DNA from: Lachnospiraceae bacterium
GTDB lineage: Bacteria; Bacillota; Clostridia; Lachnospirales; Lachnospiraceae
Direction of reading: 5' to 3'
NCBI GenBank assembly: GCA_017469935.1
Contig: JAFUFL010000022.1
Location: 1 to 64,000, forward strand
Length of the DNA: 64,000 nt
In this document: positions 1 through 64,000 of the stretch, in pieces
Layout of the letters: each line of letters opens with the position of its first letter
Numbering within the stretch: position 1 is the first letter of the stretch
Position numbers and translations under genes: made by a program
Notes under the pieces: model-generated
Told to the model about the DNA's origin: nothing
Seen by the model: only the letters and a program-made list of their open reading frames with translations
Databases searched by the model: none

Positions 1-2
1 CC

Positions 3-1211
3 AAATATTTCCAGCAGGTCTTTAAAAGATACGATGACCTCAACAACAGCGTGCAGGAAAACGTCTCTTCCATCCGCGTGGTCAAGGCCTACGTGAGAGA
101 AGAGTATGAGATCAGCAAATTCCATAAGGCCGCGGAGAACATCTATGAAATGTTCATCAAAGCAGAGATGAATATTGCAGGCGTCTCGCCGATTATGATG
201 TCGGTGGTCTACGGATGTATCCTGCTGATCAGCTGGTTCGGTGCCCATCTCATTGTCGTCGACGAGCTGCAGACGGGCCAGCTCATGAGCCTTCTGACCT
301 ACTGCATGAACATCCTGATGAGCCTTATGATGCTGTCCATGGTCTTTATCATGATCACGATGTCCCAGGCAAGCGCCAGGAGAATCTCGGAAGTCATCGA
401 AGAGAAGAGCAACCTGACAAATCCCGAGAATCCGATCATGGAAGTACCGGACGGAAGCATCCGTTTCGAGGACGTGGATTTCTCCTACAGGCCGGGCACC
501 GGCGATCCCGTGCTCAAGGACGTCAATCTCGACATTAAGTCCGGAGAGAGCATCGGAATCATCGGCGGAACGGGCAGCGCGAAATCTTCGCTGGTCAACC
601 TGATCAGCCGGCTCTACGACGTGACGCAGGGAAAGGTCATTGTCGGCGGAAACGATGTACGGGATTACGATCTGGATACGCTTCGCAACCAGGTCTCCGT
701 GGTCCTTCAGAAAAACGTGCTTTTCAGCGGAACCATTCTGGACAACCTTCGCTGGGGAGATAAGAACGCGACGGAAGAAGAGTGCATAAAGGCCTGTCAG
801 ATGGCCTGCGCGGACGAGTTCATACAGAAAATGCCGGAGGGCTACAACACCTGGATCGAGCAGGGCGGAAGCAACGTCTCCGGCGGACAGAGGCAGAGAC
901 TTTGTATCGCCAGGGCGCTCCTCAAAAAGCCCAAAATATTGATTCTCGATGACAGTACAAGCGCAGTCGACACCGCGACGGACGCAAAGATCCGAAAAGC
1001 CTTCCGGGAAGAGATCCCCGGAACGACCAAACTGATCATAGCGCAGAGAATTTCCAGCGTGAAGGACTGCGACCGGATCATCGTCATGGAAGACGGCCGG
1101 GTCAACGGATTCGGAACCCATGACGAACTTCTGGCAGATAACGATATCTACAGGGAAGTTTATGAATCTCAGGTCGGAGGCGCCAGCGCTGACTTTGACA
1201 AGAAAGAATGA
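3..1211 (+). CDS. ABC exporter half-transporter, degenerate-site subunit (5' truncated)
   Basis: The gene is open to the left edge of the window; the GTG at 51 is probably an internal valine. The visible part holds the last transmembrane helices (about nt 180-370) and a complete nucleotide-binding domain. Walker A reads GGTGSAKS, with Ala where Gly is usual. The signature is SGGQRQR. Walker B ends LDDSTSAVD, so the usual catalytic Glu is Asp. That is the pattern of the degenerate-site subunit of heterodimeric exporters such as TM287/288. The next gene, 27 bp downstream, supplies the partner with an intact catalytic Glu. The substrate cannot be read from sequence; this class commonly exports drugs, lipids or peptides. 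The family call is secure. Confidence 0.93.
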   Translation, partial: KYFQQVFKRYDDLNNSVQENVSSIRVVKAYVREEYEISKFHKAAENIYEMFIKAEMNIAGVSPIMMSVVYGCILLISWFGAHLIVVDELQTGQLMSLLTYCMNILMSLMMLSMVFIMITMSQASARRISEVIEEKSNLTNPENPIMEVPDGSIRFEDVDFSYRPGTGDPVLKDVNLDIKSGESIGIIGGTGSAKSSLVNLISRLYDVTQGKVIVGGNDVRDYDLDTLRNQVSVVLQKNVLFSGTILDNLRWGDKNATEEECIKACQMACADEFIQKMPEGYNTWIEQGGSNVSGGQRQRLCIARALLKKPKILILDDSTSAVDTATDAKIRKAFREEIPGTTKLIIAQRISSVKDCDRIIVMEDGRVNGFGTHDELLADNDIYREVYESQVGGASADFDKKE

Positions 1212-1238
1212 GTCGTTTTCTCGGAGGAATACAGGAAT

Positions 1239-3182
1239 ATGGCGGAAGAAAGAAAACAGGAATTTAACGGACCGGGCGGACGGCGCATGGCGGGAAGGCC
1301 CAGGCCCAAGGTTGATAACCCGGGCCTTCTTTTCAAAAGAATCATGAGCTATGTGTTCAAGTATTACGGCGTCCATATGATCGTCGTCCTGGTCTGCATC
1401 GTTTTGTCGGTCTTTGCGAACGTGCAGGGAACCATGTTTACAAGAACACTGATCGATAATTATATTACGCCCATGATCGGACAGCCGAACCCGGATTTCG
1501 GGCCGCTTCTGGGCGCCATGGTGAGAGTTGCCTGCTTCTACGGCGTCGGAATCGCGGCCGCATTCACGCAGCAGGTGGTCATGGCCCATGTCAACCAGGG
1601 CACGCTCAAGAGACTCAGGGAAGACCTCTTCGATCATATGCAGTCTCTGCCCATTAAATATTTTGACACGCATTCGCACGGCGACATCATGTCCGTTTAT
1701 ACGAACGATATCGACACGCTCCGACAGATGATCAGCCAGAGTATGCCGCAGCTGTTCAACAGCGCGATCACGATCGTCAGTATTTTGTCCATGATGCTGG
1801 TGCTGAGCGTACCGCTGACGATCCTGACGCTTGTCATGGTTGCTCTGATGCTGTTCGTGACGATGCAGGTCACCAAGCGGTCCGGCAGCAATTTCATCGC
1901 GCAGCAGAAAAATATCGGTAAACTGAACGGTTTTATCGAGGAGACGATGACGGGACAGAAGGTCGTCAAAGTATTCTGCCATGAAGAGGAATCGATCAAG
2001 ACCTTTGATGAGCTCAACGAGCAGCTGTATCAGAGCGCCTATAAGGCCAACGCGTTCGCCAACATCATCGGACCGGTCAACGCCCAGATGGGCAATGCCA
2101 ACTATGTCGTCGTGGCGCTGGTGGGAGGCCTTCTGGCCCTCAATTCCTACGCCGGATTTACAGTTGGTGCGCTGGCAAGTTTCCTCACTTTCAACAAGAG
2201 TTTCAGCATGCCGATCAACCAGGTGAGCATGCAGTTCAACAGTATCATCATGGCGCTGGCCGGCGCGGAGCGCGTCTTCAAGCTTCTGGACGAAAAGCCG
2301 GAGACCGACGAAGGATACGTCATGCTGGTCAACTGCGAGTACGATGAGAACGGTAATATCGTCGAGACGAAGAAACACACCGGACAGTGGGCCTGGAAAC
2401 ACTATCACAAGCAGTCCGACCACAGCACGACTTACCAGAAGCTGGAAGGCGATGTGACCTTCAATCATGTCGATTTCGGCTACCGGGATGACAAGATGGT
2501 CCTGCACGACATCGTGCTCCACGCAAAGCCGGGCGACAAGGTCGCCCTGGTCGGATCGACAGGCGCGGGCAAGACTACGATCACGAACCTGATCAACCGC
2601 TTCTACGATATTCAGGACGGCAAGATCCGGTACGACAATATCAACATCAACAAGATCAAGAAGGCCGACCTGCGGCGCTCCCTCGGAATCGTTCTGCAGG
2701 ATACGCATCTGTTCACCGGCACTGTCAGGGACAATATCCGCTACGGAAAGCTGGATGCGACGGAGGAAGAGATCGTGGCGGCGGCCAAGCTTGCCAATGC
2801 GGACGGCTTTATCCGAAGGCTTCCGCAGGGATATGACACGATGCTCAAGGGAGACGGAGCCAACCTGTCCCAGGGACAGAGGCAGCTTCTGGCCATTGCC
2901 AGGGCGGCGATCGCCGATCCGCCTGTATTGATCCTCGACGAGGCGACGAGCTCCATCGATACCAGAACGGAGAAAATCGTACAGGACGGCATGGATAAGC
3001 TCATGAAGGGCAGGACGACGTTTGTGATCGCCCACAGGCTCTCCACGATCAAGAACAGCGACACGATCCTTGTACTGGAGCAGGGGCGCATTGTGGAGAG
3101 AGGAAATCACGAGCAGCTTTTGGAGCAGAAAGGGCGCTACTACCAGCTGTACACAGGAAAGAGCGACGCGCTTACCGCCTGA
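1239..3182 (+). CDS. ABC exporter half-transporter, catalytic subunit
   Basis: This 647-residue protein has an ABC type-1 transmembrane domain (about residues 35-350) followed by a nucleotide-binding domain. Walker A is GSTGAGKT, Walker B ends ILDEATSSID with the catalytic Glu, and the signature is LSQGQRQ rather than LSGGQ. The intact Walker B with an altered signature is complementary to the upstream subunit, as in TM287/288-type heterodimers with one working and one degenerate ATP site. A GGAGG ribosome binding site precedes the ATG. A roughly 50-residue insertion between the membrane domain and the NBD (around residues 365-405) is hydrophilic and has no recognised motif. The two genes probably form one membrane exporter. 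Confidence 0.93.
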   Translation: MAEERKQEFNGPGGRRMAGRPRPKVDNPGLLFKRIMSYVFKYYGVHMIVVLVCIVLSVFANVQGTMFTRTLIDNYITPMIGQPNPDFGPLLGAMVRVACFYGVGIAAAFTQQVVMAHVNQGTLKRLREDLFDHMQSLPIKYFDTHSHGDIMSVYTNDIDTLRQMISQSMPQLFNSAITIVSILSMMLVLSVPLTILTLVMVALMLFVTMQVTKRSGSNFIAQQKNIGKLNGFIEETMTGQKVVKVFCHEEESIKTFDELNEQLYQSAYKANAFANIIGPVNAQMGNANYVVVALVGGLLALNSYAGFTVGALASFLTFNKSFSMPINQVSMQFNSIIMALAGAERVFKLLDEKPETDEGYVMLVNCEYDENGNIVETKKHTGQWAWKHYHKQSDHSTTYQKLEGDVTFNHVDFGYRDDKMVLHDIVLHAKPGDKVALVGSTGAGKTTITNLINRFYDIQDGKIRYDNININKIKKADLRRSLGIVLQDTHLFTGTVRDNIRYGKLDATEEEIVAAAKLANADGFIRRLPQGYDTMLKGDGANLSQGQRQLLAIARAAIADPPVLILDEATSSIDTRTEKIVQDGMDKLMKGRTTFVIAHRLSTIKNSDTILVLEQGRIVERGNHEQLLEQKGRYYQLYTGKSDALTA

Positions 3183-3283
3183 CGGCGGCCGGTACGCTGC
3201 ATAATCTTTGGACATTTACTATAGAAAACGAAGCGCAGGGCTCGTCCCATGGGCCTTTCCTACGATCGGGACGGAGGACAGAA

Positions 3284-5476
3284 ATGAACAGAAGATACAA
3301 TAAGATACTGGCAATACTGCTTACTATGGCTCTGGCGTTCAATATCGCCGGCTGCAGGATGCAGGGCGGTCCGCAGACGGCAGGCACGCAGGAGAGCGCG
3401 CAGGCCGATACCGGAGACGAGGGCTCCGTGCCCGGCGAAGGCGGCTATGAGGATTCGCAGGGCCCTGACGATACTCCCGGAGAAGCGGACGCGGCTCTGA
3501 TCACGACAGAACCTGCTTCCTGGATGAATTCCGATATCCAGGAATGGGTGCGTGAATCCGAACCGCCCAGGCTGGTCGATGATTTCCATCATTATGTGAA
3601 CAGAAACTGGATGCTGAACACCAAAATTCCGGACGGTTACTCCAGCTATGACCCGATCACGGAGAGGTCGTTGGAAGTGGACGCGCAGCTGCTGGAAATT
3701 CTTAAGAACCCTGAGAAGGAGACGGACCCGGAGTTGATCCACGACCAGGAGCTGGTCCAGAAGTACTACCGGATGTGGCTGGACTGGCAGGCAAGGGATG
3801 AGGTGGGAATGGACGCTCTGAAGGAGCTGCTCGATCCACTGATGAAGGCGCAGACTTTGGACGATCTCACGGCTTATCTGAGCATGCCCAGAACTGTGAT
3901 CTCCGCTACGGAGCTTGCCCAGTGCGATACCTATATCGACTGGAATAACGCGGACTATTATGCGGTCTACGTCGAGCCCATCGACCTGATCTTCGGAGAC
4001 TCCATGTATTATGAAGAGATGGAGGAAAGTGACGCCATGGCAGAGCCCTACTATGACAGGGTGATCCGCCATATACTGGTCGGCATGGGGTATACGGATG
4101 AGGAGGCGACGAATATTCTCAAGGGATGCTTTGCTTTTGAGAAGGATATCTCCGCCTATATCATGACCACGGAGGAAGAGAACGAGAGAGACGCCATCGT
4201 AAAGGAGAACAATCCCAGGACACTGGAGCAGCTGGAAGCGGAAGCGGGTGATTTCCCTATCCGCAAGATCCTGGAGGCTCACGGAGTCGAGAATTCGAAT
4301 GTCTATATTTTGACCCAGCCGGAGTGGCTTAAGGCCATGGACGTCCTCTATGAAGAGAGCTACATGGAGAATCTCAAAGATTACCTGATCTGCTACACGG
4401 TGCAGGATTACGCGACCTTGCTCGACAGAGAGACTTTCGATCTCTACTATGAGGTGATCAACGGGATCAGCGGCGCGGTCGGGACCAAGTCGGACGAGAA
4501 ATTTGCGGCGGACGCCGTGGACCAGTTCCTGCCTTCTCAGCTCGGCAGACTCTACTCCGATAAATATGTGACGGACGAGACCAAAGAAGAAGTCACAGAG
4601 ATCACGAAGGAGATCCTGGACGAGTACAAGGTGATGCTGAACGAAGAGACCTTCCTCTCCGAGGAGACAAGGAAAGAAGCGATCAATAAGCTCGACAATC
4701 TCGCGCTCCACATTGCCAAGCCCGACAAGTGGGAAGACTACAGCGGCCTTGATTTTAAGGGATCTGAGGAGGGCGGCAATCTCATTTCCGCTCAGGACGA
4801 AGTGGGCGCCTTCTGGGTCAAAAAGATGCAGGAACAGGTCAACCAGAAAGTTGACCGCGACCTGTGGACTTCCAAGACACAGCAGGTCAACGCCTTCTAT
4901 TCGCCGGTACAGAACACGATCACAATCTGCAGCGGAATTCTCGGCGGAAGCCTTTACAGTCCCGACATGAGCAGGGAAGAGCTGTTCGCCAATGTCGGCG
5001 ACACGCTCGCGCATGAGATCTCGCACGCTTTTGACACGACAGGATGCCAGTTCGATGAAAAGGGCAACCTCCGAAACTGGTGGACGGAGCAGGACCAGGC
5101 GGCATTCACGAAGCGCGCGGACAAACTGGCGGCTTACTATGACAACATCGAGCCCTTCCAGGATGTCTTCTGCGTGGGAAGCCAGATTGAAGGAGAGGCC
5201 ATCGCGGACCTCGTAGCGATCAAAATATTGCTGAGAATCGCGGCCAAGGACCCGAAATTCGACTATGATAAGTTCTTCAGGGCTTATTCGGAGACCTGGC
5301 GGACGATCACGACGGCGAGAAGCGAGTACTACGCGCTATCGCAGGATTCGCACCCGCTGCCTTACCTGAGAGTCAATGCAGTAGTGCAGCAGTTTGACGA
5401 ATTCTATAAAACCTATGGCGTGAAAGAGGGCGACGGGATGTACCTGGCGCCGGAGGACAGGCTGGAGGTCTGGTAA
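3284..5476 (+). CDS. M13-family zinc metallopeptidase, lipoprotein
   Basis: The protein is 730 residues long and belongs to the neprilysin/PepO family. It starts with a lipoprotein signal ending in the lipobox IAGC (about residue 24), followed by a Gly/Asp/Glu-rich linker, so it is probably anchored outside the membrane. The zinc site HEISH lies at residues 577-581 and the downstream GEAIAD motif supplies the third ligand (about E638). The length fits full M13 peptidases. It would cleave oligopeptides outside the cell. It stands alone between the ABC pair and a strong terminator. A 588-residue open frame on the other strand is a shadow of this gene. Confidence 0.94.
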   Translation: MNRRYNKILAILLTMALAFNIAGCRMQGGPQTAGTQESAQADTGDEGSVPGEGGYEDSQGPDDTPGEADAALITTEPASWMNSDIQEWVRESEPPRLVDDFHHYVNRNWMLNTKIPDGYSSYDPITERSLEVDAQLLEILKNPEKETDPELIHDQELVQKYYRMWLDWQARDEVGMDALKELLDPLMKAQTLDDLTAYLSMPRTVISATELAQCDTYIDWNNADYYAVYVEPIDLIFGDSMYYEEMEESDAMAEPYYDRVIRHILVGMGYTDEEATNILKGCFAFEKDISAYIMTTEEENERDAIVKENNPRTLEQLEAEAGDFPIRKILEAHGVENSNVYILTQPEWLKAMDVLYEESYMENLKDYLICYTVQDYATLLDRETFDLYYEVINGISGAVGTKSDEKFAADAVDQFLPSQLGRLYSDKYVTDETKEEVTEITKEILDEYKVMLNEETFLSEETRKEAINKLDNLALHIAKPDKWEDYSGLDFKGSEEGGNLISAQDEVGAFWVKKMQEQVNQKVDRDLWTSKTQQVNAFYSPVQNTITICSGILGGSLYSPDMSREELFANVGDTLAHEISHAFDTTGCQFDEKGNLRNWWTEQDQAAFTKRADKLAAYYDNIEPFQDVFCVGSQIEGEAIADLVAIKILLRIAAKDPKFDYDKFFRAYSETWRTITTARSEYYALSQDSHPLPYLRVNAVVQQFDEFYKTYGVKEGDGMYLAPEDRLEVW

Positions 5477-5496
5477 AGAAAAGTATTTGAAAAGAG

Positions 5497-5536
5497 GCGG
5501 CAGATGAGATATTAGAATCTCATCTGCCGCTTTTTT
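5497..5536 (+). terminator. Rho-independent terminator after the M13 peptidase
   Basis: A perfect 14-bp stem (5497-5510 with 5517-5530) closes a 6-nt loop and is followed by six T residues. It lies 20 bp after the peptidase stop codon. Confidence 0.95.
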
Positions 5537-5586
5537 GCGTTTAATTGAGCCTGAAAAAAATTTTTGAAAAAATCTCAAAATATATG

Positions 5587-5615
5587 TTGACTATTTGTTA
5601 TACATGTAGTATAAC
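5587..5615 (+). promoter_or_regulatory. Promoter with palindromic operator, probably the original hsp20 promoter
   Basis: A -35 TTGACT (5587-5592) and a -10 TATAAC (5610-5615) are separated by exactly 17 bp. The spacer and -10 contain a perfect 7-bp inverted repeat GTTATAC-N5-GTATAAC (5597-5615), so a repressor bound there would block the promoter. No gene begins directly downstream; after about 115 bp comes the left end of an insertion sequence. Beyond that element the first non-IS gene is hsp20. The simplest reading is that this was the hsp20 promoter. The remaining sequence to 5729 is AT-rich leader without any other feature I can name. Confidence 0.7.
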
Positions 5616-5799
5616 ACTTAATAGAAAGAGAACAGAGGGAACAAAAAAGAAAGAGTTCCGATTCGGTTCTCAGGTTCAAAAACTAAATAAAGTTAAAAAA
5701 CGACTTAATTATCTATAGTTCCTCTTAAATTTTAGACTTACATTCTAATATATGCACATTGAAAACCGCATAAATATCATATATTTTGGCATTTCCGGA

Positions 5800-5855
5800 T
5801 TGCTATCGTAAGTAGAACATGGTATAATGTAAGTGGAATATATTAGACTTACATT
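5800..5855 (+). promoter_or_regulatory. Transposase promoter with overlapping inverted repeat
   Basis: A -35 TTGCTA (5800-5805) and a consensus -10 TATAAT (5823-5828) are 17 bp apart. A 9-bp inverted repeat AATGTAAGT (5826-5834) and ACTTACATT (5847-5855) overlaps the -10 and resembles the element's terminal repeat, so transposase binding to its own promoter is possible. Confidence 0.7.
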
Positions 5856-5870
5856 TGGAGGTGTTCTGCT

Positions 5871-7403
5871 ATGGCCTATATCCATTATGATGAGAAACCC
5901 AATGGTGCTGTCTATGCTTGCATATATGAGTCATACCGCGAGAAAGGTAAGGTTAAAACCAGACGTGGCGAAAATCTTGGCCGTGTTATCGACAAGGAAA
6001 ACAATATATTTCGCCAGAAGGGTACGACCTATCAATACATCATTGGCGAAGGCCGCAAAGACGTTCCGGATATTGCACTCCCGAAGGAGCCGGTTGTTCC
6101 TGATAATGAAAAACTTATCCTCGACTTCGGTGATGCATGGTTTCTTCAGGAATATATCTCCAGACAGCCCTTTTACGAAAGCATAAAGAGTGCTCTTCCC
6201 GAAGAAAGTGACACAGTGTTTTCCCTGATATTCTACCGTCTCCTGACAAACAAGGGAGCCAGCTGTCATGCGAAGATATGGTATGAGGGAAACTATTCGT
6301 ATCTTGCTTTTCCAAAAGCAAACCTGACCAGCCAGAACATCAGCAAAGTTCTGAAGGCACTTGGGAATGAAAATGTACAGCGGCACTTCTTTGAGGAGTA
6401 CCTGTCCGCTATCTACGGTGATGACGAAGCTACGGGCATACTCGTCGACAGTACCGGAGTTCCCAATGCAACTAAAATGGATATCACTCAGATCAGCAAC
6501 CATAACGGTGACATAAGCCGCGAAGTCAGGCTGATCTATGTGATTGACCGTAGTAATGGAATGCCGATTTATTTCCGCTATGTTGCAGGCAACATCATTG
6601 ATGTCAGTACGTTGATTACTACCGTAAGTGAGCTTGAACAGTATGGCGTATCCGTCAATCATGCAATCCTTGATGCCGGATACTTCTCGGAAAAGAACGC
6701 TGCAGAGCTGTTTGAATGCGGCATCCCGTTCATGACGAGGCTGGCGCCAAACAAGGCTGTCTTCAAAGATGCTGCATCCGGAAATCTCGATGACCTTATG
6801 TCACAGAAGTATGCTTATCGTTATGGTGAAAGGCTGGTATTCATCAAAAAGGTGAAGGTCAATGTGTGTGGTCATGATGCGTATGTATACCTCTGTATCG
6901 ACGAAGATATGTATCTTATGCAGCATAAGAAAACAATCCTCAATGCGCTTGATGACAAAAAAGACTCTGATGAAACTGATGCAGCTATCAAGAGGCTTGG
7001 AGCCTTTGCCATACTAACCTCGGAAGAAATAGCCGAGAACAAGCTCTTGCCCATGTATTACACAAGACAACAGGTTGAGCAGGTCTTTGACATAACAAAA
7101 AACTATGCCGATCTCCTGCCCATACGTGTACAGAGCGAGCAAGCGTTTGCCGGCCATCTTCTCATAAGTTTTATGGCAACAGCCATCATGCAGCGACTTC
7201 AGCAGGAGTTGTTAAAACGCCGTTCCAGGAAAGCGAAATCCTTGAATGCCGAAAGCATAATGCTCTATCTACGCAATCAGAAGTGCAAAGTCTACAAAGA
7301 CTACGCCATACCGCAGGAAGCACGTAAGGAGGTCAATGCCATATATGATATTTTCAAGGTACAAGTGCCTTACAAAATCCCACTTACTACCATTGAGGTG
7401 TAA
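5871..7403 (+). CDS. IS4-superfamily (IS1634-like) DDE transposase
   Basis: This intact 510-residue transposase has a ribosome binding site (GGAGGT at 5857-5862). The three acidic catalytic positions are visible: Asp in VDSTGVPN, Asp in LDAGYFSE, and Glu in the C-terminal segment YTRQQVEQVFDITK. The last segment fits the E-x6-K part of the YREK signature of IS4-type transposases. The insertion of about 170 residues between the second Asp and the Glu also fits the family. Nothing suggests inactivation, so the element may still be mobile. It would cut and join DNA at the terminal repeats. Confidence 0.9.
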   Translation: MAYIHYDEKPNGAVYACIYESYREKGKVKTRRGENLGRVIDKENNIFRQKGTTYQYIIGEGRKDVPDIALPKEPVVPDNEKLILDFGDAWFLQEYISRQPFYESIKSALPEESDTVFSLIFYRLLTNKGASCHAKIWYEGNYSYLAFPKANLTSQNISKVLKALGNENVQRHFFEEYLSAIYGDDEATGILVDSTGVPNATKMDITQISNHNGDISREVRLIYVIDRSNGMPIYFRYVAGNIIDVSTLITTVSELEQYGVSVNHAILDAGYFSEKNAAELFECGIPFMTRLAPNKAVFKDAASGNLDDLMSQKYAYRYGERLVFIKKVKVNVCGHDAYVYLCIDEDMYLMQHKKTILNALDDKKDSDETDAAIKRLGAFAILTSEEIAENKLLPMYYTRQQVEQVFDITKNYADLLPIRVQSEQAFAGHLLISFMATAIMQRLQQELLKRRSRKAKSLNAESIMLYLRNQKCKVYKDYAIPQEARKEVNAIYDIFKVQVPYKIPLTTIEV

Positions 7404-7449
7404 GTCGAAAAATCATGCGGAATTATAGATTATTAAGGAGGTATCAGAT

Positions 7450-7896
7450 ATGTTTACACCTGCAATCTTTACAAGAAACAACGACTTTTGGAGAGATCCT
7501 TTTGAAGATTTCGGATCCTTCTTCCCTGCATTTTTTGACAACGGCGATCTGGAGAAATCCTTCCCCGGCTTCAAGACGGATGTGATGGAGAAAGACGGCA
7601 ACTACGTACTTCAGGCTGAGTTGCCCGGATTCAACAAGGAAGACATCCACATCGACCTTAAGGACGACATCCTCACGATCAGCGCTTCCCATAAGGAAGA
7701 GAAGAAGGAGGAGGACAAGAACACCAAATATATCCGCAAGGAGAGACATACTTCTTCCTACAGCAGGAGCTTCCGCGTCGCGAATGTGACACACGAGGAC
7801 ATCAATGCTTCTTACAACAACGGTGTGCTGGAAGTTACTTTCCCCAAGAGGGAGACAATGCCTGAGAAGGAAGCGAAGAAAATCGAGATCAAATAA
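7450..7896 (+). CDS. Small heat shock protein, Hsp20/alpha-crystallin family
   Basis: The 148-residue protein has an alpha-crystallin domain (about residues 40-140) with the typical A/G-x-L pattern near its end (NNGVLEVTFPK). Hsp20 proteins are ATP-independent holdases that bind unfolding proteins in the cytoplasm. The N-terminus is rich in Phe and Asp/Glu, as in many clostridial Hsp18 homologues. A strong ribosome binding site (AAGGAGG) precedes the ATG. The gene begins 37 bp after an insertion sequence, so its own upstream region appears displaced to 5587-5728. It ends in a run of 16-bp tandem repeats and a terminator. Confidence 0.95.
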   Translation: MFTPAIFTRNNDFWRDPFEDFGSFFPAFFDNGDLEKSFPGFKTDVMEKDGNYVLQAELPGFNKEDIHIDLKDDILTISASHKEEKKEEDKNTKYIRKERHTSSYSRSFRVANVTHEDINASYNNGVLEVTFPKRETMPEKEAKKIEIK

Positions 7897-7932
7897 GATT
7901 GAGATCAAATAAGATCGAGATCAAATAAGTAA
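7885..7932 (+). repeat. Three tandem copies of a 16-bp unit spanning the hsp20 stop codon
   Basis: The unit GAGATCAAATAAGATT/C occurs at 7885-7900, 7901-7916 and, with a changed end, 7917-7932. The first copy contains the last codons and stop of hsp20. The period is not a multiple of three, so the copies are not coding. Slippage duplication is the likely origin. Confidence 0.9.
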
Positions 7933-7937
7933 TTAAG

Positions 7938-7995
7938 GCTCGCGATGCGAGCTGCTGCGAGGAGCCCGGTGCTGCAAGGCATCGGGCTCTTTTTC
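7938..7995 (+). terminator. hsp20 terminator, preceded by a short hairpin
   Basis: An 11-bp stem with one G-T pair (7962-7972 with 7979-7989) is followed by TTTTT. Just before it lies a small hairpin GCTCGC-GAT-GCGAGC (7938-7952), a motif that recurs at 32444-32460. Confidence 0.9.
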
Positions 7996-8098
7996 TGTTA
8001 CATGTGTTATTGAAGTTTTGCTTTATTGTGATTTACTCTTAAATCGTGTACAATGCATTGGGGGTTCCGGCAAAAAAAGTGTATACCCTGTTTTAAAT

Positions 8099-8216
8099 CC
8101 CTTCTTCGGTGGAATATCCACCGAAGAAGGGCACGGAAAAGGGTACTATGACCGCCTTAAGGGATATATAGGTCTGTTTCTGTCCCCTTCTTCAGTGGAA
8201 TATCCACCGAAGAAGG
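8099..8216. repeat. Twin copies of a 31-33-bp palindrome
   Basis: Copy 1 (8099-8131) is a perfect inverted repeat with 15-bp arms CCCTTCTTCGGTGGA and a 3-nt ATA centre. Copy 2 (8186-8216) has the same sequence with one substitution in the left arm and 14-bp arms. They lie 87 bp apart in the same orientation inside the 333-bp gap between the hsp20 terminator and maf. No T-run follows either copy, so they are not simple terminators. An 81-codon open frame across both copies lacks a ribosome binding site and is not considered a gene. Confidence 0.9.
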
Positions 8217-8328
8217 AAATTAAAAAAGCATATACAGAAAATCACACAGCAACCACACAGTAAAAAATATGGAAATAATACAGAAATATTGAAGCAGTGA
8301 CAAAAACTCTTATGGAGGAACGATAATA

Positions 8329-8931
8329 ATGGAACAGATTGTACTGGCATCGGCTTCGCCGAGAAGAAGTGAACTGCTAAAGCAGGCGGGACTGGATTTT
8401 GTTGTGATCCCTTCGAGAGGTGAAGAGGTCATAACGAGCACGCATCCGGCGGAAGTCGTGGAAGAGCTTTCTCTGCAGAAGGCGCAGGAAGTCGCGCAGA
8501 GGATTCTGGCGGGAAAGGAAAGCGCCGTAAAAGATTTCAGCGTCGTGATTGGAGCGGACACCGTGGTTGCGGCGGACCACAAGATCCTCGGAAAGCCGGC
8601 GGATCATGAGGACGCCCGAAAGATGATCACAATGCTGCAGGGTAATATTCATCAGGTCTACACCGGCGTCACTTTGATCGTAAAAGATGCAAAAGGAAAC
8701 ATCCACACCAGAACATTCAATGAATGTACGGACGTGGATGTCTGTGAAATGTCTCCAGAGGAAGTGGAGGAGTACATCTCCACCAGGGAGCCCTACGACA
8801 AGGCCGGCGCCTATGGAATCCAGGGCAGCTTTGGCGTTTATATCCGAGGGATCCGGGGCTGCTATTACAATGTAGTCGGCCTCCCGATTTCCAGGCTCTG
8901 CCATGAGCTTAAGGATATGCTGGCTCAGTAA
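8329..8931 (+). CDS. maf: Maf/YhdE-family nucleotide pyrophosphatase
   Basis: This 200-residue protein has the Maf N-terminal motif LASASPRRSELL (residues 6-17) and the conserved GADTVV segment. Maf proteins hydrolyse non-canonical nucleoside triphosphates such as dTTP/UTP analogues or modified pyrimidines to monophosphates, and they have been linked to septum control. A GGAGG-like site lies before the ATG. Its end overlaps the end of the convergent TtcA-like gene by 7 bp. Family assignment is firm; exact substrate preference is not readable. Confidence 0.93.
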   Translation: MEQIVLASASPRRSELLKQAGLDFVVIPSRGEEVITSTHPAEVVEELSLQKAQEVAQRILAGKESAVKDFSVVIGADTVVAADHKILGKPADHEDARKMITMLQGNIHQVYTGVTLIVKDAKGNIHTRTFNECTDVDVCEMSPEEVEEYISTREPYDKAGAYGIQGSFGVYIRGIRGCYYNVVGLPISRLCHELKDMLAQ

Positions 8932-9794
8932 TCCTCAAGGAAGGTATGTTTTTCGCCGTGGATTTTGTATCCGAGGACCTTATTCAGGACTACGTTTTCC
9001 GTGCTGCGGAACAGGTTCTTTTCCACCTGAGGGTTGGTCTTCTTGAGCTCGGCGATCAGATTTTTGGTCTCGAGGCGCTTGGAGCTGATATTGCCCGTCT
9101 CGGCGCCCCGGGCGTTCTCTTCGGTGAACTTGCAGGCGCACTGCAGAAAACGGAGGCCGTTGTAGTCGCGCCAGGCTTTTATGTCGTCCTCGCGGATCAG
9201 GTACATGGGACGGATCAGTTCCATGCCCTCAAAGTTGGTGCTCCGCAGTTTGGGCATCATTGCCTGGTACTGGCCGGAGTAGAGCATTCCCATCAGGATG
9301 GTCTCGATCGCGTCGTCATAGTGGTGGCCGAGCGCTATTTTGTTGCAGCCAAGAGCCTTGGCTCTGCTGTACAGATATCCCCTTCGCATTCTCGCACAGA
9401 GATAGCAGGGGGATTTTTCTATTTGGAAGACCGAATCGAAGATGGGCGAGTCGAATATGGTCACCGGTATGCCGAGGATGCGGCAGTTCTCCTCGATCAG
9501 GGCGCGGTTGACCGGAAGGTATCCGGGGTCCATGCAGAGGAAGGTCAGGCTGAAGGGGAACTTATTGTGCCGCTTGATCTCCTGGAAGAGCTTGGCCATG
9601 AGCATGGAGTCTTTGCCGCCGGAGATGCAGACGGCGATGTTGTCGCCTTCCTCGATGAGCCCGTATTGGACGACTGCTTTTTCGAAGCGCCCCTCCAGGT
9701 CGTGCTTGAATTTCTTGCGTATGCTTTTTTCTATATCCTCCTGGCTGTTAGGGGGATTGTCCCCGTACAGCGAGGAAACGAATTCATCTGACAT
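8925..9794 (-). CDS. TtcA-family tRNA sulfurtransferase (PP-loop ATPase)
   Basis: The 289-residue protein has the PP-loop SGGKDSM (about residues 60-66), a CxxC pair in PCYLCARMRRG and a later Cys in the CACKF segment. This matches TtcA-type enzymes, which bind an iron-sulfur cluster with three cysteines and thiolate cytidine 32 of tRNA. The segment GHHYDDAIET is also typical. Similar clostridial proteins are often labelled simply ATP-binding protein. It runs convergent to maf and lies downstream of pyrBI on the same strand, separated by a 39-bp repeat tract. I am confident of the family, less of the exact modified base. Confidence 0.85.
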   Translation of the reverse strand: MSDEFVSSLYGDNPPNSQEDIEKSIRKKFKHDLEGRFEKAVVQYGLIEEGDNIAVCISGGKDSMLMAKLFQEIKRHNKFPFSLTFLCMDPGYLPVNRALIEENCRILGIPVTIFDSPIFDSVFQIEKSPCYLCARMRRGYLYSRAKALGCNKIALGHHYDDAIETILMGMLYSGQYQAMMPKLRSTNFEGMELIRPMYLIREDDIKAWRDYNGLRFLQCACKFTEENARGAETGNISSKRLETKNLIAELKKTNPQVEKNLFRSTENVVLNKVLGYKIHGEKHTFLEDY

Positions 9795-9830
9795 ATTGTC
9801 GTATTACTCCAAATAAAGTGATTGGTATAT

Positions 9831-9925
9831 GCGCCGCCATTCGGGGATAGCGTTGAAGACAGTGCGAACGCGCCGTCGGTCGGGGACAGCATTGATGGCA
9901 GTGCAAACGCGCCGCCGGTCAGACA
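9831..9925. repeat. 39-bp tandem repeat between pyrI and the TtcA-like gene
   Basis: Two full imperfect copies (9831-9869 and 9870-9908) and a partial third (from 9909) share the start GCGCCGYC and the end GAC/GGCAGTGCRAAC. The rest of the gap (9795-9974) holds a small GC-rich hairpin at about 9948-9963. Open frames through the repeat on both strands have no ribosome binding site and look like chance. Confidence 0.85.
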
Positions 9926-9974
9926 CAAGTTCGAAAGTCGGCACGCGCGGCGCCTTAGCGCCGAAGCCGGCAGA

Positions 9975-10424
9975 TCAGCGGAACCATTTCTCGCGCTCGC
10001 CCGCAGAATATTTCTCCTCGCAGTAGCGGCAGCGGTAGATCTTGCGCCTTGCGTCTGCCAGGAAGAAGATGTGGGGGAGCTCCTGCTCGATAGAGGAGAT
10101 GCATCTGGGATTGTGGCATTTGAGTACGCCGACGATCTGTTTGGGCATTGTCATTTTCTTTTTCTCGACGATGATACCGCCCTTAATGACGTTGACCGTG
10201 ATATCGGGGTCGATCAGCGCCACGGCGTCGAGGCTGAGCGAGTCGGGGTCGCACTCCACTTTGAGGATGTCCTTGCGGCCCAGTTCGTTGCTGCGCGCAT
10301 TTTTGATGATCGCGACCTGGTAGTCCTCTCTGTCCAGGTGAAGGTAGTGATAGATCAGCATGGCTTTGCCTGCCTCTATGTGGTCAAGAACGATTCCGTT
10401 TTCTATTTTGCCTACGTTTAACAT
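9975..10424 (-). CDS. pyrI: Aspartate carbamoyltransferase regulatory chain
   Basis: The 149-residue protein matches PyrI: an N-terminal nucleotide-binding domain (GIVLDHIEAGKA near residue 10) and a C-terminal zinc domain with CHNPRC and CRYC supplying the four Cys ligands. PyrI joins PyrB into the dodecameric ATCase and transmits feedback by CTP/UTP and activation by ATP, controlling the first committed step of pyrimidine synthesis. It lies directly downstream of pyrB on the minus strand, 83 bp apart, with a 27-bp repeat tract in between. Length is normal. Confidence 0.96.
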   Translation of the reverse strand: MLNVGKIENGIVLDHIEAGKAMLIYHYLHLDREDYQVAIIKNARSNELGRKDILKVECDPDSLSLDAVALIDPDITVNVIKGGIIVEKKKMTMPKQIVGVLKCHNPRCISSIEQELPHIFFLADARRKIYRCRYCEEKYSAGEREKWFR

Positions 10425-10445
10425 CCGGTTCCTCCTTATTTAAGT

Positions 10446-10513
10446 GCCGGTGGTCAGTCAATGCGGTGCGTGGGCGGTAGTCAGCCCACAGGGATGTATG
10501 CCGGTGGTCAGTC
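10446..10513. repeat. 27-bp tandem repeat between pyrB and pyrI
   Basis: GCCGGTGGTCAGTC recurs at 10446 and 10500 with a diverged copy (GGCGGTAGTCAGCC) at 10473, giving an exact 27-bp period. The last copy overlaps the pyrB stop codon. Confidence 0.85.
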
Positions 10514-11425
10514 TACATGAATGTCGAGCAGCGTCAGGATCAGCGCCATGCGGACGTATACGCCGTACTGGACCTGCTTGAAATAGGCGGCGCGGGGATC
10601 CTTGTCGATCTCGACGGAGATCTCGTTGACGCGCGGAAGCGGGTGCAGGACGTACATGTCGTTTTTGGCCCGGCGCATGAGCTTCTCGTTCAAAACATAG
10701 AAGTCCTTGAGTCTTACGTAGTCCTCTTCGTTGAAGAAGCGCTCTCTCTGGACGCGGGTCATGTAAAGGAGGTCGAGCTTGGTGATGACGTCCTCGAGCT
10801 TGATGCACTCCTCATAGGTGTAGCCCTTCTCCTCGAGCAGGTCCGTGATGTAGTCGGGCACTCTGAGCTCGGGCGGAGAGATGAAGACGAAGTGGATGTC
10901 GTCATAGCGCGCCAGGGTCTTGACCAGGGAGTGAACGGTCCTGCCGAACTTGAGGTCGCCGCAGATGCCGATCGTGAAGTGATTGAGCCTTCCCTTGAGC
11001 TGACGGATGGTCATCATATCCAGAAGGGTCTGGGTGGGATGTTCGTGGCCGCCGTCGCCCGCGTTGATGACGGGAATACCCGAGAACTGGGAAGCTACAT
11101 AGGCCGCACCTTCCTTGTTGTGGCGGATGGCCGCTATGTCGGCAAAACAGGAGACGACGCGGATTGTGTCGGCTACACTTTCACCTTTGGCGGCGGAAGA
11201 CTGGGCCGCGCCGGCGAAGCCGAGCGCTTTGCCGCCCAGGTTCATCATGGCTGCCTCGAAGCTGAGCCTGGTTCTGGTGCTTGGCTCGTAGAAGAGCGTT
11301 GCGATTTTCTTGCCGTCGCAGGCGTGCGCGTATTTGTCGGGGTTCTTCTCGATGTCTGCAGCCAGATCAAAGAGCTGTTCGAGTTCCTGAGTGGTAAAAT
11401 CCAATGGTGTTAGACAATGTCGCAT
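10508..11425 (-). CDS. pyrB: Aspartate carbamoyltransferase catalytic chain
   Basis: The 305-residue protein has the carbamoyl-phosphate binding motif STRTRLSFE, the [14 protein letters not shown] segment and the aspartate-loop region, all typical of PyrB. It condenses carbamoyl phosphate with aspartate to carbamoyl aspartate in the cytoplasm. With pyrI downstream it would form the regulated ATCase. Its upstream gap to the next minus-strand gene is 40 bp, so the two uncharacterised genes further right may share transcription. The C-terminus ends inside a 27-bp tandem repeat, which could have altered the last few residues. Confidence 0.97.
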
Positions 11426-11465
11426 GAAGACTCCTTTCTTTAAAACACTTTTCGGTGTTATCTGA

Positions 11466-11972
11466 TCACGTCATTGTTTCGAATCCGATCTCGCGGGAAG
11501 CGAGAAACTTTTCCATTATTTCGTCCCAGATCCGGTCGGCGTTCTTGTCGAGCGTAAAGCTCTTGAGCGCGATCCCGGTCACCAGAGTGACCTCGGTTCC
11601 GTCATAGCGGATATTGAGGACCATGGCTCCGATGCTGTCCAGGAGCTGTTGATAGCCTTGTGCGGTCAATATTTTGGCACAGAGGTCCGGGCGAAGCTGC
11701 AGGACGATGGAGAGAGAGGCGGGCGCTTTTTTGCCGCGGATCAGTTCGCGCAGATGGCCGCGCACCTCCGACCAGGCGATCAGCGGATAAGGGTGGTTCG
11801 ATTCGTCCTCCCACTCCTCATTGGAGTAGAAGCTGCGGTTGATCTTGCCGTCCAGGACCCAGGTGACCTGCATACTAAGAGAAGCCTCCTCCAGCAAAAA
11901 AGAATCAAATGATCTGCCGGACAGAAGCTTCGTCATGAAATTTCCTGTTTCAGTGATCTTGAATGCTCTCAT
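11466..11972 (-). CDS. Uncharacterised protein (DUF5721-like)
   Basis: This 168-residue soluble protein has no catalytic motif I recognise and no signal peptide or membrane segment. From memory it resembles the DUF5721 family of Lachnospiraceae, small proteins beginning with a MRAFKI-like strand; that label should be confirmed by a profile search. It contains a hydrophobic core pattern and a [13 protein letters not shown] helix near the C-terminus. It lies upstream of pyrB on the same strand (40 bp) and after a DUF1294 gene (32 bp), suggesting a shared transcript. Confidence 0.7.
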
Positions 11973-12004
11973 ATATCCCTCTTGTGATGTAAAAACTGAG
12001 CCTG

Positions 12005-12298
12005 TTACAGGAAAACTATCTTGGATGTGCCTATGTGCAGGGCCAGAAGCGCGCCGATCTGCAGAATCAGGATCAGCGGCAGGCCGTAGCGGAATTTAAT
12101 CTTGCGCTTTTTGTGGCGGAAGATGATCATTCCGGCGATGCAGCCGACAGAGCCGCCCAGAAGCGCAATAATAAGGAGCACGGACTCCGGAATGCGGAAT
12201 CGGCGCTCCATTGCACGTATTTTATCGATGACCATCATGGAAAGGCCGATCAGATTCATGATGACAAAATAGAGAATGAGCATCGTTCTTGTGTTCAT
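12005..12298 (-). CDS. DUF1294 small membrane protein
   Basis: The 97-residue protein has three predicted membrane helices (about residues 6-24, 38-60 and 72-92). Between the second and third is the family motif GGSVGCIAGMIIFRHK followed by a basic loop, which marks DUF1294. The function of the family is unknown. A GGAGA site precedes the ATG on the minus strand. It is the first gene of a possible minus-strand group running toward pyrB and pyrI. Confidence 0.88.
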   Translation of the reverse strand: MNTRTMLILYFVIMNLIGLSMMVIDKIRAMERRFRIPESVLLIIALLGGSVGCIAGMIIFRHKKRKIKFRYGLPLILILQIGALLALHIGTSKIVFL

Positions 12299-12382
12299 GG
12301 CGTCTCCTTTCCAAAATTCCTGTGCTATATTGTATAAGTTTCGATGCGGACATGCAAGAAAAAAAATAAAAACAGTTCAGGG

Positions 12383-12410
12383 CATGCAGAACGGGTCGCG
12401 GTTCTGCATG
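12383..12410 (-). terminator. Hairpin with downstream T-rich tract
   Basis: A perfect 10-bp stem (12383-12392 with 12401-12410) is followed on the minus strand, after about ten bases, by a long T-rich run. It may be a second terminator for argG transcripts behind the one at 12481-12515. Confidence 0.55.
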
Positions 12411-12430
12411 TGCAGGAAAAACCAAAGTAA

Positions 12431-12571
12431 GGGAAATATACCCTGTCAGTAACGACTTTTCACGGGCGGGGAAGCACCGCAAAAAAAAGAGATGACACCA
12501 ATTGTGCCATCTCTTAAATATCACATCTTTCCCGTCCGTGAAACCGGAGTGTATGACAGGGTATATTTCCC
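12431..12571. repeat. 141-bp nested palindrome just after argG
   Basis: Outer arms of 18 bp, GGGAAATATACCCTGTCA at 12431-12448 and its exact complement at 12554-12571, enclose a second pair of arms (12457-12473 with 12528-12543, two or three mismatches). Inside these is a central terminator hairpin. The right outer arm begins 16 bp after the argG stop. The arrangement could be one long folded RNA or a small inverted-repeat element. Confidence 0.85.
12481..12515 (-). terminator. argG terminator
   Basis: Read on the minus strand, a hairpin with arms AGAGATG and CATCTCT plus an inner CAC/GTG pair is followed by eight T residues. It sits at the centre of the nested palindrome. Confidence 0.85.
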
Positions 12572-12587
12572 GCACGCAGGTTTTCAA

Positions 12588-13820
12588 TTACTGCTTATTC
12601 TTTTCCACTTCCTGCATCTTCATGGCGCGGACCTTCTCAGGAAGTCCGAAGAGGTTGATGAACCCTTCCGCGTCGTGGTGGTTGTAGAGCTCACCGGTCG
12701 TGAAGGAAGCCAGGCTCTCATTGTAGAGGCTGTAAGGAGAAGTGGTTCCGGCCTTGATGATGTTGCCCTTGTACAGGCCGAACTTGACTTCGCCGGTTAC
12801 ATACTTCTGGGTGGACTCGATGAAGGCCTGCTCTGCTTCGCGAAGAGGAGAGAACCACTTTCCTTCGTAGACAAGGCTGGCAAACTTGTGGCCGATCTCA
12901 TCCTTTACTTCATAGGTCTTGCGGTCGAGGACGAGCTCCTCGAGCTGCTGGTGCGCTTCCATGAGGATGGTTCCGCCGGGGGTCTCATAGACGCCGCGGG
13001 ACTTCATGCCGACGACACGGTTCTCGACGATGTCGATGATGCCGATGCCGTTCTCGCCGCCGAGCTTGTTGAGCTTGCGGATGATGTCAGCGACCTTCAT
13101 GGGCTCGCCGTTGATGGTCTTGGGAACGCCCTGCTCGAATGTCATGGTCACGTAGGTGATCTCATCGGGAGCCTTCATGGGTGTTTTGCTAAGGACCAGA
13201 AGGTGGTCGTAATTGGGCATTACAGCGGGATCCTCGAGCTCAAGGCCTTCGTGACTGATGTGCCAGAGGTTGCGGTCGCGGCTGTAGCTGCTGTCAGCGG
13301 AGAAGGGGAGATCGATGCCGTGCTTCTTGCAGAACTCGATCTCGGACTCACGGGAGTCCATGTTCCACTTGTCGCTCCGCCATGCGGCGATGATGCGAAG
13401 ATCGGGAGCCAGCGCCTTGATGCCGAGCTCGAAACGGATCTGGTCGTTACCTTTGCCGGTTGCGCCGTGGCAGATGGTGGTAGCACCTTCCTTGCGGGCG
13501 ATCTCGACCAGCTTCTTGGCGATCAGCGGGCGGGCCATGGAGGTGCCCAGAAGATATTTGTTCTCGTATACGGCGTGTGCCTGTACGCAGGGAACGATGT
13601 ACTCCTCGGCGAACTCATCGTTTACATCCAGGATGTAGAGTTTGGAGGCGCCGCAATATTTTGCACGCTCTTCGAGGTGCGCGAGCTCCTCTTCCTGGCC
13701 GCAGTCGATGCAGACGCAGATGACGTCAAAATTATAGTTCTCTTTCAGCCACGGAATGATGGCTGTGGTATCAAGGCCGCCGCTGTAGGCGAGAATTACT
13801 TTTTCTTTCTGGTCAGACAT
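12588..13820 (-). CDS. argG: Argininosuccinate synthase
   Basis: The 410-residue protein carries the ATP-binding PP-motif AYSGGLDTTA near its start (residues 10-19) and the citrulline/aspartate binding segment HGATGKGNDQIRFE. It joins citrulline and aspartate using ATP to give argininosuccinate, the penultimate step of arginine synthesis. It is transcribed away from the GNAT-argJBD genes, and the shared upstream region holds several TGCAT palindromes that are good candidates for ArgR sites. argH is not next to it in this window. Length and motifs are normal. Confidence 0.97.
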   Translation of the reverse strand: MSDQKEKVILAYSGGLDTTAIIPWLKENYNFDVICVCIDCGQEEELAHLEERAKYCGASKLYILDVNDEFAEEYIVPCVQAHAVYENKYLLGTSMARPLIAKKLVEIARKEGATTICHGATGKGNDQIRFELGIKALAPDLRIIAAWRSDKWNMDSRESEIEFCKKHGIDLPFSADSSYSRDRNLWHISHEGLELEDPAVMPNYDHLLVLSKTPMKAPDEITYVTMTFEQGVPKTINGEPMKVADIIRKLNKLGGENGIGIIDIVENRVVGMKSRGVYETPGGTILMEAHQQLEELVLDRKTYEVKDEIGHKFASLVYEGKWFSPLREAEQAFIESTQKYVTGEVKFGLYKGNIIKAGTTSPYSLYNESLASFTTGELYNHHDAEGFINLFGLPEKVRAMKMQEVEKNKQ

Positions 13821-13944
13821 TTGTATTTCCTCCGTTTTATATCATTCATTTTATTTGGTCAGCGGTTCTTACAATTGAGTACTATACATCAGCAAAGCTC
13901 CATTTGCAATAGGAAATATTAAAATTAATTAATAAAAACATTAA

Positions 13945-14020
13945 ATTATGCATTGAAATATGCATAATATGTGCTTATAATGCATAAAAGATGCATATTC
14001 ACTGCATAATTTGCATAATA
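13945..14020. promoter_or_regulatory. Probable ArgR operator cluster between argG and argJBD
   Basis: Within 76 bp there are six TGCAT words arranged as palindromes: ATTATGCAT-N6-ATGCATAAT (13945-13968, 9-bp perfect arms), ATGCAT-N5-ATGCAT (13980-13996) and two direct TGCATAAT copies (14003-14019). ArgR binds AT-rich palindromes of about 18 bp in tandem at arginine operators. Position between divergent arginine operons supports the call; the exact box consensus of this organism is inferred. Confidence 0.72.
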
Positions 14021-14139
14021 TTAAAATAGAGACAAATAAATTTTTTTCCTTTATTATGTGCGAAATTGTGTTATTATCTCGAAGGGAAGAACAAAACGTC
14101 TGAAACAGAGAAAAGTATTATATTTATAAAGGAAGTTGA

Positions 14140-14616
14140 ATGGATAATATTGAGATTCGCCCTATGGTCATCGAGGACTATGAGAAGGTTCACAAACTGT
14201 GGATCGGCATAAGAGGATTCGGGATCCGCAGTATCGACGACTCGAGAGAAGATATAGAGAGGTTTCTGGAGCGGAACCCGACCACGAGCGTCGTCGCATG
14301 TATCGGCGACAAGATCGTCGGGTCCATACTCTGCGGGCACGACGGAAGGCAGGCCTGTTTCTATCACGTGTGCGTGAAGAAGTCTTACAGAAGGCAGGGC
14401 ATCGCCACAAGAATGGTCATCTACTGCATGAATGTTCTGAAGGAACTTAAGATCAACAAGATCGCACTCATCGCATTTACCAAGAACGATGCGGGCAACG
14501 CATTCTGGAAACAGATCGGCTGGACGTGCCGGTCGGACTGCAATTATTACGAGTTCGTACTCAATGAGGCCAACATCACGAGATTTATCGAGAGTGAAAG
14601 CGAAACGGAGGACTGA
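14140..14616 (+). CDS. GNAT-family N-acetyltransferase in the arginine operon
   Basis: The 158-residue protein has the GNAT fold, with the acetyl-CoA loop RRQGIAT (motif A) and a C-terminal FWKQIGW segment. GNAT enzymes move an acetyl group from acetyl-CoA to an amine. The gene is first in an operon, 2 bp before argJ and directly after the putative ArgR sites. It may therefore acetylate glutamate or an arginine precursor, or act as a priming N-acetylglutamate synthase; this is inferred from position only, since the sequence does not reveal the substrate. Confidence 0.85.
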   Translation: MDNIEIRPMVIEDYEKVHKLWIGIRGFGIRSIDDSREDIERFLERNPTTSVVACIGDKIVGSILCGHDGRQACFYHVCVKKSYRRQGIATRMVIYCMNVLKELKINKIALIAFTKNDAGNAFWKQIGWTCRSDCNYYEFVLNEANITRFIESESETED

Positions 14617-14618
14617 AT

Positions 14619-15845
14619 ATGAAGAAGATCGAAGGCGGCGTCACCGCCGCGCAGGGTTTTGAAGCCGCGTCGGCAGCGGCCCGCATTAAATATAAAGGAA
14701 GAACGGATATGGCGCTGATCTTCAGCGAAGCGCCCTGTGAGTGCGCGGGAACCTTTACCACGAATGTCGTCAAGGCAGCTCCCGTTATCTGGGACAGAGA
14801 GATGGTTTACAGCGGAGCGGCCGCTCACGCCGTGATCGTCAACTCCGGCATCGCCAACGCTTGTACCGGCAAGGAGGGCATGGACTACTGCAGACAGACC
14901 GCCGAGGAGGCGGCCGCCTGCCTGGACATCCCCGCGGATTCCGTGCTGGTCGGCTCCACCGGCGTCATCGGATTCCAGCTTCCCATCGACCGCATCAAAG
15001 CCGGCGTGAGAATGCTGGCAGAGAATAAGAAGGCGGGCCTCCCGGCAGGAACAGAAGCCGCGAAGGCGATCATGACGACCGATACCGTCCACAAGGAAGT
15101 CGCCTATGAATTTGAGATCGGCGGCAAGAAGGCCGTGATCGGCGGCATGGCCAAGGGCTCCGGCATGATCCACCCCAATATGTGCACCATGCTCGGCTAC
15201 GTGACGACGGACGCCGCGATCGAAAAGAAGCTGCTGCAGAAGGCCCTGAGCGAGATCGTGCAGGAGACCTTCAATATGATCTCCGTCGACGGAGATACTT
15301 CTACCAACGATACGCTGCTGGTCCTGGCAAACGGACTGGCCGGCAACGCGCCCGTGAGCGATCAGAAGAGCGAAGACTACGCCGTCTTTTACGAGGCGCT
15401 GAAAACCGTCTGCAGAGAACTGGCCATGAAGATGGCGGGAGACGGTGAAGGATGCACGAGGCTCATTGAGACCAGAGTCATCCACGCCGACACCCTCGAA
15501 AATGCCAGAATCCTGGCCAAGAGCGTCATCACTTCCAGCCTCACCAAGGCAGCCGTATTCGGCAAAGATGCCAACTGGGGAAGAATCCTGTGCGCACTGG
15601 GCTACTCCGGCGCGCAGTTCGATCCGGAGAATTGTGATCTCTATTTTGGCGAGGGAGAGGACAGGATTCTGATCTTCACCGACGGCAGTGCGGCAGATTA
15701 CAGCGAGGAGAAGGCGACAGAGCTCCTCTCCGGCGAGAAAGTGGTCATCACGGCGGATATGCACATGGGCGAAGCGGAAGCGACGGCCTGGGGATGTGAC
15801 CTCACCTATGACTATGTAAAGATCAACGCGGACTACAGAAGCTGA
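14619..15845 (+). CDS. argJ: Bifunctional glutamate N-acetyltransferase / N-acetylglutamate synthase
   Basis: The 408-residue precursor matches ArgJ, including the self-cleavage region KGSGMIHPNMCTML, where the bond before Thr is broken so that Thr becomes the nucleophile of the beta chain. The residue before Thr is Cys rather than the usual Ala. ArgJ transfers acetyl from N-acetylornithine to glutamate, recycling the group in arginine synthesis; some enzymes also use acetyl-CoA. It is followed by argB after 97 bp of AT-rich sequence. argC is not in the window. Confidence 0.96.
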   Translation: MKKIEGGVTAAQGFEAASAAARIKYKGRTDMALIFSEAPCECAGTFTTNVVKAAPVIWDREMVYSGAAAHAVIVNSGIANACTGKEGMDYCRQTAEEAAACLDIPADSVLVGSTGVIGFQLPIDRIKAGVRMLAENKKAGLPAGTEAAKAIMTTDTVHKEVAYEFEIGGKKAVIGGMAKGSGMIHPNMCTMLGYVTTDAAIEKKLLQKALSEIVQETFNMISVDGDTSTNDTLLVLANGLAGNAPVSDQKSEDYAVFYEALKTVCRELAMKMAGDGEGCTRLIETRVIHADTLENARILAKSVITSSLTKAAVFGKDANWGRILCALGYSGAQFDPENCDLYFGEGEDRILIFTDGSAADYSEEKATELLSGEKVVITADMHMGEAEATAWGCDLTYDYVKINADYRS

Positions 15846-15942
15846 CATGTTCGGTCAAAACAGAGAAGGCCGACCGGTTACTCGAAAACATATTTTTTAA
15901 AATAGATGTTTAAAATAGATTTTTATTTAAGAAGGGACTATT

Positions 15943-16845
15943 ATGGAAACCTACCTGAATCGGGAACAGACGGAAGCGCAGCGCAAAGCCTCGGTACTGA
16001 TCGAAGCATTGCCCTATATACAGAAATTCAACCGCAAGATCGTCGTCATCAAGTACGGCGGAAGCGCGATGAACGATGAGGAGCTGCAGAGGAACGTTAT
16101 CAAGGACGTGACGCTCTTAAAGCTCGTCGGCTTCAAGCCCATCATCGTGCACGGCGGCGGCAAGGCCATCAGCAGCTGGGTGAAGAAGAGCGGCAAGGAA
16201 GCGCAGTTTATCAACGGCCTTCGCGTGACGGACGAAGAGACCATGGAGATCGCCGAGATGGTTCTGGGCAGAGTGAACAAGAATCTTGTCCGCATGGTCG
16301 AGGAGCTGGGCGTGAAGTCCGTCGGCATCAGCGGCAAGGACGGAAAGCTTCTCACCGTAAAGAAAAAGTATTCTGACGGCCAGGACATCGGCTTTGTCGG
16401 CGAGGTCACAAAGGTGAGGCCCAAGATCCTCTACGATCTACTGGATAACGACTATCTTCCCATTGTGGCTCCGGTCGGAATGGATGAGAATTTTGACACC
16501 TTCAATATCAACGCGGACGAGGCAGCCAGCGCCATCGCAAAATCCGTCAAGGCGGACAGACTGGTCTATCTGACAGATATTGCGGGTCTCTACAGGGATA
16601 TCAATGATCCGACTTCCTTTATCAACCGCATCACGATCGCGGAGGCGGAAAAGATGATCGAGGACGGAATTATCGGCGGCGGAATGCTGCCCAAGCTCTC
16701 CAACTGCACGCAGGCCGTGCGTGGCGGAGTGCACAGAGTCCATATCCTGGACGGAAGGATCCCGCACAGCATGCTTCTGGAATTCTTCACCGATAAGGGA
16801 ATCGGAACCATGTTCCACCTGACCAGCGACACGGATATGAACTGA
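15943..16845 (+). CDS. argB: Acetylglutamate kinase
   Basis: The 300-residue amino-acid kinase has the KYGGSAM phosphate loop (residues 34-40) and the substrate loop [10 protein letters not shown]. It phosphorylates N-acetylglutamate with ATP in the second arginine step and is the usual point of feedback inhibition by arginine in organisms using ArgJ. An N-terminal helix (about residues 1-25) precedes the core, a feature of arginine-sensitive hexameric forms; whether this one is inhibited is inference. It lies between argJ and argD. Confidence 0.97.
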
Positions 16846-16891
16846 CAGATTTTTAGATGAAAGCGGTCTTTACCGCAGGAAGGCGCCAGCA

Positions 16892-18094
16892 ATGAGTGAA
16901 ATGATGAAAAAGATGATCGACCAGGCCGAGGCAGACCTGCTGCACACTTATAACCGCTACCAGGTGGTGCTCGATCACGGCGAAGGTATGTATCTCTACG
17001 ATGTGGATGGCAAGAAGTACCTGGACTTCATGTCCGGAATCGGCGTATTCGCGCTCGGCTACAGCAACGAGTACTACGAGAACGCGGTGAAGGAGCAGGT
17101 CGGAAAGATCCTGCACACTTCCAACTATTTCTACAATGAACCCGCGATCAAGGCCGCGCACAGACTCAAAGAGCTCAGCGGAATGGACAGAGTATTTTTT
17201 GCCAATTCCGGCGCGGAAGCTGTCGAGGGCGCCCTCAAGGCGGCCGTCAAGTACGCCTATGTGAAGGACGGAGGAAAAGACCATCAGATAGTGGCTCTGG
17301 AGCACTCCTTCCACGGCCGCACCTACGGAGCACTCTCCGTAACGGGCAACAGCCACTACAGGGAGGCCTTCGGCGCCATGCCCTGCGAGGCCCGGTTTGC
17401 CAAAATGAACGACCTGGAAAGCGTTCTGGAGGCCGTGACGGACAAGACCTGCGCCATCATCATGGAAGTGGTGCAGGGCGAGGGCGGCATCGTGCCGGCC
17501 GAGGAAGAATTCCTGAAAGCCGTCCGCGCGCTGTGCGATGAGAAGGACATCCTCCTGATCTTCGACGAAGTGCAGTGCGGAATGGGCCGCACGGGCTATA
17601 TGTTCGCCTGGCAGAAATTCGGGATCAAGCCGGATATCATGACGACGGCCAAGGCGCTTGGCTGCGGCGTGCCCGTAGGAGCTTTCCTGATGACGCAGAA
17701 GGTCGCGGATCACTCCCTGACGGCCGGCGATCACGGCACGACCTACGGCGGAAATCCTCTGGCCTGCGCAGCTGTCAACGCGGTTCTGGACCAGTACGAG
17801 GCGCTCGGGATCACGGAGCACGTGCAGAAGACCGCCCCTTATCTCGAGAGAAAGCTCGATGAGATGGTGGCAAAATATGATTACTGCCTGCTCAGACGCG
17901 GCCGCGGCTTCATGCAGGGCCTGGTCTGCAAGGGACCTGTCAAAGATGTGATCGCGGACGCAATGGACAACGGACTGATCCTGATCAACGCCGGCGCCGA
18001 CATCATCCGGATCCTTCCGCCGCTCGTAATTACGGAGAAAGAGATCGACGAAATGGTGCAGATCCTGGGGCAGGCACTTGCCAAAATGCAGTAA
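16892..18094 (+). CDS. argD: Acetylornithine aminotransferase
   Basis: The 400-residue class III PLP aminotransferase has the FHGRTYGALS segment, the FDEVQCGMGRTG motif and the PLP lysine in TTAKALGCGVP. It converts N-acetylglutamate semialdehyde to N-acetylornithine using glutamate, and such enzymes can also serve lysine synthesis. It is the last gene of the GNAT-argJ-argB-argD group and is followed by a clear terminator at 18181. The start ATG follows a GGAAGG-like site. Confidence 0.96.
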   Translation: MSEMMKKMIDQAEADLLHTYNRYQVVLDHGEGMYLYDVDGKKYLDFMSGIGVFALGYSNEYYENAVKEQVGKILHTSNYFYNEPAIKAAHRLKELSGMDRVFFANSGAEAVEGALKAAVKYAYVKDGGKDHQIVALEHSFHGRTYGALSVTGNSHYREAFGAMPCEARFAKMNDLESVLEAVTDKTCAIIMEVVQGEGGIVPAEEEFLKAVRALCDEKDILLIFDEVQCGMGRTGYMFAWQKFGIKPDIMTTAKALGCGVPVGAFLMTQKVADHSLTAGDHGTTYGGNPLACAAVNAVLDQYEALGITEHVQKTAPYLERKLDEMVAKYDYCLLRRGRGFMQGLVCKGPVKDVIADAMDNGLILINAGADIIRILPPLVITEKEIDEMVQILGQALAKMQ

Positions 18095-18180
18095 AAAGCG
18101 GGCCTAACGACCTGACAAGCGGACGGGAGAGGAAGTTCACCGCGCCGTAAAGCAACCCGCCATTTATGTTACAGTATTGT

Positions 18181-18224
18181 AATCCTCACAGCATGGGAAA
18201 AAGCCCATGTTGTGGGGATTTTTT
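18181..18224 (+). terminator. Terminator of the arginine operon
   Basis: A long stem (18181-18197 with 18204-18220, a few mismatches) with a 6-nt A-rich loop runs straight into a T-tract. It lies about 90 bp after argD. Confidence 0.92.
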
Positions 18225-18297
18225 GGGCTATTACTATATTTTGTATAGATGGGAAGCGGAGGCAATAAAAAAAGCGTTAACGAAAACGACTTTTTTC

Positions 18298-18326
18298 TTG
18301 TAAAATATTACAGTAATGATTACAAT
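18298..18326 (+). promoter_or_regulatory. Promoter of the comEA-like gene
   Basis: -35 TTGTAA (18298-18303) and -10 TACAAT (18321-18326) are separated by 17 bp, 45 bp upstream of the ATG. Confidence 0.7.
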
Positions 18327-18370
18327 AATGTTGTCGCATAGCGGGTCCCTCATCAAACAAGGGGATAACT

Positions 18371-19105
18371 ATGCAATCTCACATTACATTTAGTACATTT
18401 TCTTTAAAGATAGAAATAATATTTGTAATATTCGCTGTTTTGGCCTGTTTATCGATGGGCGGCTGCGGGAAAAAGAAGCAGACCGTGTTTACCGAAACCG
18501 TTTATGCTACCGAAAACGGAAACTTTTCCGTGGAGGAGAGCTCCGGCAAAGGAAGCTATTCGGGAAAAGGCGATACCGCCAATAAGAGCAGCCGCGCGGA
18601 CGGATCCTCAGACGGCTCAAAAGCGCAGTCAGGTTCGACATCGGAGGCCGGCAGCAGGGAGGCCGTGATCTGTGTCTTTGTCTGCGGCGCCGTAAACGCG
18701 GAAGGCGTCTATGAGCTTCCCGAGCGCTCGAGGGTGATCGACGCGGTCGAGGCGGCGGGCGGATATTCCGATGATGCCGACAGGACCTACGTCAACCAGG
18801 CGGAGTATGTGTATGATACGCAGCGCATCGAGATCCCTACCAAAGAGGAGGCGCAGATGCTGCGTGAGTACGACCGCAATGCGGAAGAGAACGGCGAAAA
18901 CAGTCAGAGCGACGGACGCATCGATCTCAACACGGCGGACAAACAGGCTCTGATGACCCTTCCCGGGATCGGGGAGAGCAAGGCCGACCGGATCCTTGAG
19001 TACAGGCAGGCTCACGGGAGATTCGGTTCCACGGAGGAACTGATGAATGTGAGCGGGATCGGCAGCGGTGTATATGAGAAGATTAAAGATTACATAAAGG
19101 TCTAG
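18371..19105 (+). CDS. ComEA-like DNA-binding protein with SLBB and helix-hairpin-helix domains
   Basis: The 244-residue protein has an N-terminal hydrophobic segment with a possible lipobox SMGGC (about residues 30-34), a Ser/Gly-rich linker, an SLBB domain (about residues 95-160) and a C-terminal helix-hairpin-helix pair with two LPGIG/VSGIG loops. This is the layout of ComEA, the surface DNA receptor for transformation. comEC, the DNA channel, lies 4 kb downstream with three unrelated-looking genes between. It may be anchored as a lipoprotein rather than by a transmembrane helix. Function in DNA uptake is inferred from the family. Confidence 0.9.
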   Translation: MQSHITFSTFSLKIEIIFVIFAVLACLSMGGCGKKKQTVFTETVYATENGNFSVEESSGKGSYSGKGDTANKSSRADGSSDGSKAQSGSTSEAGSREAVICVFVCGAVNAEGVYELPERSRVIDAVEAAGGYSDDADRTYVNQAEYVYDTQRIEIPTKEEAQMLREYDRNAEENGENSQSDGRIDLNTADKQALMTLPGIGESKADRILEYRQAHGRFGSTEELMNVSGIGSGVYEKIKDYIKV

Positions 19106-19184
19106 GGATACAAAACCTTTCCGAGGGGCCATGCGCCTCGCGCGGAGGGTGCGTATTGGGAATAGATTAAGAGAGGAGAAATGA

Positions 19185-19889
19185 ATGGCAACAAAGGTAC
19201 TTGTAGTTGATGATGAGAAGATGATCGTTAAAGGTATTAGATTCAGTCTGCTGCAGGACGGATATGACGTTGACACTGCATACGACGGAGAAGAGGCGCT
19301 TCAGAAGGCCAATGACAACCAGTATGATATTATCCTGCTCGACGTGATGCTTCCCAAACTCTCCGGTTTGGAGGTCCTTCAACAGATCCGAGAATTCTCC
19401 TCCGTTCCCGTGATTATGCTCACCGCCAAGGGCGAGGACATGGATAAGATCCTGGGCCTTGACTACGGCGCGGACGACTATATCACCAAGCCTTTCAATA
19501 TTTTGGAAGTGAAGGCGAGAATCAAGGCGATTATCCGCCGCGTCGCAGGAAGCCGCAAGGAAAAGGATGAAGAAGAGGAGAGGATCCTTGAGAACGGTGA
19601 CCTCAGAATGGACTTTGACAACCGCAGAGTCAGCGTCGCCGGCAAGGAGATCAACCTCACAAGTAAAGAATTTGAGCTCCTCGAGCTTCTGGCCACGCAT
19701 CCCGGCAAGGTCTACAGCCGGTCGATGCTTCTCCAGACGGTTTGGGGAAAGGACTATCCGGGTGATGTGAGAACAGTGGATGTTCACATCAGAAGACTTC
19801 GCGAAAAAGTAGAACCCAACGCGTCCGAGCCAGTCTATGTGCAGACCAAATGGGGCGTAGGCTACTATTTCAGACAAAATGACAGATAA
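19185..19889 (+). CDS. OmpR/PhoB-family response regulator
   Basis: The 234-residue regulator has a receiver domain with phosphorylation site Asp53 (LLDVMLP), Thr80 and Lys102 (TKPF), followed by a winged-helix DNA-binding domain (about residues 135-230). It overlaps the start of the histidine kinase by 11 bp, so the two are a two-component system. Close relatives are WalR/PhoP-type regulators of envelope or phosphate responses, but the regulon cannot be read here. A GAGAGGAG site precedes the ATG. Confidence 0.95.
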   Translation: MATKVLVVDDEKMIVKGIRFSLLQDGYDVDTAYDGEEALQKANDNQYDIILLDVMLPKLSGLEVLQQIREFSSVPVIMLTAKGEDMDKILGLDYGADDYITKPFNILEVKARIKAIIRRVAGSRKEKDEEEERILENGDLRMDFDNRRVSVAGKEINLTSKEFELLELLATHPGKVYSRSMLLQTVWGKDYPGDVRTVDVHIRRLREKVEPNASEPVYVQTKWGVGYYFRQNDR

Positions 19890-21957
19890 GCTCAGGGAGC
19901 TGGTTCGTAAATTCTCAGTGGTCAAGAGTCTGAGAATGAGGCTGTTCATAATCATATTTGTAGTCGGTCTCGTGCCGTGCGTGATCCTGCACTACGGGAT
20001 CCTGAGCAATTATGAAGCCAGGGCAGTCGAGGTGAGAACGGAAGAAGTGGAGACGCATCTGCGGGCTCTCGCCAATCACCTGATCACTTACGATTACCTC
20101 AATGATCAGTCCTCTGAACTGATCGGCGCGGAACTTGCCGAATTTTCAGCACTATATGACGGACGTATCATGGTGATCAGCGATCACCTGAAAGTAATGA
20201 AGGACACCTATTCCATGTCCGACGGAAAGACCATCGTTTCGCCGGACGTGGTGAAATGTCTGCTGCAGGGAAATACGGGAAGTACTTCCAACTATGACCG
20301 GCGCGACGGCTTCATCGAAATAGTGACGCCGATTATAGCGACCAATTATACAGACAGCAGATCCGACAATGAAGAGTCCTCGCTGGATGTCACCGGCGAA
20401 GAAGTTGTCAAGGGCGTCCTGCTGTCCAGCGTATCCACCGTCTCTATCAGAAACACACTGGGAATACTGAGCCGGAAGGCCTTGCTCCTGGAAGTGATCC
20501 TGATATTGGCGGTGTTATTGATTTCATTAGTTCTGTCCACTGTTCTGATGAAACCGTTCGAGAAGCTTTCCATGGAGATCTCCGCAGTAAAGGCGGGATA
20601 TTCGACCGACCCCATCAAGGCGCCCGCGTTTGTTGAGACGGAACATATCGCGGATGCCTTTAATCAGGTGCTCGCAAGAATGAACGCTCTCGACGAGTCG
20701 AGGCAGGAATTCGTTTCCAACGTCTCCCACGAGCTCAAGACGCCCATGACTTCGATGAAAGTCCTGGCGGACTCGCTCGTGCAGCAGGAAAATGTACCTG
20801 TCGAGATGTACCGGGAATTCATGATCGATATTAAAAACGAAGTCGACCGCGAAAACCAGATCATCACAGAGCTGCTCACCCTGGTGCGCATGGACCGAAA
20901 GGACTCCAAGCTCAACGTCAAGGAGTGCAGCGTAAACAAAATGGTAGAGCTGATCCTGCACAGGCTCAGGCCGATCGCGCAAAAAAGAGACATCGAGCTG
21001 ACGATGGTCAGCATGCGAGAGGTCTACGCCGAGATCGACGAGGTCAAGATGATCATGGTGATTACAAACCTGGTCGAAAATGCGGTCAAATACAACCGGG
21101 ATCACGGCAAAGTCCGAGTGACCATCAACGCGGATCCCTACAACTTTTACATCAGTGTCGAGGACACCGGCGTCGGAATCCCGCAGGATTCCCTCGACAA
21201 GATCTACGAGAGATTCTACCGGGTCGACAAATCCAGATCGAGAGAAGTCGGCGGAACGGGCCTTGGCCTTTCCATCACCAAGAGTATTATCCTGCAGCAC
21301 CACGGCGCGATCGATGTCCAGAGTATTCTCGGCGAGGGCACCAAGTTCACGGTGACGATTCCGCTTACTTATGTGGCCCATCCCGTGGAACTCAGAAGAG
21401 TGTCCGACAGAAGAAGGCAAAGGAGAAGAGCTGCCTCTGCGGCTTCGGTGCACAGGGCAGACGGAACCGGCTCGGCGGCTTCGGCGCGCAGAGCGGACGG
21501 AACCAGCTCGGCAGGTGCTGTGCACAGGACAGATGGAACCGGGAAAAAGGCGGCAGGCAGCGGCAGTGCTGCGCCTAAGAAAAAAGCGGCGGGAAGTGCG
21601 AACGCTGCGACCGGGAAAAGACCGGCGGGAAGCGGTGCGAGCGCTGCGACCGGGAAAAGACCGGCGAGAAGCGGTGCGAGCGCCGGGGCCGGGAAAAAGG
21701 CGCCGGGCGGCGCAGCTTCTGCGGCTAAGAAGAGGCCGGCGGGAAGCAGCAGTGCAAACGCTGCGGCGAGAAAAAGGCCGGAAGGCAGTGTCGGTGCTAA
21801 CGCCGCAGTGAGGAGAAAGCCGGCCGGAAACGGCAGTGCGACGGCTAAGAAGAGGCCGGCAGGCAGTTCGAGCGGTGCCGTGAGAAAAAAGCCTGCTGAA
21901 AGCAGTGGTTCCGCAGTTAATAAGAAACCGGCGGAAAGCGGCAGTACAACAGTCTGA
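19879..21957 (+). CDS. Sensor histidine kinase with histone H1-like C-terminal tail
   Basis: The 692-residue protein has two membrane helices (about residues 16-38 and 200-222) around an extracellular sensor region, a HAMP linker, a dimerisation domain with His284 (VSHELKTPM), and an ATPase domain with NLVENAVKY, DTGVGIP and GGTGLGLS. The normal kinase ends near residue 505. About 185 further residues form a low-complexity tail of Ala, Gly, Ser, Lys, Arg and Pro with repeated KKRPAGS-like units, resembling histone H1-type basic tails. The reading frame runs without interruption to the stop. The tail would be cytoplasmic. The kinase call is secure; the tail's role is unknown. Confidence 0.93.
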   Translation: MTDKLRELVRKFSVVKSLRMRLFIIIFVVGLVPCVILHYGILSNYEARAVEVRTEEVETHLRALANHLITYDYLNDQSSELIGAELAEFSALYDGRIMVISDHLKVMKDTYSMSDGKTIVSPDVVKCLLQGNTGSTSNYDRRDGFIEIVTPIIATNYTDSRSDNEESSLDVTGEEVVKGVLLSSVSTVSIRNTLGILSRKALLLEVILILAVLLISLVLSTVLMKPFEKLSMEISAVKAGYSTDPIKAPAFVETEHIADAFNQVLARMNALDESRQEFVSNVSHELKTPMTSMKVLADSLVQQENVPVEMYREFMIDIKNEVDRENQIITELLTLVRMDRKDSKLNVKECSVNKMVELILHRLRPIAQKRDIELTMVSMREVYAEIDEVKMIMVITNLVENAVKYNRDHGKVRVTINADPYNFYISVEDTGVGIPQDSLDKIYERFYRVDKSRSREVGGTGLGLSITKSIILQHHGAIDVQSILGEGTKFTVTIPLTYVAHPVELRRVSDRRRQRRRAASAASVHRADGTGSAASARRADGTSSAGAVHRTDGTGKKAAGSGSAAPKKKAAGSANAATGKRPAGSGASAATGKRPARSGASAGAGKKAPGGAASAAKKRPAGSSSANAAARKRPEGSVGANAAVRRKPAGNGSATAKKRPAGSSSGAVRKKPAESSGSAVNKKPAESGSTTV

Positions 21958-22000
21958 TGAACGGCCGTTTGCGGCTTTGGGTACAGTCTGAGGAGAGAGA

Positions 22001-22936
22001 TTGAAAAGAAGAAGTGCAATTTCTTTTATAATACTAATACTGTGTCTCTTACTCAGTGCCTGCGGCAAAAAAGGCGCGGACAAAAGAGGAATCAGGATCT
22101 ACTATCTCAATAAATCCGATTACGGGATCCAGGAACAGGATTATATGCCTGAAGCCAACGATAAGGATCGAATTATTGGGGAACTTATTGCAAAGCTCTG
22201 CATACAGCCCAAAGAAATGACGCTGCGAGCCCCCATCTCGGATTTCCGTTTTCTGGCGAGTGAGACAAAGGGCCGGATCGTTACGCTGAACTTTTCTTCC
22301 GAATACTACGACCTGAGCGCGGTCGAGGAGGTCCTGACAAGGACAGCCATAGTCAACACGTTATGCAGCTTCGCGGAAGTGGACGGCGTCTACTTTATGG
22401 TGGAAGGAGAGTCATTCCACGATGCGGACGGCGTAGAGCCCGGCATTATGAATCCGGACCAGTTTATTTACAACTCGTACACGGAAATGCGCAATTACGA
22501 GAGAGTGAGGCTCCATCTGTATTTTGCCAATGAATCCGGAGACAAGCTGGTGGATGCCTACAGGACGGTGGTCTATAACAGCAACATGCCGCTTGAGAGA
22601 ATCGTGCTCGAGCAGGTCATCCAGGGACCGAACGGGAGCTTTGCCTTCCCTACGGTCAACAGCGAGACCAAGGTGATCAACGTAACGACCAGAGACCGAA
22701 GATGCTATGTAAATCTCAACAGAGAATTCCTGACCGGGCAGCAGAACGTGCTGGCGCAGACGGCCATCTACTCGATTGTGAATTCGCTGTGTGAGCTGCC
22801 GAGTATCGACTCGGTGCAGATCTCGGTGGACGGAAACACGGATGCCATTTTCATGGAGTCCATTTCCCTCACGGGGAGTTTCCGGATGAATCAGGAGATT
22901 GTCGAGCATCCGCAGGAGGAGACTGCTGAGGAGTGA
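22001..22936 (+). CDS. Lipoprotein with two GerMN domains
   Basis: The 311-residue protein uses a TTG start with an AGGAGAG site just upstream. A signal peptide ends in the lipobox LLSAC (about residue 22). Two GerMN repeats follow, roughly residues 45-145 and 185-290, each with the ...VNLNREF/LNFSSEY strand. GerM-type proteins act in sporulation and germination, on the envelope side. It follows the two-component system closely (43 bp), so it may be part of that operon and its signalling. Confidence 0.88.
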   Translation: MKRRSAISFIILILCLLLSACGKKGADKRGIRIYYLNKSDYGIQEQDYMPEANDKDRIIGELIAKLCIQPKEMTLRAPISDFRFLASETKGRIVTLNFSSEYYDLSAVEEVLTRTAIVNTLCSFAEVDGVYFMVEGESFHDADGVEPGIMNPDQFIYNSYTEMRNYERVRLHLYFANESGDKLVDAYRTVVYNSNMPLERIVLEQVIQGPNGSFAFPTVNSETKVINVTTRDRRCYVNLNREFLTGQQNVLAQTAIYSIVNSLCELPSIDSVQISVDGNTDAIFMESISLTGSFRMNQEIVEHPQEETAEE

Positions 22937-23050
22937 AAAAAATGCTCGCACAACGAGGCTCGCATTTTTGGAAGCCGCGCAAAGCGCGTCTTCTTCATGA
23001 CCTTGCTTGTGCCCGCTGCGCGGGCATGGTGGCAAGAATGAAGAATTAAG
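22937..23050. repeat. String of hairpins upstream of a terminator
   Basis: Three inverted repeats follow one another: AAAAATGC/GCATTTTT (about 22939-22970), a CGCGC-AAA-GCGCG hairpin flanked by GAAG/CTTC (about 22972-22995), and TTGC-N3-TGCCCGC-TGC-GCGGGCA-N5-GCAA (about 23003-23036). They are followed by the terminator at 23051. The remaining bases to comEC (23094-23207) include a perfect 14-bp palindrome at 23125-23138 and an AT-rich stretch that could hold a promoter. Confidence 0.7.
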
Positions 23051-23093
23051 GAGCGTGTGAAGACATTACAGTTTTCGCACGCTCTTGCTTTTT
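23051..23093 (+). terminator. Terminator before comEC
   Basis: An 11-bp stem with one G-T pair (GAGCGTGTGAA with TTCGCACGCTC) is followed by TTGCTTTTT. Confidence 0.85.
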
Positions 23094-23207
23094 ATGACTT
23101 TCTGATTTACGATAATTCTATTCAGGACCGATCGGTCCATCCCGCGCCGGGTCCGGGCGGGGAATTTCACATAACATAATTAAATCTGTTCAATTACGGA
23201 GGAAAAC

Positions 23208-25490
23208 TTGCGAAGACCTGTCTGTCTTTTTGTCCTGCTTTTTTGTGTTTCTGTGTATCTGGCTTTAGCTTTTCGGCCGCCGCAGCCTGCTGTTCCCGAC
23301 AAGGCGGAGGGCCGTTATGTGACACTGCGAGGCAGAGTGGAAGAGAAGGAATACGCACTCAGAAATCCCGGGGAAGTGCTCTATATCAGGCTGACTTTGG
23401 AAGACGCGGAACTGGAGTCAAAGATTCCGCAGGAGGGAGCCTTTGTGATCCACAGAGATGACAAGGTTCTATGTCTTCTTGAGGATGAGCCCGGAGTGCA
23501 GCAGGAGTGGGCGAAGGAAGGAGCAATAGTGCGCTTGCGCGGGAGGATCCGTCTGTTTAAAAGGCCGACAAATGATGGAGAATTCGACGCTTTCACCTAT
23601 TACACAGCGATTGGAGGATATCTGTTTACGCTCGCGGATGCCCATATTCTTGCCTACACTGACCAAAAGAATCCTGTCAAAGCAGCTCTGTACAGTGTGC
23701 GCTGCGGGCTCTCAGATACTATTGACCGGGTTTATGGAGGAAAGCGCGGCCGCTACGGACCGGAGAGCGCCTCCGTCATGAAGGCGATGCTTCTCGGGCA
23801 GAGCAGCCTGGTGGATCCGCAGGTCAAGGAACGGTACCAGGCGGCGGGAATTGTTCATGTGATCTGTGTCTCGGGCCTTCACATATCTCTGATCGGATCG
23901 GGAATCTATACGGTTCTGCGCAGGTGCAGAGTTCCCTCCAAACTATCTTTTGCCATTTCTGTCAGCATACTTTATCTGTACGGCCTTATGACGGGCATGC
24001 ACGCATCCTGTCTGCGGGCGCTGGTCATGTTTACCCTGCGAGCAGGGGCCAAAGCAGTCGGAAGAACCTACGACATGCTCACGGCCATGTCAATCGCGGC
24101 GGCGCTTCTGCTGATCGAGCAGCCTTGCTATATTTACCACAGCGGATTTCTGTTTTCTTTTGCAGCCGTCGCGTCTGCGGCACTTCTTATTCCGGTGATT
24201 CCAAGGATTCTGAAGCCTTTGGCGATTCCAATCTTCACACTTCCGGTGCAGCTCTGTTTCTTCTACACGTTTCCATTGTACAGTGTGTTATTGAATGTGA
24301 TCGTGATCTTTCTGGCACCCGTCGTCATGGTCAGCGGCGGCATTTCCTTGCTTCTGGGAGTGATCGCTGGGATAATTCCTGCTGGGATATGGCTCGGTGC
24401 GGTTTCGGAAGCAGGGGCCGGCGTGGCCGGGGAGCTCCCGGTACTGATTCTGTTCGGATTTGATAAGTTGTGCACTTTCACAGAAAAACTCCCTTTCAGT
24501 ACTCTTGCGCCGGGTAAGCCGCCCGGATGGGTGATCGCGGTCTACTGCCTTCTGGTCGGAGGAGTGATTCTGGACAGGAATCTGTGCTCAGAACTAAAGA
24601 GAGGAAGAAGTCTTCTGCAGTTTACCGGTATGGCGGCGGCGGTAATTTTGCTGTTCGGGATCAGATATGAGCCTCCCTTTGCGCTTTACATGTGGGATGT
24701 GGGGCAGGGCGACGGCTTGTGCGTACGGACAAAGGATGAACAGGGGGAGTGCACGATTCTGATCGATGGAGGCAGTTCTTCGAAGAAAAGTGTGGGTCAA
24801 AATATAGAGATTCCTTTTCTGCGCTGCCACGGGATCTCGAGGATCGACTACTGTATCATGACGCACGACGACCTGGACCACTGCAGCGGTCTTCTGGAAC
24901 TTCTCGAGCAGTCGGATGGACCCGGAGGGATTCGAATCGGATATGTCGGTCTTCCTTCGGTATTGCAGGAACGCAAGGGCGAAACTTACCTGAAGATCGA
25001 GAATATCTGCGCTCGAAAAGGAATTCCCATCAGTTATCTGCACAGGGGAATGAATTTTACGGAGGGAGAACTCTCGCTGCAGTGCATTCATCCGGATGCT
25101 GACGCTTCTTATGAAGATGCTAACGAGTACTCTGTGGTCCTGCTGCTCTCATATGGGAATTTCAGTGCGATCCTGACAGGAGATCTGGAAGAGCAGGGCG
25201 AGACGGACCTCTTGAGCTATCTGGGAAACAGTAAGATTCACGTCGATATTTTGAAAGCGGCCCATCACGGGAGCGCAGGCGGGACGACGCAGGCGTTTCT
25301 GGAACAGGTCAGTGCGGAGGCGGCGCTGATTTCCTGCGGAAAAGGGAACCGGTATGGGCATCCGGCGCCGGAGACCGTGGAGCGGATCGAGGAGGCCGGA
25401 ATGGAGATCTATGACACGAGGAAAGTGGGGCAGATTTGTGTGACGACGGATGGAAGGGGGAGGTATTCGATTGAGACATTTTTTGAATAA
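23208..25490 (+). CDS. comEC: ComEC/Rec2 DNA uptake channel
   Basis: The 760-residue protein starts at a TTG preceded by GGAGG. It has N-terminal membrane helices and an OB-like region, a multi-helix Competence domain (about residues 200-480, with VSGLHISLIG) and a C-terminal metallo-beta-lactamase-like domain with DVGQGDG, IDGGSS, THDDLDHCSG and AAHHGS. ComEC forms the inner-membrane channel for single-stranded DNA in transformation; the C-terminal domain is thought to degrade the other strand. All three domains are present and the length is normal, so the gene is probably functional. Confidence 0.95.
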   Translation: MRRPVCLFVLLFCVSVYLALAFRPPQPAVPDKAEGRYVTLRGRVEEKEYALRNPGEVLYIRLTLEDAELESKIPQEGAFVIHRDDKVLCLLEDEPGVQQEWAKEGAIVRLRGRIRLFKRPTNDGEFDAFTYYTAIGGYLFTLADAHILAYTDQKNPVKAALYSVRCGLSDTIDRVYGGKRGRYGPESASVMKAMLLGQSSLVDPQVKERYQAAGIVHVICVSGLHISLIGSGIYTVLRRCRVPSKLSFAISVSILYLYGLMTGMHASCLRALVMFTLRAGAKAVGRTYDMLTAMSIAAALLLIEQPCYIYHSGFLFSFAAVASAALLIPVIPRILKPLAIPIFTLPVQLCFFYTFPLYSVLLNVIVIFLAPVVMVSGGISLLLGVIAGIIPAGIWLGAVSEAGAGVAGELPVLILFGFDKLCTFTEKLPFSTLAPGKPPGWVIAVYCLLVGGVILDRNLCSELKRGRSLLQFTGMAAAVILLFGIRYEPPFALYMWDVGQGDGLCVRTKDEQGECTILIDGGSSSKKSVGQNIEIPFLRCHGISRIDYCIMTHDDLDHCSGLLELLEQSDGPGGIRIGYVGLPSVLQERKGETYLKIENICARKGIPISYLHRGMNFTEGELSLQCIHPDADASYEDANEYSVVLLLSYGNFSAILTGDLEEQGETDLLSYLGNSKIHVDILKAAHHGSAGGTTQAFLEQVSAEAALISCGKGNRYGHPAPETVERIEEAGMEIYDTRKVGQICVTTDGRGRYSIETFFE

Positions 25491-25631
25491 TCGCAGACTA
25501 CAGCTTTCACTCCGCAAAGCGACAATTAGAATTATAAATAATAGCGTTAAATAAATGATTTCCACTACTTGGGCAAAACAGCGCCGCGGGCAGTGGGAAT
25601 CTTTCTTTTAAGGGATGCGTACCACATCTTG

Positions 25632-25660
25632 TTGACAAATCCCGACGAATGTCATTCAAT
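25632..25660 (+). promoter_or_regulatory. Possible holA promoter
   Basis: TTGACA (25632-25637) and TTCAAT (25655-25660) are 17 bp apart, ahead of the holA start. The -10 is weak. The rest of the 25491-25701 gap shows nothing I can name. Confidence 0.45.
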
Positions 25661-25701
25661 GAAGGTTGATAAAAAAATACAGCTTTCAAATGGGGAGACA
25701 A

Positions 25702-26793
25702 ATGGCCGCCAAACAGGCAAAGATTGATTTTGCGACGCAGCAGAGACAATTTAATGAAGCGATTAAGAGCGGGGACCTCAGGAGAGTGTACCTTCTGTGC
25801 GGGGAACAGGCCTATCTGCGCCTTCAGAACAGAGATAAGCTGGTGAAGGTCCTTATGGGAGACGGAGATTCCATGAACCTGTCCCGATATAGCGGGTCCG
25901 ATGTGACCGCCAAAGAGCTGATCGAGATGGCCCAGACGCTGCCTTTTTTCGCGGACCGGAGAGTGATCGTGCTCGAGAGCACGGGACTTCTCAATCCCAA
26001 GGCCGCCTCCAAATCTGTGACGGGAAGCAAGTCGGCCGCCTCAATTTCCGAAGAAGCGGAAAAAATCGCGGATTTCATCCCCGAGATCCCGGACAGCACG
26101 GCGATCGTCTTCGTAGAGGAAAACGTCGACAAGCGCGGAAAGCTGTATAAAGCGATTGCAAAGAGTAAAAACGAGAAGCTCGGCGATATACTGGAGTGCG
26201 TCACACCCGGAGAAAATGACCTGCGGTCCTGGGCGGGCGGAATATTCCGCAAGAACGGCTTTTCGATAAACGGACGGACGCTGGCACTTTTCCTGGAATA
26301 CACGGGAGAGGACATGCAAAATATCGCCGGCGAGGCGGAAAAACTCTGCTGCTACTGCATGGGACAGGGCGAGATCACAGAGCAAGCCATACGTGATGTG
26401 TGCAGCCCGAGGATCAAGGACCGGATCTTCGATATGATCGAGGCGATCGCCCTCAGAGACAGAAAGAAAGCGCTGGGGATCTACATGGAACTGTGTGCGC
26501 TGCGGACGGCGCCGCAGGTCATTCTCAGCCTTATGAGAAGACAGTTTGACCAGCTGATTAAGATCAAAGAATTGAGCAGCTCGATGGCGGACAGTGAGAT
26601 CGCGCGAAAAGTGGGAGTTCCTGCTTTTGTGATCTCCAAAAAGTATAAGCCCGCCCTCAGGCAGTACAGCACCGCGGAGCTGGTCGAGGCCCTTTCGGAA
26701 TGTGTCGACGCCGACTATGAGAGCAAGAGCGGAAAGATTGACGCCGCGATGGCTGTGGAGATGATCATAGTCAGGCACTCGGGCAGGGGGTGA
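25702..26793 (+). CDS. holA: DNA polymerase III delta subunit
   Basis: The product (363 residues from this start) matches HolA, the clamp-loader subunit that opens the sliding clamp: an N-terminal AAA+-like domain beginning VYLLCGEQAYL and a C-terminal helical domain with APQVILSLMRRQFDQL. I prefer the ATG at 25702, which has GGGGAG four bases upstream; in-frame alternatives are TTG 25666 and ATG 25690. In Clostridia holA commonly follows comEC, as here. It acts in chromosome replication in the cytoplasm. Confidence 0.9.
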   Translation: MAAKQAKIDFATQQRQFNEAIKSGDLRRVYLLCGEQAYLRLQNRDKLVKVLMGDGDSMNLSRYSGSDVTAKELIEMAQTLPFFADRRVIVLESTGLLNPKAASKSVTGSKSAASISEEAEKIADFIPEIPDSTAIVFVEENVDKRGKLYKAIAKSKNEKLGDILECVTPGENDLRSWAGGIFRKNGFSINGRTLALFLEYTGEDMQNIAGEAEKLCCYCMGQGEITEQAIRDVCSPRIKDRIFDMIEAIALRDRKKALGIYMELCALRTAPQVILSLMRRQFDQLIKIKELSSSMADSEIARKVGVPAFVISKKYKPALRQYSTAELVEALSECVDADYESKSGKIDAAMAVEMIIVRHSGRG

Positions 26794-26899
26794 GCCCGGC
26801 GGCACAGGCGCATTAATCAATAAAACAGACTCATGATGCGCGGTGCGCCCGGCGCCGCAGGCGTATTGGTAAACAATACAGACTCACGATGCGCCCGGC
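26792..26899. repeat. Imperfect ~50-bp tandem repeat between holA and mutY
   Basis: A unit beginning GAGCCCGGC/GCGCCCGGC and containing CAGGCG, an AT-rich core and ACAGACTCAYGATGCGC occurs at 26792 and 26845, with the start of a third copy at 26891. Periods are 53 and 46 bp. Confidence 0.8.
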
Positions 26900-26917
26900 T
26901 TCTATACACAGGATCAT

Positions 26918-28036
26918 ATGAGCGATTTTTCAAACAGATTATTAGACTGGTATCACAATAACAGAAGAATACTGCCCTGGAGAGAGGACCCCACGCCTTA
27001 TCATGTGTGGCTGTCGGAAATCATGCTGCAGCAGACGCGGGTAGAGGCCGTGAAAGGATATTATGCCCGCTTTCTGGATACGCTTCCGGATGTCGACGCC
27101 CTGGCGCAGGCGCAGGAAGATACCTGCCTCAAGCTCTGGGAAGGCCTTGGCTATTACAGCCGGGTAAGGAATCTGCAGAAAGCCGCACAGGAAGTGATGG
27201 AGCACTGGGGAGGAGAGATCCCGGGAACATCTGATGAGCTGAAAAAGCTTCCTGGGATCGGACCTTACACGGCGGCCGCGATCGCGGCCATAGCCTTTGG
27301 AGAGCGGATTCCGGCCATTGACGGAAATCTTCTCAGAATCTATGCGAGGCTTGAGCGCTATGAGGAGAGTATCCGAACGCCCGCCGCGCAAAAAAAGGCG
27401 GCTCAATATTTTGCAGAGCAGATGCCGGAGCGTTCCGCAGCGTGGAACCCGGTAAGGGAAAACAACGGAAAAGGCGGGACAATTGCAAAAGATAATCCCT
27501 GCGGAAATTTCAACCAGGCCCTCATGGATCTGGGAAATGCCGTCTGCCTGCCCGGAAGCGCGCCTGCCTGCGGGCAATGTCCGGTGGCGGACTTTTGCCG
27601 GATCCATAAGGAGTGTCCCGGAAAAGAGACATCGCTTCCCTTTATTCCGGCGCCCAAGGAGAAGAAGACAGAGCTCCTTACGGTATTCATGATCAGGAGC
27701 GGGGACAGGACGGCGGTCAGAAAGCGGCCGGCGAGAGGCCTTCTGGCGGGGCTTTACGAGTTTCCGAATGCCGCAGGGCACCTGGACGACAAGGAAGCGG
27801 TTGCCTGGCTGAGGAAAAACCATGTCGAACCGGTCAGGATCAAAAAGATCGTGGATGCGGAACATGTTTTCAGCCACAAGAAGTGGATTATGCAGGGATA
27901 TGAAGTGATCACGGACCCCTTTGCGGAGCAGTCGATCCCCTTTATCATGGCCGGCGAAGAAGAAATTGTCAGTTTATATTGCATTCCTTCGGCTTTCAGC
28001 GCTTATTCGGACTGGCTTATAGCTCAGAAGCAATAG
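26918..28036 (+). CDS. mutY: A/G-specific adenine glycosylase
   Basis: The 372-residue protein removes adenine opposite 8-oxoguanine. It has the QQTRVE segment, a helix-hairpin-helix LPGIGPYTAAAIAAIAFG, the catalytic Asp in IDGNLLR, an iron-sulfur cluster motif and a C-terminal NUDIX-like domain (about residues 240-370) with ARGLLAGLYEFP. The cluster cysteines are spaced C-x7-C-x2-C-x5-C; the usual first gap is six. A roughly 15-residue Gly/Lys/Asn-rich insertion precedes NFNQALMDLG. The family assignment is firm. A GGAT-like weak ribosome binding site precedes the ATG. Confidence 0.95.
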   Translation: MSDFSNRLLDWYHNNRRILPWREDPTPYHVWLSEIMLQQTRVEAVKGYYARFLDTLPDVDALAQAQEDTCLKLWEGLGYYSRVRNLQKAAQEVMEHWGGEIPGTSDELKKLPGIGPYTAAAIAAIAFGERIPAIDGNLLRIYARLERYEESIRTPAAQKKAAQYFAEQMPERSAAWNPVRENNGKGGTIAKDNPCGNFNQALMDLGNAVCLPGSAPACGQCPVADFCRIHKECPGKETSLPFIPAPKEKKTELLTVFMIRSGDRTAVRKRPARGLLAGLYEFPNAAGHLDDKEAVAWLRKNHVEPVRIKKIVDAEHVFSHKKWIMQGYEVITDPFAEQSIPFIMAGEEEIVSLYCIPSAFSAYSDWLIAQKQ

Positions 28037-28072
28037 CAAAAACCGATTAAAAGCAGAACGCGGCCGAAAACT

Positions 28073-28101
28073 TTGGTATAATAGTCAAGGTATGGTATAA
28101 T
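28073..28101 (+). promoter_or_regulatory. Promoter of the polysaccharide gene group
   Basis: -35 TTGGTA (28073-28078) and -10 TATAAT (28096-28101) are 17 bp apart. A second TATAAT lies at 28077-28082, and both sit in a GGTATAATA direct repeat. Confidence 0.65.
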
Positions 28102-28136
28102 AATAAGCCGATATCTGCATATGGAAGGAATACATA

Positions 28137-29168
28137 ATGAAATTATTGACTATTGCTGTGCCTTGTTATAACTCACAGGATTATATGGAAAAATGTGTCG
28201 AATCCCTTGTCGTGGGAGGAGACGAAGTAGAGGTTCTCGTAGTGAACGACGGGTCGGCAGACAACACTGCCGCGATCGCCGATCAGCTGCAGGAGCGCTA
28301 TCCCGGGATCGTCAGAGCGATCCACCAGCCCAACAAGGGCCATGGGGGAGCTGTCAACACGGGTCTTGAAAATGCTACGGGCATGTATTTTAAAGTCGTA
28401 GACAGCGACGATAAGGTCAAAGCCAGTGCATTTCGCACTATTTTGGATAAGTTAAGAGAATATAAAGACGCTGAGGAGAAGATTGATCTGCTCATCAGCA
28501 ATTTTGTATACGATAAGGAAGGGCAGGCTCACAAGAAAGTGATGCAGTATCGCAGCGCCCTTCCCGTGAACAGGATGTTTACCTGGGATGAGACGAGACA
28601 TTTTAAGAAGGGGCAGTATATCCTCATGCACTCTGTGATCTACCGGACAGAGCTTCTGAGGGAGTGCGGGCTTCGTCTGCCCGAGCACTGCTTCTACGTG
28701 GATAATATTTATGTGTTTAATCCCATGCCCAGCGTGAAGAACATGTATTATCTGGACGTCAATTTCTATTACTATTATATCGGAAGAGACGATCAGTCCG
28801 TCAACCAGGAGGTCATGATCAGGCGCCTCGACCAGCAGGCCAAGGTCAACCGGATCATGTACGACTATTTTTCGGACTCCGTCAGAGACGGAAGGATCGA
28901 GAAGAAGAGCCATCTGTACAAATACATGTACAATTACCTTGAGATCATCACGACGATCACCTCGGTTCTGGCGATCATTTCGCAGGATGAGGAAAAGATC
29001 GCGATCAAGGACAAGCTCTGGGAGTACCTGAAACAGAAGAATCACGATCTTTATATGAAACTTAAGAGGGGACCTTTCGGCGCGGCGGTCCATCTTCCCG
29101 GTAAAGCGGGAGCTGCGGTGGTAGCTGCGGCCTATAGTATTGCCCGTGAAATTTTCGGATTTAACTAA
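28137..29168 (+). CDS. Family 2 glycosyltransferase
   Basis: The 343-residue protein has the GT-A fold of family 2: IAVPCYNSQDYMEKCVESL at the start, VVNDGSADNT, NKGHGGAVNTGLENA and the DSDD metal motif (about residues 85-90). It would move a sugar from a nucleotide donor to a lipid- or glycan-linked acceptor on the cytoplasmic membrane face. A C-terminal hydrophobic segment (about residues 315-335) may help membrane contact. It is 17 bp before the polyprenyl glycosylphosphotransferase, so both likely work in surface polysaccharide synthesis. The sugar is unknown. Confidence 0.92.
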   Translation: MKLLTIAVPCYNSQDYMEKCVESLVVGGDEVEVLVVNDGSADNTAAIADQLQERYPGIVRAIHQPNKGHGGAVNTGLENATGMYFKVVDSDDKVKASAFRTILDKLREYKDAEEKIDLLISNFVYDKEGQAHKKVMQYRSALPVNRMFTWDETRHFKKGQYILMHSVIYRTELLRECGLRLPEHCFYVDNIYVFNPMPSVKNMYYLDVNFYYYYIGRDDQSVNQEVMIRRLDQQAKVNRIMYDYFSDSVRDGRIEKKSHLYKYMYNYLEIITTITSVLAIISQDEEKIAIKDKLWEYLKQKNHDLYMKLKRGPFGAAVHLPGKAGAAVVAAAYSIAREIFGFN

Positions 29169-29185
29169 AGGCGTGGATTGGTATT

Positions 29186-30646
29186 ATGCATAAAAAAGAA
29201 TTGAGAGGCTGGTTTAAGCACATCGACTTTATCGTTCTCGATATTGTCGTGCTTCAGATCTGCTTCATTTTGAGTTATTGGATATGGGTGGGATTCGAGA
29301 ATCCCTACGACACATATCTTTACAGATACCAGGCAGTACTGCTCGTTTTCTGTCAGCTCCTTGTGGCTCTGTTTACCAACAGCTACAAGAATATTCTCAG
29401 AAGAAACCGGGTGGAAGAGTTTATGGCGACCTTCCGGTTCGAAGTGAGTTTCATGCTGCTGGACTTCCTTTTCCTGTTCATGGCCCATCACCAGATGATG
29501 TACCTGATCTCGAGAATGTCCACCGGCATCATGTGCGTCCTGTTCCTGTTCGGCTCCTATTTTGTCAGGCTCCTGAACAAAAAGAGGATCTTCAACTCCG
29601 TCAAGATCAAGGAGGGACGCCGGTCCCTTATGCTGGCCACCTCTTCGACACTGGCAGGTGAGGTCGTGAGGAACCTGCTGGACAACAGCTTTCACGACTA
29701 CAAGATCACAGGCATCTACCTGATGGACAAGGAGTGCTCCGGCGAGACCATTCGCGACATCCCTACGATGGGGAGAGAGACGGACATCATCAACGAGATC
29801 CGCAAGAACTGGGTGGATGAGGTCCTCGTCTATCAGCCCGAAAATATGCCGTATCCCATGGCCATGATCGACGCGATCATGGAGATGGGCATCACGGTCC
29901 ATTACTGTCTGGAAGCACTGAATGCCCATTCCGACGGCATGCAGGAGGTCTCCAAGATCGGAACTTACAGAGTGCTGACCAACAGCCTCAAGATCGTCTC
30001 CACCAGGCAGATCGTCTGCAAGAGGATCATGGATATCGCCGGCGGAATCGTGGGATGCATTCTCACGGGAATCATCTTTATATTTATAGCGCCCATTATC
30101 TATATTCAGTCTCCGGGCCCGATCTTTTTCAAGCAAAAAAGAGTCGGCCAGAACGGCAAACAGTTCTACATGTACAAGTTCCGAAGCATGTACATGGATG
30201 CCGAGGAGCGCAAAAAAGCGCTGATGGAGCAGAATAAGATCACCGACGGCATGATGTTCAAGATGGACGATGACCCCAGAATCATCGGATCGGAGAAGAA
30301 GGACAAGAACGGAAAGCCCATGGGGATCGGCAACTTTATCAGAAGGACCTCTCTCGATGAGTTCCCTCAGTTCTGGAACGTCCTCAAGGGAGACATGTCC
30401 CTTGTGGGCACAAGACCTCCGACGCTGGACGAGTGGGAGAAATATGACCTTCACCACAGAGTCAGGATGAGCATCAAGCCGGGGATCACGGGACTTTGGC
30501 AGATCAGCGGACGAAGTGATATCACCGACTTTGAGGAGGTGGTCCGCCTGGACCGCGAGTATATCCAGAACTGGAGCATCTGGCTGGATTTCAAGATTCT
30601 GTTTAAGACAGTAGGCGTTGTACTCAGACACGAAGGAGCAGAATAA
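29186..30646 (+). CDS. Polyprenyl glycosylphosphotransferase (priming enzyme)
   Basis: The 486-residue protein has four N-terminal membrane helices (within residues 10-125), a middle nucleotide-binding-like domain and a C-terminal bacterial sugar transferase domain (about residues 275-486) with KRIMDIAGGIVG, FKQKRVGQNGKQF, MYKFRSM, RRTSLDEFPQ and VGTRPP. This is the WcaJ/CpsE type, which places the first sugar phosphate on undecaprenyl phosphate to start capsule or exopolysaccharide repeat units. Only a few partner genes surround it, so the rest of the pathway must be elsewhere. Confidence 0.95.
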   Translation: MHKKELRGWFKHIDFIVLDIVVLQICFILSYWIWVGFENPYDTYLYRYQAVLLVFCQLLVALFTNSYKNILRRNRVEEFMATFRFEVSFMLLDFLFLFMAHHQMMYLISRMSTGIMCVLFLFGSYFVRLLNKKRIFNSVKIKEGRRSLMLATSSTLAGEVVRNLLDNSFHDYKITGIYLMDKECSGETIRDIPTMGRETDIINEIRKNWVDEVLVYQPENMPYPMAMIDAIMEMGITVHYCLEALNAHSDGMQEVSKIGTYRVLTNSLKIVSTRQIVCKRIMDIAGGIVGCILTGIIFIFIAPIIYIQSPGPIFFKQKRVGQNGKQFYMYKFRSMYMDAEERKKALMEQNKITDGMMFKMDDDPRIIGSEKKDKNGKPMGIGNFIRRTSLDEFPQFWNVLKGDMSLVGTRPPTLDEWEKYDLHHRVRMSIKPGITGLWQISGRSDITDFEEVVRLDREYIQNWSIWLDFKILFKTVGVVLRHEGAE

Positions 30647-30658
30647 GCAAGGACCGTT

Positions 30659-31261
30659 ATGGGACAGATCAAAGTTACAAAAGCGCCGATCGATGGGCTG
30701 TATATCATTGAACCGACCAGACATGGCGACGAGCGCGGCTATTTTGTGGAAACCTACAATTTGAGAGATATGAGAGAAGCCGGCCTGGACATGATCTTTG
30801 TCCAGGACAACCAGAGCATGTCTGTCAAAGGAGTGCTGCGCGGTCTTCATTTCCAGATTGAGCACCCGCAGGGGAAGCTCGTCAGGGTCATCAAGGGAGA
30901 AGTCTTCGACGCGGTGGTGGATCTCAGAAGCGGTAGCCGCACCTACGGACAGTGGTTCGGGGATATTCTCTCGGAAAAGAACGGCAAGCAGATGTATATC
31001 CCCGAAGGTTTTGCACACGGTTTTCTGGTCCTGAGCGATGTCGCGGAGTTCTGCTATAAAGTGACGGATTTTTACCACCCCGGAGATGAGGGCGGTATTG
31101 CCTGGAACGACCCGGCAATCGGGATCCGGTGGCCGGGGATTCGCGGTGACTATCCGGGAAACGCCTGTCCGGACAAGTATTGTATGGAAGACGGCACTGC
31201 GCTGATCCTCAGCGGCAGGGACAGAGAGTGGAAGACTCTGGCGGAGACTTTTCCGTTATAG
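30659..31261 (+). CDS. rfbC: dTDP-4-dehydrorhamnose 3,5-epimerase-like protein
   Basis: The 200-residue cupin has the RfbC hallmarks: RGYFVETYN, the catalytic His in LRGLHFQ (about residue 63), and FAHGFLVLSDVAEFCYKVTDFY with the catalytic Tyr. It converts dTDP-4-keto-6-deoxyglucose to the rhamnose-type sugar for cell-surface polysaccharides. The other three rml genes are not here. It starts 12 bp after the priming transferase and shares its operon. Confidence 0.92.
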   Translation: MGQIKVTKAPIDGLYIIEPTRHGDERGYFVETYNLRDMREAGLDMIFVQDNQSMSVKGVLRGLHFQIEHPQGKLVRVIKGEVFDAVVDLRSGSRTYGQWFGDILSEKNGKQMYIPEGFAHGFLVLSDVAEFCYKVTDFYHPGDEGGIAWNDPAIGIRWPGIRGDYPGNACPDKYCMEDGTALILSGRDREWKTLAETFPL

Positions 31262-31279
31262 AATTAAAAGGCAGGTTGA

Positions 31280-32353
31280 ATGATAAGAAAGTTTTTTGGT
31301 TTTATATTTCGTTTACTGATACTGGCTCTGGTCATAGGAATCCCGGCCAGCTGGATGATCCGGCGCTCCTATAGCAATCCGGAGGTACACTATTTTTACA
31401 CGAAGGAAGCGGAAGGCGAGGAGTCGCTCCGCTTTGTTGTGATCTCTGATCTGTTCGGATACGTTTTCGAGGGAGGAAACGGCGTGATCGCGGACAGAGC
31501 CGCGGACACTTCCCCCGATGCGATTCTGATCGGCGGCAACATGATCACGGCAGACGCAGGTGATATCACGCCTCTCACGGATCTTATAAAGAGACTCTCT
31601 CAGGTTGCGCCCGTCTATTACTCTTACGGCGAGCAGGAGCTCAAGTATGTCAGGAGCCACACGGCGGACGGACAGACCGATGGACTTCGCGAAGCGCTCA
31701 CCGAGGCAGGCGCTGTCGTTCTAAACGAAGAATACGCCGACGTGAGCCTGTACGGGATCGACACTCGAATCGGAGGAATGTACAACAACGCCTATGAGAT
31801 GACGGGGCTCGACCACAAAGTCAAGAGGCGCTATGAGAGCACCTATAAGTTCCTGACCGATTACCAGAATACCGACCGGTTCAAGATCATGCTGTCAAGC
31901 AGACCCGAGAGCTTCGTCTACGCGGACGCCTGCGATACCTGGAAGGTCGATTTAGTCGTGAGCGGAAACAGTCTGGGCGGACTGGTGGTGCTCCCGCACT
32001 ACGGCGGGGTCTTCGGCGGCTCCCAGGGGTATTTCCCCGAGTATATTCACGGTATGTACCAAAAAGGAGACGTGAATCTGTTCATCACGAGCGGACTGAG
32101 TGCTCCCGGAAAGCTCTTCTCAAGGGAGAATCCGATTCCCAGGTTCAATAATCCTCCGGAAATTGCGGTTCTGGACATTAGCGGGCTTTCAAGAAGCGCG
32201 GCGGCGGACACAAGCGGTGCGGCGGAAGCGGCACAGGCGCCGGAAGGAGAGCAGAAACAGGAAGCGGAGCCTGAAAAGGCGGCAGAGGAGGAGCCTGAGG
32301 AAGCGGACGCGGAAGAGAACGCGAAAGAGTCTCAGGAGTCGAACTCTGAATAA
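31280..32353 (+). CDS. Membrane-anchored metallophosphoesterase-like protein with lost metal ligands
   Basis: The 357-residue protein has an N-terminal membrane anchor (about residues 8-27) and a calcineurin-like fold of the YkuE type. The metal motifs are changed in order: DLF (57-59) for DxH, GGN (85-87) for GGD, GEQE (117-120) for GNHE/D, LSSRPE (206-210) for LxHxPE, and GNSLGG (229-234) for GHTHGG. Only the first Asp is kept. It therefore looks like a folded but catalytically dead domain. A C-terminal Ala/Glu-rich tail of about 50 residues follows (from residue 305). It ends the polysaccharide gene group. The role may be binding or scaffolding; this is inference. Confidence 0.8.
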   Translation: MIRKFFGFIFRLLILALVIGIPASWMIRRSYSNPEVHYFYTKEAEGEESLRFVVISDLFGYVFEGGNGVIADRAADTSPDAILIGGNMITADAGDITPLTDLIKRLSQVAPVYYSYGEQELKYVRSHTADGQTDGLREALTEAGAVVLNEEYADVSLYGIDTRIGGMYNNAYEMTGLDHKVKRRYESTYKFLTDYQNTDRFKIMLSSRPESFVYADACDTWKVDLVVSGNSLGGLVVLPHYGGVFGGSQGYFPEYIHGMYQKGDVNLFITSGLSAPGKLFSRENPIPRFNNPPEIAVLDISGLSRSAAADTSGAAEAAQAPEGEQKQEAEPEKAAEEEPEEADAEENAKESQESNSE

Positions 32354-32460
32354 CTCAAAGGGGATTTCACCCGTTGAGTTATATGATGCACACGCGTGCG
32401 GAAAGGAAGATGCTGCCAATGGGCAGCCCGCACGCGGCGCGGCGGCTCGCTCTGCGAGCC
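32352..32460. repeat. Three hairpins in series
   Basis: In order: AACTCAA/TTGAGTT with inner GGG/CCC (32352-32390, starting at the stop codon of the preceding gene); CGCGTGCGG/CCGCACGCG enclosing GCTGCC/GGCAGC (32393-32436); and GGCTCGC-TCT-GCGAGCC (32444-32460). A terminator follows at 32482. Confidence 0.85.
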
Positions 32461-32481
32461 TTGAATCAGAAAACAAAAAGA

Positions 32482-32520
32482 GCGCGGCCAAGGGAGTTAG
32501 ACCTTGACCGCGCATTTTTA
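32482..32520 (+). terminator. Terminator of the polysaccharide group
   Basis: A 12-bp stem with one mismatch (32482-32493 with 32502-32513) is followed by ATTTTTA. From here to 32705 the sequence is AT-rich with a TATAAT at about 32662 that may be the -10 of the next gene. Confidence 0.88.
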
Positions 32521-32705
32521 TGGAGAACGAATGCAGATGCATCCCGTTCGGCTGATTAATGAATCTATACTGAAAATACCACCGTAATCTTAAATAAAGT
32601 TTAAATATAAAAAATCCGTTCACGGATTTGGCAATTCTGACATTTTCGTTTGCGGGGAAGTTATGTATAATTTTAACAATTACTGTTTACAGAGAGGAAA
32701 ATACC

Positions 32706-34667
32706 ATGCAGAACGATTATGAACGCGCCAAAAAAGAGGGAGACCGGGCCTATCGCAGAGCTGTGATGTCAGGACAGTACCCCTATCTTCCTGCGCTCGA
32801 TTCAATGGTCCAGAACATAGATAAGATGCCGATCAGAGAACTGGGAATCAAAGAGATTCCCTTGGATATGATCGCCGGCACCAAAACCGTCGGAAGACAG
32901 AACGCTTTCGCCTGCAATTTCATGCCGCTGGTCGAGCGCGGCAGCGAATTTGCCATGAAATGGGCTTCCCTTTACGACTCTGCCTTGGAAGAGGGAATTC
33001 GCGATCCCATCAAGGTCTATGAGTATATGAACAAGTTCTATGTGGAGGAGGGAAACAAGAGAGTTTCCGTCTCCAAGCTCATAGGCTATGTCTCTATACC
33101 CGCTCATGTGATCCGCATTCTTCCGCCCAAGACAGAAGATCCGAGTTCCAAGATTTATTACGAATATATTGATTTCTACAATGTGACGGGATTGTTCCAG
33201 ATCACATTTTCGAAAGTGGGATCTTATAAAAAACTCGCGGAGCATTTCGGGCAGGACCTGGAAAAAGCCTGGCCCGATGAACTGATTGAAGATCTCCGGT
33301 CCGCCTTCACAATCTTCACCGATTGTTATAAGTCCAGCCACGCCGTAAGGCAGGGACTGACTGTGGGCGACGCTTTTTTGCTCTACCTTGAGGTTTTTGA
33401 CCTGGACAGTCTCCTCTATGACTCGGAGAATCTGATCAAAAACAAGATCCAGAAACTGAGAAATGAGTATATCGCCAGGACGAGCGAAGACAGTATTGAA
33501 CTGGTGCGCAGCCCGGAAGAGGTGGGCAGGGGAAGCGGCGTGAAGACGCTGTTCAAGATCACCAGTGCGTACTCCGGCAAGCCGATCCGCGCCGCGTTCC
33601 TGTTCGATCGCAGCGCCGAGGAGTCCAGCTGGGTCTACGGGCACGAACTGGGAGCCAACGAACTTGTAGAGAAGTTTGGCGGCGCCGTGGAAGCACTCAA
33701 GTACGAGAACTGCGATTCCCCGGCAAAACTGGAAGAGGCGTTTGAGGCCTGCAGCGCCGACGAAAATGACATTGTGTTCGCGACTTCTCCGGCTATGATG
33801 GAGGAATGCCTCAAGGCGGCGATCAAATACTCGGATATGAGGATCATGAACTGTTCGGTCAATCAGTCCCTGAATTCCGTTCCCACCTATTATGCGAGGA
33901 TGTATGAGGCGAAGTTCCTCATGGGGTGCCTTGCCGCATCTCTTGCGGAGAACCATATGATCGGGTACCGCGCGGACTATCCGATCTACGGCGGCATTGC
34001 CAACATCAACGCTTTCGCGCTCGGAGCGGCCTGGTTCGATCCCTATGCCAGGATCAAGCTGGTGTGGGCCTCCAAAAAAGGGAGCGACTGGGAGAAAGAG
34101 CTGATCGAAAGCGGATGCAGGATCATCTCCGGAATCGATTTTATAAAGCCGAGTGATCCGTCAAGAAAGTACGGTCTCTACAGAATCCACGAAGCGGGTT
34201 CACTCAGGCCGGACGGAAGCGTAAGAGAGCAGCAGGAGGTGGATAACCTCGCGGCACCCGTCTATCAGTGGGGCGCTTACTACGAACAGATCATTCGAAA
34301 GCTCATTGACGGTTCCCTGGATACGCGGAAAGCCGACGCCAGAGGAAAAGCGGTAAATTACTGGTGGGGAATGGCCGCGGGCGTCATTGACATTATTCTC
34401 TCCGATGATCTTCCCTATGCATCCGGAAAGGCGCTGACAACGCTGCGGCGCACTGTCATGACAAATGCGGTAAATCCTTTTGAAGGGGAGATTCACACGC
34501 AGACGGGCGTCCTCAAGGGACCGGGCTCACCGGCTCTGACCGACAAGGAAATCATCACGATGGACTGGCTCTGCGACAATGTGATCGGCGATATCCCCGA
34601 GACCTGGGAATTGTATGACTCCATAGTAAAGACTGTAAAAGTATCAGGAGTAAAGAACAAATCTTAA
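32706..34667 (+). CDS. Cytosolic fusion of a ParB-like N-terminal domain and a BMP (PnrA/Med-like) domain
   Basis: From the ATG at 32706, preceded by GAGAGG, the product is 653 residues; a longer in-frame TTG start at 32628 lacks a ribosome binding site. The first ~280 residues contain a ParB/Srx-like pattern (IPLDMIAGTKTVGR then EEGNKRVSVSK). The C-terminal part (about residues 305-590) resembles the basic membrane protein family, which binds nucleosides in ABC uptake, with VYGHELGANELV and FATSPAMMEE. No signal peptide or lipobox exists, so this is a cytoplasmic sensor rather than an uptake lipoprotein. It may regulate genes in response to a nucleoside-like ligand (inference). Confidence 0.8.
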   Translation: MQNDYERAKKEGDRAYRRAVMSGQYPYLPALDSMVQNIDKMPIRELGIKEIPLDMIAGTKTVGRQNAFACNFMPLVERGSEFAMKWASLYDSALEEGIRDPIKVYEYMNKFYVEEGNKRVSVSKLIGYVSIPAHVIRILPPKTEDPSSKIYYEYIDFYNVTGLFQITFSKVGSYKKLAEHFGQDLEKAWPDELIEDLRSAFTIFTDCYKSSHAVRQGLTVGDAFLLYLEVFDLDSLLYDSENLIKNKIQKLRNEYIARTSEDSIELVRSPEEVGRGSGVKTLFKITSAYSGKPIRAAFLFDRSAEESSWVYGHELGANELVEKFGGAVEALKYENCDSPAKLEEAFEACSADENDIVFATSPAMMEECLKAAIKYSDMRIMNCSVNQSLNSVPTYYARMYEAKFLMGCLAASLAENHMIGYRADYPIYGGIANINAFALGAAWFDPYARIKLVWASKKGSDWEKELIESGCRIISGIDFIKPSDPSRKYGLYRIHEAGSLRPDGSVREQQEVDNLAAPVYQWGAYYEQIIRKLIDGSLDTRKADARGKAVNYWWGMAAGVIDIILSDDLPYASGKALTTLRRTVMTNAVNPFEGEIHTQTGVLKGPGSPALTDKEIITMDWLCDNVIGDIPETWELYDSIVKTVKVSGVKNKS

Positions 34668-34679
34668 AGGAGAACGGTC

Positions 34680-35375
34680 GTGAAGGTTCTTGTGATCGCG
34701 GACGTAGAAAGTAAATCTTTATGGGATTATTTCTCGCCGGACAAACTGGAGGGAGTAGAACTGATCATTTCCTGCGGAGACCTCAGTTCCCGTTATCTCG
34801 AGTTTCTGGTGACGCTCGGAAACTGCACGCTGCTCTATATCCGCGGAAATCATGACTCGGGATATGATAAAAATCCTCCGGGTGGGTGCATTTGCATCGA
34901 AAATATGATATATAATCACAGAGGAATGAGGATCGCGGGACTGGGCGGATCGATGAAATACAAGGAAAGTCCTGACATGTACACCGAGAAAGAAATGGCT
35001 GCGCGCGTCAGAAAGCTCTATCGAAAAGCCCGATTTACCGGCGGGATCGATCTTCTCGTCACTCATGCGCCGCCTGCCGGCTATGGGGATCTTGAAGATC
35101 TTCCGCACAGAGGTTTCGTCTGCTTCAATGAGCTGCTCACGAAAGTCAGGCCGCTCTATCTTTTGCACGGGCATGTACACAAGAACTACAGCCGGGGATT
35201 CGAGCGGAAAAGAGAGCATCCGTCGGGCGCGGTCATCATCAACGCTTATGAGTCCTGTATCCTTGAGATTCCGGAGGAAGCATTTCCGGAGGCCGGAAAG
35301 ACCGGGTCCTTTCTGTATGACCGGTACTGCAGGACCATGGAAAGGTTCAGGGGATTTGGTCATAATCCCGTATGA
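34680..35375 (+). CDS. Calcineurin-like metallophosphoesterase
   Basis: The 231-residue protein starts at a GTG with GGAGAA upstream. It has the phosphoesterase motifs SCGDLS, RGNHD, VTHAPP and HGHVH. The first motif reads ADVES where D-x-H is usual, so one metal ligand may be Glu. Such small cytoplasmic enzymes hydrolyse phosphodiesters; the substrate is unknown. It is 12 bp after the ParB-BMP fusion gene, and both likely share a transcript. It contrasts with the degenerate homologue at 31280. Confidence 0.9.
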   Translation: MKVLVIADVESKSLWDYFSPDKLEGVELIISCGDLSSRYLEFLVTLGNCTLLYIRGNHDSGYDKNPPGGCICIENMIYNHRGMRIAGLGGSMKYKESPDMYTEKEMAARVRKLYRKARFTGGIDLLVTHAPPAGYGDLEDLPHRGFVCFNELLTKVRPLYLLHGHVHKNYSRGFERKREHPSGAVIINAYESCILEIPEEAFPEAGKTGSFLYDRYCRTMERFRGFGHNPV

Positions 35376-35393
35376 ACGACATTTTGGGAGGAA

Positions 35394-35560
35394 GAGTGAA
35401 AAATCACTCTGATGAGCTGATTTTTCACTCGCAAGGTTTGTGCCGAAGCGCCACAAACCTTGCAGATCGCATCGGAGAATACACAATTTCAAAGTCCATA
35501 TACGACAGACTTTGAAATGTGAAATTCTCCTCGCGTATCTCAGCGCAAGGCGCTTCGATA
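35394..35560. repeat. Four consecutive inverted repeats
   Basis: Perfect 13-bp arms at 35394-35406/35418-35430, perfect 12-bp arms at 35431-35442/35452-35463, 11-bp arms with outer 7-bp arms at 35474-35530, and a smaller TATC-N3-AGCGC/GCGCT-N2-GATA pair at 35535-35560. Loops are 9-11 nt in the first three. No T-run follows any of them. The last pair ends just before the ribosome binding site of the next gene. Confidence 0.88.
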
Positions 35561-35571
35561 TGGAGGAAAAA

Positions 35572-36507
35572 GTGATCAGAAAAGGTTATGGAATGAAATG
35601 GAAGAAAACCGCTGCGGTGATTCTGGCGCTGGCGCTCACGGCAGGGGCATACGGCTGCGGATCGTCCGCTGAGCCGGCCCAGACGACGGCCAAAGAAGAG
35701 ACGGCCCCGCAGGAGACTCAGGAGAGCGCAGCGGCCGCGAGCACGGTACAGGAACCGATCAACCCCGAAGAGGTTAAATCGGAAGAAGTCGTAAAGGCGG
35801 ATGACGCCGCGCAGAGCACCTCCAAAAAGGAGACGGAGGCGCAGGACGCGGGCAAGGAACAGGCGCCCGCCGCTTCTACCGCGGAAAAGGAAAAAGATGT
35901 GATCGAAAAGCCTGAGGTCTCCGAGGCCAACACCGAGGCGGAAAAGGAAAAAGAAGAGAATAAGAAGGAAGAGGAAGAAGCAAAGCAGTCCACGCAGAAC
36001 CTCAATGATGTCCTTGACGGCGCTATGAAGTTCGACGGCATGGATCTGCAGTTCCCGATCGAAATAAGCGGGATGAAGCTCGGAAAATGGACCCTCACCT
36101 TAGAATATGACGGGGATCCTTCCACCAAGAGCATGGCTCCCATGGAGGCGGTCACGGCAAAGATGACCAGTCCCGATTTCACGGACGACGACGTCATCGT
36201 CAAGGCGGAATTCGGCAACTACTCCGATTCGGAAGTTATGCTCTCCGACCTTCCCATGACGGGCATCTATATCACGAAAGGCAAGGGCAAGGACGGCGCC
36301 GAGCCCAAGCTCCCCGCATTGGAGCTTCCCTGCGGATTTACCTGGGGAACGCCGGCCAGCGAAGTGCAGGCGCAGCTCGGCGAGGCCAGCCTCTCCGGAA
36401 CCTTCGACTACGATTTCGATTTTATGTATGAGAACGGAGAGTATGTGTTCGAAGTCAGCGGAATGAATGACACGGGCATCGAATATGTAGTATACTCAGT
36501 AGAGTAA
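35572..36507 (+). CDS. Putative lipoprotein of unknown function
   Basis: I chose the GTG at 35572 because GGAGG lies five bases before it; the longer open frame upstream runs through the hairpin region. The product has 311 residues: a signal peptide with lipobox AYGC (about residue 29), a 115-residue Glu/Lys/Ala/Thr-rich spacer, and a C-terminal domain (about residues 150-311) with no motif I know. The acidic-basic spacer suggests an extended stalk on the outer membrane face. The leader of the nitrogenase-like operon follows. Confidence 0.78.
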   Translation: MIRKGYGMKWKKTAAVILALALTAGAYGCGSSAEPAQTTAKEETAPQETQESAAAASTVQEPINPEEVKSEEVVKADDAAQSTSKKETEAQDAGKEQAPAASTAEKEKDVIEKPEVSEANTEAEKEKEENKKEEEEAKQSTQNLNDVLDGAMKFDGMDLQFPIEISGMKLGKWTLTLEYDGDPSTKSMAPMEAVTAKMTSPDFTDDDVIVKAEFGNYSDSEVMLSDLPMTGIYITKGKGKDGAEPKLPALELPCGFTWGTPASEVQAQLGEASLSGTFDYDFDFMYENGEYVFEVSGMNDTGIEYVVYSVE

Positions 36508-36590
36508 AACTAAAAAATAAAAGATTCTGACAGGAAAGTATTGTCCGACCTGGAAGAGCGCAAATAGTAAAGTACTTATACGACTATAAG

Positions 36591-36706
36591 GCAGGAGAAG
36601 CGTCATTTGCCCTGAATTGGTCCCAATGCGGGGATGCTTCGTTCTGCGAGTGTCTGTTTGGATTGTTTATGAGCTCTTTCACCGGTTTGGTGGAAGGGCT
36701 CTTTAT
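36591..36706 (+). promoter_or_regulatory. Leader with structured RNA and terminator hairpin before the nitrogenase-like operon
   Basis: A long stem-loop (GCAG 36591-36594 with CTGC 36644-36647; GAAGC 36597-36601 with GCTTC 36636-36640; inner ATTGG-TC-CCAAT 36616-36627) is followed by a 13-bp terminator-like stem (36671-36683 with 36689-36701) and the T-rich TTTATTTGTTATT. The ribosome binding site of the first gene starts about 20 bp later. This arrangement suggests transcription attenuation or a riboswitch. I cannot match it to a known class. A possible promoter starts with TTGTCC at 36541. Confidence 0.6.
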
Positions 36707-36736
36707 TTGTTATTATTCAGCACCCTGGAGGTAATG

Positions 36737-37501
36737 ATGATCAAAATTGCGATATACGGAAAAGGCGGCATAGGAAAGTCCACAATGACCTCCAACCTGG
36801 CGGCCGCTTTCGCCTATCTGGGCAAAAGAGTGATCCAGATCGGATGTGATCCCAAGGCGGATTCCACCATCAACCTGCTGGGAGGGAAACCTCTGCAGCC
36901 TGTCATGGACTATCTTCGCGAGAAAGATGAAGATCCGGAGTCCATCGACCAGATCGCCAGGGAAGGATACGGCGGCATCCTGTGCATTGAGACAGGGGGC
37001 CCCACCCCGGGACTCGGATGTGCAGGCAGAGGGATCATCGCAACTTTCAGCCTCCTGGAGGACCTTCGCCTCTTCGAGACCTACCGCCCGGACGTCGTTC
37101 TGTACGATGTCCTGGGAGATGTGGTCTGCGGCGGATTTGCGGCGCCGATCCGGGAAGGATATGCCCAAAAAGTCCTCATCGTCACTTCCGGCGAGAAGAT
37201 GGCGCTCTATGCGGCGAACAATATCTGCACGGCGGTCCGCAATTTCGAGGACCGAAGCTATGCCAGAGTGGAAGGCATCATTCTCAACAGCAGAAATGTA
37301 GAGGGCGAGAGCAGAAAAGTGGAAGAATTCGCGGCGTCCAAGGGGCTTCCCATTGTGGCGAGAATCCCGAGGAGCGACGACATTATCCGCTTTGAAGACC
37401 AGGGCAAAACAGTGATCGAGGGAGATCCGGAGCTGGAAGTCAGTAAGTGCTTCCTTGAGCTGGCGCGGGAGCTGATCGAGCAGGAAGAGAAAACAATATG
37501 A
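36737..37501 (+). CDS. Nitrogenase iron protein-like ATPase (H_A)
   Basis: From the ATG at 36737, four bases after GGAGGT, the product is 254 residues. It has the P-loop GKGGIGKS (8-15), the switch Cys95 in GLGCAGRG and Cys131 in DVVCGGF, which hold the [4Fe-4S] cluster between two subunits, as in NifH, BchL and CfbC. Such proteins use ATP to send electrons to a partner of the NifDK type. The next gene overlaps it by 4 bp (ATGA) and encodes that partner in fused form. It is shorter than NifH (about 290), which suits nitrogenase-like relatives not used for N2 fixation. Confidence 0.92.
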
Positions 37502-40095
37502 ACAGAGCAAAAAGTTATACAGTCAGTGAATTATGGGAGAGAGGAAGGGATTCGATCCCGGAGGATATGAAGTCCTCCACACATCTGATCTACAGTTCAC
37601 CGGCGACCCTTTCTTTCAATTCGCCGGGCGCGGAAGGCTTCGGCGTCAAGAGAGCCGGCCTGTCGGTCCCCGGATCGGTCATGCTGATCGTATCGCCCGG
37701 CTGCTGCGGGAGAAATACTTCGTCCATAAGCACGCTGAAGGGATACGAGAACCGCTTTTTCTATCTGACCATGGATGAGACGGACCTTGTCACCGGAAGG
37801 CACCTTCGCCGCATACCCAAGGCGGTGTGTGAACTGGCAGAGAGTCTGGAGAAGAAGCCTTCTGTCATCATGATCTGCATCACCTGTGTGGACGCGCTCC
37901 TGGGAACGGATATGGAGCGAGTCTGCAGGAAAGCCGAGAAAATGCTGGACGGCATCCGCGTTCGCCCCTGCTATATGTACGCGCTGACAAGAGAAGGCCG
38001 AAAGCCGCCCATGGTCCATGTGAGACAGTCCATCTACTCGCTGCTGGAACCGATGAAAAAGAAGGCGGACAGCGTCAATATTATGGGCTATTTTGCCCCT
38101 GTCGATGAAAAGAGTGAGCTAAGAGACCTGCTCCGGCAGATCGGAGTCAAAAAGATCCGGGAAGTCTCTTCCTGTCCGGATTTCGAAGAATTTCAGAAGA
38201 TGGCGGAGGCGAACTTTAACCTGGTCCTTAATCCGGAGGCCAGGCCGGCCGCGGGAGATCTCGAGGAGAAGCTGGGGATTCCTTCCATTGAACTGATGAG
38301 ACTGTACCAGATTGACCGAATCGCCGCGCAGTACGACGCGTTTGGAGCGGCGCTGGGCGTCCGCTTTGACTACGAGGCGTACAGAGATGAGGCCAAGGCG
38401 GCCATGAAGAAGTTCAGGGAGGACTATCCGGACGCGGTCTTCAGCGTAGGAGAGGCCATCAACGCAGATCCTTTCGAGCTTGCGCTGGCACTGGTCCGGT
38501 ACGGTTTCGCCATCAGGGAGATCTTCGGGACGCTGACGACGGATTCCTATCGCTATATCCGGCACCTCGCTGTGCTGAGCCCTGAGACGAAGGTGTATTC
38601 CAACCTGGCGCCTTCCATGCTTCTGTATGAGGAAGACTCCGCAGAGCCGGAGGGAGGCTTGCACATAGCACTGGGGCGCGACGCGGGATGGTATCACCCC
38701 GGAGCCGCCTGCCTGCAGTGGGGACAGGATAAACAGCCCTTCGGATTTATGGGGATAAAACAGTTTTTTGAGGCGCTCTATGAGACCGCGCGAAGCGGGA
38801 GAAAAGACCTCTATGGGTCTTTGGTGCAGCTGGGAGAACAGGAGGACGCCGGAGCGCTTGTCAGAAGGATCGGCACAGGCACGGGCGCCGGATGCCAAAA
38901 CAGTGACGCCGACAGCACAGGCACGCAAAATACGAAGGCGGATCTTCGCCCGGTAAGCGAAAATCAGCCGCCCAAGGGCTATCGGGGCGTACTCACACCT
39001 TTCGCCCCGGACCAGTCGGGAGCGGTCTCCGTCTTCTACGAGCTGGGCGGAATCACCGTGATTTGCGACGCGGGCGGATGCACAGGCAATATCTGCGGAT
39101 TTGATGAGCCGCGCTGGTTCCGCGAGAGAAGCGCCGTCTTCAGTGCGGGACTTCGCGATATGGACGCAATCCTGGGGCGGGACGACCGCCTGATCGCGAA
39201 ACTGGCGGATACGGCAGCTCTGCTGCGGGATGGCACGGAGAAAGATCCCGCCTTTACCGCGATCGTCGGAACGCCGGTACCGGCTGTCATCGGGACGGAT
39301 TTCAAGGCCCTGGAGAGGATGGCCAAGAAGAAGACAGGCCTTCCCTGCATCGGGATCGCCTGCGACGGCATGGAGTATTATGACAGAGGCGTCGAGAAGG
39401 CGTATCTGGCGCTGTTTGAAAAATTTGAGAAAATCGGGTTCGCCCGGAAAACGGATGAGACGGAGAAGTCCCGCGATCGGATCGGCATTCTGGGTGCCCA
39501 ATATATGGACCTGAGCGGCTTTGCGGATTTTGCGGCGCTCAGGGAAGAGGCCGAAAAGATGACCGGAAAGCAGGCCGTTATTTTCGGAAGCAGGGAGGAC
39601 GGCGTCCTTTCTTTTGCGGATCCTCAGAGCCTTAGCGAGGTCATTGTCGTGACGGTCTCGGGCTATGAGGCCGCGAAGAGACTGGCGGCAAAATATGGAA
39701 CAGCGCTGCGCTTTCACAACCCGCTCGCGGAGAAGAAGATCCGGGAGATCGTCTCAAAACTGCCTGCAGTTGATAAGGATAGCGTGTCAAAGACAGGCGT
39801 CAGCGGAAAGAAGATCCTAGTTGTTTACGAACAGGTGACAGCAAATTCCTGCAGGGAAGCGCTCCTGGAACTCGGAGCAGCCAAGGTGGACGCCGCCTCC
39901 TGGTTCATGATGAAAGAAGAACTGCGCGGTGACGGCGACCTGCAGCTCAGAGAGGAGTCTGACATCGCCGAAGCCGTTCGCAGAGGAGGTTACGACATGA
40001 TCATAGCGGATCCTGTCATGATTCCTTTGGTCGGGCGATATTTTGACGGGGTGTTTGCGGATCTTCCCCACTTTGCGGTGTCAGGTAAATTATGA
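37498..40095 (+). CDS. Fused D-K nitrogenase component 1-like protein (DK_A)
   Basis: This 865-residue protein contains two NifD/K-like halves. The first (about 1-440) has Cys69-Cys70 in SPGCCGR and Cys127/Cys130 in CITC. A hydrophilic linker (about 455-495) leads to the second (about 495-865), with Cys523, Cys528 and Cys533 in the [11 protein letters not shown] segment. In the second half the Cys normally preceding the IGTD segment is Val590, unlike the homologous free protein at 47484. It overlaps H_A and hypF by 4 bp each. No FeMo-cofactor ligands can be assigned. I infer a reductase in hydrogenase cofactor assembly, not N2 fixation. Confidence 0.85.
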
Positions 40096-42530
40096 TCGAA
40101 AATACGACAAGAACACTGAGAATCAAAGTATACGGCATAGTGCAGGGAGTGGGCTTTCGTCCCACGGTCGCGCGCCACGCGGCCACTGCGGGAATCACGG
40201 GCTCGGTCTGTAACAAGGGACCCTATGTGGAGATCTTTGCACAGGGAAGCGAGGAGCAGACGCAGAATTTTGTGAATCTGCTGGAGAAGAAGCCGCCGAG
40301 AAGAGCGGCGGTCCTCAAGACGGATGTCCGAAATGCGGACGATTCGGGGCGCTCTTTTGACTCCTTCGAGATCATCGAGAGTGCCAAAACCAAGGGAGAA
40401 ATCTTCATCTCGCCGGATATCGCGATCTGCGAGGAGTGCAAGGCGGAGCTCTATGATCCGTCGGACAGACGGTATCTGCACCCGTTCATTAACTGCACCT
40501 GCTGCGGGCCGCGCCTGACGATTCTGGATGCGCTTCCTTATGACAGAGAGCGGACCAGTATGAAGATGTTTCCCATGTGTCCGCAGTGCGCGCAGGAGTA
40601 TCACTCTCCCTCGAGCAGGCGCTATGACGCGCAGCCCGTGTGCTGCAATGAATGCGGGCCGCAGGTCTATCTGGCCGGCGAAGAATCGGTGCGGGGGAGA
40701 GAGGCAATCACAAGGACGCGCAGGATCATCGCCGAGGGCGGAATCGCGGCGATCAAAGGAATCGGAGGCTTTCACCTCTGCTGCGACGCGACCAACGAAG
40801 AAGCGGTGGCAAAGCTGCGGGCAAGAAAGACCAGGCCGGTCAAGCCCTTTGCCGTCATGATGCGGGATGAGGCGGTCGCGGAGCGGGAGTGCGTGATCAG
40901 TGAGCGGCAGAAGGAGATCCTCACCGGGCACCAGAAGCCGATTCTCCTGCTGGAGAAAAGGCCGCAAGGAAGGCTGTGTCCCTCTATTGCGCCGGGAAAT
41001 CCGACAGTCGGCGTCATGCTCCCGTATGCGCCGGTACAGCTATTACTGTTTGATTACACAGATGAGATCAAAATGCCGGACTGCCTTGTCATGACGAGCG
41101 GCAATGTGTCGGGCGCCCCTATCTGCAGGGATGACAGCGAGGCACTGCAGGAGCTCGGGAATCTGTGCGACTGTATTTTGTCCCACGACCGGAAGATCCG
41201 GATCCGGGCGGACGACTCGGTCATGGATTTCTATGACGACGAGCCCTATATGATCCGCCGATCCAGGGGCTACGCGCCGCTCCCTTACATGCTGTCCGCA
41301 TGGGGCGAGAGCGTGGGAGAAGGAAGCGGCACAGGAATTCTGGCTATCGGCGGAGAACTGAAGAATACATTCTGCATCGGAACAGGGGGACTTTTCTATC
41401 CGTCTTCCTATATCGGAGACCTGGCGGACCTTCGCAGCGTTAAGGCGCTGGAGGAGACGACAGAGAGATATGCGCGGCTCCTGGAAGTGACGCCGCAGGT
41501 CATCGCCTGCGACATGCATCCCCGATACAACTCAGTAACAACGGCCCTGGAGCTGGCGGAGAAGATCGGCAGGGAACAGGGAGGCGGACTGCTTCCCGTC
41601 GTGCGGGTGCAGCACCACTACGCACATATCCTGAGCTGTATGGCGGAAAACGACTTTTCGGAACGCGTGATCGGCGTGTCCATGGACGGAACCGGATACG
41701 GAACGGACGGGACAATCTGGGGCGGAGAGATTCTGACTGCGGACTATCGATCTTTTGACAGGGCAGCCAGTATAAGGCCCTTTGTACAGGTGGGCGGCGA
41801 TCTGTCCTCCCGGGACGGATGGAGGATCGCGGTTTCCATGCTGCACAGCATCGGTAAGGCAGAAGAGGCGGACTCGCCGCTGGCTGATGCCGGCAGGGTC
41901 ATAAAAGAGCTCGAACTGTGCACTGAGCAGGAGGCGGCCGTCCTGAGAAAAATGGCGGACCGAGGACTCAACGCGGTGACATCCACAAGTGCGGGACGGC
42001 TGTTTGACGCCGTGAGCGCGATCTGCGGGATCTGCAGGCATTCCACCTTCGAAGGGGAGGCCTCCATGGCACTGGAATTTGCCGCCGAGCGGTATGAGAA
42101 AGCGGTCGGGAAATCCGAACCCGGCGATGGGCAATCGGCAGTTTCTTCTGCGTGGAATGAAAACGCGGAGACTGTGAGCAAAAGCGAAGACGGAAGGCTG
42201 ATCCTTCCCACGGAAGCAATCGTCAGAGAGATCACGCTGGGAAGACTGCGGGGAGAAGAACCGGACAAGCTGGCCTTTCTCTTCCACAAAAGGCTTGCGG
42301 ATCAGATCATCGAGGCATGCTGTGAGATCCGCAAGGAAAACGGAGTCGGAACGGCGGCCCTGAGCGGCGGGTGCTTCCAGAACAGGCTTCTGCTGGATCT
42401 GGTCAAAAAAGGGCTGGAGAGGCGGGGCTTCCGGGTGCTGATTCATCATCTGGTGCCGCCTAATGACGGAGGAATTGCGCTGGGGCAGGCGGTGGCCGCC
42501 CAGCAGAGAGTATTAGATAGAGCACTGTAA
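40092..42530 (+). CDS. hypF: Hydrogenase maturation carbamoyltransferase HypF
   Basis: The 812-residue protein has all HypF parts: an N-terminal acylphosphatase domain (QGVGFRPTVARHA), two zinc-finger pairs (CEECK...CTCCGPR and CPQC...CCNECGP), a YrdC-like domain (KPFAVMM) and a Kae1-like domain with QHHYAHILSCMAEN and SGGCFQN. HypF uses carbamoyl phosphate and ATP to carbamoylate the C-terminal Cys of HypE, the first step of making cyanide ligands. It overlaps the upstream nitrogenase-like gene by 4 bp, so the two systems are transcriptionally and probably functionally linked. Confidence 0.97.
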   Translation: MIENTTRTLRIKVYGIVQGVGFRPTVARHAATAGITGSVCNKGPYVEIFAQGSEEQTQNFVNLLEKKPPRRAAVLKTDVRNADDSGRSFDSFEIIESAKTKGEIFISPDIAICEECKAELYDPSDRRYLHPFINCTCCGPRLTILDALPYDRERTSMKMFPMCPQCAQEYHSPSSRRYDAQPVCCNECGPQVYLAGEESVRGREAITRTRRIIAEGGIAAIKGIGGFHLCCDATNEEAVAKLRARKTRPVKPFAVMMRDEAVAERECVISERQKEILTGHQKPILLLEKRPQGRLCPSIAPGNPTVGVMLPYAPVQLLLFDYTDEIKMPDCLVMTSGNVSGAPICRDDSEALQELGNLCDCILSHDRKIRIRADDSVMDFYDDEPYMIRRSRGYAPLPYMLSAWGESVGEGSGTGILAIGGELKNTFCIGTGGLFYPSSYIGDLADLRSVKALEETTERYARLLEVTPQVIACDMHPRYNSVTTALELAEKIGREQGGGLLPVVRVQHHYAHILSCMAENDFSERVIGVSMDGTGYGTDGTIWGGEILTADYRSFDRAASIRPFVQVGGDLSSRDGWRIAVSMLHSIGKAEEADSPLADAGRVIKELELCTEQEAAVLRKMADRGLNAVTSTSAGRLFDAVSAICGICRHSTFEGEASMALEFAAERYEKAVGKSEPGDGQSAVSSAWNENAETVSKSEDGRLILPTEAIVREITLGRLRGEEPDKLAFLFHKRLADQIIEACCEIRKENGVGTAALSGGCFQNRLLLDLVKKGLERRGFRVLIHHLVPPNDGGIALGQAVAAQQRVLDRAL

Positions 42531-42540
42531 GGAGGAAAAT

Positions 42541-42753
42541 ATGTGTGTAGGACTTTCTGCGAGAGTAGTCAAGATCAATGAGAACGGTACGGCGCTTGTA
42601 GACGCCAGCGGAGCAAAGAGGCAGGTCTCCGCGCAGCTCCTTGAAGATCTGGAGCCGGGCGATTACGTCATGGTTCACGCGGGAGCCGCTATTTCCAAGA
42701 TCACCGGTGATGACCAGTCGGAGACGCAGGATCTTCTGGAGGCGTATTTATGA
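42541..42753 (+). CDS. hypC: Hydrogenase maturation chaperone HypC
   Basis: This 70-residue protein begins MCVGLSARVV, with the essential Cys2 that binds iron in HypC. HypC works with HypD as the scaffold on which Fe(CN)2CO is built and then carried to the hydrogenase. A GGAGG site lies before the ATG and the end overlaps hypD by 4 bp. Length is slightly short for the family but complete. Confidence 0.95.
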   Translation: MCVGLSARVVKINENGTALVDASGAKRQVSAQLLEDLEPGDYVMVHAGAAISKITGDDQSETQDLLEAYL

Positions 42754-43820
42754 GTCAGAACAGCACAAATACGGCCGGCGACAAGAAAAAGAGCGCGCTG
42801 GACATTCTCAAGAATTACAGCGGACCCGAAGTGCGGATCATGGAGGTGTGCGGCACGCACACCCACGAGATCTTCCGCCTGGGCATCCGCAAAATATTGC
42901 CGAAGAACATTCGCCTGATCTCCGGGCCGGGATGTCCGGTCTGCGTGACGCCGGTCATTTTTATCGACGAGGCGCTGCTTCTGGCCCTCGAACACGGCTG
43001 CACGATCTGCACGTTCGGCGATCTGGTGCGGGTGCCTGGCACGTCATCGAGCCTTCAGAAGGCGCGCGGCGAAGGGGCCAAAGTACAGGTCGTCTATTCC
43101 CCGGCGGACGCGGTGGATTACGCGGCCGCTCATCCGCAGGAGCAGGTGGTCTTTCTGTCAGTAGGCTTTGAGACCACGACACCTTCCGTGTGCCTGGCGG
43201 TACAGTCGGCGCAGGAGAAGGGAGTGGAGAATTTCTCTGTTTTGACCGCCAATAAGACCATGCCCGGAGCCTATGAGGCCATGAAGGACAGCACGGACCT
43301 GTACCTGTATCCCGGTCATGTGCACGCGATCGTCGGAACGGGGATTTGCGAGGAGCTGGCGGCGCGCGGCGTGAGCGGCGTCTGCGCAGGGTTTACGGCG
43401 GCGGAGCTCGTGACGGCACTGGCCGTGGCAGTGACCAAATTCGAGAAGGGGGAGCCTTTCTTCGTCAACTGTTACCCCAGAGTGGTCAGGCCCCAGGGGC
43501 AGCCGGCGGCGGTCCGCCTTGTGGACTCTATGATGGAGCCCTGCGACAGCGAGTGGAGAGGAATCGGCGAGATTCCGCTCTCCGGCATGAAACTGAGAGA
43601 TTCCTACGCGCAGTTTGACGCGAGGATCAAATTCAATCTGCCCAAAGTGGAGGGAAAGAGCAATCCCGCCTGCCGATGCGGGGAGGTCCTGCAGGGCAAA
43701 TGCCTGCCCTCCGACTGCAAGGTTTTCGGCAAAGTCTGCACGCCCGAGCACCCCATCGGAGCCTGTATGGTATCCGGAGAGGGCGCCTGTTCGGCTTTCT
43801 ATCTGTATGGAGGAGAATGA
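42750..43820 (+). CDS. hypD: Hydrogenase maturation protein HypD
   Basis: The 356-residue protein has the HypD motifs CGTHTHEI, GPGCPVC and VGFETTTP, and the C-terminal cysteine set (NPACRCGEVLQGKC, later Cys residues near CMVSGEGAC) that binds a [4Fe-4S] cluster. HypD with HypC attaches the cyanide ligands and CO to iron. It overlaps hypC by the ATGA junction and is 1 bp from hypE. The family call is certain. Confidence 0.97.
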   Translation: MSQNSTNTAGDKKKSALDILKNYSGPEVRIMEVCGTHTHEIFRLGIRKILPKNIRLISGPGCPVCVTPVIFIDEALLLALEHGCTICTFGDLVRVPGTSSSLQKARGEGAKVQVVYSPADAVDYAAAHPQEQVVFLSVGFETTTPSVCLAVQSAQEKGVENFSVLTANKTMPGAYEAMKDSTDLYLYPGHVHAIVGTGICEELAARGVSGVCAGFTAAELVTALAVAVTKFEKGEPFFVNCYPRVVRPQGQPAAVRLVDSMMEPCDSEWRGIGEIPLSGMKLRDSYAQFDARIKFNLPKVEGKSNPACRCGEVLQGKCLPSDCKVFGKVCTPEHPIGACMVSGEGACSAFYLYGGE

Positions 43821-43821
43821 G

Positions 43822-44832
43822 ATGAGTAAGAGCGATACAGTAACACTGGCGCACGGCGCCGGAGGCAAGCAGACCTCCGAGCTGATCGACCGCGTCTTCA
43901 AGGCACATTTTCAGAACCCGCTCTTTACGGCGGACGACGCGGCCGTGATCGATGTCGAGAAGGGAAAGATCGCCATGTCCACGGACGGCTTCATCGTATC
44001 TCCGGCCTTCTTTGCGGGCGGCAATATCGGCAAGCTCTCGATCTGCGGCACGGTCAACGACCTGGCCTGCATGGGCGCCGTGCCCAAATATCTCACCTGC
44101 GGATTTGTCATCGAAGAGGGCTTTCCCATGGATCAGCTCGAGGAGATCGCCGCCGCCATGGAGAAGACGGCCGCGGAAGCGGGCGTGAAGATCGTAGCAG
44201 GTGACACCAAGGTCGCCGGAAAGGGACAGGTGGACGGCGTATTCATCAACACGACGGGTGTCGGCATCATTCCCGAGGGCATTCGCACCTCCGGTGCGCT
44301 GGCAAAGCCCGGCGACGCCGTCATTGTGACCGGCGACATCGGAAGACACGGCTGCACGATTCTTCTCGAGAGAGAGGACTACGGGATTGAGGCGGACGTC
44401 ACCAGCGACTGCGCGCCCCTTTCGGGAGCGGTACAGGCTGCCCTGACCGCTGTCCCCGAGATCCACGTCATCCGAGACGCCACAAGAGGCGGCGTAGGCA
44501 CCGTTCTCTACGAGATCGCGGCGCAGAGCGGCGTCGGCGTGAACCTGGAAGCGGCGGCCATCCCGGTCGATCCGGCCGTAAAGGGCGTCTGCGGACTGCT
44601 GGGCCTGGAGCCGCTGTATCTGGCCTGCGAAGGCCGGCTCGTAATGATCTGTCCCGAGGAGAGCGCGGAGCTTCTGCTGGAGACACTCCGGGCCTGCAAA
44701 TATACCGAGGGCGCGGCTATGATCGGCCGGATCACGGATCAGATGCCCGGAAGAGTGACCATGACCACAGAGATCGGGGCGCAAACGCTCCTTCCCCAGC
44801 CCGGAAATGAGCTGCTTCCCAGAATCTGCTGA
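43822..44832 (+). CDS. hypE: Carbamoyl dehydratase HypE
   Basis: From the ATG at 43822, with AGGAGA upstream, the product is 336 residues; a longer open frame from 43615 overlaps hypD and is rejected. It has the HGAGGKQ start, the FTADDAAVID-type metal-binding region of PurM/HypE enzymes, and ends PRIC. The C-terminal Cys336 receives the carbamoyl group from HypF and HypE dehydrates it to thiocyanate, the cyanide donor for iron. All four Hyp steps needed for Fe(CN)2CO (F, C, D, E) are therefore present together; HypA and HypB, which deal with nickel, are not. Confidence 0.97.
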   Translation: MSKSDTVTLAHGAGGKQTSELIDRVFKAHFQNPLFTADDAAVIDVEKGKIAMSTDGFIVSPAFFAGGNIGKLSICGTVNDLACMGAVPKYLTCGFVIEEGFPMDQLEEIAAAMEKTAAEAGVKIVAGDTKVAGKGQVDGVFINTTGVGIIPEGIRTSGALAKPGDAVIVTGDIGRHGCTILLEREDYGIEADVTSDCAPLSGAVQAALTAVPEIHVIRDATRGGVGTVLYEIAAQSGVGVNLEAAAIPVDPAVKGVCGLLGLEPLYLACEGRLVMICPEESAELLLETLRACKYTEGAAMIGRITDQMPGRVTMTTEIGAQTLLPQPGNELLPRIC

Positions 44833-44854
44833 AGTGACTTTCGGAGGGACCGGT

Positions 44855-45124
44855 ATGAGCATAGAGACGAGAGTGGCGGTGATCTCGATCATCGTGGAGA
44901 ACGAGGACGCCGCGCAGAAGATCAATGAGATCCTTCACGAATACCGCGGGTACGTGATCGGCAGAATGGGCATCCCCTACAGGAGCAAGGGCATCAATAT
45001 CATCAGTGTCGCCGTGGACGCGCCGCAGGAGAAGATCAGCGCCCTGTCGGGCCGGATCGGAAGGCTTCCGGGCACCAGTGCCAAGACGGCCTATTCCAAT
45101 GTGATCACCAAAACGGAGATCTGA
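44855..45124 (+). CDS. TM1266-family [FeFe]-hydrogenase-associated protein
   Basis: The ATG at 44855 follows GGAGGG by six bases and gives 89 residues. The protein looks like an ACT/ferredoxin-like small domain (VAVISIIVEN near the start, then GYVIGRMGIPYR). It matches the TM1266 family, named a putative regulator of the iron-only hydrogenase system because it sits beside HydEFG genes in many anaerobes. Its presence here points to [FeFe]-hydrogenase-type maturation. The function is not established. Confidence 0.88.
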   Translation: MSIETRVAVISIIVENEDAAQKINEILHEYRGYVIGRMGIPYRSKGINIISVAVDAPQEKISALSGRIGRLPGTSAKTAYSNVITKTEI

Positions 45125-45151
45125 TAACGCAAATTTAGTAACGGAGACAGA

Positions 45152-47338
45152 ATGATCAGAATAGCTTTTTACGGCAAAGGCGGCATCGGGAAATCGACGA
45201 CCGTTTCAAACTTATCCCGCTACTGGGCGGAGCGCGGCATGTGCGTGCTGCAGATCGGCTGCGATCCCAAGGCGGACTCCACGCTGAGCCTTCGCGGCGG
45301 AGCAGAGCTTCCGACTGTCATGGAGATGGTACGAAGGAGGGAGCCGTTTGCTCTCGAGGACGTGATCTGCGTACGCGAGACCGAAGGCGGAGGCAGGATT
45401 ATCTGCGCGGAGGCCGGCGGGCCTACGCCCGGGCAGGGCTGCGCGGGCCGCGGAATCATCACGGCGCTGGAGACCTTGCGGGACAAGGATATTTTGGCAA
45501 AATACAGGCCGGATATCATTCTCTATGACGTCCTGGGCGATGTGGTCTGCGGCGGATTCGCCATGCCCATGCGGGAGGGATTCGCCAACAGAGTCTACGT
45601 CCTGACATCCGGGGAGAACATGGCCATCTACGCGGCCGCCAATATCGGCCTGGCCGTGCAGGGGTTCAAAGAAAGAGGGTACGCGCAGCTGGGCGGACTG
45701 ATCCTCAACCGCCGGAATGTAAAGCGAGAAGAGGAGAAGGTGCAGGAGCTGGCAGAGGACCTGCACACGGAGGTGATCGGCCGGCTGGAGCGGTCCGAGA
45801 CGGTGCAGGAGGCGGAAGAGCAGGGCACCACTGTCATGGAAGCCTTTCCGGACTCCGACATGGCGGCCGCCTACAGGGATCTCGCGGACAGGATCGCGCG
45901 GGACTGCCAAATTCAGTATCCGGCCGCTGAACGATCTTTTGGCGGGGCAAAAGAGTGCTCCCTCTCGGATCTGTCCGGAAATCCTGCCAGGATTCCCATC
46001 GGAGAGGCCTCCTTTCCGGCTCCGTTTACGGCGGGACTGGAGTTCAACGCGCCCGTCCACGAGACCTGGAACATCGTCCACATCGGCATGCTGATGCCGC
46101 AGGCCCACCAGATCTACATCTGTTCGGACAACTGCATGCGGGGCGTCGTGATGACGGCGGCGGAGATGAACGCGATCGAGCGCTTTTCCTGCGTCGTTCT
46201 CGAGGAGAAGGACATGCAGGGCGGGAACCTGGAAGAGATCACGCTGGAAGGGATCACGGACGTGCTGGGCAAGATTCGTCAGAAGCGAGGCGAGGAAGGG
46301 CTTCCCAAGGCAGTCCTGGTCTTCCCGGTGTGCCTGCACCACTTTATGGGGTGCGACATGGGCTATGTCTACAGGGAACTGGAAAAGAGATTTCCGAGCA
46401 TTGTCTTCGTGAAATGCTGGATGGATCCCATCATGCAGAAGACCGGCCCTACGCCCGACCAGAAGCTGCGAAAAGCCATGATGGACGTGCTGCCGCTCTG
46501 TGAAGGCAGAACCGGGCATACGGCCCTTCTCGGGGATATCTATGCGCTGGATCCGGAGAGCGATCTCATGAAGCTGATCCGGAGAGCAGACGAGAAGAGG
46601 GGGACGGTCTCGGAGCCGCTGCAGATCCAGGACTGCGGGACACTGGAAGAGTACTGCAAGCTGTCTGGCAGGGAAGTGATGATCACTCGAAGCCCTCTTT
46701 CGGAAGTTTCCATAAGGCAGACGGCAAGGAGACTGGGCGCCGCGCCGCTCTATCTCCCGGCGGCCATAGGGTACGGTCAGATCAGAGAGCTTACGGAGAA
46801 GGCGGCGCAGGTCCTCGGAGTTACTTTGGAAGAAGCCGGGATCAATCCCGCGGCGGAAGAGAAGGCCTGCGACGACGCGATCCTTCATCTGAAGGGCCTG
46901 ATCGGGGATACTCCCATCGCGATCGACTATATCTGCGTGCAGCGGCCTCTGGGGCTTGCGAAGCTCCTTCTTGAGCGGGGCCTGAATGTCAGGGAAGTCT
47001 ACCTGGACGCGGTGAGCCCCGAGGAGCAGGAGGACTTCGACTGGCTGCGGGACAATCACGGCCAAGTGCTCCTGTGCAGCACGATCCATGTCAAGGGACG
47101 CCTTCTCCACGCGCAGGGAATCGACAGGCAGCACAGCGATTATCTGGCGGTAGGGCCCAAGGCGGCCTGGTTCTGCGGGACGCGGCATTTCGTCAACCTG
47201 GTGGATTACGGCGGCATGTGGGGGTACAGCGGGATCCGCAAGCTCGCGGCGCTCATGGAAGACGCCTTTGTAAACGCCAAGGACACCAAGGACCTGGTGC
47301 CCAGAAAAGGACTGGGGTGCGAGAGCATTGTCATGTGA
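45152..47338 (+). CDS. Fused nitrogenase H-D-like protein (HD_B)
   Basis: This 728-residue protein joins an iron protein-like ATPase (about 1-255) to a component 1-like domain (about 290-728). The H part has P-loop GKGGIGKS (8-15), Cys97 in GQGCAGRG and Cys133 in DVVCGGF. The D part has Cys324 and Cys328 (ICSDNCMRG) and Cys394 and Cys401 (FPVCLHHFMGC), comparable to the P-cluster ligand positions of NifD. The D part resembles the first half of DK_A. The fusion implies reductant delivery within one chain. It may pair with the K-like protein after 145 bp. N2 fixation is unlikely. Confidence 0.85.
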   Translation: MIRIAFYGKGGIGKSTTVSNLSRYWAERGMCVLQIGCDPKADSTLSLRGGAELPTVMEMVRRREPFALEDVICVRETEGGGRIICAEAGGPTPGQGCAGRGIITALETLRDKDILAKYRPDIILYDVLGDVVCGGFAMPMREGFANRVYVLTSGENMAIYAAANIGLAVQGFKERGYAQLGGLILNRRNVKREEEKVQELAEDLHTEVIGRLERSETVQEAEEQGTTVMEAFPDSDMAAAYRDLADRIARDCQIQYPAAERSFGGAKECSLSDLSGNPARIPIGEASFPAPFTAGLEFNAPVHETWNIVHIGMLMPQAHQIYICSDNCMRGVVMTAAEMNAIERFSCVVLEEKDMQGGNLEEITLEGITDVLGKIRQKRGEEGLPKAVLVFPVCLHHFMGCDMGYVYRELEKRFPSIVFVKCWMDPIMQKTGPTPDQKLRKAMMDVLPLCEGRTGHTALLGDIYALDPESDLMKLIRRADEKRGTVSEPLQIQDCGTLEEYCKLSGREVMITRSPLSEVSIRQTARRLGAAPLYLPAAIGYGQIRELTEKAAQVLGVTLEEAGINPAAEEKACDDAILHLKGLIGDTPIAIDYICVQRPLGLAKLLLERGLNVREVYLDAVSPEEQEDFDWLRDNHGQVLLCSTIHVKGRLLHAQGIDRQHSDYLAVGPKAAWFCGTRHFVNLVDYGGMWGYSGIRKLAALMEDAFVNAKDTKDLVPRKGLGCESIVM

Positions 47339-47394
47339 GGGCGGCCCGCATGCGGCGCAGCGTCTCGAGCTGCGAACCTTGTAAGCGTGATGAA

Positions 47395-47474
47395 AAGCAT
47401 TTGAACAGTTTCTGAGAAGCATTTGAACAGTTTCTGAGAAGCATTTGAACGGTATCAGAAAAGCATTTGAACAG
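47395..47474 (+). repeat. 22-bp tandem repeat reaching the K_B ribosome binding site
   Basis: AAGCATTTGAACAGTTTCTGAG occurs at 47395-47416 and 47417-47438 exactly. A diverged copy lies at 47439-47460, and the first 14 bp of a fourth at 47461-47474. The fourth runs into AGGAGG, the ribosome binding site of the next gene. The period is constant at 22 bp. Confidence 0.93.
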
Positions 47475-47483
47475 GAGGAATCT

Positions 47484-48734
47484 ATGCGACAGGCATACCG
47501 AATTCTGCCGGTCTATACGGGAGACGTATCCGGCGTGTGCAGCGCCCTGTACGAGCTGGGCGGCATGGTGGTCATGCACGACCCGTCGGGCTGTAATTCC
47601 ACCTATAACACACATGACGAGATCCGATGGTATGACCGGGACAGCCTGATCTTTCTGTCGGGACTGTGCGAGCCGGACGCGATTATGGGAAATGACGCCA
47701 AATTCATCGAGGACGTGGTCAGGGCCGCGCAGGAGTTTTCTCCCGCCTTTATAGCGCTGTGCAACTCGCCGATCCCGTATCTGACGGGGACGGATTTTGC
47801 AGGGATCTGCCGGATCATCGAACACCGGACCGGGATTCCCTCCTTCTACATTCCGACCAACGGGATGCACGACTATATCAGCGGAGCCGGGCTCGCCTTC
47901 GAGAAGCTGGCGGAAAAGCTTTTCGGGGAGGGAAATCCGGAAAGCGCACAGGTCGACAGGAAGGAGTCCGGGAAGCAGGAATCCGGGCGCAGGGAGTCTG
48001 ATCATCAGGAGTCCGGGCGTGAGAACAGAGAGATCCGTGTCAATATTTTGGGTATGACGCCTCTGGACTATGCGGCGGATACCTGCTGCGGTTCTCTGAG
48101 AGAGATTCTGGAGGCCGAGGGCTTCCGCGTGGTGTCTGTATGGGCCATGGGAGATACCCTGGAGCAGCTCCGGAAGGCTGGCGATGCCGACGTCAACCTT
48201 GTCGTCTCCGCCAGCGGTCTCAGGGCCGCGCGCTATCTGCAGAAGTGCTTCGGTACGCCCTGGGTGGCGGGCGCCCCCGTGGGAATCGCGGCGAAAGAGC
48301 TGCTTGAGAGACTCCGGCAGGCGGCTGCCGGGGGAGAGAGCGGACCCTTCTACGGGCGCGGCCGGGAAGAGACGCGGGATCTCCCGCAATGCATCGTGAT
48401 CGGAGAGCCGGTCCTGTCCTGCAGCATCGCGGAGGACTGCGAGGCGAAGGACATGCGCACTAAAGTGATCGCGGCGACCGAGGAGAGCGAATCCCTGCTT
48501 CGGCCAGGTGACCTCATCTGCCGTGGCGAAGAGGAAATCGAGAATACCCTGAAGGTGCTGTGCAAGCCCGGGACCTTGGTCATTGCGGACCCCATGTACG
48601 GTTATGTGCTTCCGGAGGGAGCCGAGCTGGAGGAGGCGCCGCACCTGGCCTTCTCAGGAAGGATCTACCGAAAGAGATTCCGGGATCCGTTCCAAGGAGG
48701 ATTCATTACGAAAGGAGAGAGCGATGGGACTTAA
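47484..48734 (+). CDS. Nitrogenase component 1 K-like protein (K_B)
   Basis: The 416-residue product, from the ATG at 47484 five bases after AGGAGG, is homologous to the second half of DK_A: both share the SG-x4-x-YELGG segment, the GC-N motif and IGTD/TGTDF. It keeps Cys19, Cys37, Cys62 and Cys93, enough for a bridging iron-sulfur cluster with HD_B. A Lys/Glu/Ser-rich insertion lies at about residues 155-185. It overlaps hydF by 11 bp. With HD_B it forms the second H/D/K set of the operon. Confidence 0.85.
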   Translation: MRQAYRILPVYTGDVSGVCSALYELGGMVVMHDPSGCNSTYNTHDEIRWYDRDSLIFLSGLCEPDAIMGNDAKFIEDVVRAAQEFSPAFIALCNSPIPYLTGTDFAGICRIIEHRTGIPSFYIPTNGMHDYISGAGLAFEKLAEKLFGEGNPESAQVDRKESGKQESGRRESDHQESGRENREIRVNILGMTPLDYAADTCCGSLREILEAEGFRVVSVWAMGDTLEQLRKAGDADVNLVVSASGLRAARYLQKCFGTPWVAGAPVGIAAKELLERLRQAAAGGESGPFYGRGREETRDLPQCIVIGEPVLSCSIAEDCEAKDMRTKVIAATEESESLLRPGDLICRGEEEIENTLKVLCKPGTLVIADPMYGYVLPEGAELEEAPHLAFSGRIYRKRFRDPFQGGFITKGESDGT

Positions 48735-49923
48735 CGCTGTGCCTTCGGGCGAGAGAGTGCATATCGGCTTTTTCGGCAGAAGAAATGCCGGAAAATCCAG
48801 CCTCGTCAACGCGGTGACCGGCCAGGAGATCTCCGTGGTCTCCGACGTAAGGGGCACGACCACGGATCCTGTGACCAAGTCCATGGAGCTGCTTCCTCTG
48901 GGACCGGTGGTCATCATCGACACGCCCGGATTTGACGACGAAGGAGCCCTGGGCGAAAAGCGCGTGGCGCGGGCCAAAAGAGTGATGAACCGGACCGATC
49001 TGGCCGTCCTTGTGCTGGACGCGCAGACCGGCATGTCGCAGGCGGACATCGAGCTCCTGGCGCTGTTTAAAGAGAAACAGATTCCTTATCTTATCGTCTG
49101 CAACAAGGCGGATCTTCTCACACCGGACGCGCAGTCAGGACCTGATATCCTCTATGTGAGCGCGAAGAGTGGACAGGGGATTCATGATCTCAAGGAGAAA
49201 ATTGCCGCTCTGGGAACGGCCGGCGCCGTCAAGAAGTACCTGATCGAGGACCTGATCGAGCCCTCCGAGGTTGTGCTTTTGGTGATTCCCATCGACAAGG
49301 CGGCTCCCAAGGGACGTCTCATCCTGCCTCAGCAGATGATGATCCGGGGGATCCTCGACGCGGACGGCATACCGGTCTGTGTCAAGCAGGACCGTCTGCC
49401 GGAAGTCCTGGAAAAGCTGGGCGAAAATGCAAAGCCCGGTCTGGTCATCACGGACAGCCAGGTCTTCTCGGAGGTGGCGAAGGCGGTTCCGGAGGGGATC
49501 CCGCTCACATCCTTCTCTATTTTGATGGCAAGGTACAAGGGATTTCTGGCCTGTGCACTGGAGGGCGTTAAAAAGATCGACGACCTCAGGGACGGAGATA
49601 CAGTCCTGATTTCCGAGGGCTGCACGCACCACAGGCAGTGCGGCGACATCGGCACGGAGAAGATCCCGAACTGGATCCGGCAAAAGACCGGGGCGGATAT
49701 ACGCTTCGAGACCTCCTCGGGAACGGGCTTTCCGGAGGACCTGAGTAAATACGCCTTGGTCATCCACTGCGGGGCCTGCATGCTGGGCGACCGCGAAGTG
49801 CGCTACCGCATGAAGTGCGCGCAGGACCAGGGGATCCCCTTTACAAATTACGGAACGGCGATCGCCCACATGAAGGGCATTCTTGAGAGAAGTACGGAAA
49901 TAGTGCGAGATGAACAGAATTGA
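48724..49923 (+). CDS. hydF: [FeFe]-hydrogenase maturation GTPase HydF
   Basis: From the ATG at 48724 the product is 399 residues. The GTPase domain has GRRNAGKS (18-25), TTT (45-47), DTPG (66-69) and NKAD (127-130). The C-terminal iron-sulfur motif C300-x-H302...H348-C349-x2-C352 fits the HydF consensus CxHx(44-53)HCxxC. HydF is the scaffold on which the [2Fe] subcluster of the H-cluster is finished and from which it is passed to HydA. It overlaps the K-like gene before it and hydE after it, so hydF is clearly part of this operon. Confidence 0.97.
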   Translation: MGLNAVPSGERVHIGFFGRRNAGKSSLVNAVTGQEISVVSDVRGTTTDPVTKSMELLPLGPVVIIDTPGFDDEGALGEKRVARAKRVMNRTDLAVLVLDAQTGMSQADIELLALFKEKQIPYLIVCNKADLLTPDAQSGPDILYVSAKSGQGIHDLKEKIAALGTAGAVKKYLIEDLIEPSEVVLLVIPIDKAAPKGRLILPQQMMIRGILDADGIPVCVKQDRLPEVLEKLGENAKPGLVITDSQVFSEVAKAVPEGIPLTSFSILMARYKGFLACALEGVKKIDDLRDGDTVLISEGCTHHRQCGDIGTEKIPNWIRQKTGADIRFETSSGTGFPEDLSKYALVIHCGACMLGDREVRYRMKCAQDQGIPFTNYGTAIAHMKGILERSTEIVRDEQN

Positions 49924-51040
49924 GAGAACCCAGGAACTGGTCGGAATCCTGGAAAGGGAACATGCGCTTTCGGACGAGGCGCTGAGCGACCTCCTTGACA
50001 TTCTGGAGGAGACGGGCGCGGAGCGCACCGTGCAGATCCGCGATGCCATACCGGCCGCCGTGTGCACGCCCGAGGAGGCGGTCCTGTATGCCGCCGCGCG
50101 AAAGGTAAGGGAGCAGTATTACGGAAAAGACGTCTATCTGCGAGGACTCATAGAGTTCACCAACTACTGCAGGAACGACTGCCGGTACTGCGGCATCCGC
50201 AGGAGCAACACCAAGGCGGAGCGCTACAGGCTCAGCGACGAGCAGATTCTGCGCTGCTGCGGGCAGGGATATGCGCTGGGTTTTCGGACCTTTGTCCTGC
50301 AGGGCGGCGAAGACATGTACTATACAGATGAGAGAATCTGCGGGATTGTGAGAGCAATCCGGGAGAGATATCCGGACTGCGCCATAACGCTTTCCATCGG
50401 GGAAAAGAGCAGGGAGTCCTATCTGGCGTACAGGGAAGCAGGGGCGGACCGCTATCTTTTGCGGCAGGAGACTTCGAACCCGGAACATTACCGGTACCTT
50501 CATCCCGCACAGCTCTCCATCGAGAACCGGAAGCGGTGCCTCAGCGACCTCAAGGAGATCGGCTACCAGGTCGGCTGCGGGATCATGGTGGGGTCCCCCG
50601 GGCAGACGAGGGAGCACATTATAGAGGACCTGCGCTATATGCAGGATTTCGGGCCGCATATGATCGGGATCGGGCCTTTTATCCCGCACAAGGACACTCC
50701 CTTTGCGGACGAGAAGGCGGGGAGCCTCTATGACACGCTGCATCTTCTGGCCATCATCCGGCTTATGCTCCCGGGCGTGCTCCTTCCGGCCACCACGGCG
50801 CTGGGCACGATCCACCCGGCGGGCAGGGAACTGGGGCTGCTCGCAGGCGCCAATGTCATCATGCCCAACATCTCGCCGGGGGATGTCAGGGGCAAATACC
50901 TGTTATACGACGGCAAAATATGCACCGACGACGAGGCGGCCGCCTGCGGAAGGTGCATCGACCTGCGGATCCGCAAAGCGGGGTATATAACCGCGATGAG
51001 CCGGGGAGACTGCGCCGGATTTGATACTGCACACAAGTGA
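49910..51040 (+). CDS. hydE: [FeFe]-hydrogenase maturation radical SAM enzyme HydE
   Basis: The 376-residue protein has the radical SAM cluster motif Cys87-x3-Cys91-x2-Cys94 (CRNDCRYC) and a second C-terminal C-x7-C-x2-C set as in the Thermotoga enzyme. HydE acts on the iron-CO-CN unit normally made by HydG, producing the precursor that HydF assembles into the diiron subcluster. hydG is missing from this cluster; the Hyp genes may supply the iron unit instead (inference). It overlaps hydF by 14 bp. Confidence 0.96.
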   Translation: MNRIERTQELVGILEREHALSDEALSDLLDILEETGAERTVQIRDAIPAAVCTPEEAVLYAAARKVREQYYGKDVYLRGLIEFTNYCRNDCRYCGIRRSNTKAERYRLSDEQILRCCGQGYALGFRTFVLQGGEDMYYTDERICGIVRAIRERYPDCAITLSIGEKSRESYLAYREAGADRYLLRQETSNPEHYRYLHPAQLSIENRKRCLSDLKEIGYQVGCGIMVGSPGQTREHIIEDLRYMQDFGPHMIGIGPFIPHKDTPFADEKAGSLYDTLHLLAIIRLMLPGVLLPATTALGTIHPAGRELGLLAGANVIMPNISPGDVRGKYLLYDGKICTDDEAAACGRCIDLRIRKAGYITAMSRGDCAGFDTAHK

Positions 51041-51058
51041 GGAAAGGAAGGACGAAAG

Positions 51059-52423
51059 ATGGAATACAGGATCGAACACGACTCCATGGGAGAGATGAGA
51101 GTGCCCGCGGACAGCTACTGGGGCGCGCAGACACAGAGAAGTTATCAGAACTTTCCGATCGGGACGGAGAAAATGCCCGCGGAGATCATCCGGGCTTTTG
51201 CCGTCTTAAAGAAAGCGGCGGCCCTTGCCAATCACAGACTGGGAAAACTTGACGAGAAGCGCTGCGCCCTGATCGGACAGGTCTGCGAGGAGATCAGGCG
51301 CGGGGAGCTGGACGGGCAGTTTCCGCTGGCGGTCTGGCAGACCGGGAGCGGCACCCAGTCCAATATGAACGTCAACGAGGTGATCGCGAACCGCGGCAAT
51401 GAGATCGCCGGAGAAAAGCTCCTGCATCCCAACGACACCGTGAATATGTCCCAGAGTTCCAACGACACTTTCCCCACGGCTATGCACATCGCGGCCGTGA
51501 CCGCCATCCGGCAGCAGCTGATCCCCGCACTGGACGCCATGATCGCAGAGATGAGCAGGCTGGAGAAAGAAAACGAGGGCGTCGTAAAGAGCGGACGGAC
51601 CCATCTGCAGGACGCGGTTCCGATCGCCTTCTCCCAGGAGATCAGCGGCTGGCGGTCCATGCTTGAAAAGTGTAAAGGAATGATCCTGGACTCCGAGAAG
51701 GGGCTCACCGAGCTTGCGCTCGGCGGAACGGCCGTCGGAACCGGCCTCAACGCGCCGGCAGGGTTTGCGGAGGAAGCCGCGAAGGCGGTCTCGGAGCTGA
51801 CCGGATATCAGTTCCGGACGGAAGAGAACAAGTTCCACGCGCTCTCCGCCAAGGACGCCGTCGTCTACTCCCACGGGGCGCTCAAGGCGCTGGCCGCGGA
51901 CATGATGAAGATCGCCAATGATATAAGGTGGCTCTCGAGCGGTCCCCGGTGCGGTCTCGGCGAGATCTTTATACCGGAGAACGAGCCGGGAAGCTCCATC
52001 ATGCCGGGCAAGGTCAACCCCACCCAGTGCGAGGCGGTGACCATGGTCGCCGTGCAGGTCATGGGCAATGACACCGCAGTCGGAATCGCCGCCTCCCAGG
52101 GCAATTTCCAGCTCAACGTCTTCATGCCCGTGATCATCTATAATTATCTGCAGTCTGTAAGGCTCCTCGCGGATGCCCTGAACTCTTTCAGGATCAACTG
52201 TGTGTGCGGCATCAAGGCAAACCGAGAGAAGATGAACCACAACCTGCACAACTCGCTCATGCTGGTCACGGCGCTCAATCCTTACATCGGCTATGAGAAC
52301 GCGGCCAAGACGGCGAAACTTGCCCACAAGGAGAACATCTCCCTCAAAGAGGCCTGTGTGAAACTGGGCTTCCTGACGCCGGAGAGATTCGACGAAGTGT
52401 TCCATCCCGAGCAGATGGTCTGA
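51059..52423 (+). CDS. fumC: Class II fumarase
   Basis: The 454-residue protein has the class II motifs: [27 protein letters not shown] and the signature [15 protein letters not shown]. It interconverts fumarate and malate with no metal cluster. Aspartase is the close alternative, but the C-terminal pattern and length favour FumC. It starts 18 bp after hydE and ends before a terminator, so it closes the operon. Why fumarase belongs here is unclear; fumarate metabolism may be linked to redox balance. Confidence 0.92.
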
Positions 52424-52479
52424 GCTCAGATGAATTGCGTTCAATACTCCGGGACCCGGGCACTATAGCAAAATATACC

Positions 52480-52516
52480 CCTGCCGCAGGAAAATCTTGC
52501 GGCAGGGCGTTTTTTC
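52480..52516 (+). terminator. Terminator of the hyd/hyp/nitrogenase-like operon
   Basis: A perfect 10-bp stem (52480-52489 with 52499-52508) is followed by six T residues, 56 bp after fumC. Confidence 0.95.
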
Positions 52517-52521
52517 GTTGT

Positions 52522-52550
52522 TGTCATGGAATCAGAAGTAGGGTAAAATA
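52522..52550 (+). promoter_or_regulatory. hisC promoter
   Basis: -35 TTGTCA (52522-52527) and -10 TAAAAT (52545-52550) are 17 bp apart, immediately after the operon terminator. Confidence 0.75.
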
Positions 52551-52584
52551 CGCTGGGGTATTTCTTAAGACAAGGAGGAAGATT

Positions 52585-53664
52585 GTGTCCTGGGAGAGTA
52601 AAGTTAAAAAAACAGTTCCTTATACGGCAGGAGAACAGCCGAAGGACAAGAACATCATCAAACTCAATACCAACGAATGCCCTTATCCGCCGGCACCCGG
52701 CGTGACGAAAGCGATCAGGGAACTCGCGGAGAGATCCGACGATCTGCGCCTGTATCCGGATATGAACGCTTCGGCCCTTGTGGATGCACTGGCTGATTTT
52801 TATGGAATCAGCAGCGATCAGATCTTCGTCGGTGTGGGATCCGACGATGTTCTCGCACTCTGCTTTCTGACCTTTTTCACAAACGGAGACCCGATCCTGT
52901 TTCCGGCCGTGACTTACAGCTTTTACCCCGTCTGGGCGGATCTTTACGGCATCAAGTACAAGCAGATCCCGCTCACGAGCAATATGGGCATCGATGAATA
53001 TGAGTACATGCCCGGCCTCACAAGGTTTAAAAACGGCGGGATCATCTTCCCGAATCCCAACGCGCCCACCGGCGTGGAGGAGCCGCTGAGCAAGATCGAG
53101 AAGATCGTGAAGTCCAATCCGGACAGTGTCGTCATCGTGGACGAGGCTTATATCGATTTCGGAGGGACCAGCGCGCTGCCTATGATCGACAAATACGACA
53201 ATCTTCTTGTCGTGCAGACTTTCTCCAAGTCCCGCTCCATGGCGGGAATGCGAATAGGCTTTGCGATGGGAAGCGAGAAACTCATAGGTTACCTGAAGGA
53301 CGTCAAGTTCTCCTTCAATTCCTATACGATGAACCTTCCTTCCATTATGATCGGAAAGGCTGCTGTCGAGGACAGGGACTATTTTGAATCGACCACGGGC
53401 AAAATAGTGGCGACCAGAGAAAGGTTCAAGGCACAGCTGCGGGAGATGGGCTTTAAATTCCCGGATTCCAAGGCAAATTTCGTGTTTGCCATGCATCCCG
53501 GCTTTTCGGGCGACTATCTCTTTGCGGAACTGAGAAAGAGAAATATCGTGGTGCGCCACTGGAACGCTCCGGCAATCAGCGCGTTCCTTCGGATCACCAT
53601 CGGAACTGACGAGCAGATGGATGCCGTCGCGGCAGCGCTCAGAGAGATCACGACAGCAAAGTAA
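52585..53664 (+). CDS. hisC: Histidinol-phosphate aminotransferase
   Basis: The GTG at 52585 has AAGGAGG six bases upstream and gives 359 residues; a longer open frame is rejected. The class I/II PLP fold shows KLNTNECPYPP, PNAPTGV, VDEAYIDFGG and the PLP lysine in QTFSKSRSMAGMRIG. HisC moves an amino group between histidinol phosphate/imidazole acetol phosphate and glutamate. No other his genes are in the window; relatives can also act on aromatic amino acids, so the substrate is likely but not proven. Confidence 0.9.
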   Translation: MSWESKVKKTVPYTAGEQPKDKNIIKLNTNECPYPPAPGVTKAIRELAERSDDLRLYPDMNASALVDALADFYGISSDQIFVGVGSDDVLALCFLTFFTNGDPILFPAVTYSFYPVWADLYGIKYKQIPLTSNMGIDEYEYMPGLTRFKNGGIIFPNPNAPTGVEEPLSKIEKIVKSNPDSVVIVDEAYIDFGGTSALPMIDKYDNLLVVQTFSKSRSMAGMRIGFAMGSEKLIGYLKDVKFSFNSYTMNLPSIMIGKAAVEDRDYFESTTGKIVATRERFKAQLREMGFKFPDSKANFVFAMHPGFSGDYLFAELRKRNIVVRHWNAPAISAFLRITIGTDEQMDAVAAALREITTAK

Positions 53665-53687
53665 TACATTATTAAGTAAGGAGTTAT

Positions 53688-54185
53688 ATGGACAGTTTAG
53701 CGGCCTGGTTTGCAACAAACCTCGGCAAGTATATTTCGGCAAAAGCAGTTGTATTTATCGTTTCACTCATGCCGATCCTGGAGTGCAGAGGCGGACTTGT
53801 CGTCGCTTCCCTTCTCGAGGTCGATATTGTGGAGGCGATCCCGATCTGCATCATCGGAAATTTCCTCCCGATTCCCTTCATTCTTCTTTTTATCAAGAAG
53901 ATCTTTAATTGGCTGGGGAAATTCGAACCCACGGAAAAGATCGTGACCAAGCTTGAAAACAGGGCTCTGAACAAGAGCGACGCTCTCAAGAACGGAGAAT
54001 TTATCGGACTGATGCTCTTCGTGGGCATTCCGCTTCCTGGCACCGGCGCCTGGACGGGGTCTCTTCTCGCGGCCCTTCTGGACATCGATTTCAAAAAAGC
54101 GCTGGTGGCGGAGTTCCTCGGAATCCTGATCGCGACGGTGATCATGTCCATTCTCTCTTACGGACTCCTGGCGAGGCTGGTCTGA
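53688..54185 (+). CDS. Small multidrug export-family membrane protein (COG2426)
   Basis: The 165-residue protein has four or five hydrophobic helices and the ECRGGL and GIPLPGTGAW segments typical of the Sm_multidrug_ex family. Despite the name, the transported compound is not known. It lies 23 bp after hisC and has a GGAG site before the ATG. Confidence 0.88.
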   Translation: MDSLAAWFATNLGKYISAKAVVFIVSLMPILECRGGLVVASLLEVDIVEAIPICIIGNFLPIPFILLFIKKIFNWLGKFEPTEKIVTKLENRALNKSDALKNGEFIGLMLFVGIPLPGTGAWTGSLLAALLDIDFKKALVAEFLGILIATVIMSILSYGLLARLV

Positions 54186-54263
54186 GCGATGGAGAGATGA
54201 TCCCTGCTAATATGACAGAAGTATATCCTTGTGATATTTTGACAGAAAGATTTTAGTAAGAAA

Positions 54264-55115
54264 ATGTACGAGAGCTATAGAAGTTTTGCTTCCGTTTATG
54301 ACGAGTTTATGGACGGCACGGATTATCAGCAGGTGGCTGACAACATCCAGGACATGATCACGCGCTACGGCGTGTCCAAGCCGACGCAGAAGAGAACCGG
54401 TGCCTCCGAGGCCAGAGACGTGCTCCTGGCGGCGGAAAAGAACCTGGTGGTGGACCTGGCCTGCGGGACGGGCAAGCTGACGGAGATCCTGGCGGACAGG
54501 GGGTACGACGTCATGGGGATCGATCTGTCCGAAGAGATGCTGGGCATGGCTCTGGAGCGGAGAGACAAACTCAGGCACAGAACGCTCTACCTGTGCCAGG
54601 ATATGAGAGAATTCGAGCTCTACGGAACGGCTGGGACCTTTATCAGTGTGGGGGACAGCATCAACTACCTCCTCACGGACGAGGACATGGTGAAGCTGTT
54701 CACGAGGGTAAATACCTTTCTCTTCCCGCGCGGGATCTTCGTGTTTGATTTCAAGACCCTTCACCTCTACAGGGATGTGATCGGGGACAGGACGATCGCG
54801 GAGGACCGGGATGACTGCTCCTTTATCTGGGACAACTGGTTTGATGAGGACACCCGCATCAACGAGTACGATCTCTCCCTGTTCATCAAAGAGAACCGGG
54901 AAGATGAGGACGACAATCAGTTCCGCAAGTATCAGGAGATCCATCGCCAGCGCGGTTACACGCTGGAGGAGATCAGGGGCTTTGCGGAGAGCGCCGGCCT
55001 CACCTGGATGGCGGAAATGGACAGCGAGACGATGGGACCCGTTCGCGAGGACAGCGAGAAAATTCTGTGCGTCGTGAGAGAGAGCGGCAAGAAGCTGCCG
55101 AGAGGAATCGGATGA
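54264..55115 (+). CDS. SAM-dependent methyltransferase (class I)
   Basis: The 283-residue protein has the SAM-binding motif VDLACGTGKL (about residues 65-74), followed by GIDLSEEML and a later GDSINYL strand. It matches the small-molecule class I methyltransferases of the Methyltransf_25 type. The substrate is unknown. The gene sits among hisC and dapF without a clear pathway link. The ATG is preceded by an A-rich stretch with a weak ribosome binding site. Confidence 0.9.
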   Translation: MYESYRSFASVYDEFMDGTDYQQVADNIQDMITRYGVSKPTQKRTGASEARDVLLAAEKNLVVDLACGTGKLTEILADRGYDVMGIDLSEEMLGMALERRDKLRHRTLYLCQDMREFELYGTAGTFISVGDSINYLLTDEDMVKLFTRVNTFLFPRGIFVFDFKTLHLYRDVIGDRTIAEDRDDCSFIWDNWFDEDTRINEYDLSLFIKENREDEDDNQFRKYQEIHRQRGYTLEEIRGFAESAGLTWMAEMDSETMGPVREDSEKILCVVRESGKKLPRGIG

Positions 55116-55152
55116 ATGGTGGTGAGCCACCCCACACAGAAAGAGAGAGCAT

Positions 55153-56049
55153 ATGATCATCAAATTTTCAAAAATGGAAGGATGCGGCAACGACTACGTC
55201 TACGTAAACGGCATCTCCCAGAGCATCCCGTCCGAGTCCAAGCCGGAGCTTGTCAGAAAGCTCAGCGACAGGCATTTCGGAATCGGCGGCGACGGCGTGA
55301 TCTTCATAAATGACTCCGAGATTGCGGACTTCGAGATGGAAATGTACAACGCCGACGGAAGCCGCGGCGAGATGTGCGGAAACGGGATCCGCTGCGTGGG
55401 AAAATTTGTGTATGACAAAGGCCTGACGGACCGGACGCAGATCACCGTGGAGAGCTTTGGCAAGATCAAGTACCTCACGCTGTACCCGGAAGACGGCGCC
55501 GTAAAGCGCGTCAGAGTCAACATGGGGCCGGCCATCCTGGAAGCGAAGCAGATTCCCGTCCTCTATGACGAACAGGAGACGAGAACGCTGGAGCTCGAGG
55601 ACGGAAGCACCGTTAAGTGCGCGGTCGTGGACGCGCCCCTGGAGATCGACGGCGAGGTCAAAAGAGTGACCTGCGTCTCCATGGGAAACCCCCACGCAGT
55701 CCTCTTCGTGGATGAGACGGCGGATCTTCCGCTCGAGAAGATCGGACCTGCCTATGAGAACCACAGGCGGTTCCCCAACAGGATCAACACGGAGTTTGTC
55801 CAGGTCATCGACCGGGGACATGTGCGCATGAGAGTCTGGGAGAGAGGCTCGGGCGAGACCCTGGCCTGCGGCACCGGATGCTGCGCCACCGGCGTCGCCT
55901 GTGTCCTGACCGGAAAGACGGATGACAGGATCCTGGTGGACGTCCTCGGCGGACAGCTCGAGATCGAGTGGGACAAACAGCACAACAGCGTATGGATGAC
56001 AGGCCCTGCGAGAACTGTGTTTGAAGGCACGGTTGACACAGAGCTCTGA
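55153..56049 (+). CDS. dapF: Diaminopimelate epimerase
   Basis: The 298-residue protein has the two catalytic cysteines in MCGNGIR (Cys75) and LACGTGC (Cys239), plus GCGNDYVY at the start. It converts LL- to meso-diaminopimelate for lysine and peptidoglycan synthesis. No other dap gene is next to it. A GAGAGA site precedes the ATG. The call is firm. Confidence 0.96.
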   Translation: MIIKFSKMEGCGNDYVYVNGISQSIPSESKPELVRKLSDRHFGIGGDGVIFINDSEIADFEMEMYNADGSRGEMCGNGIRCVGKFVYDKGLTDRTQITVESFGKIKYLTLYPEDGAVKRVRVNMGPAILEAKQIPVLYDEQETRTLELEDGSTVKCAVVDAPLEIDGEVKRVTCVSMGNPHAVLFVDETADLPLEKIGPAYENHRRFPNRINTEFVQVIDRGHVRMRVWERGSGETLACGTGCCATGVACVLTGKTDDRILVDVLGGQLEIEWDKQHNSVWMTGPARTVFEGTVDTEL

Positions 56050-56081
56050 TATATCACAGATCACAGAAAGGCGGTATTACA

Positions 56082-56588
56082 ATGGGAATTTTACAGCAGT
56101 GGAGAGATAAAGCATATGATGAGAGAGCCAATAAGGGCGATCTTCAGAGACTTTGGGCGGACTATTTTGCCAAGGAGAAAGACATCTATGCACAGCTTCT
56201 CAAAAATCCGGATGAAGTCGTGACCGGAACAGTGAGCGAACTTGCCGAGAAATATGGCGTGGACCTCATAACCATGGTCGGTTTCCTGGACGGAATCAAC
56301 GATTCCCTCAAGGAGCAGAACCCCATCGAGGAGATGGACGAGAACACGGTCGTAAATCTCGGCTTTGACAAGGAACTGCTCTACAAGAACATGGTAGCGG
56401 CGGGTGCCGACTGGCTGTACGGGCTGGAGGAGTGGGACGCCATCTTCGATGAGGAGAAGAGAAAAGAACTCTACAAGGAGCAGAAGGAGAGCGGCACCGT
56501 AAGAAAGCCCGCCAAGATCTATCCCAATGATCCCTGCCCTTGCGGATCCGGCAAAAAATACAAGAAGTGCCACGGCAAAAACCGCTGA
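56082..56588 (+). CDS. SEC-C motif protein
   Basis: The 168-residue protein ends with a SEC-C zinc motif, CPCGSGKKYKKCH, as found at the end of SecA. The rest is helical and acidic with no membrane segment, and no enzyme motif is seen. In Clostridia such proteins are common and uncharacterised. It lies 32 bp after dapF and before a bidirectional hairpin. Confidence 0.87.
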   Translation: MGILQQWRDKAYDERANKGDLQRLWADYFAKEKDIYAQLLKNPDEVVTGTVSELAEKYGVDLITMVGFLDGINDSLKEQNPIEEMDENTVVNLGFDKELLYKNMVAAGADWLYGLEEWDAIFDEEKRKELYKEQKESGTVRKPAKIYPNDPCPCGSGKKYKKCHGKNR

Positions 56589-56620
56589 GAGAAGCGAAGC
56601 GGCAAATAATTACAAAATAG

Positions 56621-56653
56621 AACGAGCGAGAGGAATGAATCCTCTCGCTCGTT
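56621..56653. terminator. Bidirectional terminator hairpin
   Basis: A perfect 14-bp stem (56621-56634 with 56640-56653) with a 5-nt loop lies between convergent genes. T-rich sequence follows on both sides. Confidence 0.88.
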
Positions 56654-56688
56654 TTACTATTAATGCAATGAACTTTGCCGGCAGGCAC

Positions 56689-57432
56689 TCAGCAGCAGAA
56701 AAACCTTCCGCCGCAGAAGAGATTGAGAAACGCGTTGAGCAGGCAGAGCCGGAGGCACCAGCCGCCGGAGTCGTAAGGCTCCACGTATCCCGTCTGCCTC
56801 TGCTGATACCGGCCACTGCCGCGGCTCAGCTGTGTGACGAGGTTCTGGTAGGAGTAGTTGTTGGGCTCCATGCTGGCCGCCGTCTGGGCGTGTTCAAGGG
56901 CCTGCGCATGATTTCCGAGACCGGCGTTTGCGATCGCGCTGTAGTAGTACCAGAGGGCACTGTGATCCTGAACGTTGCTCAGCACGTTGAGAGCTTCACT
57001 GTAGCGCCTGTTGTTGATATAGCTCGCGGCCGCGTTCATATACCGCACGTAGTCGCTGCTCATATTCTGGTTGTAATTCTGATGGTACTGTCCGCCGTAA
57101 GCGCCCGCGAAGAAATCGTTGAAGAAATCTTCCCAGTTCGTGTAGAACTGGCCGCCCTGGCCGGAATAGCCGCCGCCGGAGTAAGCGCCCGAGGAAGATC
57201 CCGATCCCGATCCGCCGCTGCTTCCGGAAGTGGAATAAGGATGCTGCCGCTCGTAAATGATCTGCTGATAGGCTTCCTGCACCAGCTTGAACATCTCCTC
57301 GGCTTTCTCTTTGTTGGGATTGTTGATATTGGCATCCGGATGGTACTTCTTGCTCAGAGTGCGGTATGCCTTCTTGATCTCTTCCTCTGTAGCATTTCTC
57401 TCAATGCCGAGTACTTTGTACGGATCACTCAT
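56689..57432 (-). CDS. J-domain protein
   Basis: The 247-residue protein has an N-terminal J domain (about residues 4-70) with His31-Pro32-Asp33, which stimulates DnaK ATPase. A Gly/Ser/Tyr-rich linker (about 75-115) and a helical repeat region follow, ending in a Cys/Phe/Leu-rich tail (GGRFFCC). It lacks the zinc and substrate domains of DnaJ, so it is a specialised co-chaperone. It overlaps the DUF5685-like gene by 8 bp, suggesting a joint role. Confidence 0.9.
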
Positions 57433-58306
57433 TGTGCGATGTCCTTTCCGCGGAAGCTCCCGCTTCCGTTCGTTTTCTGTGCTTTTCTTCGAACTTACAC
57501 CATATTCCAGAATACAGTATATTTCTCAGGATATCAACATTTTCTACGATCGGCAGCGTCTCAAAAGCGGCCGTGCAGTCGGAGAGCGCCATTGTGAGAA
57601 TGCCGCGCACATACTCGTCGAACCCGGGTCTGTCCTTCATGGGAAGGAGCGGGTTGAAGCTCCCTGCGCGCTCATCCTTCTCCAGGTCGTCGTAGGCGTC
57701 CAAAATATAGATAAAGCGCCCCATTTCGAAGCCGACTCTGCGAAGAGCAGGGCCCCAGGTGTCCTTCTTGCAGTCAAAGACCTCTGCCAGCAGTTCCCCG
57801 AAGGTATCGGCCGCCTTGTCCAGGACGGCGGCAGGCGTCAGGTCTGTGTCCCCGGCCTTCTTTTCGAGTTTGTGCAGGGCATCCAGCCTGCTGCGGATCA
57901 CGGCCGCCTTCTCGGGATAGAGGGCCTGTGCCTTTTCACATCCGCTTTTTAAAGCTGCGGCAAACAATCTTTTGCTCTTCGATTTTTCGTCATTCCAGTC
58001 GTCCATACAGGAATAATAGGAGAGGATGATGCCCATGTCGGCGGCGTAGCGGGTGAACTCGTTCTGGCACGCCGCGTGCTTTTCAAAAGGGTGTACTATA
58101 CACCGAATAGTGCGCTTTACTTCCTGCGGCTCATAGAGGCCGGTCAGAAGAAGGGAGAGAAAGACCGTGTCATAACTGAGAGTGAGCCTCCCCGTCTGTC
58201 CGTAGTGGTCCTTCAGGTCCATGCACATCCCGCAGTAATAGGAGCGGTAAAGGGTAAACTCGCGAATTTTAAGATCCTGCTGGTTGACGACGACATAACC
58301 GAACAT
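57425..58306 (-). CDS. DUF5685-like protein with aspartate-rich motifs
   Basis: The 293-residue helical protein resembles the clostridial DUF5685 family (name from memory). It begins with a short strand, then a CxxC (YYCGMC). Two acidic motifs stand out, [10 protein letters not shown] (about residue 104) and [11 protein letters not shown] (about residue 207), spaced about as in all-alpha prenyl synthases. Function is unknown; the pairing with a J-domain gene (8-bp overlap) is conserved-looking. Confidence 0.75.
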
Positions 58307-58355
58307 AATATATAAGCTCCTTTTCGGACGAAATACAATAGTAGTATAACATAAG

Positions 58356-58381
58356 AAAGCGGCCGGATGACCGGCCGCTTT
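58356..58381 (-). terminator. Hairpin after the zinc-ribbon gene
   Basis: A perfect 11-bp GC-rich stem (AAAGCGGCCGG) with a 4-nt loop directly follows the minus-strand stop codon. The T-run on the minus strand is short. Confidence 0.7.
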
Positions 58382-58383
58382 GA

Positions 58384-58803
58384 TCAGCTTTTTTTGTGAA
58401 ATTCATATCCGCACCTGGGACACCGCACCATGATATGGCCTTTGCCGCGAGGAATGCGGATCTTCTGGTTGCAGCGGGGGCACTTGTAAATGTGATAGTC
58501 CTTGAGCTGGGACATGTTGCTTCCCAGGCTTGAGAAGCGGCCCGTCAGCTTGTCGCGGATCTGCAGGAATTTCTGATTCTCTTCATATCTCTTGGGAATG
58601 TCTCTGGAGAACATTCTCCAGTAAAGGATTACAAGGATTATAAGCGTAATCAGTCCGGAAAATGGGATCCGTATAAACATTCCGACTATTATGAAGGCAA
58701 GAAGAAAAATGGAGAGAAAGCGCGAAAGACTGTCCACTCCGTACCTGCCTTGCATGAATCTGGAAAAACGACTCTTTAAATCTTCAATCATAGGCGTAGT
58801 CAC
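58384..58803 (-). CDS. Membrane protein with C-terminal zinc ribbon
   Basis: The 139-residue protein has two hydrophobic helices (about residues 28-62) and a C-terminal zinc ribbon with CPRC and CPRCG pairs. Small clostridial proteins of this form are uncharacterised. The ribbon would face the cytoplasm. It is monocistronic, ending in a hairpin at 58356. Between it and azlD (58804-58947) nothing else is seen. Confidence 0.82.
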   Translation of the reverse strand: MTTPMIEDLKSRFSRFMQGRYGVDSLSRFLSIFLLAFIIVGMFIRIPFSGLITLIILVILYWRMFSRDIPKRYEENQKFLQIRDKLTGRFSSLGSNMSQLKDYHIYKCPRCNQKIRIPRGKGHIMVRCPRCGYEFHKKS

Positions 58804-58947
58804 ATTCCTTTGTCATCAATATCTGCCATAATTGTCCCATTCGTAATTAATTGTAGAGTATAGAATGGTGATTTCAAGTAATAAAAGGGAAAAAGAGTAT
58901 AAAAAAACAATAAACGAACCTTCCGCCTCAGATTCTCATTTCCCGGA

Positions 58948-59256
58948 TCAGAAGATCAGTCCGGTTAGGAACACCGTTGCACAGCAGGAGACGGCGACAA
59001 AAAACAGATCTCCTTTAAACCAGGCGGCCAGAAGGCCTACGACCAGCGCCGCAAGTCCCGACCATACATTGTCGGTGGCGGTGACGATCGCCGGAAATGT
59101 CATGACGGCGAGGGTCACATAAGGGACATAGTACAGGAAAGAGCGGACAAACGTGTTGGTGATCTCTTTTCTGAATACCAGAAACGGGAGCATTCTGATG
59201 CAGTATACGGTGAGACACATGACCAGAAGCGAGAAATAGATGTAATTGCTGTTCAT
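58948..59256 (-). CDS. azlD: Branched-chain amino acid exporter small subunit AzlD
   Basis: The 102-residue protein has four hydrophobic helices and the pattern of AzlD (RMLPFLVFRK, then FLYYVPYVTLAVMTFPAI). With AzlC it exports branched-chain amino acids or analogues. It overlaps azlC by 4 bp, as usual. Confidence 0.93.
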   Translation of the reverse strand: MNSNYIYFSLLVMCLTVYCIRMLPFLVFRKEITNTFVRSFLYYVPYVTLAVMTFPAIVTATDNVWSGLAALVVGLLAAWFKGDLFFVAVSCCATVFLTGLIF

Positions 59257-60005
59257 GCTTCCTTCCTTTCTTCCACGGGATGGATCACTGCGGCCGCGCC
59301 CGCGATCGCAAGCGTGAGAATGATCACCTTAAATCCGACGGAGATCTCCTTGAGCACCGGGAGCACGGAGAAAAGGCCGCTGGCGGTCATGGAGATCACG
59401 ACAAGGCCGAGGATGAAGCGGTTCTCCCTTGCGGGGGGAATGATGATTGCCAGGAACATGCCGTAAAGAGATACACTCAGCGCATTTACCGCCCACGCCG
59501 GCATGATATTGCCCAGCAGAACGCCCAGCACCGTGCCGGTGGTCCAGCCGGCGACGGAGACGATCGTCATGCCATAGGTATATTTTGGCTCCAGATAGCC
59601 CTTGACTGCCGAAGAGAGGCCGAAGATCTCATCCGTGATGCAGTAGGGAAGCAGGAACCTGTGGTAAAAAGGAAGGCTCGGGCTGAGCTTCTGCGACAGG
59701 GAGCAGCTCATCAGAAAATAGCGCATATTGACGACGATACAGGTGGTGATCATCTCAAATACGCCGGCGTGGGAGGCGATCAGATTGATCGCGGCGAACT
59801 CGCCCGCCGATGCGACCATTCCCGCAGACATAAGACCTGCCTGCAGCGCGTTCATGCCGATCCCTCTGGCCGTGATGCCAAGCGCGAAAGAAACGGCAAA
59901 ATATCCCATGCAGATCGGTATTCCGTCGCGAAGACCGCGCACAAACCAGGGGAGCTGACGCGTTCCGGGATCAATTTCTTGTGTTTTTTTAGAGGTTTGA
60001 GTCAT
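59253..60005 (-). CDS. azlC: Branched-chain amino acid exporter AzlC
   Basis: I chose the ATG at 60005 (250 residues), where the protein begins MTQTSKK; the open frame extends to 60080 but without a better ribosome binding site. The protein has the AzlC family pattern GLRDGIPICMGYFAVSFALG and six to seven hydrophobic helices. With AzlD it forms a small export pump for leucine, isoleucine or valine analogues. The valS gene for valyl-tRNA follows on the other strand; the link is not proven. Confidence 0.92.
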   Translation of the reverse strand: MTQTSKKTQEIDPGTRQLPWFVRGLRDGIPICMGYFAVSFALGITARGIGMNALQAGLMSAGMVASAGEFAAINLIASHAGVFEMITTCIVVNMRYFLMSCSLSQKLSPSLPFYHRFLLPYCITDEIFGLSSAVKGYLEPKYTYGMTIVSVAGWTTGTVLGVLLGNIMPAWAVNALSVSLYGMFLAIIIPPARENRFILGLVVISMTASGLFSVLPVLKEISVGFKVIILTLAIAGAAAVIHPVEERKEA

Positions 60006-60148
60006 AATTTCCAATACTTTTATGGTACAATGGTTTACGTTGCAAATATGAATTATACCATCATAATATGGAATGTGCACCGCAGAATGGACAGAATCTA
60101 TACTGAATTATTTTCAGCTGACCGCCGTGCAAAGTAAAGGAGGAGATC

Positions 60149-60322
60149 ATGCTGCCTTCAGATCCCGATATGCTCGCAAGTTTTCTTAATATGAAGCTGA
60201 GAGACCACTACGCGTCTCTGGACGCCCTCTGCGAGGACCTCGAACTTGACAAAGAGGAGATCATCGCCAAACTCAAAGAGGCCGATTACGACTATATACC
60301 GGCCCGCAATCAGTTCCTCTGA
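60149..60322 (+). CDS. DUF4250 small protein
   Basis: This 57-residue protein starts MLPSDPDMLASFLNMKLRD, the hallmark of DUF4250. A strong AGGAGGAG site precedes the ATG at 60149. It is a common small soluble protein of Lachnospiraceae and other Clostridia with unknown function. It lies between divergent azlCD and valS. Confidence 0.9.
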   Translation: MLPSDPDMLASFLNMKLRDHYASLDALCEDLELDKEEIIAKLKEADYDYIPARNQFL

Positions 60323-60330
60323 AGCCGGAA

Positions 60331-60359
60331 TTGACAAAAGACGGACACCTATATATATT
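60331..60359 (+). promoter_or_regulatory. valS promoter
   Basis: -35 TTGACA (60331-60336) and -10 TATATT (60354-60359) with a 17-bp spacer. The leader (about 65 bp) is too short for a T-box. Confidence 0.8.
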
Positions 60360-60431
60360 TGTTCATAATATGTAATTATTCAGCGCCTTTCCTTAAGGGA
60401 TAGGCTCTGTCAAAAAAGGAGACTATAAAAA

Positions 60432-63131
60432 ATGCGAAAGATGCTCGCCAAGACTTATGATCCTCAGGGAATTGAGGACCGGATCTATAAAAACTGGGAG
60501 GAAAAGAAGTACTTCCACGCCGAGGTGGACCACAGTAAGACACCTTTCACGATCGTGATTCCCCCGCCGAATATCACCGGACAGCTCCACATGGGACACG
60601 CCCTGGACAACACCATGCAGGATATCCTGATCCGCTGGAAGCGCATGCAGGGCTACAATGCCCTCTGGCAGCCCGGAACGGACCACGCCTCCATCGCGAC
60701 GGAAGTCAAGATCATTAATAACCTCAAGGAGCAGGGCATCAGCAAGCAGGACCTGGGCCGCGAGAAATTCCTCGAGTACTGCTGGGACTGGCGCAAGGAG
60801 TACGGCGGCAGGATCGTCAACCAGCTCAAGAAGCTCGGTTCTTCCTGCGACTGGGACCGCGAGCGCTTCACAATGGATGAGGGCTGCAACAAAGCCGTCA
60901 CGGAAGTCTTCGTCAAGATGCATGAGAAAGGGTGGATCTACAAGGGAAGCCGGATCATCAACTGGTGCCCTGTGTGCAACACCTCTATTTCCGATGCGGA
61001 AGTGCAGTACGAGGAGCAGGCCGGCCACTTCTGGCATATCAAGTATCCCCTGATCGAGGAGGACGGACAGATCTCCAAGACCACTTTCCTTGAGTTTGCC
61101 ACCACCCGTCCCGAGACCATGCTCGGTGATACGGCCGTCGCCGTTCATCCCGAAGATGACCGCTATAAAGACCTGATCGGCCGCTATGTGTGGCTTCCCT
61201 TCGTGGACAGAAAGATCCCGATCGTCGCCGACGAGTACGTTGACAGAGAATTCGGTACCGGCGTCGTCAAGATCACGCCCGCTCACGACCCCAACGACTT
61301 CGAGGTCGGAAAGCGCCATAACCTGCCCGAGATCAACATCATGAACGACAACGCCACCATCAACGAGAACGGCGGCAAGTTCTGCGGCATGGACCGCTAT
61401 GAGGCGAGAGCGCAGATCGTCAAAGAGCTTGACGAGATGGGGCTTCTTGTCCGCATTGAAGATTACAGCCACAATGTCGGCACGCATGACAGATGCGGCA
61501 CGACCGTCGAGCCTTTGATCAAGCAGCAGTGGTTCGTCAAGATGGACGAGCTCATTAGGCCCGCTGTCAAGGGCGTCAAAGAGGGCGATATCCAGCTGAT
61601 CCCCAAGCGCATGGAGAAGACCTACTTCAACTGGACGGACAACATCCGCGACTGGTGCATCAGCCGTCAGCTCTGGTGGGGCCACAGAATCCCCGCCTAT
61701 TACTGCGATCAGTGCGGAGAGATCGTCGTCGCCAAAGAAGCGCCCACCGTCTGCCCTAAGTGCGGCGGAACGCATTTTACCCAGGATCCCGACACACTGG
61801 ACACCTGGTTCTCCAGCGCCCTGTGGCCTTTCAGCACACTGGGCTGGCCCGAGCAGACAGAGGACCTCAAATATTTCTATCCCACCGACGTCCTGGTCAC
61901 CGGCTATGACATCATTTTCTTCTGGGTCATCCGAATGATCTTCTCGGGTTACGAGCAGATGGGAGAGAGACCTTTTAAGAGCGTCCTATTCCACGGCCTT
62001 GTCAGGGACTCCCAGGGACGCAAGATGTCCAAGTCCCTCGGAAACGGCATTGATCCTCTGCGGATCATCGCGGATTACGGCGCAGACGCGCTGCGCATGA
62101 CGCTGATCACCGGCAACGCGCCCGGAAACGACATGCGCTTCTACGACGAGAGAGTCATTGCCAACAGAAACTTCGCCAACAAGATCTGGAATGCATCCAG
62201 ATTTATCATGATGAATCTTCCCGAGGAAGGTTCTCCCGAGGAAGCGGCTCTTGCGGCTCTCATCGACGCGGACAAGGTGCCCGCGGGAATCTGTGCGGAG
62301 GACAAATGGATCCTGTCCCGCATGGACGAGACCGTCGCCGCCGTCACGGACAACATGAACAAATTCGAGCTGGGCATCGCGGTCCAGAAGGTCTACGACT
62401 TTATGTGGGACGAGTTCTGCGACTGGTACATCGAGATGGTCAAGCCCAGGCTCTACAAGACGGATGATACGCAGAGCAAGCTCGCAGCGCTGTGGACCCT
62501 GCAGAAGGTCCTGATCACCGGCCTCAAGCTCCTGCATCCTTACATGCCCTTCATCACGGAGGAGATCTTCACCACCGTGCAGAGCAAGGAAGAATCCATC
62601 ATGATCTCTTCCTGGCCGCTGCCGCGCGAAGATTTCCGGTTCCCCCGCGAAGAAGAGGCGATCGAGAATATCAAGAACGCCGTCCGCGCGGTCCGCGCCG
62701 TCCGTAACGAGAGACAGGTCGCCCCTTCGAGAAAGGCCAAGATCTATGTCGTCTCCGACAAGGACGAAGTGCTCTCCATGTTCTCGGACAACAAGATGTT
62801 CTTCGAGACGCTGGCCAGCGCGTCCGACACCGTCCTGTGCAGGGACAAGGCGGAAGTTCCGGACGGAGCGCTCAGCATGATCCTTCCTTTCGCGGCCCTC
62901 TACCTTCCTCTTGCGGATCTCATGGACGTAGCTGCCGAGATCGCGAGACTTGAAAAGGAAGAGAAGAGACTGCAGGGCGAGCTCAAGAGGAGCGCTGGAA
63001 TGCTCAGCAATGAGAAATTCCTGGCCAAGGCCCCCGCAGCCAAGATCGAAGCGGAAAAAGAGAAACAGAGAGCTTACGAAGAGCAGATGAAGCGCGTCAG
63101 AGAGGAACTTGAGAATCTTAAAAAGCTCTGA
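60432..63131 (+). CDS. valS: Valyl-tRNA synthetase
   Basis: The 899-residue class I synthetase has the HIGH-type motif PPNITGQLHMGHAL and the KMSKS motif RKMSKSLGNG, an editing domain and a C-terminal coiled coil (about residues 830-899). It charges tRNA-Val and clears misloaded threonine. It is transcribed from its own promoter. Length is normal. Confidence 0.98.
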   Translation: MRKMLAKTYDPQGIEDRIYKNWEEKKYFHAEVDHSKTPFTIVIPPPNITGQLHMGHALDNTMQDILIRWKRMQGYNALWQPGTDHASIATEVKIINNLKEQGISKQDLGREKFLEYCWDWRKEYGGRIVNQLKKLGSSCDWDRERFTMDEGCNKAVTEVFVKMHEKGWIYKGSRIINWCPVCNTSISDAEVQYEEQAGHFWHIKYPLIEEDGQISKTTFLEFATTRPETMLGDTAVAVHPEDDRYKDLIGRYVWLPFVDRKIPIVADEYVDREFGTGVVKITPAHDPNDFEVGKRHNLPEINIMNDNATINENGGKFCGMDRYEARAQIVKELDEMGLLVRIEDYSHNVGTHDRCGTTVEPLIKQQWFVKMDELIRPAVKGVKEGDIQLIPKRMEKTYFNWTDNIRDWCISRQLWWGHRIPAYYCDQCGEIVVAKEAPTVCPKCGGTHFTQDPDTLDTWFSSALWPFSTLGWPEQTEDLKYFYPTDVLVTGYDIIFFWVIRMIFSGYEQMGERPFKSVLFHGLVRDSQGRKMSKSLGNGIDPLRIIADYGADALRMTLITGNAPGNDMRFYDERVIANRNFANKIWNASRFIMMNLPEEGSPEEAALAALIDADKVPAGICAEDKWILSRMDETVAAVTDNMNKFELGIAVQKVYDFMWDEFCDWYIEMVKPRLYKTDDTQSKLAALWTLQKVLITGLKLLHPYMPFITEEIFTTVQSKEESIMISSWPLPREDFRFPREEEAIENIKNAVRAVRAVRNERQVAPSRKAKIYVVSDKDEVLSMFSDNKMFFETLASASDTVLCRDKAEVPDGALSMILPFAALYLPLADLMDVAAEIARLEKEEKRLQGELKRSAGMLSNEKFLAKAPAAKIEAEKEKQRAYEEQMKRVREELENLKKL

Positions 63132-63198
63132 TACGGACTTTGCCGGAATTTTCATGATTTCCCGACCGGACGAATATCAGTTAACGGTCTGAATACAG

Positions 63199-63232
63199 AG
63201 GGGCGCGGTTTGAAAGACCGCGCCCCTGTCAT
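63199..63232 (+). terminator. Terminator after valS
   Basis: An 11-bp perfect GC-rich stem (63199-63209 with 63217-63227) is followed by GTCATTTAT. The T-run is weak. Confidence 0.75.
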
Positions 63233-63340
63233 TTATACAGATCCGGCGCCCGCAGTCCCGGATACGGAGAATATGGGACGGGGAGCGCCGCCGATCACCT
63301 TGCTCTATTGACTATTTTGAAGGAAAGGAAAAGGACCGCC

Positions 63341-64000
63341 ATGAACGGGATGAGCACGGGGGAGCGCAGGCAGAAGATGGAGGAAGCCGTCGAGTATCTG
63401 GATTCGACCCCTCTTTTTGCAAAAAAGAGCAGCCTGGAGAATGTCAGAAAGTATCTGGAGCTGTTCGGACATCCCGAGCGCGGGATGAAGATCATTCATG
63501 TCGCCGGCACGAACGGGAAAGGGAGCGTCTGCGCGCGGATCGCATCCTGCCTTCGGGAGGCGGGATTCAGCGTCGGTCTCTTTATCTCTCCTCACCTTGC
63601 CGTGATCCGGGAGAGAATGTCGATTAATGGAGAAATGATCTCCGAAGAAGAATTTCTTTATTACTTCGAAATTGTAAAAAAAGAGTGCATAAAGGGCGGC
63701 CCTGATGCGCTGCCGCACCTTCTCTATTTTGAAATGCTCTTTATGATGGCCATGCTGTGGTTCAGAGATAAAAAGCCGGATTACCTGGTCCTGGAGACGG
63801 GGCTGGGAGGGCGGCTGGACGCCACGAATTCGATTGAAGACAAAGCCGTCACGGTAATCACGCGGATCGGAATCGATCACACGGCTTACCTCGGAGATAC
63901 GATTGCCGAGATTGCGGCGGAAAAGGCGGGAATCCTGAGAAAAGGCTGTCCCGCGGTATTTCTGACAGAACCGGAAGAAGCCTGGGAAGTGATCAGAGAG
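63341..64000 (+). CDS. folC: Folylpolyglutamate/dihydrofolate synthase (3' truncated)
   Basis: The gene runs off the right edge; 220 codons are visible from the ATG at 63341, preceded by AAGGAAAGG. The Mur-ligase-like domain shows the P-loop GTNGKGS, SPHL, and LETGLGGRLDATN, as in FolC. It adds glutamate to folates using ATP. In many Clostridia folC follows valS, as here. Confidence 0.93.
   Translation, partial: MNGMSTGERRQKMEEAVEYLDSTPLFAKKSSLENVRKYLELFGHPERGMKIIHVAGTNGKGSVCARIASCLREAGFSVGLFISPHLAVIRERMSINGEMISEEEFLYYFEIVKKECIKGGPDALPHLLYFEMLFMMAMLWFRDKKPDYLVLETGLGGRLDATNSIEDKAVTVITRIGIDHTAYLGDTIAEIAAEKAGILRKGCPAVFLTEPEEAWEVIRE

Follow-up and report, generated by a model that had tools for sequence, protein, structure and literature searches.

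The window analysed here is a 64,000-nucleotide stretch from a Lachnospiraceae bacterium (assembly GCA_017469935.1, contig JAFUFL010000022.1, forward-strand positions 1-64,000), whose genome assembly is 98.55% complete. Between 36737 and 52423 lie twelve genes, all on the plus strand, in which neighbours overlap or are separated by gaps of at most about 150 nt, in the order NfH_A, NfDK_A, hypF, hypC, hypD, hypE, TM1266, NfHD_B, NfK_B, hydF, hydE and fumC. Gene calls and family and domain scores bear out the original prediction of such a run, which includes two nitrogenase-like sets, one made of NfH and a fused NfDK and the other of a fused NfHD and NfK.

The operon is preceded by a conserved leader RNA motif (36527..36558, + strand). 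Its strict pattern matched 26 times in 20 distinct sequence contexts across the window and 296 loci, and all 26 matches stand upstream of NfH_A. Rfam searches gave no family at gathering level for the motif, in the window or in six other loci, two leader stretches had matches solely below the gathering score and to unrelated families, and consensus folding yielded little. An attenuator-like hairpin with a 14-bp stem and a following T-run (36671..36701, + strand) lies 35 nt 5' of the first gene; its stem core was found in 16 of 62 upstream regions versus 16 of 3100 control windows. A terminator-like hairpin (52479..52507, + strand; 13-bp stem and T-run) stands 3' of the last gene.

NfH_A (36737..37501) encodes a NifH-like ATP-dependent reductase (PF00142, 302 bits), and NfDK_A (37498..40095) fused nitrogenase component 1-like D and K domains (PF00148, 142 bits in two stretches), whose counterparts are separate D and K genes in Blautia and others. 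NfHD_B (45152..47338; PF00142, 266 bits) fuses NifH-like and D-like domains; its component-1 part alone scores 21.6 bits (E 1e-4), under the Pfam cut-off of 28.6, and it holds the same place in relatives, most of which, among those examined, carry separate genes. NfK_B (47484..48734) is nitrogenase component 1-like (PF00148, 100 bits) and found no match in the viral contigs searched with it. The NfH domains of the window reach 314 (NfH_A) and 294 bits against the nifH equivalog cut-off of 394, and the best NCBIfam model for NfDK_A, nifE, gives 89 bits where 505 are needed. All NfHDK proteins fall under all the NCBIfam equivalog cut-offs listed, and they do not classify as a nifH/nifD/nifK nitrogenase. 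A structural model of NfDK_A built from nine sequences is of mid-confidence (mean pLDDT 68.4), so that only its fold class was used; the best match was NifEN (E 2e-22), followed by the MoFe protein and methylthio-alkane reductase. The FeMo-cofactor ligands of NifD are Cys275 and His442. The position of this cysteine is aligned with Asn in NfD_A and, by comparison with NifE, with Ser in NfK_B. C130 of NfD_A aligns with one P-cluster-type cysteine site; the SPGCC and NfK sites are presumed to be P-cluster-type cysteines by motif alone.

The hyp genes comprise hypF (40092..42530; TIGR00143, 750 bits, cut-off 466), hypC (42541..42753; PF01455, 80 bits, Cys2 present), hypD (42750..43820; TIGR00075, 362 bits, cut-off 193) and hypE, with a C-terminal PRIC (43822..44832; PF00586/PF02769). 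HypD Cys 34, 62, 65, 308, 310, 323, 330, 339 and 347 each have a frequency of 1.00 (to two decimals) in 78 aligned module rows, as does the terminal Cys336 of HypE in 73, and judged from these alignments the catalytic cysteines of both proteins are intact in the module. The hyp genes are followed by a TM1266-family gene for a putative hydrogenase-system regulator (44855..45124; TIGR03959, 112 bits, cut-off 61), the reading frame of which is open from 44807. Both hydF (48724..49923; TIGR03918, 541 bits, cut-off 326) and hydE (49910..51040; TIGR03956, 539 bits, cut-off 255) are clear, the hydE product matching the solved HydE 4jy8 with 304 bits; assignment of hydE as PylB or BioB was ruled out by scores of 163 and 95 bits, respectively. 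The last gene encodes a class II fumarase (fumC, 51059..52423; TIGR00979, fumC_II, 735 bits, cut-off 665). The aspA usual in hyd operons was ruled out for it, as the aspA score lies below its cut-off; the link of hyd operons to ammonia-lyases is noted in PMC11736057.

Distribution of the module and of HydG

Module matches were found in 163 stretches of a collection of 84,980 species, 80 of which were kept for inspection. The gene arrangement recurs in relatives, and in the 80 loci it appears as pieces broken by contig ends. The hosts are Lachnospiraceae (Blautia, Roseburia, Coprococcus), Coriobacteriia (Olsenella) and one Desulfovibrionaceae MAG, and human gut carriers include Blautia, Roseburia faecis, Coprococcus comes and Eubacterium ramulus. 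A fumC after hydE was seen in the window and three close relatives and in only one of the 80 other loci (many of which stop short there), and fumC is probably a passenger outside the core module.

The original prediction had noted that hydG is absent from the window, and had named a hydG elsewhere in the genome as evidence against itself. Profile search extends the absence to the whole assembly, in which the sole TIGR03955 match is hydE itself (64 bits, cut-off 312). Likewise, no HydG above the cut-off was found among 37 genomes from the genus, among 50 carrier genomes, drawn from the 80 loci as 13 isolates and 37 MAGs (the latter chosen by taxon and contig size), or among the carriers of the order sample described below; a hydG elsewhere in the genome was thus rejected. 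Gene-order conservation and its correlation with hydG absence, which the original prediction had proposed to survey, are both seen, as the order recurs and HydG is missing in the carriers examined. HydE above the cut-off is present in 49 of the 50 carriers and a HydA-type match in all 50. The window's genome has two HydA genes, and the H-cluster motifs TSCCPGW, PCTAKKFE and MACPGGCINGGGQP are present. Every one of the 13 isolates encodes one or more HydA copies that carry the full set of three motifs, some extra copies having TSCSP instead.

A second case raised against the original prediction was that the Hyp genes serve an [NiFe] hydrogenase and stand near hydE and hydF by chance. The window's genome does contain an Ech-type [NiFe] hydrogenase, and the window's hypF could be shared with it because no hypF was seen in the portion of the Ech operon examined; moreover, 4 of the 17 carriers within the genus have an [NiFe] large subunit (PF00374), as do 6 of the 50 carriers. 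However, the Ech operon is adjoined by its own hypC, hypD and hypE, and the remaining 44 carriers, including all 13 isolates, have no large subunit, which largely refutes this explanation. The HypD sequences also speak against it: 93 of 97 rows, the module ones among them, share 55% identity or more with the HypD of the window, whereas the four outliers (42-45%) are non-module copies, including the Ech-linked HypD of the window's genome. We consider such a chance arrangement highly improbable.

In an order sample of 294 genomes, each at least 90% complete, HydG occurs in 0 of 13 carriers versus 137 of 281 others (Fisher p 2.6e-4, relatedness not corrected). A genome counted as a carrier if its NfD_A-type match to alignment A1 scored 380 bits or more. 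Two genomes with about 410 bits over both halves (G365 and G384) were excluded as a sister type, neither having a HydG match and the G365 locus being without hyp or hyd neighbours; G195, with B-type genes only, at a contig end, was also excluded. In ten genomes whose NfHDK matches were weaker or of the sister type, no hyp neighbours were seen, and the hyd neighbours amounted to one 27-28% GTPase match at most; two with weak NfHDK matches (G112 and G297) have HydG. Of the 13 carrier loci, eight including the window's were examined, and hyp genes were present in seven, the exception being G278, in which 20 kb was examined.

A separate set of 61 relatives, six of which are the same records as members of the 50 carriers, includes 33 genomes with HydE, and here HydG was found in 0 of 17 carriers versus 12 of 16 non-carriers (p 5e-6). 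The four HydE genomes lacking both HydG and the module are G025, G027, G036 and G052 (67%, 82%, 85% and 99% complete, respectively); the HydE of G027 nests among module HydEs and those of the other three do not. In the same set, 24 of 57 HydA-bearing genomes have no HydE above the cut-off, among them the near complete G004 and G057, whose HydA has full motifs, and HydA presence alone is therefore no proof of a need for maturases.

The job of HydG might instead fall to a protein encoded elsewhere, either ThiH-like or a HydG that escaped recognition, with the module having another function. A ThiH-like match to the HydG profile (about 172-206 bits) occurs in 18 of the 50 carriers, but in the other 32 no match to this profile exceeds 74 bits, a level that HydE itself attains, against the HydG cut-off of 312, and the mutual exclusivity of module and HydG in the order sample is also contrary to this idea, which we hold to be very unlikely.

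The module and HydG are mutually exclusive in the sampled genomes and share HydE and HydF

The same HydE and HydF occur with either the module or HydG. The HydE tree has 65 rows, 40 of them from the module; three of these (L151, L171 and L181) come from source genomes outside the HydG-checked set. Module and HydG labels alternate on it, with at least eight changes on supported branches, and six of six informative independent pairs are opposite (sign test p 0.031). A single module-HydE clade is rejected by the AU test (p 4e-7; a test devised after the tree was inspected). The HydF tree forces fewer label changes (four), and its pair test is not significant. At an 80% threshold, no position distinguishes the groups in HydE (41 module versus 21 HydG rows) or in HydF (40 versus 22). 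A separate, re-purposed clade of module HydE was accordingly rejected by the HydE tree, the AU test and the position comparison. In 20 HydG loci taken from HydG-bearing family mates, hydG is adjoined by hydE in 12, hydF in 14 and TM1266 in 15.

These trees bear on whether the nitrogenase-like proteins could be the client, with Hyp, HydE and HydF making an Fe-CO-CN cofactor for a new catalyst. The two DK-type pairs do resemble NifDK and NifEN, and the predicted fold relates them to homologues that are catalytic in nitrogenase and methylthio-alkane reductase. Against this, with a HydA-type match in 50 of 50 carriers and HydG in none, HydA would lack a known precursor source; NfD_A and NfK_B align Asn and Ser, respectively, with the cofactor-binding cysteine of NifD; and the module swaps with HydG over the same HydE. 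A client role is consequently unlikely, if less remote than the other alternatives.

HydE and HydF might also act with no dedicated source of CO and cyanide, using trace amounts, or HydA might be mostly apo. Two genomes (G052 and G036) have HydE and HydF without either supplier, and in PMC9431212 HydF produced alongside HydE but without HydG reached about 1% activation, a level that adding CO or cyanide doubled; both points count for this reading. Yet a module of at least nine genes that served no purpose would hardly be retained and travel together with HydE and HydF, and carrier species have documented hydrogenase activity: PMC12773636 gives H2 formation and H2:methyl viologen activity for B. 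luti, which expresses hydM rather than hydA, and cites about 23,000 mU/mg for B. schinkii. The B. luti strain concerned, DSM 14534, differs from the genomes searched here (MSK strains). We regard reliance on trace sources, or a largely apo HydA, as very improbable.

A candidate HydG-independent route to the H-cluster

The standard account has HydG supply both the CO and the cyanide of the H-cluster. Our preferred reading is that the run is very probably a [2Fe] H-cluster maturation operon in which the NfHDK pairs and HypC, D, E and F stand in for HydG. The comparative genomics strongly support the replacement claimed in the original prediction, and on this sequence evidence the module most probably replaces HydG; the supply of HydE by Hyp, the other part of that claim, is inferred and leaves the nitrogenase-like proteins without a role. 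Several observations weigh against the preferred reading: the four HydE genomes that lack both HydG and the module, the HydA genomes without HydE, the weaker signal of the HydF tree, the lack of hyp genes in the stretch examined of G278, and, for B. luti, the different strain assayed and the expression of hydM. The Hyp proteins yield Fe(CN)2CO, whereas HydE works on a unit bearing two CO and a single cyanide, and an additional step is therefore required. HypF and HypE would convert carbamoyl phosphate to cyanide and, as happens for [NiFe] enzymes, transfer it to iron bound on HypC-HypD. ATP-driven NfH might then act as electron donor to both DK-type pairs; these might modify the Fe-CN unit by adding CO (e.g. 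from CO2 reduction) or swapping one cyanide, giving HydE an Fe(CN)(CO)2 synthon of the same kind as the HydG product. HydE would dimerise it, and HydF would complete the cluster and hand it over to HydA, as in the known pathway. The Hyp proteins are likely the source of the Fe-CN unit, while the particular role in CO supply suggested for the nitrogenase-like pairs is tentative and rather doubtful.

The module resembles HydEFG maturation in its hydE and hydF, which exceed the cut-offs and intermingle with HydG-associated copies in both phylogenies, in its TM1266 neighbour and in its HydA clients, but has NfHDK and HypCDEF in place of HydG. It has all four proteins of the HypCDEF branch of [NiFe] maturation, with the HypD and HypE catalytic cysteines, although most carriers have no [NiFe] large subunit. 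It shares NfH and D/K pairs with NifEN, DPOR, CfbCD and methylthio-alkane reductase, the mid-confidence modelled fold being closest to NifEN, the MoFe protein and methylthio-alkane reductase; unlike that superfamily, it combines two dissimilar D/K pairs with Hyp and HydEF and has equivalog scores under the cut-offs and a replaced cofactor-cysteine position. It is plausible, on balance, that the H-cluster route is HydG-independent and joins Hyp, nitrogenase-like and HydE/HydF lines, with module and HydG interchangeable and swapped many times in gut bacteria.

The original prediction was not aware of a description of the combination. The association of nitrogenase-like and maturation genes is partly in print: the portion of Dos Santos et al. 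2012 (PMC3464626) available to us describes two closely linked NifHEN-like sets each in Coprococcus catus and Dorea longicatena and, for C. catus and further Firmicutes, links them to hydrogenase maturation proteins and suggests that they take part in assembling the active-site metallocluster. Those sets are probably the module, in strains outside the genomes searched here. That portion contains nothing on HydG absence or replacement, and our literature search found no report of HydG replacement.

If the module replaces HydG, biology would have another way, besides HydG, of making an Fe-CO-CN precursor that HydE accepts, nitrogenase-like proteins would gain a new function as hydrogenase maturases, and the swap would allow the same HydE to be compared with either supplier. 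NifH matches in gut and rumen surveys may then be hydrogenase maturases, not nitrogenases, and hydEFG-based genome screens will overlook real [FeFe]-hydrogenase users. Across the gut and rumen, many bacteria seem to assemble the hydrogenase iron catalyst with Hyp- and nitrogenase-type genes in place of HydG, and the gut carriers matter because hydrogen production there is relevant to health.

Organisation and distribution of the module

The predicted run of twelve plus-strand genes was borne out as a single run (36737-52423) with a terminator-like hairpin on its 3′ side (52479-52507); hypF, hypD, the TM1266 regulator gene, hydF, hydE and fumC each exceeded the cut-offs of curated models, and HypC and HypE were clearly recognised by Pfam. 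Upstream of NfH_A lie a conserved leader RNA motif (window 36527-36558, about CUCUGACGGCAAGG..UCCGAGCGGGAAUAG) and an attenuator-like hairpin (36671-36701), which follows the motif in many loci. The motif recurs in loci L163, L166, L169, L173 and others, all 26 strict matches (20 distinct contexts) in the window and 296 loci precede NfH_A, and scanning the window and other loci returned no Rfam family at gathering level; we describe the motif as riboswitch-like.

Relatives were surveyed in a set of 61 genomes, 37 from the genus and 24 order mates. Of the 37 genus genomes, 17 contain nitrogenase-like genes of the module type, and in two of these only the B-type genes are present. The gene order NfH-NfDK-hypF-C-D-E-TM1266-NfH/D-NfK-hydF-hydE is kept in relatives, with the B-set H and D as separate genes in most of those read and with hydE, or hydE and hydF, detached from the remaining genes in some. 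An NfDK_A alignment matched 163 stretches of the genome collection, from which 80 loci were retained. Hosts include Blautia massiliensis, B. luti, B. schinkii, Roseburia faecis, Coprococcus comes, Eubacterium ramulus and Faecalicatena contorta among Lachnospiraceae and, beyond them, Olsenella and other Coriobacteriia, Oscillospiraceae MAGs and one Desulfovibrionaceae MAG. Neighbours were counted up to 10 kb away or as far as the contig reached, which in many cases was less: NfH 80, NfD_A 80, NfK_A 79, hypF 74, hypC 67, hypD 67, hypE 64, NfD_B 57, NfK_B 51, TM1266 44, hydF 32 and hydE 20, with hydG at none of the 80 loci in this range. In some Coriobacteriia hydE and hydF are divergent and adjoin NfH, and the Desulfovibrionaceae MAG carries hydE, hydF, both NfHDK sets and hypFCDE in one run.

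HydG and the hydrogenases of carriers

As anticipated, the window's genome (3.55 Mb, 98.55% complete) contains no hydG elsewhere, the sole match to the HydG model TIGR03955 in the whole assembly being hydE itself (64 bits). It encodes two HydA proteins, a canonical HydABC-type one carrying all three H-cluster motifs and a shorter, group B-like one. An [NiFe] hydrogenase, named in the original prediction as a competing reason for the Hyp genes, is also encoded, an Ech-type enzyme with CGIC and DPCISC motifs; because its operon (L065:5778-13682) has its own hypC, hypD and hypE, it does not need those of the window, and the window hypF may be shared with it. An [NiFe] large subunit was found in 6 of the 50 carrier genomes, HydE in 49 and a HydA-type match in all 50. 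HydG was found in none of them, in line with the predicted replacement of HydG.

HydE exceeded its cut-off in 20 of 37 genus genomes and 13 of 24 order mates, HydG in 0 and 12, respectively. Among 294 genomes of the order (at least 90% complete; carriers defined by a strong NfD_A match), HydG occurred in 0 of 13 carriers, from seven genera and three families, versus 137 of 281 others (Fisher p 2.6e-4, uncorrected for kinship); hyp genes were in place at seven of eight loci read among these carriers and were not seen in the 20 kb read of the eighth, in G278. At 20 HydG loci of HydG-bearing family mates, hydE (12), hydF (14) and TM1266 (15) lay nearby, and the module therefore shares neighbours that hydG otherwise has.

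In a phylogeny of 65 HydE rows (40 with the module, 21 with HydG, 4 with neither), module and HydG labels alternate with at least eight changes forced by supported branches, and six of six informative independent pairs were opposite (p 0.031). A single clade of module HydEs was rejected by an AU test (p 4e-7) applied once the tree was known. The tree of HydF pointed in the same direction with less support (at least four changes; sign test not significant). At an 80% threshold no position of HydE or HydF separated the module from the HydG group, although the two groups share 99 conserved positions out of 376 in HydE. HydE therefore probably acts on one and the same substrate whether the module or HydG accompanies it.

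All 13 carrier isolates encode at least one HydA with TSCCP, PCxxK and CxxGCxxG motifs, some additional copies having TSCSP instead. According to PMC12773636, B. luti DSM 14534 forms H2 and shows 14-644 mU/mg of H2:methyl viologen activity; the hydrogenases identified there are HydABC and a group B HydM, and on glucose hydM was expressed and hydA was not. The paper also cites about 23,000 mU/mg for B. schinkii, and a text search of it matched neither words beginning "matur" nor "hydE". The B. luti and B. schinkii genomes searched, of strains other than those assayed, contain the module together with HydE, and no HydG or [NiFe] large subunit was found in them. These observations come nearest to functional evidence.

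Within the 61-genome set, G025, G027, G036 and G052 possess HydE but lack both HydG and the module; of the four, G027 alone resembles a case of incomplete assembly or recent loss, because its HydE nests among module HydEs in the tree. HydE lies with HydF at L103 (G052) and L102 (G036), and HydE was seen at L101 (G025). HydE was below cut-off or absent in 24 of 57 HydA-bearing genomes of the set, and several of those read have HydA with full motifs. HydA with full H-cluster cysteine motifs, and HydE and HydG not above cut-offs, was observed in G004, G030, G057 and others (L086, L089, L100), one of these genomes being a single contig. Known maturases as yet leave some HydA genes unaccounted for.

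Nitrogenase-like proteins and a proposed route

The two nitrogenase-like sets are unlike each other: in one, NfH_A accompanies the fusion protein NfDK_A, and in the other, NfK_B accompanies the fusion protein NfHD_B. None of their genes exceeded the equivalog cut-off of the NCBIfam models matched, including nifH, nifE, DPOR and CfbC. C130 of NfD_A aligns with one cysteine site of NifD and NifE. NfD has a conserved SPGCC site and each NfK one cysteine; by motif these are putative further P-cluster-type sites. The position aligned with the cofactor cysteine of NifD/NifE is occupied by Asn in NfD_A and by Ser in NfK_B. The modelled NfDK_A fold (mean pLDDT 68) matched NifEN first. By analogy with NifEN and NifDK, the two unlike DK pairs suggest one scaffold and one reductase.

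A sister NfH-NfD-NfK set, with D and K about 30% identical and no hyp neighbours, was seen in L257-L266 (genomes G112, G226, G361, G365, G291, G151, G229, G355, G363 and G211); in L257 and L259, the two read further, it adjoins, by eye, putative iron or siderophore ABC transporter genes.

In [NiFe] maturation, as outlined in PMC6802093, HypE and HypF make cyanide from carbamoyl phosphate and HypC and HypD carry assembly of the Fe(CO)(CN)2 unit. HydG, according to PMC12752695, produces an [Fe(Cys)(CN)(CO)2] synthon that is passed to HydE. The cysteines of HypD and HypE are retained in the module. Compared with what HydE needs, the Hyp product carries one extra cyanide and is short of one CO. 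We propose that the NfH-driven DK pairs would close the gap, either by supplying CO or by removing one cyanide. Nitrogenases can reduce CO2 to CO, and can reduce cyanide.

Dos Santos et al. (PMC3464626) is prior art on nitrogenase-like genes beside hydrogenase maturation genes; it associates such genes with hydrogenase maturation proteins in Coprococcus catus and other Firmicutes and suggests that they help to build the active-site metallocluster. Among the matches listed from open-access full texts there was no paper on HydG replacement, and a text search of Welsh et al. 2025 on the gut group B hydrogenase (PMC12578642) found no mention of maturation, maturase or HydEFG. A rumen survey that used NifH to screen for nitrogenases counted them in 23% of genomes and reported low expression ratios for nifH (PMC6776011); part of these NifH counts may represent the NfH of the module.
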